Source of the DNA: Spiroplasma tabanidicola
GTDB lineage: Bacteria; Bacillota_I; Bacilli_A; Mycoplasmatales; Mycoplasmataceae
Direction: 5' to 3'
DNA: 64,000 bases
Assembly (NCBI RefSeq): GCF_009730595.1
Contig: NZ_CP046276.1
Location: 496,001 to 560,000, forward strand
Positions within the stretch are counted from its first letter, which is position 1; every line of letters starts with the position of its first letter. A model generated the notes under the pieces. The model was not told the DNA's origin, did no database searches, and saw nothing but the letters and a program-made list of their open reading frames with translations. Shown here piece by piece: positions 1-64,000 of this stretch. Both the position numbers and the translations under genes were made by a program.

Positions 1-2
1 GA

Positions 3-3000
3 AATATTTATAGTGAAAATGATATTCAAAAAGATAATAATGATTATGTTAATAAGTTAAATAAATTACAAATAAATATTGATGAAAAACAGTTTCCGTA
101 TTTACAACAAGTTGATTTATCTTTTTCATTGGAATCAGATAAAACCAGTGATAATTCTTCAGATATTGGAGATGAAACTTCAAGTTTATCAACACGTAAA
201 AGAGCTGATGAAACAACTCCAGAAAGTAATCGAACAACAGCAGATGTTGAATATTTTGATTATACTTGTCAAAATAAAACTGATAAATTTAAAAAAGGTT
301 TAAGAGGAAGTTTGAATCAAATTATAGTTGAGCTTGACGGAAAAGAATCAGATGCAATGCCAACAGGTAGTGCAGGTAGTATGAGTGATACTAAAATTTT
401 AAAATTTGAAAATGATAGAACTACAATTAACGAAGATATTGCAACAGATACTGGTTTTGTAAATTTCTCAGATCGTTTTGATTATAGTAGAACAAAAATA
501 AACAATATTAAATTATATTATTTAAAAAGTGATATAGTTGGTGAAGCAACTAACGTAACTGTTGATCATCGTGCTGAAATGGGAATGTCAGATACTGTTC
601 AAGAGTTGAAATATCGTATGGTTGTTTTAGATGAATTATGGAATTCTAGATTAACAATTGTATCTGGAAGACCTCCAACAGCAAGCAATGAAATTTTAAT
701 TAACTCTCAATTTGCAAAAGTTAATGGAGTTAAATTAGGGAGTTCATTATCAATCGGAGGATCTGCGTTTATTATTTGTGGTTTTGCAGCAGACCCACTT
801 ACTTTTTATCCTGTTGCAGATATGGATGTTCCAATTCCTAACATCAAAAAAGGAATTATAGTTTATGCAACAGAAGATACTTTAAAAAGAGTTGTTACAG
901 AAGATTTTAGTAAATATACTTCAAAAATATTAGATACTTTTGTTACTGCAAACAATAGCAAAAATGCTGAAAAAGCAACTTTAGATTATTTTTCATCTTT
1001 AATGTCTAATGAAAAATATTTATATCAATCTTATTATGCAAAAAAAGCTTATGCTGATGCACAAAATAATTCTTCAGCTTCAATTAAAAATAGCAAAGAT
1101 ATTTTGTCAAGCATTAATAAGGGATATGATGAATATAAAAGTTTTGCAGATTCAACACTATCTTTCAACTGAACATTAGCACCAATGGTTACTAAAATGT
1201 TTCAAATTTTTTCTTATACAGTTTCATTTTTAATTGCATTGATTGCACTTGCTGCTACTTTAATTGCGATTAAAAAAACAATTGAAATGAATGCAGGAGA
1301 AATTACAATATTAAAAGCTATGGGAGCAACAAGTTCAAGTGTTGCGGTTTCATACTTATCATATGGTATTATTTCATCATTTATTATTGCACCAGTTGCT
1401 TGATTATTAGGATCATTCTTTCAAGAAGGAATTGTTAGTTTATTAATATCCTATACAGGTGGTGCTTATTGGCAAGCTATCTTTGATTGGCAAGCTTTAC
1501 TTGTAACACTTGGAATATTTGGAGTATTAACGCTTGGTGTTTCTTATTATGTTGCATATCGGTTGGTTAGAAAACCAGTTCTTGAAATTGCAAAAATTAA
1601 AGATGTTGTTAAGAAAAATGAGACTCTTGAAAAAATTAAAAAATTTCTTACAAAAAATAAAAGTTTTTCAAAAAAATTCAGTACTGAACTTGCTATAAAT
1701 GGATTTTCAAAAACTCTTTTAACAGCAGTTGCAATATTCTTTGCTTCGTTCTTTATATCGGGATCAATGGCAATACCTGGATTGGTGAAAAAAACCTTAA
1801 ATGATTATTATAAAAGTGTAAATTACACCAATTATGTTGATTATGTTGATTTAGTTGGAAACGGTCCTTTATCAAAAAGTGCTTTATCTCCATGGCAAGG
1901 TGTTGAAAGCTATGAAGATAAATATATTGATACTCAAGGTAAATTAGATGCAGGAATTACAAATGTAGGTAAAACAACTTCTGCAACATTACCAATTTCT
2001 GATCACTCAGTTATGCCAAAAGTATTGATTTCATCAGCTGATGGATCTAAAAATACTGTTAGATATGATTGAACTTATAATGTTGCAACAGAAGGAATAA
2101 AAGATGAAAACGGTAAACTTATTCAAGAACCAAATATTATTTCAACAATATCATCAATTTTTGGTAATAATATTCTTGAAATGCTTGGAAAAAGTATTAG
2201 TATTGGAGATATTCAATTACTTTTAGATTGAATTATTCACTCAGATAATCCAGAATATGACAATATTGTTAATAGAAGATCAAAAATTTCTCAATACTCA
2301 ACATTGCTAACTTCAGGATTACCAACTTTGATTAAACAATTGCTAACTTCAGGGTTAGGAGATTTAGAAGGAACTTGAAAAGAACAAATTGTTGATGTTA
2401 TTCTTACTCAAACTCCAGCTTATATTAGAAACTATTTAAATATTTCAGAAAATAGAAAAAACCAATATCGTTTCGGATGAACTTTTAATACTTACATTCC
2501 AGGTATGGATTCAATGTATACAAAAGTTAATATGAAAAATGATGTTGACAATGTTCAAGTAAGTGGTATGGATTCAACTCAAGTTGCTTATAAATTACCA
2601 ACTGATGGAGAAAAAATCTTTTTAGATCAAAATAGTTTAAAACAAATTGAAGATCTTTTATTTGCAAGAGAATCTGCACCAACAACAGATATAACAGTTA
2701 ATGGTTTTAAAGTTTATGATTACAGTACAAAAACTTTAAATGTTCCTACATTAGCTAATGAAGACTCTTCAATTAATTATCATTATAAAAATTCGCAACT
2801 TGAAAATATGAATTCATCTGTAACTAGATTAGTTTTAGCAAAAGATGGAACAAATATACCAAACAGTGCATGAAAATATGATGATAGAGATTATCAATTC
2901 TTTAAAAATGGTGATACTGAAGAAACTAAAAACGCTTGATTAGACCCAGCTTCTTTAAGTGATTCAAAATTCACTTATGCTCCAACATTTTCATTAGATA

Positions 3001-4445
3001 GCGTTGTTCAAAGCAGAGCAGATGATGAGCAAAAAAATCCTGTTGATTTATTCTACAAAAAAGGATTTGATAGATATTCTTATGCAAAAAAATTAGTTAA
3101 TAATACTTATGGTTTCTATGATTTACAATCAAAAATGGACGAAAATAACCAAGAACAACTATCTGCTGAGATTAGACCTTATTATCAATTTGATGATATA
3201 ATGTTATTTATACCTTATGAAAAATATGATGATTTTAAAAATGTAATCAATCAAGGTAATGCAACAATTAGTGATGCGTGATACGGAACAGTTGATGCAA
3301 GTAAAGTTCCAGAAGATACTGTTAAAGATTGAAAAAACTCATTAAATATGAAAGAAAATCCAAAACAGTTCTTATGGATTAGACCTTATTCATTGTACTT
3401 TGATAGTAATTTACCATACGAAAAACCATCAAATAACTTACAAGGTAGTGAAACAAGTAACTTTACAAATACAAGATATAACTTTTTACAATACATTTTT
3501 TCAAAATCAGATAGCCCAATGGCTGTAAAAAGTGATGTAAAAATGAATTGAGCTAAATTATCTGAAGGAAATGTTACAAAAATCAATTTAACAAAAGTAA
3601 AATCAATTCCAGTATATGGAAGTAAGTTAATTATTGCAGACCAAGGATTAACAAACTTAATTAATGGATATAGTACTGCAAGATATATTCCATTTAACTT
3701 CAACTATGAAAATGTTTCTGAACCATCCGGAAGCTATGATGCTGATGGAGTCAAAATTGATACTTTTAAATTAAATACACCAGAATCTCAAGTGGATGAA
3801 AAAAATAAAGATAATTGATTATATGGTAAAGATGAAACCCAAAAAGCAGTTAGACCTATTATGTGATACAACGGTAGTTATTCAAATGCTAGTGAACCAT
3901 ACTTTATGACTACACAAGGATCATTTTCTATGTCACCAAGAATTGGGGATTATTCTATAAATGTACCAAATAACTTTTCTTCAACTGTTGAAATTGGAGC
4001 AATTAAGCTTCTAAGTGAAGAGAAAAATTTAATTAACCAAATTGCTGTATTGATTATTACAATTGGAGTATTTTTTATTATCTTTATTGTTATTGTTGCT
4101 ACTTTAACAATTATCTTGATATCTGATTTATATGTTACTCAATATAAACGATTTATGGTTGTTATGAAATCGCTTGGATACTCGAATCGGGAGATTATAA
4201 ACTATACATTTAGATTTGTAACGCTCTGGTCATTCTCACTATTCTTGTTCGGAATGATATTAAGTTATCTTGGTGTCTTCTTTACAATGAAATATGTAAG
4301 TCAAAATATTTTATCAATTCCAGTTGGCTTTATGTGGTGAACTCCGTTTGCCTCATCCTTACTGATTATTGGTTCTTATGTGTTATCAATTTCATTGACA
4401 ACAAAAAGAATTAGAAAAGAATCACCAACTGTATTGGTTTTATAG
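3..4445 (+). CDS. FtsX-family ABC transporter permease, 5' end outside window
   Basis: The reading frame is open from the first bases to a TAG stop, giving about 1480 visible residues; the start lies upstream. Two FtsX-like membrane modules are visible. One follows residue about 395 (a hydrophobic stretch, then the motif EITILKAMGATSSSV, then more helices). The other is at the C-terminus (long hydrophobic helix, then RFMVVMKSLGYSNREI and two or three helices). The arrangement ALK-x-MGA/SLGYS after a helix is typical of MacB/FtsX permeases. Between them is a large hydrophilic, probably extracellular, domain of roughly 800 residues. Such giant permeases are common in mollicutes; the substrate is unknown, with lipoprotein or lipid handling possible. 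Many Trp residues are coded by TGA. The ATPase partner is not in the window and may lie upstream. Confidence 0.85.
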
Positions 4446-4465
4446 ATTATTTACAAATTATATTT

Positions 4466-4497
4466 TTAAAAATCTCTTTTATAAAGAGATTTTTTTT
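4466..4497 (+). terminator. Rho-independent terminator after the FtsX permease
   Basis: An AT-rich hairpin with AAATCTCTTT on the left and AAGAGATTT on the right is followed by a run of eight T residues. It lies just after the permease stop and before the Bmp lipoprotein promoter. Confidence 0.8.
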
Positions 4498-4533
4498 ATC
4501 TAAAAAGCAAATAATTTTAATAGCATTTAAGTT

Positions 4534-4539
4534 TATAAT
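4534..4539 (+). promoter_or_regulatory. -10 element TATAAT upstream of the nucleoside operon
   Basis: A perfect TATAAT sits 28 bases before the ATG of the binding lipoprotein and just after the preceding terminator. This is the expected promoter position for the 4568-11506 operon. No clear -35 was recognised. Confidence 0.5.
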
Positions 4540-4567
4540 AAAAATGAAATGTTAATAGAGGTTTATT

Positions 4568-5968
4568 ATGAAAAGAATATTGAGTTTACTAACAATATTT
4601 AATTTAAGCACATCTTGAATAACAAGCGTAGTTGCTTGTAATAAAGAAAAATTTTTAGGCGATATTTGAGTTGTGATGAATGATGGATATCATGATGATC
4701 AATCTTTTACAGAATATGTGTATCGTGGTGCAGATGAGTTTGTAAAAAAAATAATGGATAAATCAGATTATAACGCTGCATATAAAGAACTAGGAGAAAT
4801 AGGAGAAGCCTCATTAAGATCAGCATATGAGAATGTTGTTGGAGGAGGAGCAAAAGTTTTAGTCTTATCTGGTTATTCTCATGATGCAATTGCCAAAGGA
4901 TATTTTGATGAAGTAATAAAAAAAGTAAATGGATCTGCTGTTATAGTTGATAATAAAACTTATAAAAATTGAACTTCAACAGTTGGTGTGCAATATCGTG
5001 CAGATATTTCTGGTTTTTATGCAGGTATGGCTTCAATAATTTGATCAATAATAAATGATAATTATAATTTAAACAATAAAACATTAGGTTTAGCAACTTT
5101 TGGAGGATTATTGCCAGGAAATCAAAATAGTGTTATTAATTATATGGCTGGTTTTTTAAGTGCGATTGATGTTTGAAATATTATTAAAGAAAATCAAAAT
5201 AATAAGTACCATGAATATAAAAATAAATTGGTAAATTTAGATAAATATGGAAAGTTAAAAGATTGATTAGATAATAATGAGTTTAAAGTTTTAAGAACTC
5301 AAAAAGATCCATCTGGGGATGGAGACTTTGGATGACAATCTGGGTCTTATACAGCTGGAGATGGAAAAGATATTTCAAACATATTAATAAATCAAGGTGC
5401 AAATATATTGATGCCAGTTGCAGGACCACAAACAGAAGATGCATTAGCTATTTTAAAAAATGATAGTAGTAAAAAAGCAAAAGTAGTTGGTGTTGATGTT
5501 GATATGTCAAAAGTTTATAGATCTTATGATAAATTAATTTTAACTTCAGCAATAAAACAATTAACTGAAGGGGGATTAATAGCATTAGCTCATACTGATA
5601 TATATAAAGATAATATAGAATATCAAGATAAAGCAGCACAATATGCAAAAGATAATAATATTGAAGTTATTTTAAAAGATGAGAATAAACAAAATTTTGA
5701 AAATAAAAAAGTTAATTTTGATAAAGAAAAAGGAAAAAGTTGACAAACTAAAACTGCTTGACTTAGTGGAGAGGCAACTTCAGGAGAAAGTAATCTTGTT
5801 GAAGACTATATTAATAATGCAATTATAGAAATGTTCAGCAAAGATTCTTTGATAGTAATGTCAAATTATTATTATGAACATACTATGAAGGAAAATCCAA
5901 AACTTTCTTTTGAATTATTAAAAGCAAGTTTTACAAAAGAAATGGCCTTAAAGGTTTTTCAAAATTAA
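4568..5968 (+). CDS. Bmp/PnrA-family nucleoside-binding lipoprotein
   Basis: This 466-residue protein starts with a lipoprotein signal (MKRILSLL, then a lipobox ending SVVAC at about residue 24). It is therefore probably a membrane-anchored substrate-binding protein. The family call rests on the N-terminal strand DIWVVMNDGYHDDQSFTE, the GGGAKVLVLSGYSH segment, the AxYxAG(M/D)-type helix, and repeated predicted strands ending in VVGVDVD. These match Bmp/PnrA/TmpC proteins that deliver nucleosides to an ABC importer. The ATPase and two permeases that follow complete the transporter. A gap of 25 bases to the ATPase gene supports co-transcription. Several TGA codons encode Trp. Confidence 0.85.
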
Positions 5969-5993
5969 TTTATAAAGTTAAGAAAGGTTAAAA

Positions 5994-7529
5994 ATGAGTA
6001 TAGAGTATGCAGTAGAAATGCAAAACATTTCAATGATATTTAATAATAATATTATTGCAAACAAAAATGTAAATCTTAATATTAAAAAAGGTGAGATACA
6101 TGCTTTGATTGGAGAAAATGGTGCAGGTAAATCAACTTTAATGTCAATTCTTTTTGGAATTTATGAACCTACAAAAGGAATAATTAAAATAAATGGTAAT
6201 GTACAAATAATTTCAAATCCAATTGTTGCAAATAATTTAAAAATTGGAATGGTGCATCAAAATTTTCAAATGGTTGATATTTTTAAACTTTGAGAAAACA
6301 TAGCGGTAGGATCTGAAATAAAAAAGTTTAAAGTTTTTAATAATAAAAAAGCAATTTTAAAAAAAATTGAAACTATAATGAAAGAAAATGATTTAGAAGT
6401 AAATCTAAATTTATTAGCAAAAAATGCTACAGTTGGTGAACAACAAAGAGCAGAAATTTTAAAATTATTATATAGAGAAGCTGAAATTTTAATTTTTGAT
6501 GAACCTACTGCTGTTCTAACTCCTAATGAGATTGATGGATTTTTAAAAGTTTTAATTAATTTAAAAAATAATGGTAAATCAATAATTTTAATTTCACATA
6601 AAATGGATGAAATAGAAAAAGTAGCAGATCGAGCAACCGTTTTGAGAAGAGGAAAAGTAATTGGAACTTACAATTTAAATGAAACTTCAGTTGACGAATT
6701 ATCTTTTGCAATGGTTGGAAGACAATTAAAAAAAATAATTAATAATCATAAAGACATAGATAATAAAAAAATTTTAGAAATAGAAAACTTAAATGTACAA
6801 AAAAATAATAATAAAAAAGTTATAGGTTTAAAAAAATTAAATTTACAAATTAAGGCCGGTGAAATTTTAGGAATTTCAGGAGTGCAAGGAAATGGACAAG
6901 AAGAATTAGCAAATATAATAGCAGGTATGCAAAAACCTAAGTCAGGAAAAGTTTTAATAAATCAAATTGATATAACTAAAAAAAGTATATATGAAAGATA
7001 TCATAAATATAAAATGTCACACATTCCATTAGATCGACAAAAGCATGGATTAGTATTAGATTTTAATGTTATTGAAAATACAGTTTTACAAGATGTTGGT
7101 ATAAAACCTTTTGCTTCTAAATTAGGAATCTTAAATTTTGATGAAATAAAGAAATTTGGACAAACTATTGTAGAAAAGTATGATGTTAGAAATGCAAGTA
7201 ATGGTTATGCAATTGTTAGATCTTTGTCCGGAGGTAATCAGCAAAAAATTATTATTGGAAGAGAACTTACAAGAGAAAGTGATTTTATATTAATTTATCA
7301 ACCAACAAGAGGACTAGATATTGGGTCAATTGAATTTATACACAGTCAAATCTTAGAAGCTAAGAAATTAAAAAAAGCAATTTTATTAATAAGTTATGAG
7401 CTAAATGAAATTTTAGCATTATCAGATCGAGTTGTAATATTAAGTTCTGGTGAAGCAATTGGAGAATTAACAGGAGATAAAATCTCATATGAAAATATAG
7501 GAAAATTAATGATTGGAAACAAAAAGTAA
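5994..7529 (+). CDS. Nucleoside ABC importer, double ATP-binding subunit (NupO/YufO type)
   Basis: This 511-residue protein has two ATPase domains, as in RbsA/NupO. Domain 1 has a normal Walker A (GENGAGKST, residue about 40), a signature region TVGEQQRAEIL and Walker B ILIFDEPTAVL. Domain 2 has the degenerate Walker A GVQGNGQEEL, signature LSGGNQQKIIIGREL and FILIYQPTRGLDIGS in place of a standard Walker B. This asymmetry is usual for simple-sugar and nucleoside importers. It energises uptake through the two following permeases. A purine-rich ribosome site precedes the ATG. The stop overlaps the next start (TAATG). Confidence 0.9.
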
Positions 7530-9286
7530 TGATAATGCTATGAAATTTATTCTCTACTAGAGAAAGGTTAAAAGTAAATTATAAAATTGGAAATTATAAT
7601 AAGAAACTAAAATATTTTAAAACTTCTATATTTGCTATTTTATTTGGTTTAATACTAGGAATTATTTTTATATTTATGAGTGGCTTTAATGGTTTTTCGT
7701 TTTTAGGAACTTCAATTGCAAAATCATTTGATATAAGAAAAATTGGAAGCACTTCAAATTTTGATAAAGTTTTATTATATTTTTCTATTTACTCTTTAAT
7801 TGGTTTTGGATTAGCTTTAGGCTTTAGAGTTGGAATGTTTAACATGGGAGGTTCAGGCCAAGCATTGATTGGATTAATATTTACATTACTAATAATTCAG
7901 TCAATTGCAAATAAACAAGGAATAGATTTTAAAGAAGTTAATAAAGGAACAGTATTTTTAGTTTTTATATGTTTTGTTTTAGCAGGAACTTTTATTTCAT
8001 GTCTGTCTGGATTGCTAAAAGTATTTTTTAATATTCATGAAGTTGCAACAACTATTTTATTAAACTATGTAGCTTATTTTTTATTAAAGTGAGTAATTAA
8101 TTTAAATAGTAATCAATGAGGTAACACATCTGCATCTTTAGATTATAATTGAATATCTTTATTTGGTGTTGTTTGATTAGTACCTGTAATTTTAGTTGTT
8201 ATATCTGCAATAAGTATCACATTAGTTTTAACTTATACTAAATGAGGATTTAGATTTAAAATGGTAGGTAAATCAACAACAGCTGCAAAATATGCTGGAG
8301 TAAATGAAAAACTTTATATTATTGTTATTACAATAGTTCAAGGAATATTTATGAGTATGGGTGGATTTATTTATTATTTTGGAATTGCTTATAGTCAATC
8401 CATTCAAACAGATATTATTCCAAGTCTTGGTTATGATGCAATAGCAGTTGCTTTAGTTGCTTTCAATAATATAATAGCAATTCCGTTTGTTGCTTTATTG
8501 TGATCAATATTTCAAATTGGATTTAAAGCAGCACAATCAACAGCTGGTTTTGTAAGTTTATCAAATCAAACTACAACTTTAATTTTTGGTTTAATAACTT
8601 ATTCTGCAGCTATATATATAATTTTTTATAGACTAAATATAATTGAGTATATAAAAAATATGATCATTTATAATAAAGATTATGAGTTAAAACAAATTAT
8701 AAAAAATAAAAAAAATATATTAAAAGAAAATAAAAAAAATATTAAAGCTGAACAAAAAGATTTACAAAAATTAAGTTTTGATACAATTGCACAAATTCAA
8801 TTATTGAAGAAAAAAAATAAAGATTTGCTGATCGAAATTAACGAAATAAAAGAAGATAGAATAAAAAGTTTTAAAACTAACTCTATTTTAAATTTAAAAG
8901 TTTACTACAACAAAATTACAAGTGATATTACTTTTGATTTTTTGGATAAGTTTTCTAATTTGAAAGCTAATTACAATGAACAAATTGAAAAAAATAAAAG
9001 CGTTGCTAATTTTAAAATAATAAAAAAAAGCTTGAAAAATGATTTAATAAATAATTTTAAAATATTATTTGAAAAATTTAAAAAAGATATAAGTATTAAT
9101 CAAAATAAATTTAAAGAAGCAATGATAAATGCAAAAAGTTTTTTAAATAATTATAAAAAAAGTGTTTATCAAAATAACATAAATAAAATTAATAAAAGCG
9201 ATAATGAATATAAAGAAAAATTAAAAAATGAAAAAACAAAGTTTTTTGAAATTCAAAAGGAGGTGTTTGAAAAATATGTATGATAA
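7529..9286 (+). CDS. Nucleoside ABC importer permease 1 with long C-terminal coiled-coil extension
   Basis: This 585-residue protein starts at an ATG sharing one base with the preceding stop. The first roughly 370 residues are a BPD_transp_2-type permease with about ten hydrophobic segments and motifs such as GFRVGMFNMGGSGQALIG and NIHEVATTILLNY, characteristic of NupP-like nucleoside permeases. From about residue 375 there follow roughly 210 hydrophilic residues rich in Lys, Asn and Glu with heptad-like spacing. This is a probable cytoplasmic coiled coil not found in ordinary family members. The frame continues through Val-Trp(TGA) to TAA at 9284 and overlaps the next permease by 11 bases. 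Confidence 0.85.
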
Positions 9287-10190
9287 TTTTTATTTAGTTA
9301 TATCTTCAATATTAATATTTTTCACAATTTTTTTAATTGCAGCACTCTCTGGTTTAATTTCGGAAAGAGCAGGAGTAGTTAATATCGGTATCGATGGATT
9401 TATGACAATTGGTGCTCTAGTTTTCAGCTTAGTTGGTAAAGGTTTTAATGCTAATGGAACACAATTTTTTGCAATCATAATAGCAATGATAGTTGCAGCT
9501 GCTTTTGCAATGCTACATGCATTTGCGTCAATAACTTTAAAAGCAAACCAAATAATTTCTGGTACTGCAATTAACTTAGTTGCACAAGGAATTGGTTTAT
9601 ACATTGTTTCTACAAGTTCAATTGGTGTAATGGGAAGAATTTCTTCAGGCTATACAATTATGGGTTGAGGACAAGAAAAGTTTTTTACAATTTATTTTTT
9701 AATAGCAATAATAGCTACTTTTGTTGCAGGAATATATTTTACTTTTACAACAGTTGGTAAAAGACATATTGCTGCAGGAGAAAATCCTAGTTTATTAGAT
9801 GTAGCAGGAATAAATGTTAACAAGTATAGATATATTGCAATTTTAGTTTCAGGATCATTAGCAGGATTAGCAGGATGTTTTTTTGTAATGTTATATAGTT
9901 CTGCAAGTTTTAACGGAACTGTAAATGGTTATGGATATCTAGGTTTAACAATTTTAGTTGTTGGTCAATGAAGAATAAGATATGTTGTATTATTTAGTTT
10001 TATATTTTCAACTTTTTTTGCATTAGCAAGAATATTGCCTTCATCAAACATTAGTGAGTTTTTCACTTTAAACAAATCTTTACTTCAAGCTTTTCCGTTC
10101 TTATTTTCACTTATTACAATGGTTATTTTTTCAAAAAAATCATCACCACCAAAAGCAAATGGTATACCATTTCAAAAAACTACGAGGTAA
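9276..10190 (+). CDS. Nucleoside ABC importer permease 2 (NupQ type)
   Basis: This 304-residue membrane protein has about eight to nine hydrophobic segments. Motif FLIAALSGLISERAGVVNIGIDGFM matches the second permease of Bmp-type nucleoside importers in spacing and wording (quoted parts: GLISERAGVVNIGIDG). The start at 9276 is chosen because a strong AAGGAGG ribosome site lies 11 bases upstream, inside the coiled-coil end of permease 1, giving translational coupling. An upstream in-frame ATG at 9228 exists but lacks such a site. It forms the membrane channel with permease 1. Confidence 0.9.
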
Positions 10191-10193
10191 AAA

Positions 10194-10754
10194 ATGAAAA
10201 CTATTATTTATGCACATCCAGATAAAAATTCTTTTTGTAATTCAATTTTACAAAAAGTCATTCAAAAGTTAAATGATAAAAACTATGATTATAAAATTAT
10301 TAATTTAATTGAAGAAAAATTTAATCCAGTTTTTTCCTATGAAGATCATTTAGTTTATAAGAAAAAAGAAGTTCTTAAAGATGATCAAGTTTTGAAATAT
10401 CAAAAAATTTTAAAAGAAAGTGAAGAGCTAATTTTTATTTTTCCTATATATTGATTTCAAACTCCAGCAATAGTAAAAGGTTTTTTAGATAGAGTCTTTA
10501 CTGAAGATTTTGCTTTTGGACAAAGCTGATTAGATAATATAAAAAAAGTAACTTTTATAACTACTGCTGCTCTTGAAACAAAAGAAGAAATAGCAAATGA
10601 TTTTGGAAATCCAATTGATGTCAACTTGTTTGGAGTTTTAAAATATTGTGGAATAAATAATAATTTTTGATTACATTTCGGTGGAATTGGTCATGGAGAA
10701 AAAGATAAAGGTTTTTATGATAATATTTTAAAAGAAGTATATAAAAAAATTTAA
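10194..10754 (+). CDS. Flavodoxin-fold NAD(P)H oxidoreductase (KefF/MdaB-like)
   Basis: This 186-residue protein begins 3 bases after permease 2. The N-terminus MKTIIYAHPDKNSFCNSIL is the FMN phosphate-binding strand and loop of the flavodoxin_2 family (YxHPxxxS). IFIFPIYWFQTPAIVKGFLDRVF is the typical FPxYW-x-PA-KG-DRV signature, with Trp coded by TGA. Such proteins are soluble FMN-dependent quinone or NADPH reductases. Its role inside a nucleoside operon is not evident. Family certain, substrate unknown. Confidence 0.85.
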
Positions 10755-10774
10755 TTATATGAAAGGAATAAAAT

Positions 10775-11506
10775 ATGTCTACACCACACAATAATGCAAA
10801 TAAAGGTGATATAGCAAAAAAAGTTATTATGCCAGGAGATCCTTTGAGAGCAAAATGAATTGCAGATAATTTTTTAAAAAATGTAAAAGTAGTTTCAAGT
10901 GTTAGAGGAATTGAAGTATTTACAGGGGAATATAAAAATGAAATTATTTCAGTAATGGCTTCTGGAATGGGAATGCCTTCAATGATGATATATGCTTGAG
11001 AATTATTTGAAGATTATGATGTTGATTGTATTATTAGAATTGGAACAAGTGGAGGATACTTACCTAAAACTAAAATTAATGATTTAGTTTTTTCAATGTC
11101 TGTTTCAACAGATTCAAATATTCAAACTCATTTTAATGTCCCAGCTGATTGACATTTTAGTCCTTGTGCTAATTTTGAATTATTATCAAAAGCTATTGAA
11201 ATTGCAAAAATAAAAAAAATAAATTACCATGTTGGACCAACAGTTTGTACTGATGGAATATATACATTAAAAAATTTAGAACCTGATTTTTATAAAGAAA
11301 AAATTTGATCAGATTTAAATGTATTATGTAGCGACATGGAAACTTATGCTTTATATGCATGTGCTAATTTTTTTGATAAAAAAGCATTAGCTATTTTAAA
11401 TGTTGTTGTAAATACAACTGATAGAAATGGTTTAGATTCAGAAGAAAGAGAAACTAAACTTATTAATATGGTTGAAATAGCATTAGAAACTTGTATTAAT
11501 ATTTAG
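10775..11506 (+). CDS. deoD: Purine nucleoside phosphorylase, DeoD type
   Basis: This 243-residue protein has the length expected for the hexameric bacterial enzyme. Visible motifs are KVIMPGDPLRAKW (phosphate and ribose site), ASGMGMPSM, RIGTSGGY, and CSDMETYALYA, whose MET/E contacts the ribose. It also has VNTTDRNG near the purine-binding Asp. It would cleave imported purine nucleosides to free base and ribose-1-phosphate, the logical last step of this uptake operon. An AAAGGAA ribosome site precedes the ATG. Its last 11 bases overlap the end of the convergent DUF192-like gene. Confidence 0.92.
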
Positions 11507-11927
11507 TAATTTTAATTAAATCATTTAGTTTAATATTTAAATATTTGATTGTATGTTTTGCAAGAACAAAAACAACAACTGCATCATTATGGTGTTGAGT
11601 TACTTTGTTTGGAGGAAAGTTTGAATAAGTTTCAATTACTTGATATTTTTTATCACAAATAATTAAATCAACTTCTTCTTTAAATCCCATACTATTAAAG
11701 CCTTTAACCCCAATAAATCTAAAACCCATTGTATGGTTGAACTTTTCTTTAAAAATTAAAGCATTAAACTTTTGTTTAATAGTTCTAATATTTCTTATAT
11801 TTATATCTTTTATTTGGTTATTTATAACTAGTTGATATACTTTATTTTCATCAATTTTTTTCTTTTGTACTTTTTTAGAATCATTAACAAAACTTGTTAT
11901 TAATCTAGCTGCTTTTATTAAACCCAT
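11496..11927 (-). CDS. DUF192-like small protein
   Basis: This 143-residue protein reads leftward and overlaps the end of deoD. From about residue 60 the order of elements is F-HTMGFRFIG, a hydrophobic strand VDLIICDKKYQVIE, a proline loop, then AVVVFVLAKHTIKYLNIKLND. This follows the DUF192 pattern (xxRxxGLM, DLIFID-x-V, LELxAGxxxxxxIxxGD). The resemblance was judged by eye and is partial; the function of DUF192 is unknown. An AGGTGA ribosome site precedes the ATG. No signal peptide is seen. Confidence 0.55.
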   Translation of the reverse strand: MGLIKAARLITSFVNDSKKVQKKKIDENKVYQLVINNQIKDINIRNIRTIKQKFNALIFKEKFNHTMGFRFIGVKGFNSMGFKEEVDLIICDKKYQVIETYSNFPPNKVTQHHNDAVVVFVLAKHTIKYLNIKLNDLIKITKY

Positions 11928-11995
11928 AATTTAATCACCTATTATGATTATAAACATTTTTTCTATATAATTATTATTGAAAAGAGGTAATTTAA

Positions 11996-12571
11996 ATGGC
12001 AAATGTAGCAATATTTTTAGCAACAGGTTATGAAGAAACAGAAATGATTTCAACAGTTGATGTTATTAGAAGAGCAGAACAAATGTTTAAAGGTTCATTT
12101 CCGGTGGTTGATATTGTATCAATTAGCGATAAAAAAGAAGTAACAGGATCACACGGAATAACTATTAAAGCAGATAAAACTATTCAAGAAATTAACTTCG
12201 ATAGTTATGATTGTTTAATATTACCTGGAGGTCAACCAGGAGTTAATAACTTAATGGAATCTGAAACTTTAATGAAAAACTTAAAAACTCATGGTGAAAA
12301 AGGAAAAACAATAGCAGCTATTTGTGCTGCACCTCAAATTTTAGGTAAATTAGGTTTAGCAGATAATAAAGAAATTACCCATTATCCAGGAAGTACTAAA
12401 TATTTAGAAAATGCTACTTTAAAACCGCACATGACAGCTATTGAAGATGGAAATATTATTACTGGTTGTTCAATTGGAGGAGCATTACAATTTGGATTAC
12501 AAATAGTAGATCATTTCACTTCAACAGAACAACGATTAAAATTACATGAAACATTAGTATTTAACTATTAA
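11996..12571 (+). CDS. DJ-1/PfpI family protein
   Basis: This 191-residue protein is the usual length for the family. Features are the N-terminal strand VAIFLATGYEETEMIS with the conserved Glu, DCLILPGGQPG, and the nucleophile elbow AAICAAPQIL with the reactive Cys at about residue 106. HYPGSTKYL follows. This is the DJ-1/YajL/ThiJ subgroup, assigned as deglycase or oxidative-stress chaperone in other organisms; the activity here is inferred. A GAGGT ribosome site precedes the ATG. The gene is monocistronic, with a strong terminator right after it. Confidence 0.9.
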   Translation: MANVAIFLATGYEETEMISTVDVIRRAEQMFKGSFPVVDIVSISDKKEVTGSHGITIKADKTIQEINFDSYDCLILPGGQPGVNNLMESETLMKNLKTHGEKGKTIAAICAAPQILGKLGLADNKEITHYPGSTKYLENATLKPHMTAIEDGNIITGCSIGGALQFGLQIVDHFTSTEQRLKLHETLVFNY

Positions 12572-12574
12572 ATT

Positions 12575-12607
12575 AAAACCACAAATCATAGATTTGTGGT
12601 TTTTTTG
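12575..12607 (+). terminator. Terminator after the DJ-1 family gene
   Basis: A perfect 13-bp stem (AAAACCACAAATC against GATTTGTGGTTTT, loop ATA) runs into T residues. The next promoter -10 begins only four bases later. Confidence 0.85.
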
Positions 12608-12610
12608 CAC

Positions 12611-12616
12611 TATAAT
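12611..12616 (+). promoter_or_regulatory. -10 element TATAAT immediately before pncA
   Basis: TATAAT ends 6 bases before the pncA ATG, so transcription would be expected to begin at or next to the start codon. No ribosome site fits in the gap. A leaderless pncA (and sir2-herA) transcript is therefore likely. Confidence 0.5.
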
Positions 12617-12622
12617 CATTAT

Positions 12623-13093
12623 ATGAAAGCATTAATAGTAGTAGATTATCAATATGATTTTGCAGATCCGAATGGAAGTTTATATTGACCTGGTGGAGAA
12701 ACTCTTAAAGAAGGGATAATTAAAAAAATAGAAGAATATCAACAAAATAATCAATTTGTTGTATATACAATGGATTGACATCCAGATAATCATTGTAGTT
12801 TTGAGATTTGACCGCCTCATTGTATACAAAATACAAAAGGAGCAGAAGTTTTGTTAGACACAAATTATGCTGATTTTATTGTAAAAAAAGGTGTTGAATT
12901 AGATAAAGATAGCTATTCGGGTTTTAATAAACAAACGGGGTGTAATATTGCTTTAGAAGATTGATTAAAAATTAATAATGTAACAGAAGTAGAAATTTGT
13001 GGTTTAGTAAAGCAATATTGTGTTGAAGCAACTTACCAAGATGCTTTAAAATTTGGTTTTAAAGCCTCTATTATTGAAGATTTAGTTAAATAG
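12623..13093 (+). CDS. pncA: Nicotinamidase
   Basis: This 156-residue isochorismatase-fold protein starts with ALIVVDYQYDF (catalytic Asp). It has the metal-site block DWHPDNHCSFEIWPPHC (Asp, His and His ligands), a KKG lysine, and CGLVKQYCVEAT with the nucleophilic Cys. These identify a PncA-type nicotinamidase, which converts nicotinamide to nicotinic acid for NAD salvage. It is somewhat shorter than the typical 180-210 residues. There is no clear ribosome site, and the promoter lies directly in front. The SIR2 gene follows after 13 bases, so the two probably share a transcript. Confidence 0.9.
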
Positions 13094-13106
13094 AAAGAAA
13101 GTATGT

Positions 13107-14243
13107 ATGATTTGATGAAAAAACGCTAAAAATAAATTTGAAGCTGATAAAATAGGAAAAGAAGAAGAACAACTTAAAGCTATAAATAACTATCTATGTA
13201 CTGTAATTAAAGATTCAAAAAATTTAAGTTTTTTAATTGGTTCAGGTTGTTCTCAACCAACAATACCTTTATTATCGAATATTTTTAAAGATATATTAGA
13301 AAAATTTAAAGAAGATTTTGATTTAGTTAAAGAATCATATAATTTTGAAGAAAATAAAAATTTAGAGGCTTTTCTAAATTGATTAAATAGTGCTATTGTT
13401 TTTTTTAGAAATAATGAAGAAAGAAAAACATTTTATAAAAATTTATTTGATAATTGTAAACAAATGATTTTGGATAAAATAAAAGAAACTTTTGAAAATG
13501 AAAATATTTATTTAGAAAATTTACAATTATATATAAACTTTTATAATATTTTATTAAAAATACGCTCGTTAAAGGAAATATCTTCTATTCCATATAAAAA
13601 TCCTATAAATATTTTTACAACAAACTATGATATTTTTAATGAAATAGCGATGGAAAAAACTGCAATAAAGTATACAACAGGCTTTGATGGTGATATAGAT
13701 AGAAAATTTTCAATAGAAAATTTTAGGTTTAGAATAGTTGATGATGAAAATAGATTTAAAGAAAAATGAGATCCTTTTAATGCTTATATAAAGTTATTCA
13801 AGATACACGGTTCTATAAATTGAGTGCAAAATGATAATTCTGAAGATATAAATTTATCTGAATCATGATCAAAAAACTACTCAAATGTACTGATTTATCC
13901 AACTTTAAATAAAAATAACGAAACTCTTCTTAAACCATATGCGGAGTTATTTAGAGAGTTTTCAATACAATTACAAAAAAATAATACCACCTTGGTAATA
14001 ATGGGTTATGGTTTTCCTGATGAACACATAAATCAAATAATTTTACAGGCTTTATCTAGTAATTCTTTTACATTGATTGTTTTTGCAGATATTGATGGAG
14101 ACGAAGACCCAGTCAAAAAATTTTTTGATAAAACTAAAAATTATAATAATGTTGTTTTTATTGGAGGTAAATATGAAAATAATTTATTAATAAATCATTT
14201 TGAAAATATCATAAAAACATTAGAGAAAAATATAGGAGAATAA
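13107..14243 (+). CDS. SIR2-family NADase, effector of SIR2-HerA defence module
   Basis: This 378-residue protein shows the SIR2 fold in order: FLIGSGCSQPTIP (NAD-binding GxGxS loop, about residue 44), FTTNYDIFNE (TNYD, about 172), FKIHGSINW (catalytic His at about 234), and IMGYGFPDEHIN (about 298). The insertion-rich middle is typical of the prokaryotic defence SIR2 proteins (SIR2_2/DUF4917-like), not of deacetylase sirtuins. The TTG-started HerA gene follows after four bases. Members of this pair degrade NAD or cut DNA on phage infection; that role is inferred here. The ATG at 13107 follows a GAAAG site and begins MIWWKNAK, with two TGA Trp codons, so misreading TGA hides the start. Confidence 0.88.
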
Positions 14244-14247
14244 GTAA

Positions 14248-16026
14248 TTGAGTTTATTGATTGGAAAAATTATAAATGTATATACAGATAGAATTGGTAT
14301 AGAATTAATAGAATCATCTGATTTTTCATATAATTATAACGGTGATTCTTACACGTTGAATGGTATAAATGATTTTATAACGGTTCAAAATGAATATAAT
14401 AATAAATGTTTATTAAGAATTACTAGTATTTACCAAAAGCAAAAAGCATTGGATAGAAGTGAAAACTCAAAGTTCACAGATATAAATATAGCAGATGCTT
14501 GTCCGGTTGGCGAGTGAACTAATGATGTTTTTAAGTTTGGAATAACCAAATATCCAATGGTTGGTAAAAATGTTTATTTAGCAAACAAAGGGGAAATATC
14601 AAGTATTTTTGAAAGTGCAGATATCAAAAATTCTATATACTTTGGCGATATTGTTAATTTAGAATATATAAAATTTAAAATTAATTTAAAAACACTTTTT
14701 TCAAATCATATGGCAATTATTGGAAATTCTGGATCTGGAAAATCAACAACAATAAAAGAAATAATTAACTCCTTAGTTAATGATTTAGAAGATTCTAATA
14801 AGAGCATAAATAGAAAAAATATCAATTTTATTTTATTTGATGTTCATAATGAATACTCTAATTTTATGCAAACTAATTATCAAATTATTGATGCTAAAAA
14901 AGACATTTCATTGCCATTAGAAAATTTAAATCTTGCAGACTGAATTAATTTAGTTTTACCGTCAGTTTCAATTCAGCTTCCTATACTTAAGAACTCACTA
15001 AAGTTTGCTCATTTGTATGAAGATGTAAAGTTTGATATGAACTCATTATTAGCTTATATTGTCAAAGAACTATATATTAATGTTCAAACTGATTCTGTTG
15101 CGAAAAGGCAAAAAATAGTTGGTATTTGTGAAAAAATTAATAATCCTGATCTTTTAAAATTGCTAGATTCATATAATGTTAGGTTTGGAAATTTTGAGGA
15201 TAAAGATAGCGAAAAAAATTTTAAAGAAAAATTATCAAATTTAATAAAAAATAATAACTTTGAAAGAATAATTATTGATTCATTAGATAAAATAAAAAAT
15301 ATCGAGTCATTAAAAGAAGGGATTGAGCTTGCACTACTTTGGGAAGAAAGAAAGGGTAATAATCAAGTAAGACCTAATTGTATAACTATGATGACTAGAG
15401 TAGAAAATATAATATCGGAATATAAAGATAACTTATTCTCTTCAAATATTAATAAAATTGAAAATTATAAGAAAATATATGATAATGAAGAAATTTTAAC
15501 AGTTGTTAATGTCAGCGAACTTGAGGATGATGATCTTAGATTTTTTGCAAATTTCTTTTTGAATCAAGTTTTCAATAACAAAAAAACTAAAAATGATTTA
15601 AAAACTTATAATATAATTTTTGATGAGGCTCATAGATATATAAAAGAAGATAATAACAATGAATTAACTAAAAGTTTTAGTATATTTGAAAAGATAGCAA
15701 AAGAAGGTAGAAAATTTGGAATATATCTAACCATCTCAAGTCAGCGCCCTGGTGAGTTATCAAAAACTGTCTTATCACAATGCAATAATTTTATAATGCA
15801 TAGAATTAAAAGTGGTATTGATTTAGAAAATATTAAAAAAAGTAACCCTTTTATTGATGAATATCAAATAAATAGGTTATCTGTACTTCCAACCGGAACG
15901 GCTGTGCTAGCTGGAGAATCATTTTTAATACCTTTAGAAGTAAAAATAGTTAAAAAAGAAGAAAAAAAAGATGAATCTGCAAGTCCGAATCTATTGGATG
16001 TATGATTTGAAAAAAAAGAAATTTAA
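14248..16026 (+). CDS. HerA-type hexameric ATPase of SIR2-HerA defence module
   Basis: This 592-residue protein has an N-terminal HAS-barrel-like beta region (residues 1-130). Walker A GNSGSGKSTT is at about 159 and Walker B NIIFDEAHRYI at about 456. Next comes ISSQRPGELSKTVLSQCNNF, the HerA/FtsK-family sensor and motif region with its conserved SQRP. A helical insertion of about 200 residues separates the Walker motifs. The TTG start is chosen because AGGAG lies 9 bases upstream and four bases separate it from the sir2 stop. HerA oligomerises and assembles with SIR2 in known systems. No nuclease NurA accompanies it, which argues for the defence role rather than DNA end resection. Confidence 0.87.
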
Positions 16027-16032
16027 GATATT

Positions 16033-16063
16033 TTGTCAAATCTATTCATTTTTTAGTTATAAT
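16033..16063 (+). promoter_or_regulatory. Promoter of the nusA operon
   Basis: TTGTCA (16033-16038) and TATAAT (16058-16063) are separated by 19 bases, slightly longer than ideal. They sit just after the herA stop and 118 bases before nusA, leaving a transcribed leader that contains a strong hairpin. Confidence 0.5.
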
Positions 16064-16089
16064 TAGTTTGTCAAAGTTTCATACTGATG

Positions 16090-16115
16090 GAAAAGAAGGC
16101 GTAAGTCTTCTTTTC
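16090..16115 (+). promoter_or_regulatory. nusA leader hairpin with GUAA tetraloop
   Basis: GAAAAGAAGGC pairs with GTCTTCTTTTC over 11 bp (one G-U) around the loop GUAA, a GNRA tetraloop. No T run follows, so it is not a simple terminator. A leader hairpin before the nusA operon suggests RNA stability control, attenuation or NusA autoregulation; the mechanism is inferred. Confidence 0.6.
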
Positions 16116-16181
16116 TATTTGTGTTGGCAAGTTATTATCGATATTTATATCGATATAAATATATAGGAGGATATAGCGACC

Positions 16182-17546
16182 ATGATTGATGGTGCAAAAT
16201 TATTAGAAGCAATTCATGAAATTGTAGATGAAAAAAAAATTGATAGAGAAATTATTTTTGAAGGTATTGTAGAAGGTTTTAAAAAAGCATATGAAAAATT
16301 CTTTGATTTAGAAGCAATAATCAAAGTTGATATTGATGAACAAACAGGACAAATTAATGTTTTTAAACAATTATCTGTAGTTCAACAAGTAGAAGATGAT
16401 TGATTAGAAATTGGTTTAAATCAAGCAAAAGAAAGATTTGGCGAAGAAGTTACTATTGGCGATAACGTTTTTGAACCTGTTAAATATGGAGAAGATTTTT
16501 CAAAATTAGCAGTAATGCAAGTCGGACAAATTATCAAACAAAAAATCCGTGAAGGTGAAAAAAATAAATTATATGAAGAGTTTTTATCAAAAAATCATGA
16601 AATAGTTGGTGGTACTGTAAAAGATATTACAGATACAACTTATTTAATTGATGTTGATGGATCAATAATTGCAATTTGAAATAAAAAAATGATTCCTGGT
16701 GAAGATTTTGATGAGGGAGATAGAATTTGTTTTTATGTTGAAGAAGTTTCAAGAGAAAACAAACACTCACAAGTTTTAGCTTCAAGAGTTCACCCTCAAT
16801 TTTTAGCAAAATTAATGGAAACTCAAGTTCCTGAAATTGCAGAAGGAATAATTGAAGTTAAATCAGTATCAAGAGAACCAGGAAAAAGATCAAAAATTGC
16901 AGTTCACTCAAATGAAGAAAATATAGATCCAATCGGAGCTTGTGTTGGAGCTGGTGGAAATAGAATTAAAGAAGTTTCAAAAGAATTAAACGGTGAAAAA
17001 ATTGATATAGTTCTTTGAAATGAAGATAAAAAAACATTTATCATTAATGCATTAGCACCAGTTAAAGTAATAAGTATTGATCTAGATGAAGAAGCAAATG
17101 AATGTTTTGCAATCGTTCCAAATGAACAATTGTCTTTAGCAATTGGGAAAAAAGGAATGGCAGCAAGATTAGTTGCTAACTTAGTAAATACAAAAATTAA
17201 TATTGTTTCACTAGACAATGCAGAAGAACAAGGTATTGATAATTTATGAAATGGTAACATTACTCAAGAAGAATTAAAAAATCCTGATTTTATTAACAAT
17301 GTTAACAAAAGAAAAACTAATGCAAACAATAATGCAAACAAATTCCAATCTAACTTTGAAAGACCAAAACAAAATGTTCAACAAGAAGTGTATGATGAAA
17401 TTGATGAATCAATTTATGTTCAAGACAGTTCTTTAGAAGATATTCAAACATATGCAGAAACTTTTGAAAGTATAGCAAAAGAAGATGATGATCAAGAAGA
17501 AACAATCGAAGTTGATGATGATTATGATTCTTATTATGAAAAATAA
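16182..17546 (+). CDS. nusA: Transcription termination/antitermination factor NusA
   Basis: This 454-residue protein has the NusA order: N-terminal RNA-polymerase-binding domain (ALLEAI-like start DGAKLLEAIHEIVDEKKID), S1 domain (GGTVKDITDTTYLIDVDG), then KH1 and KH2. KH motifs are PIGACVGAGGNRIKEVSKEL and LAIGKKGMAARLVANL. The C-terminal 100 residues are acidic and Asn/Gln-rich rather than conserved repeats. An AGGAGG site lies 11 bases before the ATG. First gene of the nusA-rbfA operon; rimP, the usual preceding gene, is absent. Confidence 0.97.
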
Positions 17547-17558
17547 GAAAGTTTAATT

Positions 17559-17834
17559 ATGAACGAAACTACTCATAAGGTTTTAAGAAAAGATGTTTCT
17601 TCAAATAAAATGTATTCAAAACTTGAATTGATAAGAGTTGTTAAAAATAAAGAAGGAAACATATTTATCGATCAATCAAAAAAAGCTAACGGAAGAGGAG
17701 TTTATTTAAGACCAACTCTAGAATCTGTTGAAAAATTAAAAAAAACAAAGGCATTAGATAGATGTTTAAGAACTAAAGTTCCAGATGAAATTTATCAACT
17801 TTTAGTTGAAGAAATTAATAATAACTGAGACTAG
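17559..17834 (+). CDS. YlxR (DUF448) RNA-binding protein
   Basis: This 91-residue protein has the YlxR core: LRKDVSSNKMYSKLELIRVV, then NIFIDQSKKANGRGVYL, then a basic helix. The family is usually 80-100 residues and always lies between nusA and infB in Firmicutes and mollicutes. It ends Asn-Trp(TGA)-Asp-TAG, and the last base of the stop is the first base of the next GTG start. Known members are nucleic-acid-binding, with reported roles in RNase P or transcription; the role here is inferred from family. Confidence 0.9.
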
Positions 17835-18142
17835 TGGAAGATTTATTAAAAACTCTTGGACTTGTTTCAAGTGCAAGACAAATTATATCTGGAGAATCTT
17901 TGTTTAAAAAAATTCAACAACAAAAAGTCAGAATAGTTTTAACAACAAGTGATATGGGAAAAAGTCAATTAAAAAAGATTAATGATAAATGTAATTTTTA
18001 TCAAATCCCAATTTATAATGGTTTGTTTAACAGTGATGATTTAAATAAAGCAATCGGAAAAAATAATATCAAAGCAATCGGCGTAGAAAGTATAAATTTT
18101 GCAAAATTATTAATAAATAAAATAAGCAAAGGAGATGTGTAA
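17834..18142 (+). CDS. YlxQ, L7Ae-like RNA-binding protein
   Basis: This 102-residue protein belongs to the L7Ae/L30e/S12e family: LGLVSSARQIISGESLFKKI, RIVLTTSDMG, then a C-terminal GVESINFAKLL. It begins at GTG overlapping the ylxR stop by one base, a translational coupling typical for this operon. K-turn RNA binding is expected from the family, but the target is unknown. Confidence 0.9.
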   Translation: MEDLLKTLGLVSSARQIISGESLFKKIQQQKVRIVLTTSDMGKSQLKKINDKCNFYQIPIYNGLFNSDDLNKAIGKNNIKAIGVESINFAKLLINKISKGDV

Positions 18143-18144
18143 AT

Positions 18145-20013
18145 ATGGCAAAACAAAATAATGATAAGAACAAAAATAATAAACAACAAGCCAAAAACAA
18201 ATCTAAAGCTCATACTGCAAACTTAAAAAATAAATTAAGAGAGACTAAACAAACAGGAGTTATTGATGGTGTTTTTGTATACACTGAACCACTAACTATT
18301 GCTGACTTTGCCTCAAAATTACAAAAGGGTCCTGCAGAAATTGTCAAATGATTTTTCACAAATGGTAGTATGGTTACTCAAAATCAAATGTTAACTGAAG
18401 AACAAATGGGAGAGTTATGTTTAGAATTTGGATATGACTTTAAAAAAGAAACAACAGTTACAAAAGAAAATATTTTTGAAACATTTGATGAAAATGACGA
18501 TCCAAAAGATTTAAAATTAAGAGCCCCAGTTGTAACTATTATGGGTCACGTAGATCATGGAAAAACTACTTTATTAGATTCAATTAGAAATACAAATGTA
18601 ACTGAGGGAGAGTTTGGAGGAATAACTCAACATATTGGTGCTTACCAAGTTAAGTTAAAAAACAATAAAATTACTTTTATTGACACTCCAGGTCATGAAG
18701 CATTTACAGAAATGAGAGCAAGAGGAAGTGAAGTTACAGATATTGTAATTTTAGTAGTTGCTGCAGATGATGGGGTTATGCCTCAAACTGAAGAAGCAAT
18801 AGATCACGCCAAAGCAGCTGAGGTGCCAATCGTTGTATTTGTGAATAAAATTGATAAACCAGATGCAAACCCAGATAATGTGAAAATGGAATTAATGAAA
18901 TTTGGAATTGTAGCAGAAGAATATGGTGGAGATATTCCATTTATTTTAGGAAGTGCAATTACAAAAGTAGGAATTGATAATTTACTTGAAACTTTACTAT
19001 TGATCGCTGAATTAAAAGATTTAAAAGCTAATCCTAATAAATTTGCAAGAGGAACTGTAATTGAAGCTCACTTGGATAAAAGTAGAGGACCTGTTGCAAC
19101 AGTTTTAATTCAAAATGGAACTTTAAATTTAAGAGATATTGTTATTGCTGGAGGAACTTTTGGAGCAATAAAAGATATCGAAGATGAACATAAAGTAAAA
19201 ATAAAAAAAGTAGAACCAGGAAAACCAGCAGTTATAATTGGGCTAAATGATGTACCTAGAGCTGGTGATAAATTTATGGTTGTAGTTGAAGAAAAATTAG
19301 CAAGAGATATTGCAGAAGCACAAGCAATTAAACAAGCTAATGAATCTAGACAAAAAAATCAAACTTTTACATTAGATTCAATAAAAAATCAAATTGAATC
19401 TGGTGAATTAAAATCTATTAATATTATTTTAAAAGCAGATACTCAAGGAACAGTAGAAGCTGTAAGAAACTCAATGTTAAAAATTAGTATTGAGGGTGTA
19501 AAAGTTAATGTTATTCGTGCAACAGTTGGAACAATTAGTATTTCTGATGTTAGTTTAGCACTTGCTTCAAATGCTTTGATTTATGGATTTAATGTCAGAC
19601 CAAATGCTCAAGTTAGACAAAAAGCAGAAGAAGATGGTGTAGATATTAGACTTCATAACATTATTTATAAACTAATTGAAGAAATTGCAGAAGCAGCAAC
19701 TGGTATGTTAGATCCTGTTTATGAAGAAAAATCATTAGGTGAAGCACAAGTACGTCAATTATTTAGACACTCTCAAGTAGGAACAATTGCTGGATGTAGA
19801 GTGTTATCTGGAACTATTCCAAGAGCAAGCAAAGTTCATATTTTAAGAGATGGTATTGTTATTTATACTGGTGAAATGTCTTCGTTAAAAAACAAAAAAG
19901 ATGACATTAAAGAAGCAAGAGAAGGTAGTGAATGTGGGATAACTATCAAGAACTTTAATGATTTAAAAGAAAATGATATAATTGAAGCATATAAGATAGA
20001 AGAGGTAAAATAA
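18145..20013 (+). CDS. infB: Translation initiation factor IF-2
   Basis: This 622-residue protein has a short basic N-terminus and an IF2_N region (EPLTIADFASKLQK). The GTPase core follows: G1 MGHVDHGKTTL at about residue 132, G3 DTPGHEAF, G4 VNKIDKP. Domains II, III and IV follow, including the tRNA-binding C2 region. The N-terminal extension is reduced compared with enterobacterial IF-2, as usual in mollicutes. One TGA Trp lies near residue 69. Two bases separate it from ylxQ and one from rbfA, so all are one transcript. Confidence 0.98.
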
Positions 20014-20014
20014 C

Positions 20015-20362
20015 ATGAGTAAAGAAATTAAATTGGAACGTGCACAATCAACCATTATGAGAGAATTAAATTTAATTTTACAAAGAGAGTTCCCAGATAC
20101 TGAATTTTTAAACTCTTTATCAGTTCATGAAGTTAGATTAACAAATGATATGAGTATAGCAAAAGTATTTTATTCTTCAATGGATAGCGAAGCTTCAATT
20201 GATGATATAAAAGAAGAAATCAAAGAAAATGCTAAGGAAATAAGAATGATTTTAGCTGGTAAAATTGAAATGAGAAGTGTACCAGAATTAAAATTTGAAT
20301 ACGATAGTTCTTTAGAAAAAGCAAATAAAATTGAAAAAATATTAAAAGAAATCAAAAAATAA
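20015..20362 (+). CDS. rbfA: Ribosome-binding factor A
   Basis: This 115-residue protein is the length of RbfA and in its usual place after infB. Visible motifs are an N-terminal helix with ERAQSTIMRELNLIL, LTNDMSIAKVFYS and the C-terminal MRSVPELKFEYDSSLEKANKIEKIL, the conserved RxxPxLxFxxD-S-E-A-x-I-x-L pattern. It matures 30S subunits and binds 16S rRNA near helix 1. A strong terminator follows, so truB and ribF are not part of this operon. Confidence 0.96.
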   Translation: MSKEIKLERAQSTIMRELNLILQREFPDTEFLNSLSVHEVRLTNDMSIAKVFYSSMDSEASIDDIKEEIKENAKEIRMILAGKIEMRSVPELKFEYDSSLEKANKIEKILKEIKK

Positions 20363-20376
20363 AATATATAGGAATT

Positions 20377-20418
20377 ATAACAAAAGACCAGTTTATATAA
20401 CTGGTCTTTTGTTATAAA
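20377..20418 (+). terminator. Terminator of the nusA-rbfA operon
   Basis: A 17-bp perfect stem (ATAACAAAAGACCAGTT with its complement) around a TATAT loop ends the operon. The T tract is within the descending arm. Confidence 0.85.
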
Positions 20419-20552
20419 AAATGCTAATAAAATTTAAATATATATTTTATATAGAAATATGAGCAATTTGCGAAGAAGTAGGAAAACATAAATTACAAAA
20501 TTTTTATTATTTTTAACTATATAGTATAATAAAAAAAGAAAGGATTATTGAT

Positions 20553-21281
20553 ATGAAAAAAATATTAAAAAGTTTATTTTGTATAAGCTTGTCATTATTT
20601 CTTTTTGCGAAAAAAGAAAATATAAAAATATATGAAAATAACAATTATGATAATAATGTTTTATGTGTAAATAGTGTGAGTAAAAATTTTATGATACTTA
20701 ATTCTTATGAGGATGAAAGTAAACATGAGGTCGACTTGGAATATGATAAAGATTATAATAAATATAGCAGTTCTATAAAAGCATATTTTCCTTCAATAAC
20801 AAACGATAAAGTGAAGAGAATTTATGAAATAACTAACAGAAGTTATGGTATTGGTCAAAGATATTTGTATGATTTTGATTATGAAAAATCAAGTTTAGAG
20901 TTTGATTTAAGTTTATTTAATGAAAATAAAGAAAAAGTTCAAAATATAATTATAGAAGCAAACTCAAATGAGAATAGAAGTTTACTAAAAAATTATTTTA
21001 ATTATTTAACTAATTTAGTTTCAAATGTAAATTTAAAAAATAACAGCTTTATAAGAATTTCTATAAATAAATATACTGGAATTTTTGGTTATATTTCAAA
21101 TTATTTAAATTTATATGGATGTGATGGGATTAATAATGATGTTTTACTTTATAAAGTAAAAATACCTGAACGTATCAACAATAACAAAGTAAATTTAGTT
21201 AAACTATTTGATGCAAAAATAAATCTAAACATTAAATACAGACCAGCATTACAACCTTATGATAATAATAATATATTATAA
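20553..21281 (+). CDS. Exported protein of unknown function
   Basis: This 242-residue protein begins MKKILKSLFCISLSLFLFAKK, a signal peptide with no lipobox Cys at the usual place (a Cys occurs inside the hydrophobic core). The rest is hydrophilic, rich in Asn, Lys, Tyr and Asp, with no transmembrane segment. No family was recognised. It has its own TATAAT (20525) and an AAGAAAGGA ribosome site. Together with the next gene it opens a 13-kb surface-protein region. Confidence 0.7.
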   Translation: MKKILKSLFCISLSLFLFAKKENIKIYENNNYDNNVLCVNSVSKNFMILNSYEDESKHEVDLEYDKDYNKYSSSIKAYFPSITNDKVKRIYEITNRSYGIGQRYLYDFDYEKSSLEFDLSLFNENKEKVQNIIIEANSNENRSLLKNYFNYLTNLVSNVNLKNNSFIRISINKYTGIFGYISNYLNLYGCDGINNDVLLYKVKIPERINNNKVNLVKLFDAKINLNIKYRPALQPYDNNNIL

Positions 21282-21345
21282 GATATATTATTATTGATTG
21301 TAGATATTTTTTATAAAAAACCAACTAAAAATAATACTAAAATAG

Positions 21346-21413
21346 ACAGCCTTAAAGAGACCAAATTATTTAAAAAACTTTAAATAATATTTTCTTTAAA
21401 AAGGTTGTTTTTA
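21346..21413 (+). terminator. Large composite terminator between two exported-protein genes
   Basis: An outer stem ACAGCC/GGTTGT plus TTAAAGA/TCTTTAA encloses an inner perfect 10-bp stem (ATTATTTAAA, loop AAAC, complement). The structure ends in a T run. Confidence 0.65.
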
Positions 21414-21501
21414 TATATTCTTTTAAAAATAAAAATTTAATTACATAATAAAAAATTTTTTAAGAAATAATAAATTAATATAATAATAGAAAGGATTTAT
21501 T

Positions 21502-23079
21502 ATGAAAAAAATATTATTGAAATTAAATTCTTTATTATTGATTAGTGGTTCTTCCTTAGGTTTAACTGCATTTCCAAATAAAGAAAAATATCAAAACAAT
21601 TCTAATATTTTAGAATTGAATAACTTAGAAAGCAAAAAAAATAAAATTGCTTATGAAAAAATAAGCTTAACTTCTATGCTTTTAGATGATATAGAAGTTG
21701 ATATAAGCAGTTTGCTAAGTAAAAATTATACTGAATTAGATTTAGCAAAAACAGTTATTAGAAGTGCTATTAATCAGAATGAGGAATATAAAAAAGATTT
21801 AAAAGATTTGTTAGTATCATTTACTAAGTATTCAAAATTTTTCTCTTTAGATAATTTTGACATAGATATTAAAAACTTTGGAGATTACTCTAGTGATAAA
21901 TATCAACTTACAATTTTAGCTAATGATGATAATTCATATTATGAAGGTGAATTAGTTATAAATGCAAGTTTCCATAGAACTACAAAATATAAAACAAGAG
22001 ACATTGTTGAAACTATCGATTATAATAATTTAGGTTATGTAGAAAGTTTAGAACCAGTAAAAATTTTAGATAAGTTTATTGATGTTAATAAAAAATTTAG
22101 TAAACTAGATGCAAAATATTTAGGAATTAAAGATATAACACAAAAAACTGCAACTATTTATTCTCTTGAAGAAAAAGTATTTAAAGGTAAAGTTCAAGTT
22201 TATTTTAACGAATTATTAGATTTATCAAAAATAGTTTCTCAAAAAGATCTAGGTCTTCTTGAAAAAGACCCTTCTTTAGAGTATGTAAAAGATTATTTAA
22301 AAAATAACTATAAAATAGATCTTGTTTCTATTATTATAGATATAAGAAATTCAGAAAAAAAAGTTATAGTTAAAGCTGATAAACTTTCTAATGTTTATTT
22401 CGGAGAGTTTATACTTACTTATACTTTAAAATTTAATTTATCAAATGTAAAATCTACTGAACTAGGTAATTTGTTAAATGTAAATGATGAATACATAATA
22501 TCTGAATTTGCAAAGAATAATAATTTAAAAAAAGAAAGTTTATACATAGATAAAACTTTACAAAGTTACCGTTCATCTGTTATAAAAGCTTATTCAAACT
22601 CTTCTTATACAGGTTATGCGGTTGTTACTTATACTTCAAAAGAGTATATGATTTTAAATGATTATTCAGGTGTAAAAGAAGTTTATGCTTATAATTCAAG
22701 ACAATATGCAGAATATACAAATAATTATGTATACCATGCAAAATTAGGAAAAACAGCTTTTCTGAACAGTCATAGATATATAAATTTTGATGTAGAAATA
22801 ACAGCATCTAATAATGGTAATGGAAATTTTCAATCAAATGGTAAACATTCTTATTTTGAAACTTTGAATGCAAATCCTAATAAAAAACAAATGTTTTATC
22901 ATGGGTATGAAGGAGCTGTTAATTGAGATAAAGGTGCGTGAAATATAAAATGATATTGAAGTGGTGATTATTTATATATAAATAGCTTAATGTATGTAGA
23001 AAGTTATGCTTCTTGAGTTAATTCTTATTCTGCGCAATCTACTGCAGAAGTAAAATTATTTAAAATATGATTTGATTAA
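21502..23079 (+). CDS. Exported surface protein with four internal beta repeats
   Basis: This 525-residue protein starts MKKILLKLNSLLLISGSSLGLTA, a signal peptide without lipobox Cys. The body holds at least four copies of a roughly 100-residue unit. Each copy has the form (hydrophobic-A-x-S-x-x-Y-x-G-x-x-x-x-Y), then LS-like and DLG/LG elements (for example YEGELVINASF, FKGKVQVYFNE, YFGEFILTYTL, YTGYAVVTYTS). Similar units recur in Spiroplasma spiralin-like and adhesin-like lipoproteins as I recall them. The C-terminal 150 residues are Trp/Tyr-rich, with several TGA codons, and may be a separate domain. Function unknown; surface location inferred. Confidence 0.72.
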
Positions 23080-23162
23080 TTTTATTAATTTTGTCATAAC
23101 TGAATAATTTTATTAACTAATATTTTATAAATTATTTTTATTTGAATAAAAATAAATGAAAG

Positions 23163-23206
23163 AAACTAAAAGGATATTATGTTTTAATATCATTTTAGTT
23201 TTTTTA
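23163..23206 (+). terminator. Terminator after the repeat-containing exported protein
   Basis: A 17-bp stem with one mismatch (AAACTAAAAGGATATTA against TAATATCATTTTAGTTT) is followed by T residues. It lies 84 bases after the stop. Confidence 0.7.
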
Positions 23207-23731
23207 TTAAAAAAATTTTTTTCATTACTTTATAAATAAAAGTTTTTTTAAAAATAGTTTGAACTAAGATATTTTTATTAGTATTTTTATAGTTATATTA
23301 TTATTTTACAGTGTGTATCTCTTACTCTTTATTAGAATTAAATTTTATAAAATTAATAATTCAAAAAAATACCAATTTAGTGTAATTTTTAATGTTAATT
23401 ATTTCAAATATTTTTTAAAAAAACAACTCAGTTATTCAAGTGCTTGGATTAGATTTTATTTATTAGTAATGTTAAATATTTTTTGTATTTATATAAAATA
23501 TTTTATTTAATCAATATATAGATTATGACTTTTGTACAATTTTTATTATAATTATAAAAAGTTTTATTAATTCTTTTAATGCTATTTTTTTATTGAATAT
23601 ATTTTATTTATTCATTTATTTATGATGTACGAAGAAAATATTATATACTTGTTTAAAGTTTATATAAAAGTTAATATTTTTTAACTTTAACTTTAAAATT
23701 ACAAATAAAAAAAAATCAAGGCTGTAAATGT

Positions 23732-23737
23732 TATAAT
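23732..23737 (+). promoter_or_regulatory. Extended -10 promoter of lipoprotein A1
   Basis: TGTTATAAT (TGn plus TATAAT) lies 37 bases before the A1 ATG and is followed by AAAGGATTAAGTA before the start. The same layout precedes A2 at 27390, showing that the promoter was duplicated with the genes. Confidence 0.55.
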
Positions 23738-23773
23738 AAAAAAGAATAGTAATAATAATTAAAGGATTAAGTA

Positions 23774-25477
23774 ATGAAAAAAGTAATGAGTATATTAAGT
23801 TTGTTTTTACTAATGTTTTTATCAGGAACATCAATTTTATCATGTAAAACTATTAAAATAGACAATTCATGAGATAATAAAATATATAAAATAACAAAAA
23901 GAGTTCAAGATAATATAATTGAAAAAAATATCAGATCAAAAGATAAACAAGGAATAATAAAAAATATAAAAGATAATATTGGTGATATCGAAGATGTTTA
24001 TTTTGAAATAAATAATAATATAAAAGAAAAAGATATTTTAATCGATGTTAATATAGATAAAGTAAATGATAAAACATACGAAACTACTTTAAAATTTTTT
24101 GATACTTATAAAAGCAATGATAAGTATCTATATAAAAGTATTTTTTCAACTACAGCTGAATATTCTTTTCTTAGAAAATTAGATGAAATTGAAAATATTG
24201 AAGTTGAGTCTAATGAAATAACTAATAGTGCTACTTATGGAGCTGCAAACCTTCATATAACAAATTATTCAAAAATAGAAACTATATATATAAAACCAAT
24301 TGACAATGAAGATCTATTTATTTCTTTTTATATTTTTAATAAAAATAATGAAACATATATTTCTATTGATTTAAAAGAAGTAACAGACAATAAACCAAAA
24401 ACTACTAAACTTGAAATAAGCGCATCAAATGTCAAAAATAAAATTATAATAAAAGCTACAAGCATCTATAGTGGTGGTTTAGAAATTAAAACAGATATTT
24501 CTAAAGTTGATGTGGTATGAGGTGAAAAGTTTGAAATAAAAGTTTTAAATTATTCATTAATATCAGATTTAAAAATAGAGTCAGATTATGATTTACAAAA
24601 AATTAATTATGATAATAATACTGGATTAATTTCAGGTTATGCAATAAAAAACAGTAATAACAATTTTTTGATAAATGAAGAATTTTATTTTTATTTAATT
24701 TCTGATGTATATTATAGAAAACTTATTGAAGTTTCGATTAAATCCATTAATATATTTGAAAATTTTAATAAAGAAGATATAAATTTATCAACAATAAATA
24801 AAACTTATTTAAAAGTAAATAAAAATATAGATGAAATAACTTTTTCTTCTTTAAGAAATAATAGTTTTGATAATGAAAATGTTGTATTTGAAAATGGTAA
24901 TTATACAAATGGTAATTGACAAGTAAAATATAATAAAATTAATGAAATTATATTGAGTGGTTATTGAGCAAATAAAGAAAAAGATACTTATGTGCTAGTT
25001 GATTCAATTTATACCAAAGTAATAAATGGAGTAACATATACACAAAAAATTAAAGACTATCGAGTACATTTTATAGTTACAGAATGAGATAAAAAATTAG
25101 ACATTTTTTCAAATAAGGATTGTATTAAATTTGAATCAGTTATTAATAACAAATATTTAGATTATACTTTTGATGATTCAAAAAAAGAAATAAAAGTATT
25201 TACAAACTCAAACTCAATAAGGTTTTATATTAAAAATAATTTTTATAGAAAAATAAACAACTTAAATGATTTTTATATAGAAAATAATTATCTTGTATCG
25301 CTAAATTCTACATATAAGGGTTTTCCTAATAAAAAAATAGAGTATAGTAAAGTAAATATCATAACTATTAAAAATATTGAAGAATTTAAAAAAGCAGTAG
25401 AAACTAATATTCTTTACAAAGAAGGAGAAAGCAATTTAAACGATTATAAATTGCAAATTATCTATAAAGAAAGTTAA
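23774..25477 (+). CDS. Array lipoprotein A1
   Basis: This 567-residue lipoprotein has signal MKKVMSILSLFLLMFLSGTS and lipobox ILSC. The mature part is rich in Lys, Asn, Ile and Asp, with no transmembrane segment. It is clearly paralogous to A2 (27422) along the full length; shared landmarks are NIIEKNIRSKDKQ, EYSFLRKL, WGEKFEIKVLNYSL, ISGYAIKN and NVVFENGNYTN. It also matches the N-terminal half of the truncated copy at 32525. The next gene starts 16 bases later, so A1 and B1 form a pair. Function unknown; surface exposure and antigenic variation are plausible inferences. Confidence 0.85.
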
Positions 25478-25493
25478 AAAAAGGTATATAAGC

Positions 25494-27164
25494 ATGAAAA
25501 AATTAATTAAATTAATATTTGGTATTTCTTTAACTACAGTTATTAGTTCTACGGTTGTATCATGTTCTCATAAAATAAAACTTTCTGAAAATGATATTAA
25601 AAATATGATAAATGAAGAATATAGTAAAAGTGATATGTATTATCGATCTATGGAAGATGTAAATAATGTTTTGAGCAATATTTTTATGAAATATAATAAT
25701 TATATACAATTAAACAGTGTTGGAAATCCTAACCAAGAAGGTTATTTGATAAAAGCAAATAAAATAGAAGAAACAACAGCAAAAATTAGTTTTTCTATTA
25801 CTGCGCAAAAAATAGAAAAAGTTGGATCAGAGTTTATTGTTAATGATGATTTTTTTTATAATCAGACTTATAAAACTTTCAAATGAATCGATAAATTAAG
25901 TGTTGATAATGACAAATTTCAAACAGATTTTTATAATAAAACTGTATCTATAAAAATTTTAAATTTTGAAGATCTAGATGGAATAAGTTATAAAATAGTT
26001 GATGGTAAAGAATGAGTGGAAAAAAGTGATTTTGATAGTATCAATAAAAACATTTTCAATATAACTATTATTCCAAATCTAGAATCATATCAAAGTAATA
26101 GAATTATTAGATTTTTGTTTAAGGCAAAAAATGCTAAAGAATATACTAATATTGAAATTGAAAATGTTATAAAAACTTATGATCCTATAATTGAAACAGA
26201 TATTAAAAATAATGAAATTACTACAAAATGGGGTAATAAAATAGAATTTAATATCTTAGATTATGCTAAATATAAAAATTTAAAAGTAGCTCCTACAAGT
26301 TATTCAAATAGTCTAATTGAAGATTTTGTAATAAATAATGGAAAAGTTACGACAACAATGTTGTATAGAAATGATGAATATAATACATTTTTTCAAAGTT
26401 CTTATTTTTGATTAAATATTATGGCTGATGATATACCATCACCTACAAAAATAAAAATAATAGCTAATCCTATTGATACTCCATTTGTTAACAACAATAA
26501 TGAGAGTAATATTAATTTAAATGTAAGCAAGGAAAATGAAATACTTTTTGATAAAAAAATTAAAAATAAAAAATTACATTTTAAAGAAGATGACGCTAAA
26601 AAATATTTGTTATTTAAAAATGGTAATGTTGAATCTAATGGTGTAGATTATAGTGGTTTAGATAAAATGATAATTGAAGGTTGAGTTTTTGATAAATCAA
26701 AAAACTATATATGATGCAATCTTAGTTTCGATAAAGAATTTATTTTATTAAACAACTCTATTGTTACTAAAAATTTAGTTTATAATTTCTTTTTTATATT
26801 AAAAGAGTATAAAATTAACGATATAAAAATTAACGACCAAAATACTATAATTCAATCAAACGATGATAATGATTTAAATTATGAAATTAATAATAATATT
26901 GTTGATGTTTATACAAAAGCTGATAATTTTTATTTAAAAATAAAAACTGAAGAATTTAGAAAGTTCAATTCTATTATTGAAGAATTTAGTGATGATGACA
27001 CGGATATAAAATTAGAATATACATTTGATATTTATCAGTACTATAAAGAGTATTGTGATATAAAAATAAGTTATTTTAGTTATTTAGATGAGAAATTAAT
27101 ATCTACAAAGTTAAAATTTGGTTATAACCAGTATGATCTAAATTTTAAAGTTCATTTATCTTAA
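25494..27164 (+). CDS. Array lipoprotein B1
   Basis: This 556-residue lipoprotein has signal MKKLIKLIFGISLTTVISST and lipobox VVSC. It is a different family from A but paralogous to B2 (29143). Landmarks are KLSENDIKNMINEEYSKSD, EGYLIKANKIEETTAKI, EIENVIKTYDPIIETD and KWGNKIEFNIL. A long shared DNA block around 26310-26370 is nearly identical to B2. It follows A1 by 16 bases and ends with a 257-base gap before A2. No function can be assigned. Confidence 0.85.
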
Positions 27165-27389
27165 AAGAAAAACTTATTCAAATTTAAATAAAAGTTAACG
27201 TATATTATAAGTCTTTTAAGTTAATTTATACGCATAATTTTTTCATGACTTATATTTTTATGCTTTTAATGATTAATATTCTATCTTTTTTCTATTGTAA
27301 ATAATTAATTGGTTTTAAGAAAAATATTTTTATATAAATGAGATAAAAATTTTTTATAAAATAAGTATTTTGGAATATATTATAAATGC

Positions 27390-27395
27390 TATAAT
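27390..27395 (+). promoter_or_regulatory. Extended -10 promoter of lipoprotein A2
   Basis: TGCTATAAT lies 27 bases before the A2 start and is followed by AAAAGGATAAGTA, nearly the same leader as A1. Confidence 0.55.
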
Positions 27396-27421
27396 AAAAT
27401 AAAATATTAAAAGGATAAGTA

Positions 27422-29128
27422 ATGAAAAAAATTTTAAACATATTGAGTATATTTTCTCTAATGTTGTTCACTGGAACAACTATTTTAGCTTGTAGTACTT
27501 ATGCATATACTCCAGATCAACTTGGTAAAATATTCAAAATTATTAAAAGAATTCAAGATAATATAATTGATAATAATATTAGATTAAAAGATAAACAAGA
27601 CATAATAAATAATATAGTAAACAATATAAAAGATATTGATGATGTATACTTTGAAAAAAATAGTAATATAAAAGAAAATGATGTTCTTATAAATATAAAT
27701 ATAAATAAAATAAACGATAAATCATTTGAAACAACAATAGAATTTTTTGAGTCTTATAAGATTAATGGCGGTTATGAATACAAAAGTGATTATTCACAAT
27801 CATCTGAATATTCTTTTCTTAGAAAATTGGAAGAAATTGAAGACATCGAAATAGAATCTAATGACATAAAAAATGATAGAGAAAGTGGATATGCAAGAAT
27901 TTATATAAAAAATTATTCAAAAATTGAAACAATTTCTTTTAAACCAATTGAAAACGAAGAACAATTTGAGAAATGATGAATTACTAATGATGAATTTGAT
28001 AATGTCTATATTGCTGTTGAATTTAAAAAAATAATAAATTATAAAAATAATGTTACTAAATTTGAATTAAGTGCAACAAATGTAAATAATAAAAAAGTAA
28101 TATCTATAACAAATATATTTGATAGTGAACGAAATATTCAAACAAATATTGATAAAGTCAATTTAATATGAGGTGATAAGTTTGAAATTAAAGTTTTAAA
28201 TTATTCTTTAGTTTCTGATTTAAAAATAAAATGTGATTTTGATTTAAAAGAAATAAAATATGATAACAAAAGCGGGATTATATCTGGTTATGCAATAAAA
28301 AATAAGGATAACAATTTTTTGAGAGAGGAACAATTCTCAGTTTATTTGATATCTGATTTATATAACACTAAGGTTTTAAGTTTTTCAATTAAACCTATAG
28401 AAATTTTTGAAAATTTAAATGATGAAAATATAAATTTATCCACAACAAGTAAAACATATTTAAAAGTAAATCAAAATATAGATGAACTTACTTTTTCTGC
28501 ATTAAGTCATAAAAGTTTTGATTATGAAAATGTAGTATTTGAGAATGGAAATTATACAAATGATAATTTACAAGTAAAATATAGAAAAACTGATGAAGTT
28601 ATATTAAGCGCTTGATGAGCAAATGAAAAAAAAGAATCTTATGTATTGGTTGATTCTAGCTATTCTAAAGTAATTGATGGTGAAACATATACACAAAAAT
28701 TTAAAAATTATCGATTACATTTTTCAGTTACACAATGAGATAAAAAACTAGATATATTTTCTTTTAAAAATGATGTTAAATTTGAATCAAGAGCTAAAAA
28801 TAAGTATTTAAAATATAATTTTGATGATTTAAGTAAAGAAATAAAAGTATTTACAAACTCAAACTCAATAAATTTTTATCTAAAAAATACATTTTATAGA
28901 AAAATAAATAACTTAAATGATTTGTATATAGAAGATACTAATCTAGTTTCATTAAATCCCACATTTAAAGATTTTCCTGCTAAAAATATTGAATATATTA
29001 AAATAAATGTTATAAGTATTCAAAATATTGAAGAATTTAATAAAGCAGAAAAAACCAATTTAATTTACAATATTGGCAAAAGTAATTTAAACAGTTTTAA
29101 AATTCAAATTATATATAAAGAAAGTTAA
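27422..29128 (+). CDS. Array lipoprotein A2
   Basis: This 568-residue lipoprotein has signal MKKILNILSIFSLMLFTGTT and lipobox ILAC. It aligns with A1 from start to end with few gaps. A stretch of 37 bases near 28845 is identical to A1 near 25188, which suggests recent duplication or gene conversion. B2 begins 14 bases after its stop, repeating the A-B pairing. Trp residues use TGA. Function unknown. Confidence 0.85.
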
Positions 29129-29142
29129 AATGAAGGGGAAAA

Positions 29143-30807
29143 ATGAAAAAATTAATTAAGTTAATGTTCGGTATTTCTTTAACCGCTGCTTTTAGCACCA
29201 CAGTTATTTCATGTTCAAGAAATAAAATAAAACTTTCTGAAACTGATATTGCAAATATTATTAATAATGAATTTAGTAAAAGTGATAGTTATTTTCATTC
29301 AATGGAAGAAGTAACAAGTACACTAGTTCAACTTTTTATGCAATATAACAATTATGTGAAAATAAATAGTATTGGAAATCTTCATCAAGAAGGTTACTTA
29401 ATAAAAGCCAACAAAATAGAAGAAACAACTTCAAAAATTAATTTTTCTATCACTGCACAAAAAATAGAAAAAGTTGAATCAGAATTCATCGTTAGTGATA
29501 GTAATTTTTATAATGAAAATTATAAAGCTTTTAAATGAGTCAATAAAATAAATGTTGATAATGATAAATTTGAGACTGATTTTTATAATAAAAATGTATC
29601 TATAAAAATTTTAAATTTACAAGATCTAGATGGAATAAGTTATGAAATTAAAGATGGTAAAGATCAGGTTGAAAATTGTGGTTTTGATCCTAATAATAAA
29701 AGTATCTTTAATATAACTATGATTCCCAATATAAATTCAAATATAAATAATCAAACTGTTATAATTATTTTTAAAGCGAAAAATGTTAAACCTTTTACTA
29801 TTGTCGAAATCAAAAATGTTATAAAAGATTATGATCCTGTAATTAAAACAGACCTTGAAAATAGTGAACTTAGCACAAAATGGGGAAACCGAATAGAATT
29901 TAATATTTTAAATTATTCTAAATATAAAAATTTAAAAGTATCTTCTACAAGTTATTCAGATAGTCTAATTGAAGATTTTGTAATAAATAATGGAAAAGTT
30001 ATGACAACAATGTTGTATAAAGATGATAAATATAATACATTTTTTCAAAATTCTTATTTTTGATTAAATATTATTGCTGATGATATCCCAGCTCCTACTA
30101 AAATAAAAGTAATTATCAATCCAATTTCCCCATTTATTAACAATAATGATATGAAAGATATTAATTTAGAAGTTGGTAAGGAAAAAGAAATAGTTTTTGA
30201 TAAAAAAATTAAAAATAAAAAATTATATTTTAATAATGCTTTAGCTAAAAAATACTTATTATTTAAAAATGGTAATGTTGAATCTGATAGTGTAGATTAT
30301 AGTAACTTAGATAAAATGATTGTTGAAGGATGAATTTATAATGAATCTGAAGACTATATATCATGTAAATATAGTTTTGATAAAGATTTTAGTTTAGTAA
30401 ATAATTATTTTGTCACTAAAAATTTAGTTTATAATTTTACTTTTACAATAGAGAAATATAGTGATAATGATATAAAAATAAATGATCAAACCATTAAAAT
30501 ACAGTCAGATGAAGATAGTAGTTTAAAATATGAAATTAATAATTCGATAGTTAATGTTTTTACAAAAGCTGACAACTTTTATTTAAAAATAAAAACAGAA
30601 GAATTTAGAAAATTTAACTCAATAATAAAAGAACTTTTTGATTCTACTGATATAGACTTAAAATATACATTTGATATAAATCAATATAATAAAGAATATT
30701 GTGATATAAAAATAAGTTATTCTACTGATCCAGAAGAAAAATTAAATACATATTTAATTTTTGGTTATAATCAATATAAATTAACTATCAAAATTAATTT
30801 AACTTAA
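29143..30807 (+). CDS. Array lipoprotein B2
   Basis: This 554-residue lipoprotein has signal MKKLIKLMFGISLTAAFSTT and lipobox VISC. It is paralogous to B1 throughout, for example KLSETDIANIINNEFSKSD, SLIEDFVINNGKV and FKNGNVESDSVDYSNLDKM. A GAAGGGG ribosome site lies before the ATG. Last intact member of the A-B-A-B tandem; a decayed A-type copy follows. Confidence 0.85.
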
Positions 30808-30989
30808 TAATTAATAAAATTTGATTATTTGATTTGTATTTAAATAAATGTAATATAGACAGTAATTTTTTATTAAATTATATTATAAGGTTCCTTTTTC
30901 CTTTTTTTAAAAAAAATAAAACGTTTTATTTTATAAATATTATTTTTTACATTATTTATATTTTATAATTTTATTGTTAAATTTAGAAT

Positions 30990-32440
30990 GTGTTTATGAA
31001 GAAATTGTTATATATATTGAATTTATTTGATATTACAATTTTATCACCAATTTCTGTTGTATCATGTAAAGGTTTAGGACAAAACTATAAATTGGCATGT
31101 GATATTTTAAAAGTTGAAAAATTGATAAAAGAAATTTTGATAAATAAAAATATAAGATCATTAAATGAAGATGAATCAATAAAAAGTTTTTAAAATGCAT
31201 CAAGTGATCTAGATTATGTTCTTTTTGAAAAAAATGATAATATTAAAAATGATGATTTATTATTAAAAGTTGAAATAAAACAAAAAATTTATAAAACTTT
31301 TGAAACATAAATTTATTACTATAATACATATGAAAGTAAAAAACTATATCATTATAAAAAAACTCCATTTTCTATTATAAGTTTTTCTTTTTAAATTAAT
31401 CAATTATTCTTGATACATACTAGTTCGATTTGAAAAACCTAATGCTATTTTAATTCTAAATAAATAGAAGATATCAAACTTATCCTTTTTGAAAATCAGA
31501 TCAAATTAAAAGTTACAGACTTGAAGACTATGGTAAAACTGCTAATTGTTATATAAAAAATTAAAAAGATAATAAATAATAAAATAGATATCAGTAATTT
31601 TGAGTTAAGTTAAAGTAATTTAAAAAATGCATAAATTATAAGTGTAAAAAACATTTATGGTGCAGATAATGATATTAATACCAATGTATCAGAATTATAT
31701 GTTTTATGAACTAAAAAAATGAACTCATTTTTAAATATCAATCAATTAAAGATTTAGAGGTAAATATCACAACTAAATTAATAACTTGAAATTATAATTA
31801 TAATACAGATATTATAAGTGGTTATGCATATAAAGAATCCGATAACAATATTCTAATTTATGAAGATTGTTATATTATATTAAGCTCATATAAATTAGGA
31901 ATGAAAAAATGACAAAAATAGTTAAAAAAAAATAAGTATTTTTAATAATGTTTTTAGCAATTATATAAGTTTATTGAAAAAATACAGTTTTAAATATAAA
32001 TAAAAATATAAATAAACTGATTTTTAAAACTTTTAACAGTTCTAGCTTTAATCAAAATTATATTAAATGCTTAATGATGAGATGATAGTTAGAATAAACT
32101 TATAGATGACATAAGTTATTCTTTTGAAATAAATGCGATAAAATATATTGAATCAATTGAAAATAATAGATATTACTTTTAGTAAATGTTTGAGAAAAAA
32201 AATTTCTTTATATGTTCTTTTAAAGATAAAATATTTTTTTTGATTATAATTAAGAAAAAATATTAAAATATAATTTTAATAAAAAAAATAATAGCATTAT
32301 AGTTTTACAGATAAAGTAAATATAAAAACAATTTTGTGAAAAAATTAAATAATTTAAATACATGAAATATAGAAAATAATTTGTTAATTGATTCAAAAAT
32401 TTCAGAAAGTTATTTTAAAAACTTAACAATGTTTTTTAAT
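30990..32440 (+). pseudogene. Decayed A-type lipoprotein (third A copy)
   Basis: A lipoprotein signal (MKKLLYILNLFDITILS, lipobox VVSC) starts at 30996 and continues with A-family sequence (EILINKNIRSLNEDESI, then DLDYVLFEKNDNI) across in-frame TAA stops at 31191 and 31307. Further on, separated by frame changes, come A-family pieces such as ISVKNIYGADN and DIISGYAYKESDNN, the latter matching IISGYAIKN of A1/A2. At least four stops or frameshifts are visible, so no product is expected. The 3' limit is approximate. Confidence 0.8.
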
Positions 32441-32524
32441 GTATAATAAAACTAAAAGTAATTAGAAAAACTTTAGAATAAATTTTTTCTATAATGAATA
32501 AAATTATCATAGTATGGAGGTAAT

Positions 32525-33241
32525 ATGAAAAAATTTTTAACTACATTATGTTTATCATCATCACTTGTTATACAACAAGCGTATATTTTGGGATGTAAAA
32601 CAGATAATAAAGAAGATATTTCAAAGCAAAAAGTAGAATTTGTTAATAATTTGTTAAAACAAGAAATATTTGAAAAAAAATTAAGATTCAATAATATAGA
32701 AGAAATAATTAATAAAATAAAAGAAATCACAAGTAGTTTAGATTATTTGCATTTTGATAACAAGGAAGATATAAAACAAGATGATATATTAGCCAAAATT
32801 AAAATTGATACAGTATCTAATAAAGAATTTAAAATTTTAATAAGCTATTATAAAAGCTATAAGTCTAATGGCAAGTTTATTTTTGATGATACTTATTATT
32901 ATAGTTTTAGTTTTCAAATTTTAAAAAAACTTCAATATATTGATAACATTTTTGTTGAAAAAGATAGTATAGAAAATACTATAGATAATTCAATTGCTGA
33001 CTTAAAAATAACTAATTATAATTTAATAGAAGATATTTATTTAACACCAATAGAAAATAAAGATCAATTTGATATATTTGGTGTTGAAGATAAAAAAGAT
33101 TACGCAATTGTTCATGTATTTATGAAAAAGATAGTAGATAATCAATCTAAAATAACAAAATTTATTTTATCTGCAAGTAATGCTAAAAATACATTAGTAA
33201 TTAGTGTTAACAATATTTATGGAATGACTAAAAGCAAATAA
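32525..33241 (+). CDS. Truncated A-type array lipoprotein
   Basis: This 238-residue lipoprotein has signal MKKFLTTLCLSSSLVIQQAY with lipobox-like ILGC. The body matches the N-terminal 40 percent of A1/A2: KLRFNNIEEIINKIKE, SSLDYLHFDNKEDIKQDDIL, SYKSNGKFIFDDT, ITNYNLIEDIYLTPIENKDQF and LSASNAKN. It ends where A1 continues into KVDVVWGEKFEIK. It is either a short stable paralog or a deletion remnant. A GGAGGT ribosome site precedes the ATG and a terminator follows at once, so it may be expressed. Confidence 0.7.
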   Translation: MKKFLTTLCLSSSLVIQQAYILGCKTDNKEDISKQKVEFVNNLLKQEIFEKKLRFNNIEEIINKIKEITSSLDYLHFDNKEDIKQDDILAKIKIDTVSNKEFKILISYYKSYKSNGKFIFDDTYYYSFSFQILKKLQYIDNIFVEKDSIENTIDNSIADLKITNYNLIEDIYLTPIENKDQFDIFGVEDKKDYAIVHVFMKKIVDNQSKITKFILSASNAKNTLVISVNNIYGMTKSK

Positions 33242-33277
33242 AAAAATACTTCTAATAAAACTAGAAGTATTTTTTTA
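33241..33277. terminator. Bidirectional terminator between convergent lipoprotein genes
   Basis: AAAAAATACTTCTA pairs with TAGAAGTATTTTTT around a 7-base loop. A and T runs on both sides let it serve both the rightward truncated A gene and the leftward lipoprotein gene. Confidence 0.8.
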
Positions 33278-33637
33278 TTTGCTACTTGGAGCTTTATATT
33301 TTACTACAAATGTTACAGTTCCGGTAACAATTTCACTTGTATCTGCAGCAGTTGCTACAATTGATCCATTTTTTTCACTAGTAGCTTCTACAAAGTCGCT
33401 AAACACAATATCTGTTGTTTCTTCAAACTTTTTAAAATATTTATCATACATACTTGTGAATGCAGCTTTTTTAACTGCTTCAATATCATTAGAGTCTGGA
33501 GTAATAGTTGAATATTTACTATCCATATATTTCAAATCCTTTTTATGAAATTCCACAGTTGGTTTACATGCAATCGCTTCAATAGAAGTTGAACAAATAA
33601 AACTAAAACCTCCTAGAATAATTAATAATTTTTTCAT
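33275..33637 (-). CDS. Small lipoprotein
   Basis: This 120-residue protein has signal MKKLLIILGGFSFICSTS and lipobox AIAC. The mature part contains DSNDIEAVKKAAFTSMYDKYFKKFEE and a C-terminal beta stretch TVTFVVKYKAPSSK. This resembles the small spiralin-like lipoproteins of Spiroplasma in layout, but no firm family match was recognised. It reads opposite to the lipoprotein array. An AAAGGAAAA ribosome site lies before the ATG. Function unknown. Confidence 0.7.
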   Translation of the reverse strand: MKKLLIILGGFSFICSTSIEAIACKPTVEFHKKDLKYMDSKYSTITPDSNDIEAVKKAAFTSMYDKYFKKFEETTDIVFSDFVEATSEKNGSIVATAADTSEIVTGTVTFVVKYKAPSSK

Positions 33638-33706
33638 ATTTTATTTTTCCTTTCAATTTTGGTAATATCATAGCATTTTTTATCAAATTATAATAAATAA
33701 TATTAA

Positions 33707-33937
33707 TTATTTATTTAAATTATTTTCTGCAATTTGTTTATTTCTTCTAATTTTTATTAAATAAAAGTCATCTCCAGCTGCTGCAAAAATAAGTCCTAAA
33801 ATTGAACCTAAAAATATTCCTACTAAAATTGCTGCTTTTTTCTTTCCTTGTTTTGCTAATATAAAAGCAACAACTCACATTGAAATTGTAAATATAAAAT
33901 ATAAACTAAAACCAACAGCTGCTAAAATAACATTCAT
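33707..33937 (-). CDS. Small membrane protein with two helices
   Basis: This 76-residue protein was read with TGA as Trp. Two hydrophobic segments (residues about 3-27 and 36-56) are separated by a short basic loop with AKQGKKKAA, giving a helical hairpin. The C-terminus is hydrophilic. An AGGTTTT ribosome site precedes the ATG. No function recognised. It lies between the small lipoprotein and the ECF-like gene, all on the minus strand. Confidence 0.65.
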
Positions 33938-33983
33938 TTTAAAACCTCATTTATTAAAATTATAACAAAGTATATTAAATATA

Positions 33984-34007
33984 AAAAAAATAGCTATTGC
34001 TATTTTT
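33984..34007 (-). terminator. Terminator at the end of the ECF-like gene
   Basis: The stem AAAAATAGC/GCTATTTTT with loop TATT overlaps the stop codon of the minus-strand gene. The leftward A run gives the U tract on the minus transcript. Confidence 0.65.
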
Positions 34008-34740
34008 CTTGTCGTCTTATTTTGGATACAATTAATTGGATTCTGTATGTTAATAATACAAATAATATAATAGCGAATAAGTCAAAAATCATAAGACCAA
34101 TTCATGAATTCATAAAGGAAGCAAAACCAAATGATTCATCTCCAACTTCAATTAGTGATCTAAAATAAGTCATTGAAGCACCAGCAAATGGTTGCACAAT
34201 CATTATAATAGTTCCACTAACAAAAGAATAAAAAACTCTTCATCTTTTGCTTTCTTTATCATAAATATTAAATACTTTATAAAAAAGCAGTCAAAATAAA
34301 AATACTCATAATGCAAGTCCTAAACTAGATGTAAATCTAAATAAAGGGCTCATTCCATATAATATAAATTGTAATAGTCCATCCAACAAACCAATAATCA
34401 TACCCCAGTATAAACCGACTACTTGAAAGCTTATAGCAATAACAAAGTATTTTAGAGTAAATCCAACATTTACTCCTGTTATTCCTAATGGAATAACAAC
34501 ATTTATTAAACTAACAGCTGTAGACATACTTAGTAACAAACTGACAAGGGTTATGTTAAGCGTTTCGCTTTTAATTTTTGCATGTCTGTTTGTTTTGGAT
34601 AGTTTGCTGATTTCGTAATCAATATCTTCATCTCTAATTGTCAATTTATTTGGTTTATTTTCAACTATTGATTCTTGATTTGATAATTCATCAGTTTTTT
34701 TCAAATTTTTACTCCAATCTTTTAACAAGTTGGAATCCAA
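34000..34740 (-). CDS. Putative ECF transporter S component
   Basis: This 246-residue protein has a hydrophilic N-terminus of about 60 residues and six predicted membrane helices. The first helix carries LVSLLLSMSTAVSLINVVIP, like the (A/S)xxxALxxxL start of S components. It is followed by GFTLKYFVIAISFQVVGLYWG and GLLDGLLQFILYGMSPLFRF, matching the fGxxxGxxxGxxxDxLxxxLxPxG core of folate-type S components. ECF S components bind vitamins and work with an EcfAAT module, which is not in this window. The start is a TTG directly after an in-frame stop, with no ribosome site. The substrate is not assigned. Confidence 0.6.
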
Positions 34741-34802
34741 TTAATTAGTATTTATAATTGACTTTAATATTATATAATAATTTTATAAATGAGGGACTTT
34801 AA

Positions 34803-35513
34803 ATGTTTAGTTTTTTTGTAGAAAAAAAATCAAATAACAACTTTGTAATTGAAGATAAAGATTTTCACCACATAGTAAATGTAGTGAAGTTAAAAATAGG
34901 AGAAGAAATATTTTGTATCAATAATCAAATTAAGTATTTGTGCGAAATCAAGGAAATACAAAAAGATTACTTAATAGCAACTATTAAAAAAGAAGTATTA
35001 TTAGATCAAAATAATGTTCAAGTAAATCTAATAGTTGGAATAATTAGAGAGCAAAAATGAGATTATGTTTTACAAAAAGCAACAGAACTTGGGGTTACAA
35101 ATATTATTCCTGTTCAATTTAAAAGAAATGTTGTATTAATAGATGATAAAAAAGTTGAAACAAAAATTAAAAGATGACAAGAAATTTGTATTAGTGCTGC
35201 AAAACAATCAAAAAGAACAACAGTTCCAAATGTTCAATCAGTTATAAAAGATATAAATGATTTAAAAAATATTAAAGCAGATTTAAATTTAATAGCTTAT
35301 GAAGATAACAAAATAAATAGTTTAAAAAATTATTTACAGAATAATTTTAATACGATAAATATAGTTGTAGGACCAGAGGGTGGATTTGAAAAAAAAGAAG
35401 TAGATTTTTTTATCCAAAATGGATATAGTGAAGTTAGTTTAGGAAGCAATATTTTAAGAACAGAAACTGCATGTTTGTACTTACTTAGTGCTATTTTTTA
35501 TGAAACAAACTAG
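34803..35513 (+). CDS. rsmE: 16S rRNA m3U1498 methyltransferase
   Basis: This 236-residue SPOUT-class protein is the RsmE length. Markers are FHHIVNVVKLKIGE (PUA-like N-domain), QKATELGVTNIIPV, KRWQEICISAAKQSKR, the knot motif IVVGPEGGF, and the C-terminal LGSNILRTETACLYLLS. It methylates U1498 of 16S rRNA using S-adenosylmethionine. A GAGGG ribosome site precedes the ATG. The unknown gene downstream has its own promoter. Confidence 0.94.
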
Positions 35514-35526
35514 TTTTGTTAAATGA

Positions 35527-35532
35527 TATAAT
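35527..35532 (+). promoter_or_regulatory. Extended -10 promoter of the unknown gene pair
   Basis: TGATATAAT lies 25 bases before the ATG at 35557, and an AAGGGGG ribosome site sits between. The two following genes are therefore an independent operon. Confidence 0.5.
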
Positions 35533-35556
35533 TAATACATAAAAAGGGGGCTAAAT

Positions 35557-36759
35557 ATGTTTCAAAAAAATGATTCTAAAATACTGACTAGCGATGTTAA
35601 ATTAATTAACGAACAATTAAAAGCAGTTGAATTAGATAAAAATTTAAAAATAACAATAGATAAAAACATTTTTTTTATAAAAACATTTTTAAAAAAACTT
35701 GTAGATATAAAAAAAATAGGAAGCTATGCAATTGAAAATATTTATAATTTTGATGAACCCCCAATTATAGATTTATTAGCATTAAAATATGTAAATAAAG
35801 AAATGTACAACACTTACTTTAAAGAAACTGAAACAAAAGATCATTTTGATGATTGTTGAGTTTGTGAATTAAATGAAGATATTTTAGTTAGTTTAAGAAA
35901 AAAATTTAAAATAGAAAAAAACATTCAAATAGAATGAAATACAAAAAAATATTTTTATGGACCTGACATAAGAAAAGATTTTTTTATACATAATGACTCT
36001 ATTAAAATGGACTACTATGAAAAAGAAAAAATAATATTTACGATTATGATAAGAACTGGGATTATTCATAATGAATATCCTGTAATATTATGTATGAAAA
36101 ACATGTATTTTAAATCAAATGCAATAGAGTATGTAAAAACGTTTAAAACTTTAAATAAATTAACAATTAGAAAATTAGAAATATTATTTTTTTATATAAG
36201 ATTAAATTTTAGAAATAAGTTTGATGCTCAACAAAGATTAATGATGAGAATTTTAGTTATGAGTGATTTACAAACACAGCTGTTTAGAAATGTTTTTTTT
36301 AAAAAGTGAATAACAACAGTTTTTTATTTTTTATTTACAAATGCAAAAGTAGTGGATAATCTTTTTGAAACTAATAAAATATATTATAGAAAACATAAAA
36401 AATTTGTTCAGTTATATTCTTCTTTTAAACTAAAGAACTTAAAATGAGTATTTCATAATACTTATTTAAGTACAAAAGATTTTTTAGATAAGTATTTGTA
36501 TGAAGTGGAAGACTGAATAAATGATAAAACTTATATTAAAAAACCACTACACTTTTGATATGATTCAAATCCTTATATTCAAAATTCAAATTACTCATCT
36601 AGTTTCACAATGAAAAAAGATAAAAAAATTTATGATAATTTAGAATTAAAGTTTTATTCAAAAGAAGTTTATCCAAGTGATAAGAATATAGGAATTTTTT
36701 TAGTATGATTAAAGTTTTATGAGTTTGAAATTTTACCAATCAGAGAAGAGGAAAACTAA
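35557..36759 (+). CDS. Unknown protein, first gene of a coupled pair
   Basis: This 400-residue soluble protein has no signal or membrane helix. Near residues 50-90 the segment DIKKIGSYAIENIYNFDEPPIIDLLALKY parallels a segment of the next protein (quoted parts: KKIGSYAIENIYNF and PPIIDLLALKY). The G-S-Y ... D-L-hydrophobic order recalls the GS/DxD strand-loop of polymerase-beta-type nucleotidyltransferases. The first carboxylate seems to be missing, so this is a weak resemblance. The C-terminal half is rich in Phe, Tyr, Lys and Trp. Its stop overlaps the next ATG (TAATG), indicating translational coupling. Confidence 0.75.
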
Positions 36760-38093
36760 TGGCTAAACCTAATTTAATAAAGCAGTTTAATACAGCTATT
36801 AATCAAAACATTATTTTGGATAAAGATTTAAATGCTGTTATTAAAGTTTCTTTTTTTGAGTTTAAAAAAATATTTAACAATATATTTTTAGATATAAAAA
36901 AATTAGGAGATTTTAAATATAAAAGTTTTTTTAGCAACTCAAGAAGCATAAATTTAGATCTTGCAATAATAAAATATTTTCCTAAAAATGATTTAAAATT
37001 TACTCAACTCAATGAAACTATTTTAAAAACATTAGAAAAGTTACCAATAAAATATGTAATTAAAAAAAATCAAAACTATATAGCTATTGAAGAAAAATTT
37101 AAAGGTTATAATATAACCTATAGACTTATAACCTTAATAAGAAAAAAACGAGAAGATAAAAAAATAGATTATGTAAATAGGAATGGTTTAGTGCAAGAAG
37201 ATTTGGCTATAAAAGTTACAAATGCTTTTTGTATAGCTAATAAAATTAGTAATGGAACACTATTTAATATTAAAAAACTTGTTAATTACATTTTAAAAAA
37301 TCAATTTGAATATACTTATAATTTAGATTACTTATTATTGACATGATTTAACGAATATATTGCAAGAAGTTTAAATAGTTTTATTAATAAAAAATTTAAT
37401 AAAAGAAATAAAGAAATGGATATTGAAAATTTTAAAAAAATCAAATCATTAAAAATTTGATTTAAAGAACATATTGATGTAAATAATTTGTATTATTATA
37501 TTTTTACAAAAATAGAAAACATTAATAGTTATTTTTATAATGAATTAGAATTTGAAAATATTGAAATTTTTACAGATATTTCTAGATATTCATTAAATAC
37601 AAACTCTACTTTTAATAATCCAATGTCATTTTTTTCTGAAATAAAAATATTTGATTTAAAAAATCATAAAGATCTTGTATTTATACAAAATAATTTAGGA
37701 TTAGACTATGGAATTTCTAAAATTGCTTATGATAAAGCAAGAAATGAAGAAAAAAGATATTTTGTCTCTCCATTTATAGTATCTGGTTTATCTAATTTTG
37801 CTATGTTTCAAAAATGATTTACATTGTTAAGCTCAAAATTATATGCAAAATTATCTCAAGAATTAAAAGAAGAAATAAAATCAATGAAACAAAGAGAAGC
37901 TATGGAAGAACTAAATATTATTGCACATAATTGATTATCTAGTTATTATAAAAAATTAAAATATTTAGTACCTTACTTTGATAAAAAATATCCTTTAGCA
38001 TACGAAAGTGATATAAAAACTTTGATGAGATTAATTGTTACAATGGTTGATAAAACAAAAGAAAAAGATTGAATTATGGAAAATGATAATTAA
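36759..38093 (+). CDS. Unknown protein, second gene of a coupled pair
   Basis: This 444-residue soluble protein starts one base inside the previous stop. Residues about 25-75 (IFLDIKKLGDFKYKSFFSN then RSINLDLAIIKYF) line up with the first protein. The pair is therefore probably an ancient duplication or shares an N-terminal domain. SRSINLDLAII could be a degenerate nucleotidyltransferase GS...DxD site, followed by a strand NYIAIEEKFKGYNITYRL. The C-terminal 100 residues are a charged helix region (QELKEEIKSMKQREAMEEL). No family recognised; a strong terminator closes the operon. Confidence 0.75.
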
Positions 38094-38128
38094 AAAAAAT
38101 TAATCACATTAATGTGATTAATTTTTTT
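38093..38128. terminator. Bidirectional terminator
   Basis: A perfect palindrome of 36 bases (A-run, ATTAATCACATT and complement, T-run) separates the rightward unknown pair from the leftward ABC exporter. It reaches into the exporter's stop codon. Confidence 0.85.
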
Positions 38129-40073
38129 ATGTTGATAATTCGTATAAAACTTTAAAGATACCATCTTCTTTAATTAACTTTTCATAATTTCCGATTTGAA
38201 CTATTCCTTTATTTGCCTCCATAACAAATATTTTATCAAAGTTTTTTATTGTACTTAATCTATGAGCAATAGAAATTGTTGTTCTACCAACCATTAGTTT
38301 TTCTAATTCAGATTGAATTTCTTTTTCGACTTTTGTATCTAATGCACTTGTTGCTTCATCTAAAATTAATATTTCTGGATTTTTTAAAATTAATCTTGCT
38401 ATTACTAATCTTTGTTTTTGTCCTCCAGAAAGTTGAGCACCTCTTTCAAATAAAACAGTATCATATTGATCTTCTCAACTCATTATTAAATCATGTAATA
38501 AGGCTTTTTTTGCAGCTTCATATACTTGTTCTGGTTCTACATTTTCTATTCCATATTTAATGTTATCAAATATTGTTCCACTTAAAATTTGTGGTTCTTG
38601 ATCTACATATCCAATTTTGTCTAATCATGATTTTAAATTTATATCTTTTAAATTAAATGCATCATTTATAATTATATTTCCATTAGTTGTGTCATAAAAT
38701 CTTAAAAATAATTTTGCTATTGTTGATTTTCCACTTCCAGTAGGCCCAACAAATGCATAACTTTTTCCTTTTTCAAAAGTTATATTTATATTTTTAAAAA
38801 CCATTTTATCATCATTATTATAACTAAAGTCAACATTATCAAATTTAATTGTTTTAACTTTTTGATCAAATATTGTTTTTTTATGTTTATCTATTTTTAT
38901 TTTGTAGTTGAATAAATTATATAAATTCTTTGCTCCATATTTTGCAGCTGGAACTTGTGATAAAACAAATCTTAAATCTAAAAGAGGCATAGTCATAACA
39001 ATAACTCCTGTTGTAAAAGTTGTTATTATACTAATTAATGTTTGAGAGTTTTCATAATACAAAATAACTCCAAACATAACACTTGCCATTGAAAAACTAC
39101 CAACTCCTCCAATGATAAGTCCTGCTGGAATTTCAGAAAGTAATAATTTCAATTTATTTTTTTTATCAACTTGTTTTGCAACTTTTTCAAAATCATTTTT
39201 TTCTTGATCAAAAGTACCACTTGATTTAATTAATCTTATACTATAAATTTTTTCACTCATATCATTCTCATAATCTTTTGTAAGTTTACTTATTTTTTTT
39301 GTAGCAGATACAGATAAGATTGAAAATAAAAATACACCAAACATACAAACAGTAAGTAATCCAAAAACACATAAAGTAAGTTTTCAATCAACTATAAACA
39401 TGATAATAGAAGATATTAAAATAACTAATCCTGTTCTTACCAAACTAACTGGCGCTTCTTTTATGTATTGGCCTAAAATACTTGTGTCTTTTACTAATGT
39501 AGAAATAAGTTCGCCGGTTTTATTTTCATTGAAATATTGTAAATCTTGATCTATATAATAATTTATTAACTCATTTTTTAGTTTAGTTTCATAACTTCTT
39601 GATATAACTCCACTAATTAAATAAATAATATAAGATATAAAAACAATAATTAAAATATTTGTTACCATAATAACTAAAAAATCATAAACATTTAATTTAA
39701 AACCAAATAATGTGATAAATAAGGTTTTTCCATCATAATTTACAAAATCATAAAATAGTTTGTTTATAATTTTTTGAATAAAATCAGGACTACCGTATTG
39801 ATCTAAAATCATATCTATTTGTTTTGGATCAATATTAAAACTGCTTAATAGATCATAAAGTGATTCTCGGTTATTTGCAGCACCAATTATTGATTTAGAA
39901 ACTAACAATGCAGTTATATACTGAACAATTTTAATATTAATTGCTGCTAATATTGCTGTTAATGCAATCAAAACTATCATAAAAAATGTTAAAAACATTC
40001 TATTTTTTAATGCTCTTCAAATGTGAATATTAATTCCATCATCAAACTTTAGTTTAAAAAATGTTAGTTTCAT
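38127..40073 (-). CDS. ABC exporter, fused membrane and ATPase domains
   Basis: This 648-residue protein has an ABCB/MdlB-like layout. The N-terminal half has six hydrophobic segments (residues about 25-370) and an unusually long loop before helix 3. The ATPase half has Walker A GPTGSGKST at about residue 441, signature QLSGGQKQR at about 547, Walker B ILILDEATSALD at about 570 and switch IAHRLST at about 603. It probably works as a homodimer or with a partner elsewhere to export a drug, lipid or peptide. An AGGAGA ribosome site precedes the ATG. A MarR regulator is transcribed divergently 107 bases away, suggesting control by it. Confidence 0.9.
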
Positions 40074-40180
40074 ATTTTCTCCTTTTTATTTATTTATGCT
40101 AATATTAAAAAGAATTACATTTCATATAAATATAATTGTTTCATTTAAAACAAGTTTAGCACCAGAAGGGAGTAAAGTCA

Positions 40181-40627
40181 ATGAAAAGAGATTATAAGTT
40201 TAATGAGTTTTCAAATTTAATTAAAGGATTTATTGTTGTGACAATTCTTTCGAGGAATTTAGAAGTATTTATGGAAAAAGAATTTAAAGAATTATATAAA
40301 AATGCTTATATTCATTTAATGTTTATAAAACACGTTGAAGGAATAAGTCAAATGGAATTAAGTTTATTAACTGGTACTAACAAATCAACTTTAGTGAGAA
40401 ATTTAGCAGATTTAATTTCAAAAGATTATGTTATTAAAAAAACATCATCAAGAGCTAATGAAAATGAATTATATTTAACAGAGAAGGGTTTAAAAACTGT
40501 AGAAGTTATTCAAAATTGAATTCAAGATAGGGAATTAGAAATAGAAAATGAAACAAAAAATTTTGATAATATGAAAGAAAATGTCTCTTCATACATGTTA
40601 AAAGTTATCGATCTTTATTCAAAATAA
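40181..40627 (+). CDS. MarR-family transcriptional regulator
   Basis: This 148-residue protein has a winged-helix core: helix-turn-helix GISQMELSLLTGTNKSTLVRNLADLISKDYV, in fragments GISQMELSLLTG and NKSTLVRNL. The wing KKTSSRANENELYLTEKG follows. Flanking helices supply the dimer interface. It sits divergently to the ABC exporter with a shared upstream region of 107 bases, the standard arrangement of a MarR repressor and its efflux target. The effector is unknown. Confidence 0.88.
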
Positions 40628-40637
40628 TAATATTTTT

Positions 40638-40670
40638 AAAAATAACTTATAACTATGAGTTATTTTTTTT
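40638..40670 (+). terminator. Terminator after the MarR gene
   Basis: The stem AAAAATAACT/AGTTATTTTT with a 10-base loop is followed by further T residues. Confidence 0.7.
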
Positions 40671-40710
40671 ATTTTACTCTTATATAATTTTTTTTAGAAA
40701 GGGATGAAGT

Positions 40711-42456
40711 ATGAAAAAAATTAATTGAGACGAATATGCCACTGAAGTTATAAAAAATGTTGGTGGAAAAGAAAATATTAAAGAAATATTTAACTGTGCT
40801 ACAAGATGTAGATTTTATTTAAACGATGATTCTAAGATAAATGTAGCAAACCTTAAACAAATTGAAATTGTTAAAGGATATAATTTAGCAGAAACAGAGC
40901 ATCAATTAATAATTGGAGCTGGAGTGGTTGATAAACTTGTAAGAGCAATTAATAATCAACTAAATAAAAATGGTGAAAGTGGTAATTTTGAATCTAAACC
41001 AAAAGTTAAACTATGAAATAAAAAATTATCTTTCAAACAAAACACATTACAGATTACAAAAAGGGGAATGAACTCATTTGCTGCAATATTTGTACCGTTA
41101 GTTCCTGTCTTTATTGCAGGAGGGATGAGTTTAGCGCTTGTATCATTAGTTAATCAGATCTCAAAAAACACCGGTTTTGCAAAAATATTAGACATAATTG
41201 GGGGAGGTATTTTAGGTAGTTTACCAGCATTTGTTGGATATACAGCTGCGAAAAAATGAGGAGGAAATCCTTATTTGGGAATGGCTATGGGACTTGTTTT
41301 GATAGCACCAGCTTTAATGAACTCATATGCAAATAACAAACCTGTTATGATTGGTGCAGATATTAATGCAAGTAGTGAATGAATTGAAGCATCAGTTAAT
41401 GAAGCATTTGAAAAATGAAAAACTGAACAGTTAGCTGCAGGAATTTCTGCTGAAAGCTTATCACAACTATCTGCAAATGAAGTAGTTGGAGTTTATCAAA
41501 CTATATTTTCAGGATTTTTTAAAATTAAATTAATTGGTTATCAAGCACAAATTGTACCAATTTTATTAGTATTAGCATTATCAGTTAACTTAGAAAAATT
41601 AATGAGAAAATATATTCCAGACATTGTTGGAATTATTATTGTTCCACTTGGGGTTGTAATAATTTCATCATGATTAGCATTTTGAGCAATCGGTCCATTA
41701 GGGCAAATTATTGGAAAAGGAATAGCTATTGCATTGACCGCTATTTTCAAATACACTAACTATACAGGTATAGGATTTGGTGGAATGCTATTTGCAGGAT
41801 TATATCCATTAATTGTTATTACTGGTTTACACCAAGGATTTTTACCAATTGAAACACAATTATTAATGGATACAAACTTAACATATGGTCACTCATTTTC
41901 ATTTATTACACCAGTTGCTTGTGTATCAAATATTGCGCAAGGATCTGCTGTATTAGTTGCAGCAATATTAATAAAAGATAAAAAAGAAAAATCTAAAGCA
42001 ATTTCAGGAGCATTTGGAGCTAACCTAGGAATTACTGAACCTGCTATGTTTGGGATAAACTTACAGATTAAACCATTACTAGTGGGTGCCATGATTGGTT
42101 CTGCTGTCGGAGGATATTGATTAGGTATGACTCATACAGTAGCAAACTCCTTAGGAAGCGCTTCATGAGTTGGACTAGTTCAATTTGATTGATCTGCACA
42201 ATATGCGCAAAATTATTTTGAAGCAAATAAAATACATGCTGCATTTACATCATGGCCACCAGGAGCAAATGTTGTAATCGCAATGGTATTGTCAATGGGA
42301 GTCTCATTTACATCTGCATTCTTCTTAATGAAAACTAGATGAGGTTTAAGATCATTAAAAGCATATTTAGACTCTATGAATATTAAAAATGATATAAAAG
42401 TTTTAGAAAAAAAAGTAAAAGCTGAAAAACCTAAAAAAGTAAAAGCACAAAATTAA
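40711..42456 (+). CDS. PTS EIIBC component, trehalose/sucrose-glucoside type
   Basis: This 581-residue protein starts with an EIIB domain (residues 1-90) containing the phosphorylation loop IFNCATRCRFYLN with Cys at about 29. It is followed by a ten-helix EIIC domain with FVPLVPVFIAGGM, ITGLHQGFLPIETQLL and LGITEPAMFGIN. The GITEPALFG motif and ITGxHxxFxxIE are typical of the glucose-superfamily glucoside EIIC branch. There is no EIIA domain; it would be supplied in trans. Pairing with the nearby GH13 hydrolase suggests trehalose uptake as trehalose-6-phosphate. The C-terminus is Lys-rich. Confidence 0.85.
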
Positions 42457-42458
42457 TA

Positions 42459-42488
42459 ATAAAAGTCCATTTAATAATGGACTTTTAT
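42459..42488. terminator. Terminator between the PTS gene and the convergent gene
   Basis: ATAAAAGTCCAT pairs with ATGGACTTTTAT around a 6-base loop. It overlaps the stop of the leftward gene at 42485 and can act on both transcripts. Confidence 0.75.
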
Positions 42489-43015
42489 CATTTTTCTTCA
42501 TCAACGACTTTATTTTTTAAAATTTCAGTACGTTTTTTAACATAATCTTTTTCAATTTTTCCTATATCATGATATAAATCACGACTTGCTTTAATTCTTA
42601 ATTTTTTTAATTCTTCGTCACAATATACTCAAGTTAATCATACTATATGGAAGTGACGTAAGTATTTTATTTCTCTTTCATCATACATTTCATAACTTAA
42701 TTCTTGAGCTTCTCGTTGAGCTAAATCGACTCATTTTTGAGCATCAACATTTTGATTATAAGCTTCTTTTGCAAGATCTTTATAACTTAAAGCTTTTTTA
42801 ACTATTATGTCTTCTAGTGATTGTAATGTATTTGCAATTTCAGTAACAATTGCTTGATCAAATTCATCATAAGAGTTAAATTGGTGTTTAGAAAGATAAA
42901 ACATTTTTGTATTTAAATTACTTACAGGGTTTCCACCACTTCCAAGATGCTCTCTTTCAGTAATTATTTTAAATTCTGCTTCAATTTCTTTATAGAAATC
43001 TGATTTAATACGCAT
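42485..43015 (-). CDS. Hypothetical soluble protein
   Basis: This 176-residue protein was read through three TGA Trp codons. It is highly charged and mostly helical, with no signal or membrane segment. Segments include EREHLGSGGNPVSNLNTKMF and REIKYLRHFHIVWLTWVY. No family recognised. It sits in opposite orientation between the PTS and hydrolase genes, so it breaks what would otherwise be a sugar operon. A good AGAGGTG ribosome site supports the ATG. Confidence 0.7.
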
Positions 43016-43284
43016 ATGTTTCCACCTCTTTATTTACCATTAATCTCATATATTATAGCATAAAATTATACACAATTAAATAGATAATACAAGACTTATT
43101 ATTAACTTTTTATATTTTATTATTGATGCTAGATTTACTAATTAATATAATATCACTATATGTATGAAAAAATTTTTAATAAATTAACTTTAAAAATAAA
43201 ACTATTCCGATAAAAAGTGTTTTAAAACTAATTATTTAAGTATTTTTGTATTAATATTCTAGTGTAAATGAAAAGAGGATATGA

Positions 43285-44901
<1,617 letters not shown>

Positions 44902-44913
44902 TAGTAAAAAAAA

Positions 44914-44943
44914 TTAGTGTACAAAATATATTTAGTATACAAA
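44914..44943. repeat. Direct repeat TTAGTRTACAAA, possible operator
   Basis: Two copies (44914-44925 and 44932-44943) differ at one base and are spaced 18 bases start to start. Each contains GTRTAC, a near palindrome that recalls TreR-type operator cores. It lies after the sugar hydrolase and before truB, so its target is unclear. Confidence 0.35.
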
Positions 44944-45023
44944 GCAATGTTGATTTTAATTTAAATATATATTTTTAAATATTCTTATATATTATAAAAT
45001 ATATAAGAATGGAGCATAAAACT

Positions 45024-45935
45024 ATGAATAATGAATCGGGTATTTTTTTAGTTAATAAACCTCTAAACATAACTTCAAATGATTTAATTCAAAAGATAAA
45101 AAAGAAATTTAATATAAAAAAAATTGGTCATGCAGGGACGTTAGATCCAATTGCTACTGGTTTAATGGTTGTTTTAACAAATCAAGCTACTAAAATTTCT
45201 AATTATCTTTTAAAAGCAGATAAAGTGTATGTTGTTGAAATGAAATTATTTCAAAAAACAGATAGTGGTGATATAACTGGAAAAGTAATTGAAACACAAG
45301 AATTTAAAAAAATAGCAAAAAAAGATGTAGAAACATTAGCACAAAAATATAATGGTTATATTTATGATCAATATCCTCCAATTTATTCTGCAATTAAAGT
45401 AAATGGAAAAAAATTATATGAATATGCAAGAAATGATCAAGAAGTAAAAATTGAACCAAGAAAAGTAACGATTAATGAATGTGAAGTTATTGATTTTAAC
45501 CAAAAAAATGCCACTATTAAATTAAAAGTAAATTGTAGTAAAGGTACTTATATTCGTAGTTTTGTTCAAGATTTTGCAAAAGAATTAGATTGTATTTCAA
45601 CTGTTAGTTCTTTAGAAAGAGTTGCTTCTGGTAATTTTAATTTAGATCAAGCAAAAACAATTGAAAAAATTGAAGAAAGTGATTTAATAACAATGTATGA
45701 TGGATTAATTCAAAATAATCATACTTTGATTGAGTATCACAAAAGTAGAGATATAATTCAAGGAAGAGCAATCACATTAACTGGTAGAAGTGATAAAGTC
45801 ATTTTTATAATTGATGATAAAAAAAATGTTATTGCAATCTATAAATGAGTTGCAAAAGATTTATATACATGTCAACGTGGTTTATGAGATGAAGACTTTG
45901 AAGCTAGTTTAACAGAAGCAGAAAGAGATTTTTAA
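45024..45935 (+). CDS. truB: tRNA pseudouridine-55 synthase
   Basis: This 303-residue protein opens GIFLVNKPLNITSNDLIQKI and has the catalytic motif GHAGTLDPIATGLM (Asp in GTLD), then YDQYPPIYSAIKVNGKKLYEYAR and CSKGTYIRSFVQD. The start at 45024 is preferred over ATG 45009 because GGAG lies 9 bases before it and the conserved region begins right after. It isomerises U55 in the T loop of tRNAs. It is coupled to ribF by a one-base gap. In most Firmicutes it follows rbfA, but here it lies 25 kb away. Confidence 0.95.
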
Positions 45936-45936
45936 A

Positions 45937-46689
45937 ATGAAAAAAATTGATGTATATTTGAAAAAAGAAGAAAATTTTGATATCCAAAAAAATAACACTA
46001 TTTGCATTGGATTTTTTGACGGTATTCATCGAGCTCACCAAAAAATAATGCAAAAAACTCAACAAATTGCACAAGAAAATAATGAAATATTTTCAGTAAT
46101 GACTTTTAATCAAAAAGTAAGTGAGTTTTTAGCGGGGCAATTTCATAATTTACAATCAAGAAAAATAAAATATCGTATGTTAGTTGATTTATTTGATCCA
46201 GAATTTTTATTTGAAATTCAAGTAAACGAAAATACTATAGCTGTTTCAAAACAAGATTTTATTGATTATTTAAAAAATAAATTAAATGTAAAGCATTTAG
46301 TTGTCGGAAGTGATTTTACCTTTGGGCACTATAAAGAAGGAAGAGTAGAAGACTTGTATGAAGCATTTGGAAAAGAAAATGTTTTTGTGTTTTCAAGAAT
46401 TGAAAAATATTCTTCAAGTAATTTAAAACAATTATTAGCTGAAGGAAAAATTGAATTATTAAATGAAAAAATGGGATATATTTATAAACTTGATTTAAAA
46501 AAAATCCCAGAAAAAGCAAATGCTTTTAAAATTTCAAAAAGTAAAGCAACTATAAAAGATGGTTTTTATAGAGTAATTTATAATGATGTAGTTTGTAAAG
46601 TTCAATTTGAAAGTAATATAGCTTATTTTCCAGATAACTTTGTAAGTCCAAGTGAAATAAGTATTGAATTAGTTCAAAGAGTTAATTAA
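45937..46689 (+). CDS. ribF: FAD synthetase/riboflavin kinase, reduced C-terminal domain
   Basis: This 250-residue protein carries the adenylyltransferase domain: CIGFFDGIHRAHQKIM (nucleotidyltransferase HxxH; the usual GHQ Gly is Ala here), VVGSDFTFGHYKEG, and SSSNLKQLLAEGKI. The riboflavin kinase half is much shorter than the usual 120 residues and lacks an obvious PxTAN motif. FMN formation by this protein is therefore uncertain, while FAD synthesis is likely. It follows truB by one base and ends in a terminator. Confidence 0.88.
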   Translation: MKKIDVYLKKEENFDIQKNNTICIGFFDGIHRAHQKIMQKTQQIAQENNEIFSVMTFNQKVSEFLAGQFHNLQSRKIKYRMLVDLFDPEFLFEIQVNENTIAVSKQDFIDYLKNKLNVKHLVVGSDFTFGHYKEGRVEDLYEAFGKENVFVFSRIEKYSSSNLKQLLAEGKIELLNEKMGYIYKLDLKKIPEKANAFKISKSKATIKDGFYRVIYNDVVCKVQFESNIAYFPDNFVSPSEISIELVQRVN

Positions 46690-46704
46690 TAAACTCTTTT
46701 TTTT
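46676..46704 (+). terminator. Terminator of truB-ribF
   Basis: The stem AAAGAGTT/AACTCTTT begins inside the ribF stop region and is followed by a run of T residues. Confidence 0.75.
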
Positions 46705-46748
46705 ATTTAAAAGTTATTTTTTTAACAAATATAAAAAATACAAATTGC

Positions 46749-46754
46749 TATAAT
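46749..46754 (+). promoter_or_regulatory. -10 element before the membrane-protein family
   Basis: TATAAT preceded by TTGC lies 25 bases before the ATG at 46779, with AAGGAG between. Paralog 2 has a similar TATAAT at 47642. Confidence 0.45.
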
Positions 46755-46778
46755 ATTTCTATAAAAGGAGATAATTTT

Positions 46779-47573
46779 ATGAATGAGATAAAAATTGAAA
46801 ATCCAACAAGTGAAGGTAAAGAAAGTAAAAAGTTTTTAACTTTATTAAAAGTCAATTGCTTTATTATAAGTCTTATTGGTTTAGGATTATTTATATTTGC
46901 AATTATATACGGAAGAGTATTGATAGGAAATTACAAACGTGAAGAAAATGTTTTAGATCCACAATGATATTATTATGTAATTTTTTTCTTTGGAGTATAT
47001 TATTTTGCATCTCAAATTTCTTTAGCGATTGGAATTGAAAAAATTTTAAAAAGAATAAATTATTCTTTATATCAACGAAAAGTTTTTATATTATGTAATT
47101 TATTAGTAATGGTTTTAACAGTTTTAACATCATCTACATTATATTTATTTTTAAAATATAATAAAGCTCTTGAAAAAGAAGGTTATGATGATAAAGAACA
47201 ATTTGATTATTATGTTAATACAAAAATTAATCCTAGATTTAATATGAAAATCTTAGTTACAACAACTTTTGGTATAACTATATTTTTTTCATTATTCGTT
47301 GGATTTTTAATTTATGCATATTTGAAGAATATTGATTTTATTAGTTGAAATTTTACTACTGTAATAATTGGGTCATATTCATTTATGATTGTTTTTGGAA
47401 GTAGTACAATTTGTGCAAGATTTTTATGTGACACAAATGCATTTTTAAATAGTGATAACAAAATTGATACAAAATGATTTGTTATAAGTTCTATTCCAAT
47501 AATTGGACCAATAACTTTATTGATTTATTATAGTAAGAAGAAAATAGTTAATAAAAGAGATAAAGTAATTTAG
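46779..47573 (+). CDS. Four-helix membrane protein, paralog 1 of a tandem family
   Basis: This 264-residue protein has a hydrophilic N-terminus of about 25 residues and four or five hydrophobic segments. Family landmarks shared by the next three loci are W-YYY after helix 1, YSLYQRKVFILCNLLV, LKYNKALEKEGYDDKEQFDYY and the end motif DNKIDTKWFVISSIPIIGP-LLIYY (fragments: DNKIDTKW, IPIIGPITLLIYY). The function is unknown. It has its own promoter and terminator. Confidence 0.8.
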
Positions 47574-47580
47574 TTTTTTT

Positions 47581-47605
47581 CAGACTTTTAAAGTCTGTTT
47601 TTTTT
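47581..47605 (+). terminator. Terminator after membrane paralog 1
   Basis: CAGACTT pairs with AAGTCTG around TTA, with eight T residues after it. Confidence 0.8.
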
Positions 47606-47668
47606 ATGAATATTATTATTTGATAAATTAAGTATGATTGTTATAATTAAAATTAAAGGTATATATAA

Positions 47669-48448
47669 ATGAGTCAATATAAAGAATTAAATAGCAATAA
47701 TAAAAATAAATCATTAGTAACTTTATTAATGATATTTAGTATTTTATTTTTATTATGTGGGATTGCATTAATTTTAGTTTCAATTATTTCTGGAAAGATT
47801 TTTACAAAAATTTTTAATCGCAATGGTAATGCTACTATTCCGAATTGATATTATTATTTAATATTTGATATAGGTTTTTTTAATATTATTTTTAATTTAA
47901 TTTTTATTTTATATATAAGAAATGGTTTAAACAATAGTAAATATAGTTTATATCAGCAAAAAATATATTTGCTTGCTAATCTATTGATATTTATTATTGC
48001 AGTTTTTCCAATTTTTATAGTATCAATATATTTAAAATATATTGACCTTTTAAAAAAAGAAAGTCTTGAAGATGAAGAAAAATTTGATAAATATATAAAT
48101 TCAAATGCTATTCCAAAAAATAAAAATAAAAAAATAATGTTATATTTATTTATTTTTTTAATAATTTTAGTCAATTTTTTATTAATTATGTTTTTAAATT
48201 CTGATTATAAAGAATCTAAAGTCGAAGAAAAGCGTTTGATATTAGCTTTAAATTTTATTGTATTTATCTTTTTTTGCATCATTTTATTGATAAGTCCTAA
48301 ATTATTATGTGATACAAATATTTATTTAAATGAAAACAAACAAATTAAAAAGAAATGATTAATTATTGGTATGATTCCTATAATTGGATCATTCATTTTA
48401 CTGATTTATTTTTACAATAAAAAAGATAAAAAACTTCATAATAGTTAA
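47669..48448 (+). CDS. Four-helix membrane protein, paralog 2
   Basis: This 259-residue protein has the same landmarks as paralog 1: NWYYYLIFD, YSLYQQKIYLLANLLIF, LKYIDLLKKESLEDEEKFDKY, CDTNIYLNENKQIKKKW and IPIIGSFILLIYF. It is intact and has its own TATAAT at 47642, with AAAGG before the ATG. The sequence has diverged strongly from paralog 1, so the duplication is not recent. Function unknown. Confidence 0.8.
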
Positions 48449-48500
48449 TAATTAAATTCATTATTAAATAATAAGTATATTAACTAATGTATAATAAAAT

Positions 48501-49309
<809 letters not shown>

Positions 49310-49325
49310 CAGAGAAGAAAGAAAA

Positions 49326-50107
49326 ATGAGTGAAAAAGAAATGAAAAGTAATGATAATTTAAAAACCAAAAATAGCTTAGAAAGTAAAAAAATATTACAT
49401 TTTTTTATCAATTTATTCTACATTACTAATGATTGCTGGAATATCTATTTTTGCAGCGGTCATAGTTTGTAGCAATTTTTTAGTAATATCTGCTAAAGCT
49501 GGTCAAAACATAAATCATGTTTAATGATATTAATATATTCTTTTTTATACTGGAATATATTTTATAGTTACTCATTTTACATATTTATTTTTTACAAAAT
49601 TTATTATAAAAAAAACACATCACTCACTATATCGATTAAAAATCTTTGTAATAGCAAATGCTTTTTTAATGGTAATAACTATTTTACCAACATTTAGTAT
49701 GTTATTATTTATCAAATATGCAGATGCTCTTAAAAAAGAAGGTTTTGATGATAATGATAGATATGAATATTATATAAATAATAAATTAAACAAAAATTCA
49801 TTTATTGGAGGTCGAACTTGTTCTGTAATTGTGTTTATGATTATGACAATAGGTCTTGTTGTATGATTTTTTTGCTTTAATAACTCAACAAATGATACAA
49901 AGTTAATGGCTATAAAATATTGTGTTACTGGGTTTTTTGTATTTTTAAATCTTGTTACAACTGCCGGGCTTGGCGCTACATTTTTAAGCAATTCAAAAAT
50001 CTATTTAAATGAAGAAAAAAGTTGATAGAAAATGATTGATATGTGCTTGAATACCAATTTTAAGTCCATTTATTATTGGAACTTGTTTTTTGGTAAGAAA
50101 ATAAAAA
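49326..50107 (+). pseudogene. Membrane protein paralog 4, frameshifted
   Basis: An ATG with a hydrophilic start (MSEKEMKSNDNLKTKNS) runs into a TAG after about 50 codons. A shifted frame gives the expected first helix (TLLMIAGISIFAAVIVC). The family motif LKKEGFDDNDRYEYYI appears from 49669, and the end (LSNSKIYLNEEKS) is followed by a stop before the usual IPIIG motif, which occurs in yet another frame. Three or more lesions are visible. Confidence 0.75.
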
Positions 50108-50176
50108 ACTTTTATAAATAATTGTATTTATTTTTTTTATTAATATTATAAAATTAAGAGAAAAGAGGCGATAACT

Positions 50177-52513
50177 ATGGATGATAAAATTTTAAAAAAA
50201 ACTATTTCTATAAAAACTCTTAGATTATGAGGAAAAAACCCAAGATATACCGATCTTGTTTTTATAAATATTGAAAAAATCGGATCAGAAGACTTTATAA
50301 TTAATGAAAATTTAATGGGTGTAGAAAGTGATATGTATAAAGAAAATTATAGGGAAAATATGAAAAAACTTTTAGCACCAGCCGATTCTCCAAAACTCAC
50401 TTATGACTTAATTGAATCAATGATGGAAGGTTTCGATTCATCTATTGATGATATGTTTGTTGTAAGACCGGTATGGTTGGATAATTATAATTATAGTAAA
50501 TCAAAAGATATTTATTATGTTGTTGAAGGAAATAGAAGACTTCTAGTAATTGATTTATTAAGTGACAGAAATAGTTCTAGAAAGTATTTGAAAGAATTTA
50601 CTGAAAAGCTAGAAAAAGATTTAAATAAAACTAATTTTAATAATGATCAAAAAAAAGAGACTATCCTAAAAATTAAAATAAATAATTTTAAAAAAATTTT
50701 AGCAAAGTGTGAAGAATATGATAAGAATCCCAAAATTGGATTAAGTATATCTTGCAAAGTATTAGATTATAATTTTTTCATTTCAAAAACAGGTATGGAG
50801 CAATTAAATAAAGTTTTGAATTCTAGACACTTTGGCAAGAAAAAGGGAAAAATGAATTGACCAAGAGGTCTTATATTAAAAAAAATTTATTCATTAATAG
50901 TAAAGTTTGTTATAGAAGCGAAAAATAGAAGTGAAAATATTGATTGAAAAGTAATAAACAAAAAAATTGAAAATACTATTGGTAAAACAATAACAAGTTC
51001 TGATTTAAATAATGCTATTTTTTTTGTTGAGTGTATAAATGCATGAAATGCGGATAAAAAAGATAATGAAAAAATAAAATTTGGTGATACAGAAAATGGG
51101 GATATTGATACTTCTGAAATAATTTTATATAATGATGAAAATCAAGAACTTTTACAAATAGACACAGAAGATATAAGTGGTTTTTCTGTTTCTGCTCTTG
51201 AGTTGGCAAAAACAAACTTAATAATACTAGATAAAGATTTAACTAAAAAATCATTATCAAAAGTTATAAAGTTTGTTTATGAAGACAAAGAAAAAATAAG
51301 TGATAACTCAAGTATTATCAAAATAAAAAGAAAAACGGAAAATACTTTTATAGATAATCATGACGTAGTACAAAAAATTTTAAAAGAGATTACAAATGCC
51401 GTTTATAACAAAGAAATCACAACTAGATCATCTAAAAATAGTGATATAACGGAATCCGGTAAAAAAATTCGTCAACTAATTTTTCCTTTGGGATATGATT
51501 CCGAGGAACTTAAAAATAATATTTATAACATATCTTTGGAACAAATTGGAAGCATAAATCCTGAATTAATAGAAGATGTTAAAATAAAAGTAATAGTTAC
51601 AGATTTTCAAGATATAGATAGTACTTTAGAAAATAATTCGCTTAAATATAAATATGATAACTCTGAAAATAATTTAATATCAAATATAAAATATATTTGA
51701 CTAAAAGAATTTGAATTAATTAAAAAATTTAAAAATCAATTGTTAGTTTCTGATATATCTGTAATTATTTTTAGCTCATTACTTAGAACTACTATAGAAG
51801 TTATAAATTGTTATATATTTTCTAAACTATGCATTTTTTACTTAGAAAATATTGAAAAGTTTGAAAAAAAAGAATTTGATGAAAAAATTTGTAATATAGT
51901 GAGTGAAAATATAATAGATACAAAATTAAATGAAATTTTAAGTAAAATACCTTTCGAAACAGAAGAAAATCAGATTACAAATGGTAAAGATTGGTTCAAT
52001 AATTTTAAAAAATTAAACGAAAATGATAAAAATATTTTCATAGAAGACGTAAGAAAAATATTTGACTGTTTTATGGGTTGTTATGTAGAAAATACATTTC
52101 ATCCAGAATCAAAAATTCTAACAAAAGAGGATATTATGTCTAATAAAGAGTTTTTAAATAAGTATTTTTTTGGTACCAGTTATAATGGGAGTAATATTTT
52201 AAATGAAGTATATAAAAAAATTACCACAAAACAAGAGTGAGATGATTTCATAAACTTTATTATAACTGAAAAAATTTTAGGAATAGAAGATAGAAAGGTT
52301 ATCGAATGTTTTGAATTGATTAAATTTTATTATGATAATAAAATTTTATGATTTGATGACGAATATAAAAAAAACTCATTAATTGTAAATAGGCTAATTC
52401 ATAAATCAATGTTTGCGCAAAGAGTATATGAACTTAGTGGGATTATTTATTTGGACTCAATAACTGATTTTTTAAAAACTATATTAAAAAAAGTTCTTAA
52501 TTTTGTTAATTAA
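50177..52513 (+). CDS. Large protein with N-terminal ParB/sulfiredoxin-like domain
   Basis: This 778-residue protein was read through several TGA codons. Residues about 10-125 show the ParB-like pattern: LRLWGKNPRYTD at the start, a helical stretch, VRPVWLDN and YYVVEGNRRLLVIDLL, matching NPR and (V/I)xEGNRRLxAxxLL. The remaining 650 residues are helical and charged, with no motif I can name. They lack an obvious helix-turn-helix or CTPase pair as in chromosomal ParB. A GAGGCG ribosome site precedes the ATG. The methyltransferase starts 31 bases after its stop, so the two are probably one transcript. A modification or defence role is inferred from this pairing. Confidence 0.7.
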
Positions 52514-52544
52514 ATTAATATTTTTACGATGTAAGGAGAAAAAA

Positions 52545-53759
52545 ATGCCAAATGATAACAATGAAGTTATATATGAAAAAATAAGAAAAATATTTAAAAA
52601 TAAGAAAAAAGTTTTAAAAAAAGATATAACTTGAAAAAATTATTCAAGGATGTGAGGAGATAAAACACATAGAATTTGCTCATATGTGGCAATGTTCCCA
52701 CCGAGGCTAGCGAACTACTTTATAAAAAAATTTTCAAAAGAAAACGATTATGTATTTGATACTTTTTCGGGTAGAGGAACAACTATACTTGAATCAAGAT
52801 TGTTAAAAAGAAAAGCTTTTGGAATTGATTTAAATCCTTTTGCATATGTATTGTCAAGGGCGAAGTCCAAAAGTTACTCGTGAGAAATTATCGAAAATGA
52901 AATAAATATTTGAAAGAGAAATTATGATAGTTTTAATGAAGCGATTATATTGGATGAAAATTTAAAAGTATTTTATAGTGATGAAAATTTGAGGCAACTA
53001 ACATTTATTAAATATAAATATGGAAGAAATTGAAACAACATAAATGATGTTGATAATTATATATTAGCAATAGTTTTGGGATTAATGCATGGTCCAGCCA
53101 AGAAAAACGGAGAAAGTATATATTTCTCGTTAAGTATGAGTAATTGTATTTCGATGTCAAAAAATTATGTTATAAAATATGCTAAAAAACATGATTTAAT
53201 TAAGCCTGTTGATGATATTTTTGAAAAAATAAAAAAAAGAGCGAAATACATTATTGGAAGTTCTCAATATTCTAATGAAGAGGCAAAAATCGTATATGGT
53301 AATAGTTTGAATATAACAAATTATATAGATGCAAAACCAAAACTTATTTTTACATCTCCCCCATATCTTAATATAATTAACTACACTCAACAAAACTGAA
53401 TTAAAATGTGACTTTTGGGTTTTGAGGATAAAATTGATAATAATAATATAGGATTGGATGATAAACATAATCTAACAAATTATGTTAATTTTATGATAAA
53501 TTATATGACTTCTATAAGCAAAATAATGGATAAAAACTCTACTCTTGTTATAGTTATTGGTGAAGTTTTAAGAATAAATACAATATATTCTTTTGATGAT
53601 ATGTGAAAAGAAAAAATAAGTAAAATTATTAAAAATCTAAAACTTATAGAAAAATATACAGATCCAATCGATCAAAACAAAAAAGCTACAAATTCAATGG
53701 GCCAAAGAGCTGGAAAATCGACAAGAATTGACAAAATTTATGTATTTAAAAAAATATAA
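52545..53759 (+). CDS. DNA amino-methyltransferase (N6-A or N4-C)
   Basis: This 404-residue protein has ICSYVAMFPPRLANYFI, motif I VFDTFSGRGTTILES at about residue 70, FGIDLNPFAYVLSRAK, and catalytic motif IV TSPPYLNIINYTQQNW at about 269. The C-terminal QRAGKSTRIDKIYVF resembles the ends of family members. Motif I before SPPY gives an alpha-like order. S/TSPPY occurs in both N4-cytosine and N6-adenine enzymes, so the modified base is not certain. An AAGGAGA site precedes the ATG. No nuclease gene follows; rpsO is next. Confidence 0.88.
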
Positions 53760-53881
53760 TTAATTTACATTAGAACTAATTTTGAGTTTTTCAGCACTAA
53801 TATAAATCATAAGTTTATGCAAAAATTTGACATAACCTACTTTAATATATATACTATTTCTTGTATTGATGTTTATACGTT

Positions 53882-53964
53882 GCATAGATCTTAACCCTTT
53901 AGGTATTTATGCTTTGTTTAAACCCATTCAATCAAAATAGAGACTTAAATAAAGGGAGAAATAC
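53882..53964 (+). promoter_or_regulatory. Structured leader of rpsO
   Basis: Upstream of rpsO the stretch 53882-53912 can fold as a GCATA/TATGC hairpin with an inner ACC/GGT pair. The strong AGGGAG ribosome site follows about 40 bases later. S15 binds its own leader in several bacteria, so autogenous control is plausible. The structure was drawn by eye. Confidence 0.35.
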
Positions 53965-54231
53965 ATGGTTTCAAATAAGGAAAAAACCGATATTGTTAAG
54001 CAATTTGGAAGTAACGATAAAGATACTGGAAAAGCAGAAGTGCAAATCGCATTACTTACAAGTGATATTAAAAACTTGCAAGAACATTCACAAAAACATA
54101 AAAAAGACTATTCATCAATTAGAAGTTTAGTTAAAAAAGTTGCTCAAAGAAGACACTTATTAAATTACTTACTTAAAAAAGATGTTAATAGATATAAAGC
54201 AGTTATTGAAAAATTAGGGATTAGAAAATAG
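53965..54231 (+). CDS. rpsO: 30S ribosomal protein S15
   Basis: This 88-residue protein is the standard length. Markers are FGSNDKDTGKAEVQIALLT, HSQKHKKDYSSIRSL and VAQRRHLLNYLLKKD, including the HxxDxxS-type rRNA-binding loop. It binds 16S rRNA at the three-way junction h20-h22. It is monocistronic with its own terminator, an island of housekeeping between modification genes. Confidence 0.98.
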   Translation: MVSNKEKTDIVKQFGSNDKDTGKAEVQIALLTSDIKNLQEHSQKHKKDYSSIRSLVKKVAQRRHLLNYLLKKDVNRYKAVIEKLGIRK

Positions 54232-54235
54232 ATTT

Positions 54236-54268
54236 AAAAACTTACTATTTATAGTAAGTTTTTATTTT
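54236..54268 (+). terminator. Terminator of rpsO
   Basis: AAAAACTTACTA pairs with TAGTAAGTTTTT around TTTA, followed by more T residues. Confidence 0.85.
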
Positions 54269-54289
54269 ATCTTTAAAAAAAGTTTTTCA

Positions 54290-55224
54290 TTTTAAAGCGA
54301 TTTATTTACAAGTTTTATTTTTATTATATTTGCATCAGTTTTTAGTTCAACAAGCTATATTATTTATAAAAACACTAGTAATTTCAATAATGTTGTAAAC
54401 TATGCAAAAGCATCAAACATTAGCATTTATAAAAATGATTTAATGTGGTCGGGACAATCATTACAATACTTTTTATATAAGCATTCAAATATTAATCAAA
54501 ACAAATATATAAATAACTTAAAAATAGATATATAAATTTTAGAGTCAGAATAGGAGATAAAGATAAAGAACAAGAATTTAAAGATAATTCTTATTTATTT
54601 AATATGTATTTAGTATCTAATGCAATAAATATTTCTATGTATGGATTAACAAATTATGAAGAATTTTTTGAAGAAACATTTGCAAAATGACAAACAACTT
54701 ATATAGTATATACAGAATATTCTTTAAATAATTTTAAAAAAGAAACTGATAATGATCAATGCTTAAAAAAAATGATGAAGTAGTGCAAATATTTATGCTA
54801 TTTTAAATCATGAATTTGGTCACGCTATGGATGGACATATAATTCAATTATTAAGTGAGGGAAGTCATAGTAAAGATAACTTTAAATAAATAGTAAATAG
54901 TAACTTTAAAAATAATCTATATAATGGACAAATATTTAGTGAAGTTATAGTAAAAGAACCAGATCCAATAAATCCTTCAGAATCAAATGATTCTAGTCAA
55001 TCAGGAGACAATCTCAACCAAGTGATAATCAAAATTCTAATAATATTGAACCAAATACAAAAGAAAATACTTTATACGAAACTGAACAAGATACAAAAGA
55101 AAATGTTGAAAGTAAATCTAATAATAATTGGGTTTTGCCAACATCACTTGTTATTGGTTTTATATTAGTGACAATTGTAATTAGAAGTTCTATTTTTGAG
55201 ATAAAAAGAAAAAGAAAAAGATAG
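54290..55224 (+). pseudogene. Decayed membrane-anchored zinc metalloprotease
   Basis: Coding-like sequence is split by stops and frameshifts (TAA near 54533, a stop near 54783, TAA near 54888, a frameshift near 55012). One segment reads ILNHEFGHAMDGHIIQLL, a HExxH-type zinc site (HEFGH). The 3' end reads as a Ser/Asn/Glu-rich stalk, then NWVLPTSLVIGFILVTIVI, a single helix, and a basic tail KRKRKR. The layout is extracellular protease, spacer, C-terminal anchor. The N-terminal hydrophobic stretch near 54310 may be the remains of a signal. The 5' limit is approximate. Trp is partly TGG here. Confidence 0.65.
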
Positions 55225-55361
55225 TATATTTTCATCAGGTTGATATATCTAAAAAATAATATAAATAAATTTATTTGATATAAAAATCTTAATTTATTTT
55301 AAATCATTCATACTTTATGATTAATCTTATAAAGAATCTGCATTGTGCTATATATAAAATA

Positions 55362-55390
55362 ATGTAAAAATATATTGAAATTTTTACATT
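55362..55390 (-). terminator. Terminator of the Sau3AI-like gene
   Basis: AATGTAAAAAT and ATTTTTACATT pair around a short AT loop directly after the minus-strand stop. Confidence 0.6.
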
Positions 55391-56765
55391 ATTTTATTTT
55401 TTTAAATAAGTTTTTATTTATTCACCATGTTTGTCTTGTTATATTAAGGCTACTTTTATTGTATACATTTATTCCTTTACTAGCATGTGGTCTTAAATGT
55501 ACTAATAAATCATCTCCTTTTTGAATAAAATTTGGTTTTATTCTATCAGATTGATCTAAGTTCATTATTCTTAATATTTCATCTTTAGTTAATTCATAAA
55601 CTTTTTCTAAAGTTTCAATATCATCATTTGAAAAACTATATTCATAAATGCTTTCAATAGTTTTATTTTCTTTATTTATCCCAATAACAATATATTTAAA
55701 CAAAACTACTTTACTATAGAATTCACTATCATAAAAGTTATTATTTATAGTATCATAAATATTTAAATCATGTTGTGCACCTATTTCTTCTTGTATTTTA
55801 TTGTTTTTTAAAACTTTACAAACTATTTTATAATCAGTGCTAATTAAATAGTCAAAAAGCAAGTTGTTATTTAATTTTAAATACTCTTTAAAAGCATTTC
55901 TATGAGGACTTTTACCAAAAGCATTCCAGTTTCCATAATTACTTAAATCTGTGCCAATTAATTTTTTTAGTTCTGAAATTACTTCATTATAATCGTAGGC
56001 AACTTTATATTCTTTTTTGTATTCACTAAATAACTCAAAAATTTCTTTTTGATCTCTGTATTGAGTTATTAAACTATTTATAAATGGTATCTTAAACGAA
56101 AATGCTCTTTGCTTAGCTAATATTTTATTATGTGGTTGATTTCTAACGCTATTAGCAGAACTACCTTTTGTACAAGCTGCTAAAAGATCTGTATCTTTTT
56201 CTGATAACTCGTGTGCTAAACCATCATTTACTTTGTTTTTAATAATTTCTCAATCTTTTTTGATTATTTCATATTGTTCATTTTGTTTTATATTATAAAT
56301 AAATGCATCTATTACAAATCATTCTTCTTTGGGTAAGTTAAAATCATGTAAATATACAATAACTAAGGTTATTTTATTCTTTAAAAATAAACTACTTTCT
56401 TCAAATTTTGTTTCTTTATCTAAGATTTCATAATTAATTAAATTTAAAACCATTCTTTCTTTAGGAGCAACTTTATATTTTTTGTTATTTATTTTATAGA
56501 TATGAGTTTTAGTCTCATTTGCTAAATCAGTTTGTTTTACAGGTATTACTTTTAGTTCTATATTTAAATCTAAAAAATCAGGTTCTTTTTTACTGTTTCT
56601 TGATATATTAAAAAGCTTTTCTTGAATTAAATTACCTATACTTCCTTTATCTTTTTGATTAAAATCTATATCTCATAAGTCTTTAAATTTTATTCCAATA
56701 ATTTTTCTAGCTTTATCAAGAATTTCTTGTATTTTTAATAGTTTATTACTCTGATCATTATTCAT
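55389..56765 (-). CDS. Sau3AI/MutH-family type II restriction endonuclease
   Basis: This 458-residue protein is close to the roughly 490 of Sau3AI. The N-terminal MutH-like domain has KDKGSIGNLIQEKLF and DLNIELKVIPV, supplying the Glu-x-Lys catalytic pair near residue 68. LAHELSEKDTDLLAACTKG follows. The second domain has GNWNAFGKSPHRNAF and LLVHLRPHASKGI, as in Sau3AI. Such enzymes cut at GATC; that specificity is inferred from family. It is divergent from the C5-methyltransferase across 50 bases, a typical restriction-modification layout. The ATG has only a weak AGGT site. Confidence 0.85.
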
Positions 56766-56815
56766 TTTTTTACCTGCCTATGTTAATATTATATTTGTTT
56801 TAGAATGAGGTTTGC

Positions 56816-57973
56816 ATGAAAAAAATTACTGTTGTTGAATTATTTGCTGGAGTTGGTGGTTTTAGATTAGGTTTAGAAAGAGCTAATAAAAATGCATTTG
56901 ATTTTGTGTTTGTAAATCAATGAGAACCTAATGAAAAAATGCAACATGCTTTTAATTGTTATGTTAATAATTTTGGTAATGAAAATGCAATAAATGAAAA
57001 CATAGTTGATGCTAAAAACAAAATACCTAATAATCCTGATTTGATAGTAGGGGGTTTTCCTTGCCAAGATTATTCAGTTGCAGCTACAAATGCTAAAGGA
57101 ATAGAAGGTAAAAAAGGTGTATTGTGATGAGAAATAAGTTGAATAATAGAAAATAAAAATCCTAGATTTTTATTATTAGAGAATGTGGATAGATTATTAA
57201 AGTCTCCATCATCTCTTAGAGGTAGAGACTTTGCTATTATGTTAATAAGACTTCATAAATTAGGTTATAACGCTGAATGACAAGTTATTAACGCTGCAGA
57301 CTATGGGATGGTTCAAAGACGTAGAAGAATTTTTATTTTTATTTGAAAACAAAGTGAATCTAAATATAAAAAGTCAATATTTGAAAAGCATTTTAAAAGT
57401 ACACCTAAAATTGAACCTGTTGAGTTTGATTTAATAGATGAATATCCAAATGAAATTGATGCTTCAAATAATTATAAAAAAGGAAAGTTTTTAAATAAAG
57501 GTACTTTTATAAATGGTATTGTTAGGATGTACGATTATAATCCTGTTTTTAATGGTAAAAAAAAGATATTAAATGATGTTTTATTAGAAAATTTTGATAA
57601 AAAATATTTTTTATCAAATGAACAAATTGAAAAAATGAAATATCTAAAAGGAAAAAAATCAATCGAAAGAATAAGACCTAATGGAGAAAAGTATTTTTAT
57701 ACTGAGGGATCTATGAGTTTTTATGATGATATAAATAAGCAAGCAAGAACTATTATAACTAGCGAAACATCTATGAATAGATCTACGCATATTATAAAAG
57801 TAAAAAATAAATATAGATTTATTACACCAATTGAAGCTGAAAGAATTAATGGATTTCCCGACAATTGAACAGAAACAATAGCATCTGAAAAGAAAAGATA
57901 TTTTTGTATGGGTAATGCATTAGTTATTGAAATAATAGAAAGATTAGCAAAAAGTATTATTGATTTATTTTAA
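56816..57973 (+). CDS. DNA cytosine-C5 methyltransferase of the Sau3AI-like system
   Basis: This 385-residue protein has all main motifs: I VVELFAGVGGFRLGLE, IV GGFPCQDYSVA (catalytic Cys at about 82), VI FLLLENVDRLL, VIII YGMVQRRRRIFIF, and IX/X near ITPIEAERINGFPDNW and MGNALVIEI. The recognition domain lies at residues about 190-310. Together with the divergent Sau3AI-like nuclease it forms a type II system, presumably methylating the cytosine of GATC. The ATG follows a GAGGT site. Trp codons are TGA. Confidence 0.92.
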
Positions 57974-58149
57974 AATATAAAACAATTGAAAATTATTTAG
58001 TTTTTTAAAAATAGTTATTTTTTTAATATAGAAAGTTAATTAATAATAAGATTATGATATATGTTTTATTAAAATGTATTATAAGCTTATTTGGATAGCG
58101 AAAACTTATGAACTTTATTTAAGCCTAAAAGTACTTATCATTTTTTTGT

Positions 58150-58155
58150 TATAAT
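58150..58155 (+). promoter_or_regulatory. Extended -10 promoter of the DUF262-HEPN pair
   Basis: TGTTATAAT lies 29 bases before the ATG at 58184, and an AGGAG ribosome site follows. A good promoter and ribosome site support 58184 as the original start of the interrupted gene. Confidence 0.5.
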
Positions 58156-58183
58156 AATGATATATAAAAATATAGGAGAATTT

Positions 58184-59374
58184 ATGGGAAATAAAAGTGT
58201 ATTAAAAAATACGTTAATATAAAAAAAAGCTAATAATTTAGAAAATGAAAACATTTTTGATGAAAATGATGTTGAATTTATAGATGAAGAATTAGAAGCA
58301 GATTTAATTTTTGACCATGATAAAAGAAAGATTTATAGAGAAAGACAAGATAAATCTTTAAAGGATATTATATCTATGATTGAAAGAGAAGAAATTATAT
58401 TACAACCTGATTTTCAAAGAAAGTATGTATGAAATGAAACTAATGCTTCAAAATTTATTGAGTCTTTATTATTGAATATACCTATACCTAATATTTTTGT
58501 TTATGAAAATAATTTGGAAAATTGAGAAGTTATAGACGGTCAACAGAGATTAACAACGATTTATAAGTTTTTTAACAATGAATTTAATCTAAAAAACTTA
58601 AACGCTATAAGTGAACTAAATGGCAAAACTTATGAAGATTTTTCTGATGTAATAAAAAGAAAATTTAATAATGTAATTTTGCAATTTACAATATTGGGAA
58701 AAGAAACTTCAGAGTTTTTAAAATTTGATATATTTTCAAGATTAAATAAAGGTTCTACAATGTTGAATGCACAAGAATTAAGAAATTGTTTATATAAAGG
58801 TGCTTTTAAAGATCTTTTGAAAGAGCTATCAACATATTTGCAAATAAACTATAGATCACTTTTAAGTGAGAATATGAGAAATAGAATGTTGGATGAAGAA
58901 TTAATATTAAGGTTCTTTTATATTGATGATTTATATAATAAAAACAATAATTTTAATAATTATAAAAATATTTCAATTGGTATGAATGAATTTATGAATG
59001 AGGCAAATAAACTTAGTTATGATAAAATAGATGAATTAAAAAGTATTTTCATAGATTCAATAAAAAAAGTAGCAGAATTGTTTAAAGAAAAAGTATTCAA
59101 AGTATACGAAAAAAATATTAATTCAAATCAAAAAAACTGAGGATCAAAAATTAATAGAGGTGTTTTTGAAATAGAAATGTCAGTTTTAAGAAAATATGAT
59201 AGTTTAAAACTTTTAAAAAAAGAAAAAGTTATTATTGAAAAACTTGCAGATATTATGTTAAATGACAATGATTTTAGCAATTCTCTAAAAATACATACAA
59301 ATAATAAAAATAGTTTAATAAAAAGATTTGAAACTTTTGAAAAACTTATTAAAGGAATAATGGAAAGTGATTAA
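58184..59374 (+). CDS. DUF262 (GmrS-like) protein with early in-frame stop
   Basis: The frame opens at an ATG with AGGAG but meets TAA at 58220, after 12 codons, then stays open to 59374. Downstream come the DUF262 motifs: IILQPDFQRKYVW (about codon 70), EVIDGQQRLTTIYKF (about 115) and FSRLNKGSTMLNAQELRN (about 185). An in-frame ATG at 58376 with AAAGGA 11 bases upstream would give about 332 residues and keep the catalytic motifs. The gene may thus be nonsense-mutated, restarted or read through. No DUF1524 nuclease half is present. The HEPN gene follows by one base. Confidence 0.7.
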
Positions 59375-59375
59375 A

Positions 59376-60062
59376 ATGTCTATTGTTTTTGAAAGTGAAC
59401 TTACATTTACAGATTATATTAAGCAAAAAATAAAAATAATTGAAAATGAAAATGACAATGAGAAAGTAAATGTTTTCTTGATTGAATTAATAATATTAGT
59501 CTTTTCTTATTTTGAACATGATTTAAAAAAACACATTGTTGATAATTTTGATAATTTAGAGTGTGCGGATGAGGATTTCAAAAACTTTATACTTCAAAGA
59601 TTAATTTTTTTTCAAGAAAAAGAAAGTATCATTATTAAAATAGAGGATTATTATTCTGACAAAGAAGACTTTCAAAAGTTTAATGAAATGATAAAATTAT
59701 GTTCCAAGTTTTTTGATAAAGACTTCTCATATGTAAAAAAATACTTAAAAGATGACTTTGTTCATTTGCTAACACAAAATAAAATAAGTAAACTTATAGA
59801 AAATGCAAAAAAAATTAAAAAATTAAAGATTGAATTAGGTGTAGAAGATGATTGAAGTCAAGTTGTAAATATTGAAGTTACAAGTATAGAAGATTTTTAT
59901 AAAAATGAATTGTCGAATTATAGGAATAAAGCCGTACATAATTTACAAATAGATGATAATTTTTATAATAATATTTATAAGCAAAGTAAATTAGAGAGTT
60001 GATTTTTAAAAGTTTTAGAAGTACTAAATATAATAAAAAATAATTTTTTTATAAGTAAATAA
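59376..60062 (+). CDS. HEPN-family protein, partner of DUF262
   Basis: This 228-residue all-helical protein starts one base after the DUF262 stop. Near the C-terminus, YRNKAVHNLQ supplies the R-x4-H signature of HEPN ribonucleases (Arg183, His188). Layout and position next to DUF262 fit the MAE_28990/MAE_18760-like HEPN proteins of defence loci. RNA cleavage as an abortive or toxic effector is inferred. No domain other than HEPN was recognised. Confidence 0.65.
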
Positions 60063-60648
60063 AAATACCTAAATCTAAATTTTATCTATTATATATAATT
60101 TAATTCAATATACTAATATTTCTTCAATTTTATAATTTTTTATACTAGTTAACTTTAAATTTATTTAACAAAAAAGCATTTAATATTAATCTTATTTCTC
60201 ATAAAAGAATTTATGAAAAAAAGTTATTGGTAATAACACAAAATTTTAAACATTCACATATAATAAGTTTTTATATTTAAATGTTTAAAATCCATTGTTA
60301 ATAAAAAAATTAAAAAAATAAAATTGGTTATTGTATTTTTAGTATTAAATTATTTAATAAAAAAATATATTAATAAATAATACAACTACACTATATAAAA
60401 TAAAGTTTCAAGATAAGTAATTGATATAATAATATTTATTATTATTTGAAATTTTTGGAATCATATTTTAATTTTCTAAGAAAAAAGAATTTCTTTATTT
60501 CTGATTGTATGATATAAATAAATTTAAATAAGTTGTAAAATATATTCAAATAATAGCTCAATTTTAGGTTATTTTTTTTATACAATAACGTTATAAAGTA
60601 ATTCGTTTATAAAATAATTAGAAATAAAATAGTTATAAGAGGAAATCC
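60063..60648 (+). other. Very AT-rich gap without genes
   Basis: This 586-base stretch is almost pure A and T, with many stops in all frames. No gene, terminator of quality, or repeat was recognised. It separates the HEPN gene from the next methyltransferase and may hold its promoter near the right end (ribosome site AAGAGGA at about 60637). Confidence 0.6.
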
Positions 60649-61968
60649 ATGAAAAAAATAAAAGTTTTTGAAACCTTTGCAGGAATAGGAGCTCAAAGAA
60701 AAGCTTTAGATATTTTAAAACAAAATAATATATTGGATTACGAAATAGTTGCAACTAGTGAATGAGACATTTGAGCTAACATAAGTTATAATTCTATACA
60801 TCATAATAATAAGAATATAGCCAAAAATTTATCCGACGAAGAAATTAATAGTTTTTTATCTAACTTTACACATTCTAATGATTCAAAAAAGCCTATGAAT
60901 ATAGAAACTTTGTTTAAAAAACCGAGATTAGTAAGAGAACTATTATATAGCTCATATAAGAATTCTAATAATCAAGGTAGTATATTAAGTATTGATGAAA
61001 AAAAATTGTTAGAAAAAATTAAAAAATTCGATCTATTAACTTACTCATTTCCTTGTCAAGATTTATCTGCGGCTGGCAGTATACATGGATTTAATAAAGG
61101 CATGAAAAAAGGCTCTGGAACTAGAAGTGGTTTGTTGTGAGAGATTGAAAGAATACTTTCAAAACTAAAAAAACATAATAGATTGCCGAAATATTTACTT
61201 TTAGAAAATGTTAAAAATATGATATCTCAAAAGCATAAAGATGATTATTTAGACTGATTAAAATTTTTAAAAAAAATTGGATACAATACACAAACATATG
61301 TTCTAAACGCTAGAGATTATGGAGTTCCACAAAATCGCGAAAGAGTTTATGCTCTAAGTGTTTTGAGTCCAAAAAATAATTTATTTTTGGATACATATAC
61401 AACTACAAAAAAAATTATCGAAAAGAATATACCTAAGGATATAACGAAAGAATACAATTTAAATTTTAAAATGTCTGAGGTATTGAAAATTGATTATAAA
61501 ATAAAAAAATATTATGATGAAGCATTAAATTCCATTCCTAATAAAACTATAAGTAGAAAAAAAATGTTTTATGATAACAAAAAATTATATAGTGAAAATT
61601 TAAATACTTTAAATAAAATACCTAAAAATAATAAATGTTATAATTACAATGAGTATTTTGAAAAAAACGGTATTTTTTTAAATATTTGTAGAACAATTAC
61701 AACAAAGCAAGATAGAAATCCTAATGCCGGAGTAATTGATTTAAAAAAAACCGCTTTGGAAAATATTGATAAGAGTAAAGCTAATTATAGACTTTTAACA
61801 ACAAGAGAAGTTTTTTCTTTAATGGGGTTTTTTGAAGAAGATTTTGAAAAAGTGAAAAATCTAAATCTTTTAAGCAAGGCAATTTTATATAGACAAGCTG
61901 GAAATTCAATAGTTGTAAATGTTCTTGTGGTAATTTTTTATATGTTAGCAAAAATGAAAGAAGGGTAG
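60649..61968 (+). CDS. M.SssI-like DNA cytosine-C5 methyltransferase
   Basis: This 439-residue protein has motif I VFETFAGIGAQRKALDIL, IV LLTYSFPCQDLSAAG (catalytic Cys at about 136), GSGTRSGLLWEIERIL, VI KYLLLENVKNMI, VIII DYGVPQNRERVYAL and X QAGNSIVVNVL. The wording FAGIGAQRKAL, DLLTYSFPCQDLS and GSGTRSGLLWEIER is, from memory, nearly that of M.SssI, the CpG enzyme of Spiroplasma. Motif VIII and the recognition domain differ, so CpG specificity cannot be assumed. Three bases separate it from the next gene. Confidence 0.9.
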
Positions 61969-61971
61969 ACT

Positions 61972-64000
61972 ATGGTAAGTAAAAACTTTGAGTTTATAAA
62001 AAATTATAATAAATTTTTATGGGTTTATGAATCTATTTCTAACATTGAAGATAATATAGTAGAAGCTGGATCTTATGGTGTTCTAGCAGAGTCATCAAAA
62101 TTATTAGAAAGATTATTTAAGCAAATTACTAAAGATGAAAATTCAAAAAGATCTTTGTACGTTTTAAGAAGAGACTTTGCAATGTTACTTCAAGAAGAAT
62201 ATCAAATTGAAATACCAAATAATGTTCAAGCATCTATAAATTTTATTATTAGAGATAGAAATAGTAATTTTCATGATAGTAATGAAATTGATTATGGTGA
62301 ATCCTCACAAACTTTTTCGACTAAATTAAATTACTTAATGTGCTTAAGAAAAATTTTGCATTTTTGTTTATATACATTAGAAGATAAAGAAATAAAAATT
62401 GATTCTTTTGTTGATGATATATACTATAAGAAACTTAATAAGACCAAATATTTAGAAGATGCAAAAGAATTTAAATATGAAAATAACCAAATTAGATTAG
62501 AAAAAATCTCAATAGGTGAATTAATTTTAAGTGATAAAAATAATTTCTTTATTCCTTCATACCAAAGAGATTATAGGTGAGGGGAAGAAGAATGCCAAGA
62601 ATTAATAAATCAATTGATTTCTAAATTTAGAACTCAAGAACAAATATATTTTGGTGCTTTAGCTTGTAGAATTCTAAATAGCGATATAAATGAAGATGTT
62701 GAAATTGAAAATATTAATTTGATAAACGAAGAAAAAAATATTAGGTTAATAGATGGTCAACAAAGAGTTACTACCTCTTTGATATTATTCAAAGCTTTTT
62801 TTGACTTATTTAAACAAAAAAAATATGAAGATTTCTTGAATCCTTTATTTAAAATTCCTAAAGAGTTGCAAGATTTATTTGAATATAAAGAAAATAATGA
62901 ATATAGTGATCGTAGAATAAGAAAAAAGTTTGTAAATTTAACTGCTAATAACGATAGTGGTCAAAATGGTATTTATGTAGTTTTAAAGGGATTCAAAAAT
63001 CAAAATGCTTTTAAAGATGAATTAAATTTATATCAAAAAGCCGGTGTTATAAGTAATTATGAATTTTTTTATAGAGAACTGAATTCTTATGATATAGAAA
63101 CTTTATTATTGATTTACAACTATTACTATAATAATTTCATATTATCTTGCATTGTCTTTGATGATGATAATACTAACGAAATGGAAATATTTGAAAATTT
63201 AAATTCAAAAGGTAAAGAACTAGATACATTTGATATGATTAAAAATTATATTTTCAATATGCTTGATGACAAAATATTTAATCTACATACAAGTGATGTT
63301 ACAAAGGAATTAAATAAATATTTCAATTTAGATAATGTTACAAAATACAAGGGTAATAAAGAAGAACAATCTAAAAGATATGAAACATTTCTTTTTAATT
63401 ATTTAAATTATAAAAATACTATTAGTCCATTTTTTAAAGGTAAAATTCAACAAAATAAAAAAAGTATTTTGAAAGTTTTTAAAGAGCTCCATTATAGACA
63501 TAATATTGATTTAAATGATTACAAATCTATTTGCAATGATTTAGGAAGATATTTTTATATTTATAAAAATATATATATAACAAGCTCTTATATTGAAAAA
63601 AATAGTGAATATTATAACTTTTTTGAAGAACTGACAAATATAACTCATAAAGATTTCACTATATTATTATTTTATTTATTTGATGTATATAGTTCATATT
63701 CATGAAATTCTTATGAAAGAAGATTATATTTTCAATATGAAGAATATTTAAAAGCATGCTTATTTGAAATCGAAAAATGAGTTGTAATGCTTTTACAAGT
63801 TAAAGGTACAGGACAATCTTTTAAAAACTCGGTTTATGGAAAACTTATAAAGTTTTTAAAAACATACGAAAATTATAGTACTTTCAAAACAAATTTACCA
63901 AACCTTATAAAAGATTGATTTAGTGCAAAAATTGCTCCTAATAAAGAAAATGAAAAATTACTTATATCTATGGAACACACATTACCGCCAAAACAACAAG
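61972..64000 (+). CDS. HEPN-DUF262-DUF1524 (GmrSD-type) restriction protein, 3' end outside window
   Basis: At least 676 residues are visible. The N-terminal 140 are helical, with FIIRDRNSNFHDS giving an R-x4-H HEPN/DUF4145-like signature at about residue 96. DUF262 follows: FIPSYQRDYRWGEEE at about 193, RLIDGQQRVTTSLIL at about 260, and IFENLNSKGKELDTFDMIKNY at about 407. The last residues, SMEHTLPPKQQ, match the EHxxP motif of the DUF1524 His-Me nuclease. Such GmrSD proteins cut modified DNA using NTP. Coupling to a C5-methyltransferase three bases upstream suggests one operon. Confidence 0.85.

What the first reader, a model, noticed from the sequence alone, without database searches (positions are those of the whole stretch)
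50177..53759. ParB-fold giant protein coupled to a lone DNA amino-methyltransferase: candidate undescribed modification or defence system
Seen: a 778-residue protein with an N-terminal NPR/EGNRRL ParB-like domain and 650 unassigned residues sits 31 bases before a TSPPY methyltransferase on one strand, with a new ribosome site and no nuclease nearby. Known: chromosomal ParB is about 300 residues and pairs with ParA, which is absent here. Inference: the ParB-like part may bind or act on DNA or nucleotides as the effector or sensor, with the methyltransferase marking self DNA. The large C-terminal part is the unknown.
Basis: partly seen in the sequence, partly recalled or inferred. Interest (0 to 1): 0.78.

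Follow-up and report, generated by a model that had tools for sequence, protein, structure and literature searches.

The report
ParB-like/methyltransferase defence gene pair
A bacterium without a cell wall carries a mobile two-gene unit, a large protein with a nucleotide-binding ParB-type head and an unknown tail next to a DNA-methylating enzyme, which looks like a new variant of a known anti-virus defence (PD-λ-5) in which a different kind of methylating enzyme marks the cell's own DNA.

Summary
Read with genetic code 4, a 778-aa protein (A) lies 31 bp upstream of a TSPPY-type DNA methyltransferase (M). "No nuclease nearby" is wrong: a Sau3AI-family R-M pair starts 1.2 kb past the rpsO gene that follows M. 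A and M form a conserved two-gene unit. In all 320 held genomes of the order, 27 have an A homologue and 24 of these have M adjacent. In 20 intact pairs gene order is A-M (9), M-A (10) or divergent (1), so linkage outlasts rearrangement. A's N-terminus is a ParB/CTPase-type domain: its motifs are kept, and the model of a relative aligns to ParB and KorB (Z 7.0-8.3). A is homologous over that domain to PD-Lambda-5_A, half of the proven anti-phage system PD-λ-5, whose partner is a D12 adenine methylase. M belongs to another class, so this is a variant, not a PD-λ-5 member. The C-terminal region is a helical bundle with invariant T-R, R and N-x3-H residues, faintly shared with PD-Lambda-5_A. The unit is patchy and inserted at ribF-rpsO, nearly empty in 13 of 17 genus-mates. 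Best reading: M protects self DNA; A senses unprotected DNA and acts through its tail. The biochemistry is untested.

The parts
50177..52513 (+). gene A: 778-aa ParB-like protein (code 4)
   Evidence: homologues with the same neighbour in 24 genomes
50198..50869 (+). ParB-CTPase-type domain of A, about residues 8-231 (NPR 21-23; EGNRR 117-121 = P motif GxxR; H218..G224..W228)
   Evidence: hhalign to PD-Lambda-5_A 98.9%, E=1.7e-17; model of family member L031 aligns to KorB Z 8.3 and ParB Z 7.0
50525..50539 (+). codons of EGNRR (nucleotide-binding P motif)
   Evidence: EGNRR in 21 of 22 aligned family members, DGNRR in the other
51419..51427 (+). codons of the conserved T-T-R motif (residues 415-417) in the middle region of A
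   Evidence: T[TS]R-like motif also visible in PD-Lambda-5_A proteins
51671..52510 (+). C-terminal helical region of A (about residues 499-778) with invariant R537 (LLRTTIE) and N738-x3-H742 (VNRLIHK); putative effector
   Evidence: hhalign of C-terminal profiles 24.9 against shuffled maximum 12.3
52533..52538 (+). AAGGAG ribosome-binding site of M
   Evidence: sequence
52545..53759 (+). gene M: 404-aa amino-methyltransferase, PF01555 class, motif order X-I-TRD-IV (FSGRGTT 74-80, TSPPY 270-274), predicted N4-cytosine or N6-adenine
   Evidence: Pfam N6_N4_Mtase E=1.5e-17, PADLOC MTase_II E=6.8e-34, PDB N4-C MTases, alignment A4
53965..54231 (+). rpsO, right border of the variable insertion site ribF-rpsO (ribF ends at 46689)
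   Evidence: gap 124-233 bp in 13 of 17 same-genus genomes fetched, 7.3 kb here

Best explanation
A and M are a two-gene, horizontally moving defence unit that works like PD-λ-5. M methylates a fixed sequence in the host chromosome. A uses its ParB/CTPase-type N-terminal domain as a nucleotide-gated DNA sensor or clamp. On DNA that lacks M's mark, or when M is inhibited, the conserved C-terminal domain (T-R, R, N-x3-H) is released to destroy nucleic acid, most likely killing or arresting the infected cell. Shown here: the gene pair, its conservation and linkage, the ParB-type fold, homology to PD-Lambda-5_A, the methyltransferase class, and the insertion site. Inferred: nucleotide binding, DNA sensing, the effector activity and its control by methylation.
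For: Linkage in 24 of 27 genomes, kept through three gene arrangements; among the 12 genomes found only by the later A profile, 9 have M adjacent. A and M distances correlate across 20 pairs (r=0.51, 0 of 2000 permutations). N-terminal homology to PD-Lambda-5_A; that family sits beside D12 methylases scoring E<=1e-111 as PD-Lambda-5_B in the three loci scanned and beside adenine methylases in phages and a plasmid. PD-λ-5 protects E. coli from phages and was cloned in a host lacking the mrr region (PMC9519451). ParB fold and intact GxxR motif (GxxR arginine needed for NTP binding, PMC12704722). Decay is asymmetric: M intact with A broken in G450 and G468, M without A in G467 and G484. The one A without adjacent M (G560) lost the T-R, R and N-x3-H residues but kept the nucleotide motifs. 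Neighbours include R-M, GmrSD_N and SIR2-type genes.
Against: No nuclease or toxin fold was identified in the C-terminus. Sequence similarity to PD-Lambda-5_A is strong only in the ParB part, and the C-terminal signal is weak. The HEPN motif R-x4-6-H is absent. No anti-phage test exists for this variant. G560 carries a prophage-type M 14 kb away, so its natural knock-out is not clean.
Confidence: 0.6

Rival explanations
1. A is a DNA-binding or regulatory partner of M (a specificity, loading or repressor subunit, as proposed for DndB), and the pair is an epigenetic modification or regulation unit without a killing effector.
For: Strict pairing with M and a ParB-type NTP switch with no recognised nuclease; DndB is discussed as a regulator (PMC10853773).
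Against: M persists intact without A (G467, G484) or with A broken (G450, G468), so M does not seem to need A. Distribution is patchy, in variable islands beside defence genes. Homologous A proteins occur in the tested defence system PD-λ-5 and with other methylase classes.
Confidence: 0.2
2. The pair is mainly a selfish addiction module (post-segregational killing) on mobile islands: M is the antidote, A the toxin, and phage defence is secondary.
For: Patchy mobile distribution, asymmetric decay, loss of conserved C-terminal residues in the one A without adjacent M.
Against: Defence-island neighbours and the anti-phage activity of PD-λ-5; ordinary R-M systems also behave as addiction modules, so this overlaps with the main reading.
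Confidence: 0.15
3. A is a chromosome or plasmid partition ParB that lies next to M by chance.
For: The ParB-type fold.
Against: No adjacent parA, linkage to M in 24 of 27 genomes, 400-550 extra residues, absent from nearly all congeners.
Confidence: 0.02

Closest known systems
PD-λ-5 (PADLOC PD-Lambda-5_A/B; Vassallo et al. 2022, PMC9519451)
   Same: Two adjacent genes; A protein with the same ParB-type domain (NPR, [DE]GNRR, H-x-x-G-W), a T[TS]R-like motif and C-terminal R-x3-E and N-x3-H; a single DNA methyltransferase partner; mobile, prophage or island locations.
   Different: The partner here is a PF01555 N4/N6 amino-methyltransferase with a TSPPY motif, not the D12-class adenine methylase; A is 585-778 aa instead of about 390-550; gene order is variable; seen here only in mollicutes.
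P2-like phage Wphi gp98/gp96/Mth locus
   Same: ParB-type protein (gp98) related to A beside a lone DNA methyltransferase (HMM E=2.3e-17).
   Different: The methyltransferase is m5C and the second protein gp96 is separate; gp98 lacks the C-terminal domain.
HEPN-ParB fusions and HEPN/ParB/methylase operons (Anantharaman et al. 2013, PMC3710099)
   Same: ParB-type domain coupled to an all-helical C-terminal domain with conserved Arg and His, and methylase neighbours.
   Different: Canonical R-x4-6-H is absent here; membership in HEPN not shown.
GmrSD type IV restriction (GmrSD_N / DUF262)
   Same: ParB/Srx-type NTP-binding domain in a defence protein.
   Different: DGQQR replaced by EGNRR, no HNH (GmrD) domain, and a dedicated methyltransferase is present.
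Chromosomal ParB and KorB
   Same: N-terminal NTP-binding fold; structural match.
   Different: No ParA, a different C-terminus, linked to M.

Membership tests
PD-λ-5 | A protein homologous to PD-Lambda-5_A | tested here: met
   PADLOC hits in most family members (10 of 13 to PDLC04013; window E=1.2e-6 to PDLC04000); hhalign 98.9%, E=1.7e-17 over 143 columns. ParB part only.
PD-λ-5 | full-length match to PD-Lambda-5_A including C-terminus | tested here: inconclusive
   C-terminal profile score 24.9 against shuffled maximum 12.3 but low probability; motifs collinear
PD-λ-5 | B partner is a D12-class adenine methylase (PD-Lambda-5_B) | tested here: not met
   M matches PF01555 and MTase_II; PD-Lambda-5_B not among the 25 best of 43 PADLOC hits; true loci have D12 genes
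PD-λ-5 | anti-phage activity | not testable with these tools
   needs phage challenge
Type II restriction-modification | DNA methyltransferase with catalytic motifs | tested here: met
   FSGRGTT and TSPPY invariant or nearly so in 17 members
Type II restriction-modification | cognate sequence-specific endonuclease | tested here: inconclusive
   no nuclease family recognised in A; fold search uninformative for the C-terminus
ParB-CTPase fold | Box II P motif GxxR and ParB fold | tested here: met
   G118-N-R-R121 kept in all 22 members; KorB Z 8.3 over 188 residues at 5.6 A, ParB Z 7.0 over 90 residues at 2.7 A
ParB-CTPase fold | nucleotide binding | not testable with these tools
   needs a binding assay
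HEPN superfamily | R-x4-6-H motif | tested here: not met
   conserved motif is N-x3-H without Arg at the canonical place; a separate conserved Arg sits in an upstream helix
HEPN superfamily | four-helix HEPN fold | tested here: inconclusive
   helical C-terminus; only generic helical matches
ParABS partition | adjacent parA | tested here: not met
   no ParA-like ORF next to the pair among the listed window ORFs
GmrSD type IV | DGQQR motif and HNH domain | tested here: not met
   EGNRR instead; no Pfam GmrSD_N or HNH match in A

The most novel reading that the evidence does not exclude
A general, undescribed class of 'methylation-gated ParB-switch' immunity: one ParB-type NTP-switch protein family is paired with interchangeable methyltransferases (D12 adenine, TSPPY amino, and, in Wphi, m5C), so that the switch reads absence of the partner's mark and fires a tail domain that is a new nucleic-acid-degrading or translation-blocking effector with a T-R / R / N-x3-H active site.
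Probability: 0.22. Interest if true: 0.72.

Novelty: new variant of a known kind. Interest (0 to 1): 0.5.

Why it matters
[quoted passage not shown] Finding the same ParB-type protein with a different methylase class suggests that the methylase is a replaceable self-marker and the ParB-type protein is the true immune factor, and it pinpoints the residues to mutate. It also places a ParB/CTPase-type switch, best known from chromosome segregation, in mollicute immunity, in small genomes where few defences are described.

Tried and rejected
Direct scans of genome contigs and viral contigs with P0001, A1 and A2 found no relatives; the seed peptides were probably too lineage-specific. tblastn of A in plasmids and phages: none. 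Pfam, NCBIfam, PHROGs and PDB sequence searches of A: nothing significant; the weak Rep_fac_C hit (E=0.17) is noise. The first structure (window protein, pLDDT 63.9) was too poor in the C-terminus and gave only noise. Foldseek with the better model gave only generic helical proteins in PDB; the BFVD list included low-ranking ParB and GmrSD entries without significance. Rhodopsin and lyase rows for the C-terminus were rejected as generic bundles. A HEPN assignment was considered and not adopted. The idea that the convergent Mycoplasma phage protein next to an M homologue (L027) is a headless A was tested by HMM and rejected. M homologues on Deferribacter and Halorarius plasmids sit with DUF87/HerA-type genes (and NurA in Deferribacter), a different context.

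Full report
Observation. The window (496001-560000 of a 1.284 Mb single-contig genome) reads with genetic code 4. ORF A (50177-52513, 778 aa) and ORF M (52545-53759, 404 aa) are intact with TGA=Trp. M starts 31 bases after A and has its own AAGGAG. The statement that no nuclease is nearby is wrong: rpsO (53965-54231) follows, then a Sau3AI-family endonuclease (NCBIfam E=2.6e-66), an m5C methyltransferase, a GmrSD_N gene called NsnA by PADLOC, a second m5C methyltransferase and another ORF with a GmrSD_N-like DGQQR motif.

Homologues and linkage. A search of the family found four further genomes with A, and each has the same methyltransferase immediately downstream. Searching with the methyltransferase alignment brought more loci, most with a ParB-like neighbour of 585-721 aa. 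A 13-member A profile was then run over all 320 held genomes of the order: 27 have A and 24 of them have M adjacent. The first 13 members were partly found through M, which biases that count; of the 12 genomes not found before, 9 have M adjacent. The three exceptions are a 126-aa gene fragment (G567), a contig end (G499, whose M fragment lies at the end of another contig) and G560. In the 20 intact pairs the order is A-M in 9, M-A in 10 and divergent in one (and the coordinates). Tree distances of A and M correlate (r=0.51; 0 of 2000 permutations), although some branches disagree and M of two family-f26 genomes falls among family-f1 sequences, so the unit or its parts have moved between families.

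Decay pattern. M is intact where A is broken (G450, G468) or absent (G467, G484); G015 and G593 have both genes damaged. Frameshifts in single assemblies could be sequencing errors. The only full-length A without adjacent M, G560, has changed TTR to ISK, the otherwise invariant R to K and N-x3-H to N-x3-N, while keeping NPR, DGNRR and H-G-W. It does have a prophage-type M 14 kb away, so this is suggestive only, and it is one case.

What A is. Pfam and NCBIfam give nothing, but PADLOC PD-Lambda-5_A models hit the window protein (E=1.2e-6) and most of the 13 family members. Profile-profile comparison with ten PD-Lambda-5_A proteins gives 98.9% probability, E=1.7e-17 over the ParB part; the A profile finds Wphi gp98 and Vibrio phage ValB1MD-2 proteins. 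The model of the compact member L031 (22 sequences, pLDDT 82.7) aligns residues 1-331 to KorB (Z 8.3, 5.6 A over 188 residues) and 1-167 to ParB bound to CDP (Z 7.0, 2.7 A over 90), ahead of the generic rows. These Z values are moderate; the sequence motifs and the profile match to PD-Lambda-5_A carry the assignment together with them. The P motif GxxR, whose arginine is needed for NTP binding in other ParB-fold proteins (PMC12704722), is G118-R121 here and kept throughout. The C-terminal half is helical and unassigned. Its conserved residues (T-R 416-417, R537, N738, H742) have counterparts in PD-Lambda-5_A, and the C-terminal profiles score 24.9 against a maximum of 12.3 for 60 column-shuffled controls, with a low formal probability. 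I treat common ancestry of the C-terminal domain as likely but not proven. The HEPN R-x4-6-H motif is not met.

What M is. PF01555 amino-methyltransferase (E=1.5e-17) with motif I before motif IV, closest in PDB to a putative modification methylase and N4-cytosine methyltransferases. TSPPY is typical of N4-cytosine enzymes (general knowledge), so m4C is the better guess but N6-adenine is not excluded. It is not the D12 class that defines PD-Lambda-5_B.

Relation to known systems. PD-λ-5 was isolated in E. coli by selection against lambda, protected against nearly all phages tested, was cloned in a host deleted for the mrr region, and was described as a compact R-M plus Abi system (PMC9519451). 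The loci seen here in Firmicutes, a Kosakonia plasmid and several phages pair its A protein with a D12 or annotated adenine methylase, and Wphi pairs a related ParB-type protein with an m5C enzyme and a separate gp96. In ValB1MD-2 the ParB part and the C-terminal part are separate genes beside the methylase, which shows the two-part make-up of A. The window system is therefore a variant in which the methylase class differs. HEPN/ParB/methylase associations were noted by Anantharaman et al. 2013 (PMC3710099).

Mobility and context. ribF and rpsO are 124-233 bp apart in 13 of 17 same-genus genomes fetched; here 7.3 kb separates them. The same neighbourhoods recur: rpsO also in G663, the rplA-rplJ-rplL region in G059 and G662, guaA in G014 and G027. 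Other defence-type genes lie near several copies (GmrSD_N-like in G014, m5C methyltransferase-like in G597, G627 and G662).

Mechanism. Best supported: M marks self; A is a nucleotide-gated sensor whose tail is the effector. Linkage, fold, homology and mobility are shown; gating by methylation, NTP use and the effector's chemistry are inferred. Confidence 0.6.

Noticed in passing
window 55389-57973: Complete Sau3AI-family type II R-M pair (endonuclease on -, m5C methyltransferase on +) next to rpsO.
   Followed up: no
window 58376-60062: GmrSD_N protein (PADLOC NsnA E=4e-80, also PD-T4-2_A) overlapping a 231-aa protein with a canonical HEPN-like RNKAVH motif but no Pfam match.
   Followed up: no
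window 60649-63999: Second m5C methyltransferase followed by a large ORF with a GmrSD_N-like DGQQR motif that runs off the window; a similar methyltransferase start is seen next to rpsO in G037 (L126).
   Followed up: no
window 13107-16026: SIR2 and HerA pair, strong PADLOC matches (E=4e-85 and 4e-97): a second defence system in the same window.
   Followed up: no
window 46779-50028: Four tandem related membrane proteins (264, 259, 197, 119 aa) between ribF and A, not seen next to A in the other loci; origin and role unknown.
   Followed up: no
L145/L146 (Wphi, P2-like phage): gp98 (ParB-type) + gp96 + Mth (m5C methylase) looks like a further ParB/methylase defence cassette at a phage genome end; gp96 has a GDGGLDIIAW..QCG stretch that may be a restriction-enzyme core.
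   Followed up: partly
L149 2438-4877 (Vibrio phage ValB1MD-2): PD-Lambda-5_A split into two genes (ParB head, C-terminal tail) in front of a DNA adenine methylase: evidence for modular function.
   Followed up: partly
L098 4297-6093 (G560): A-type protein without adjacent M that has lost the T-R, R and N-x3-H residues but kept the nucleotide-binding motifs.
   Followed up: yes
L027/L028 and L153 (Mycoplasma phage MGyu-2021a type prophages): Phage-borne M homologues near large unrelated proteins on the other strand; possibly prophage defence or protective methylation.
   Followed up: partly
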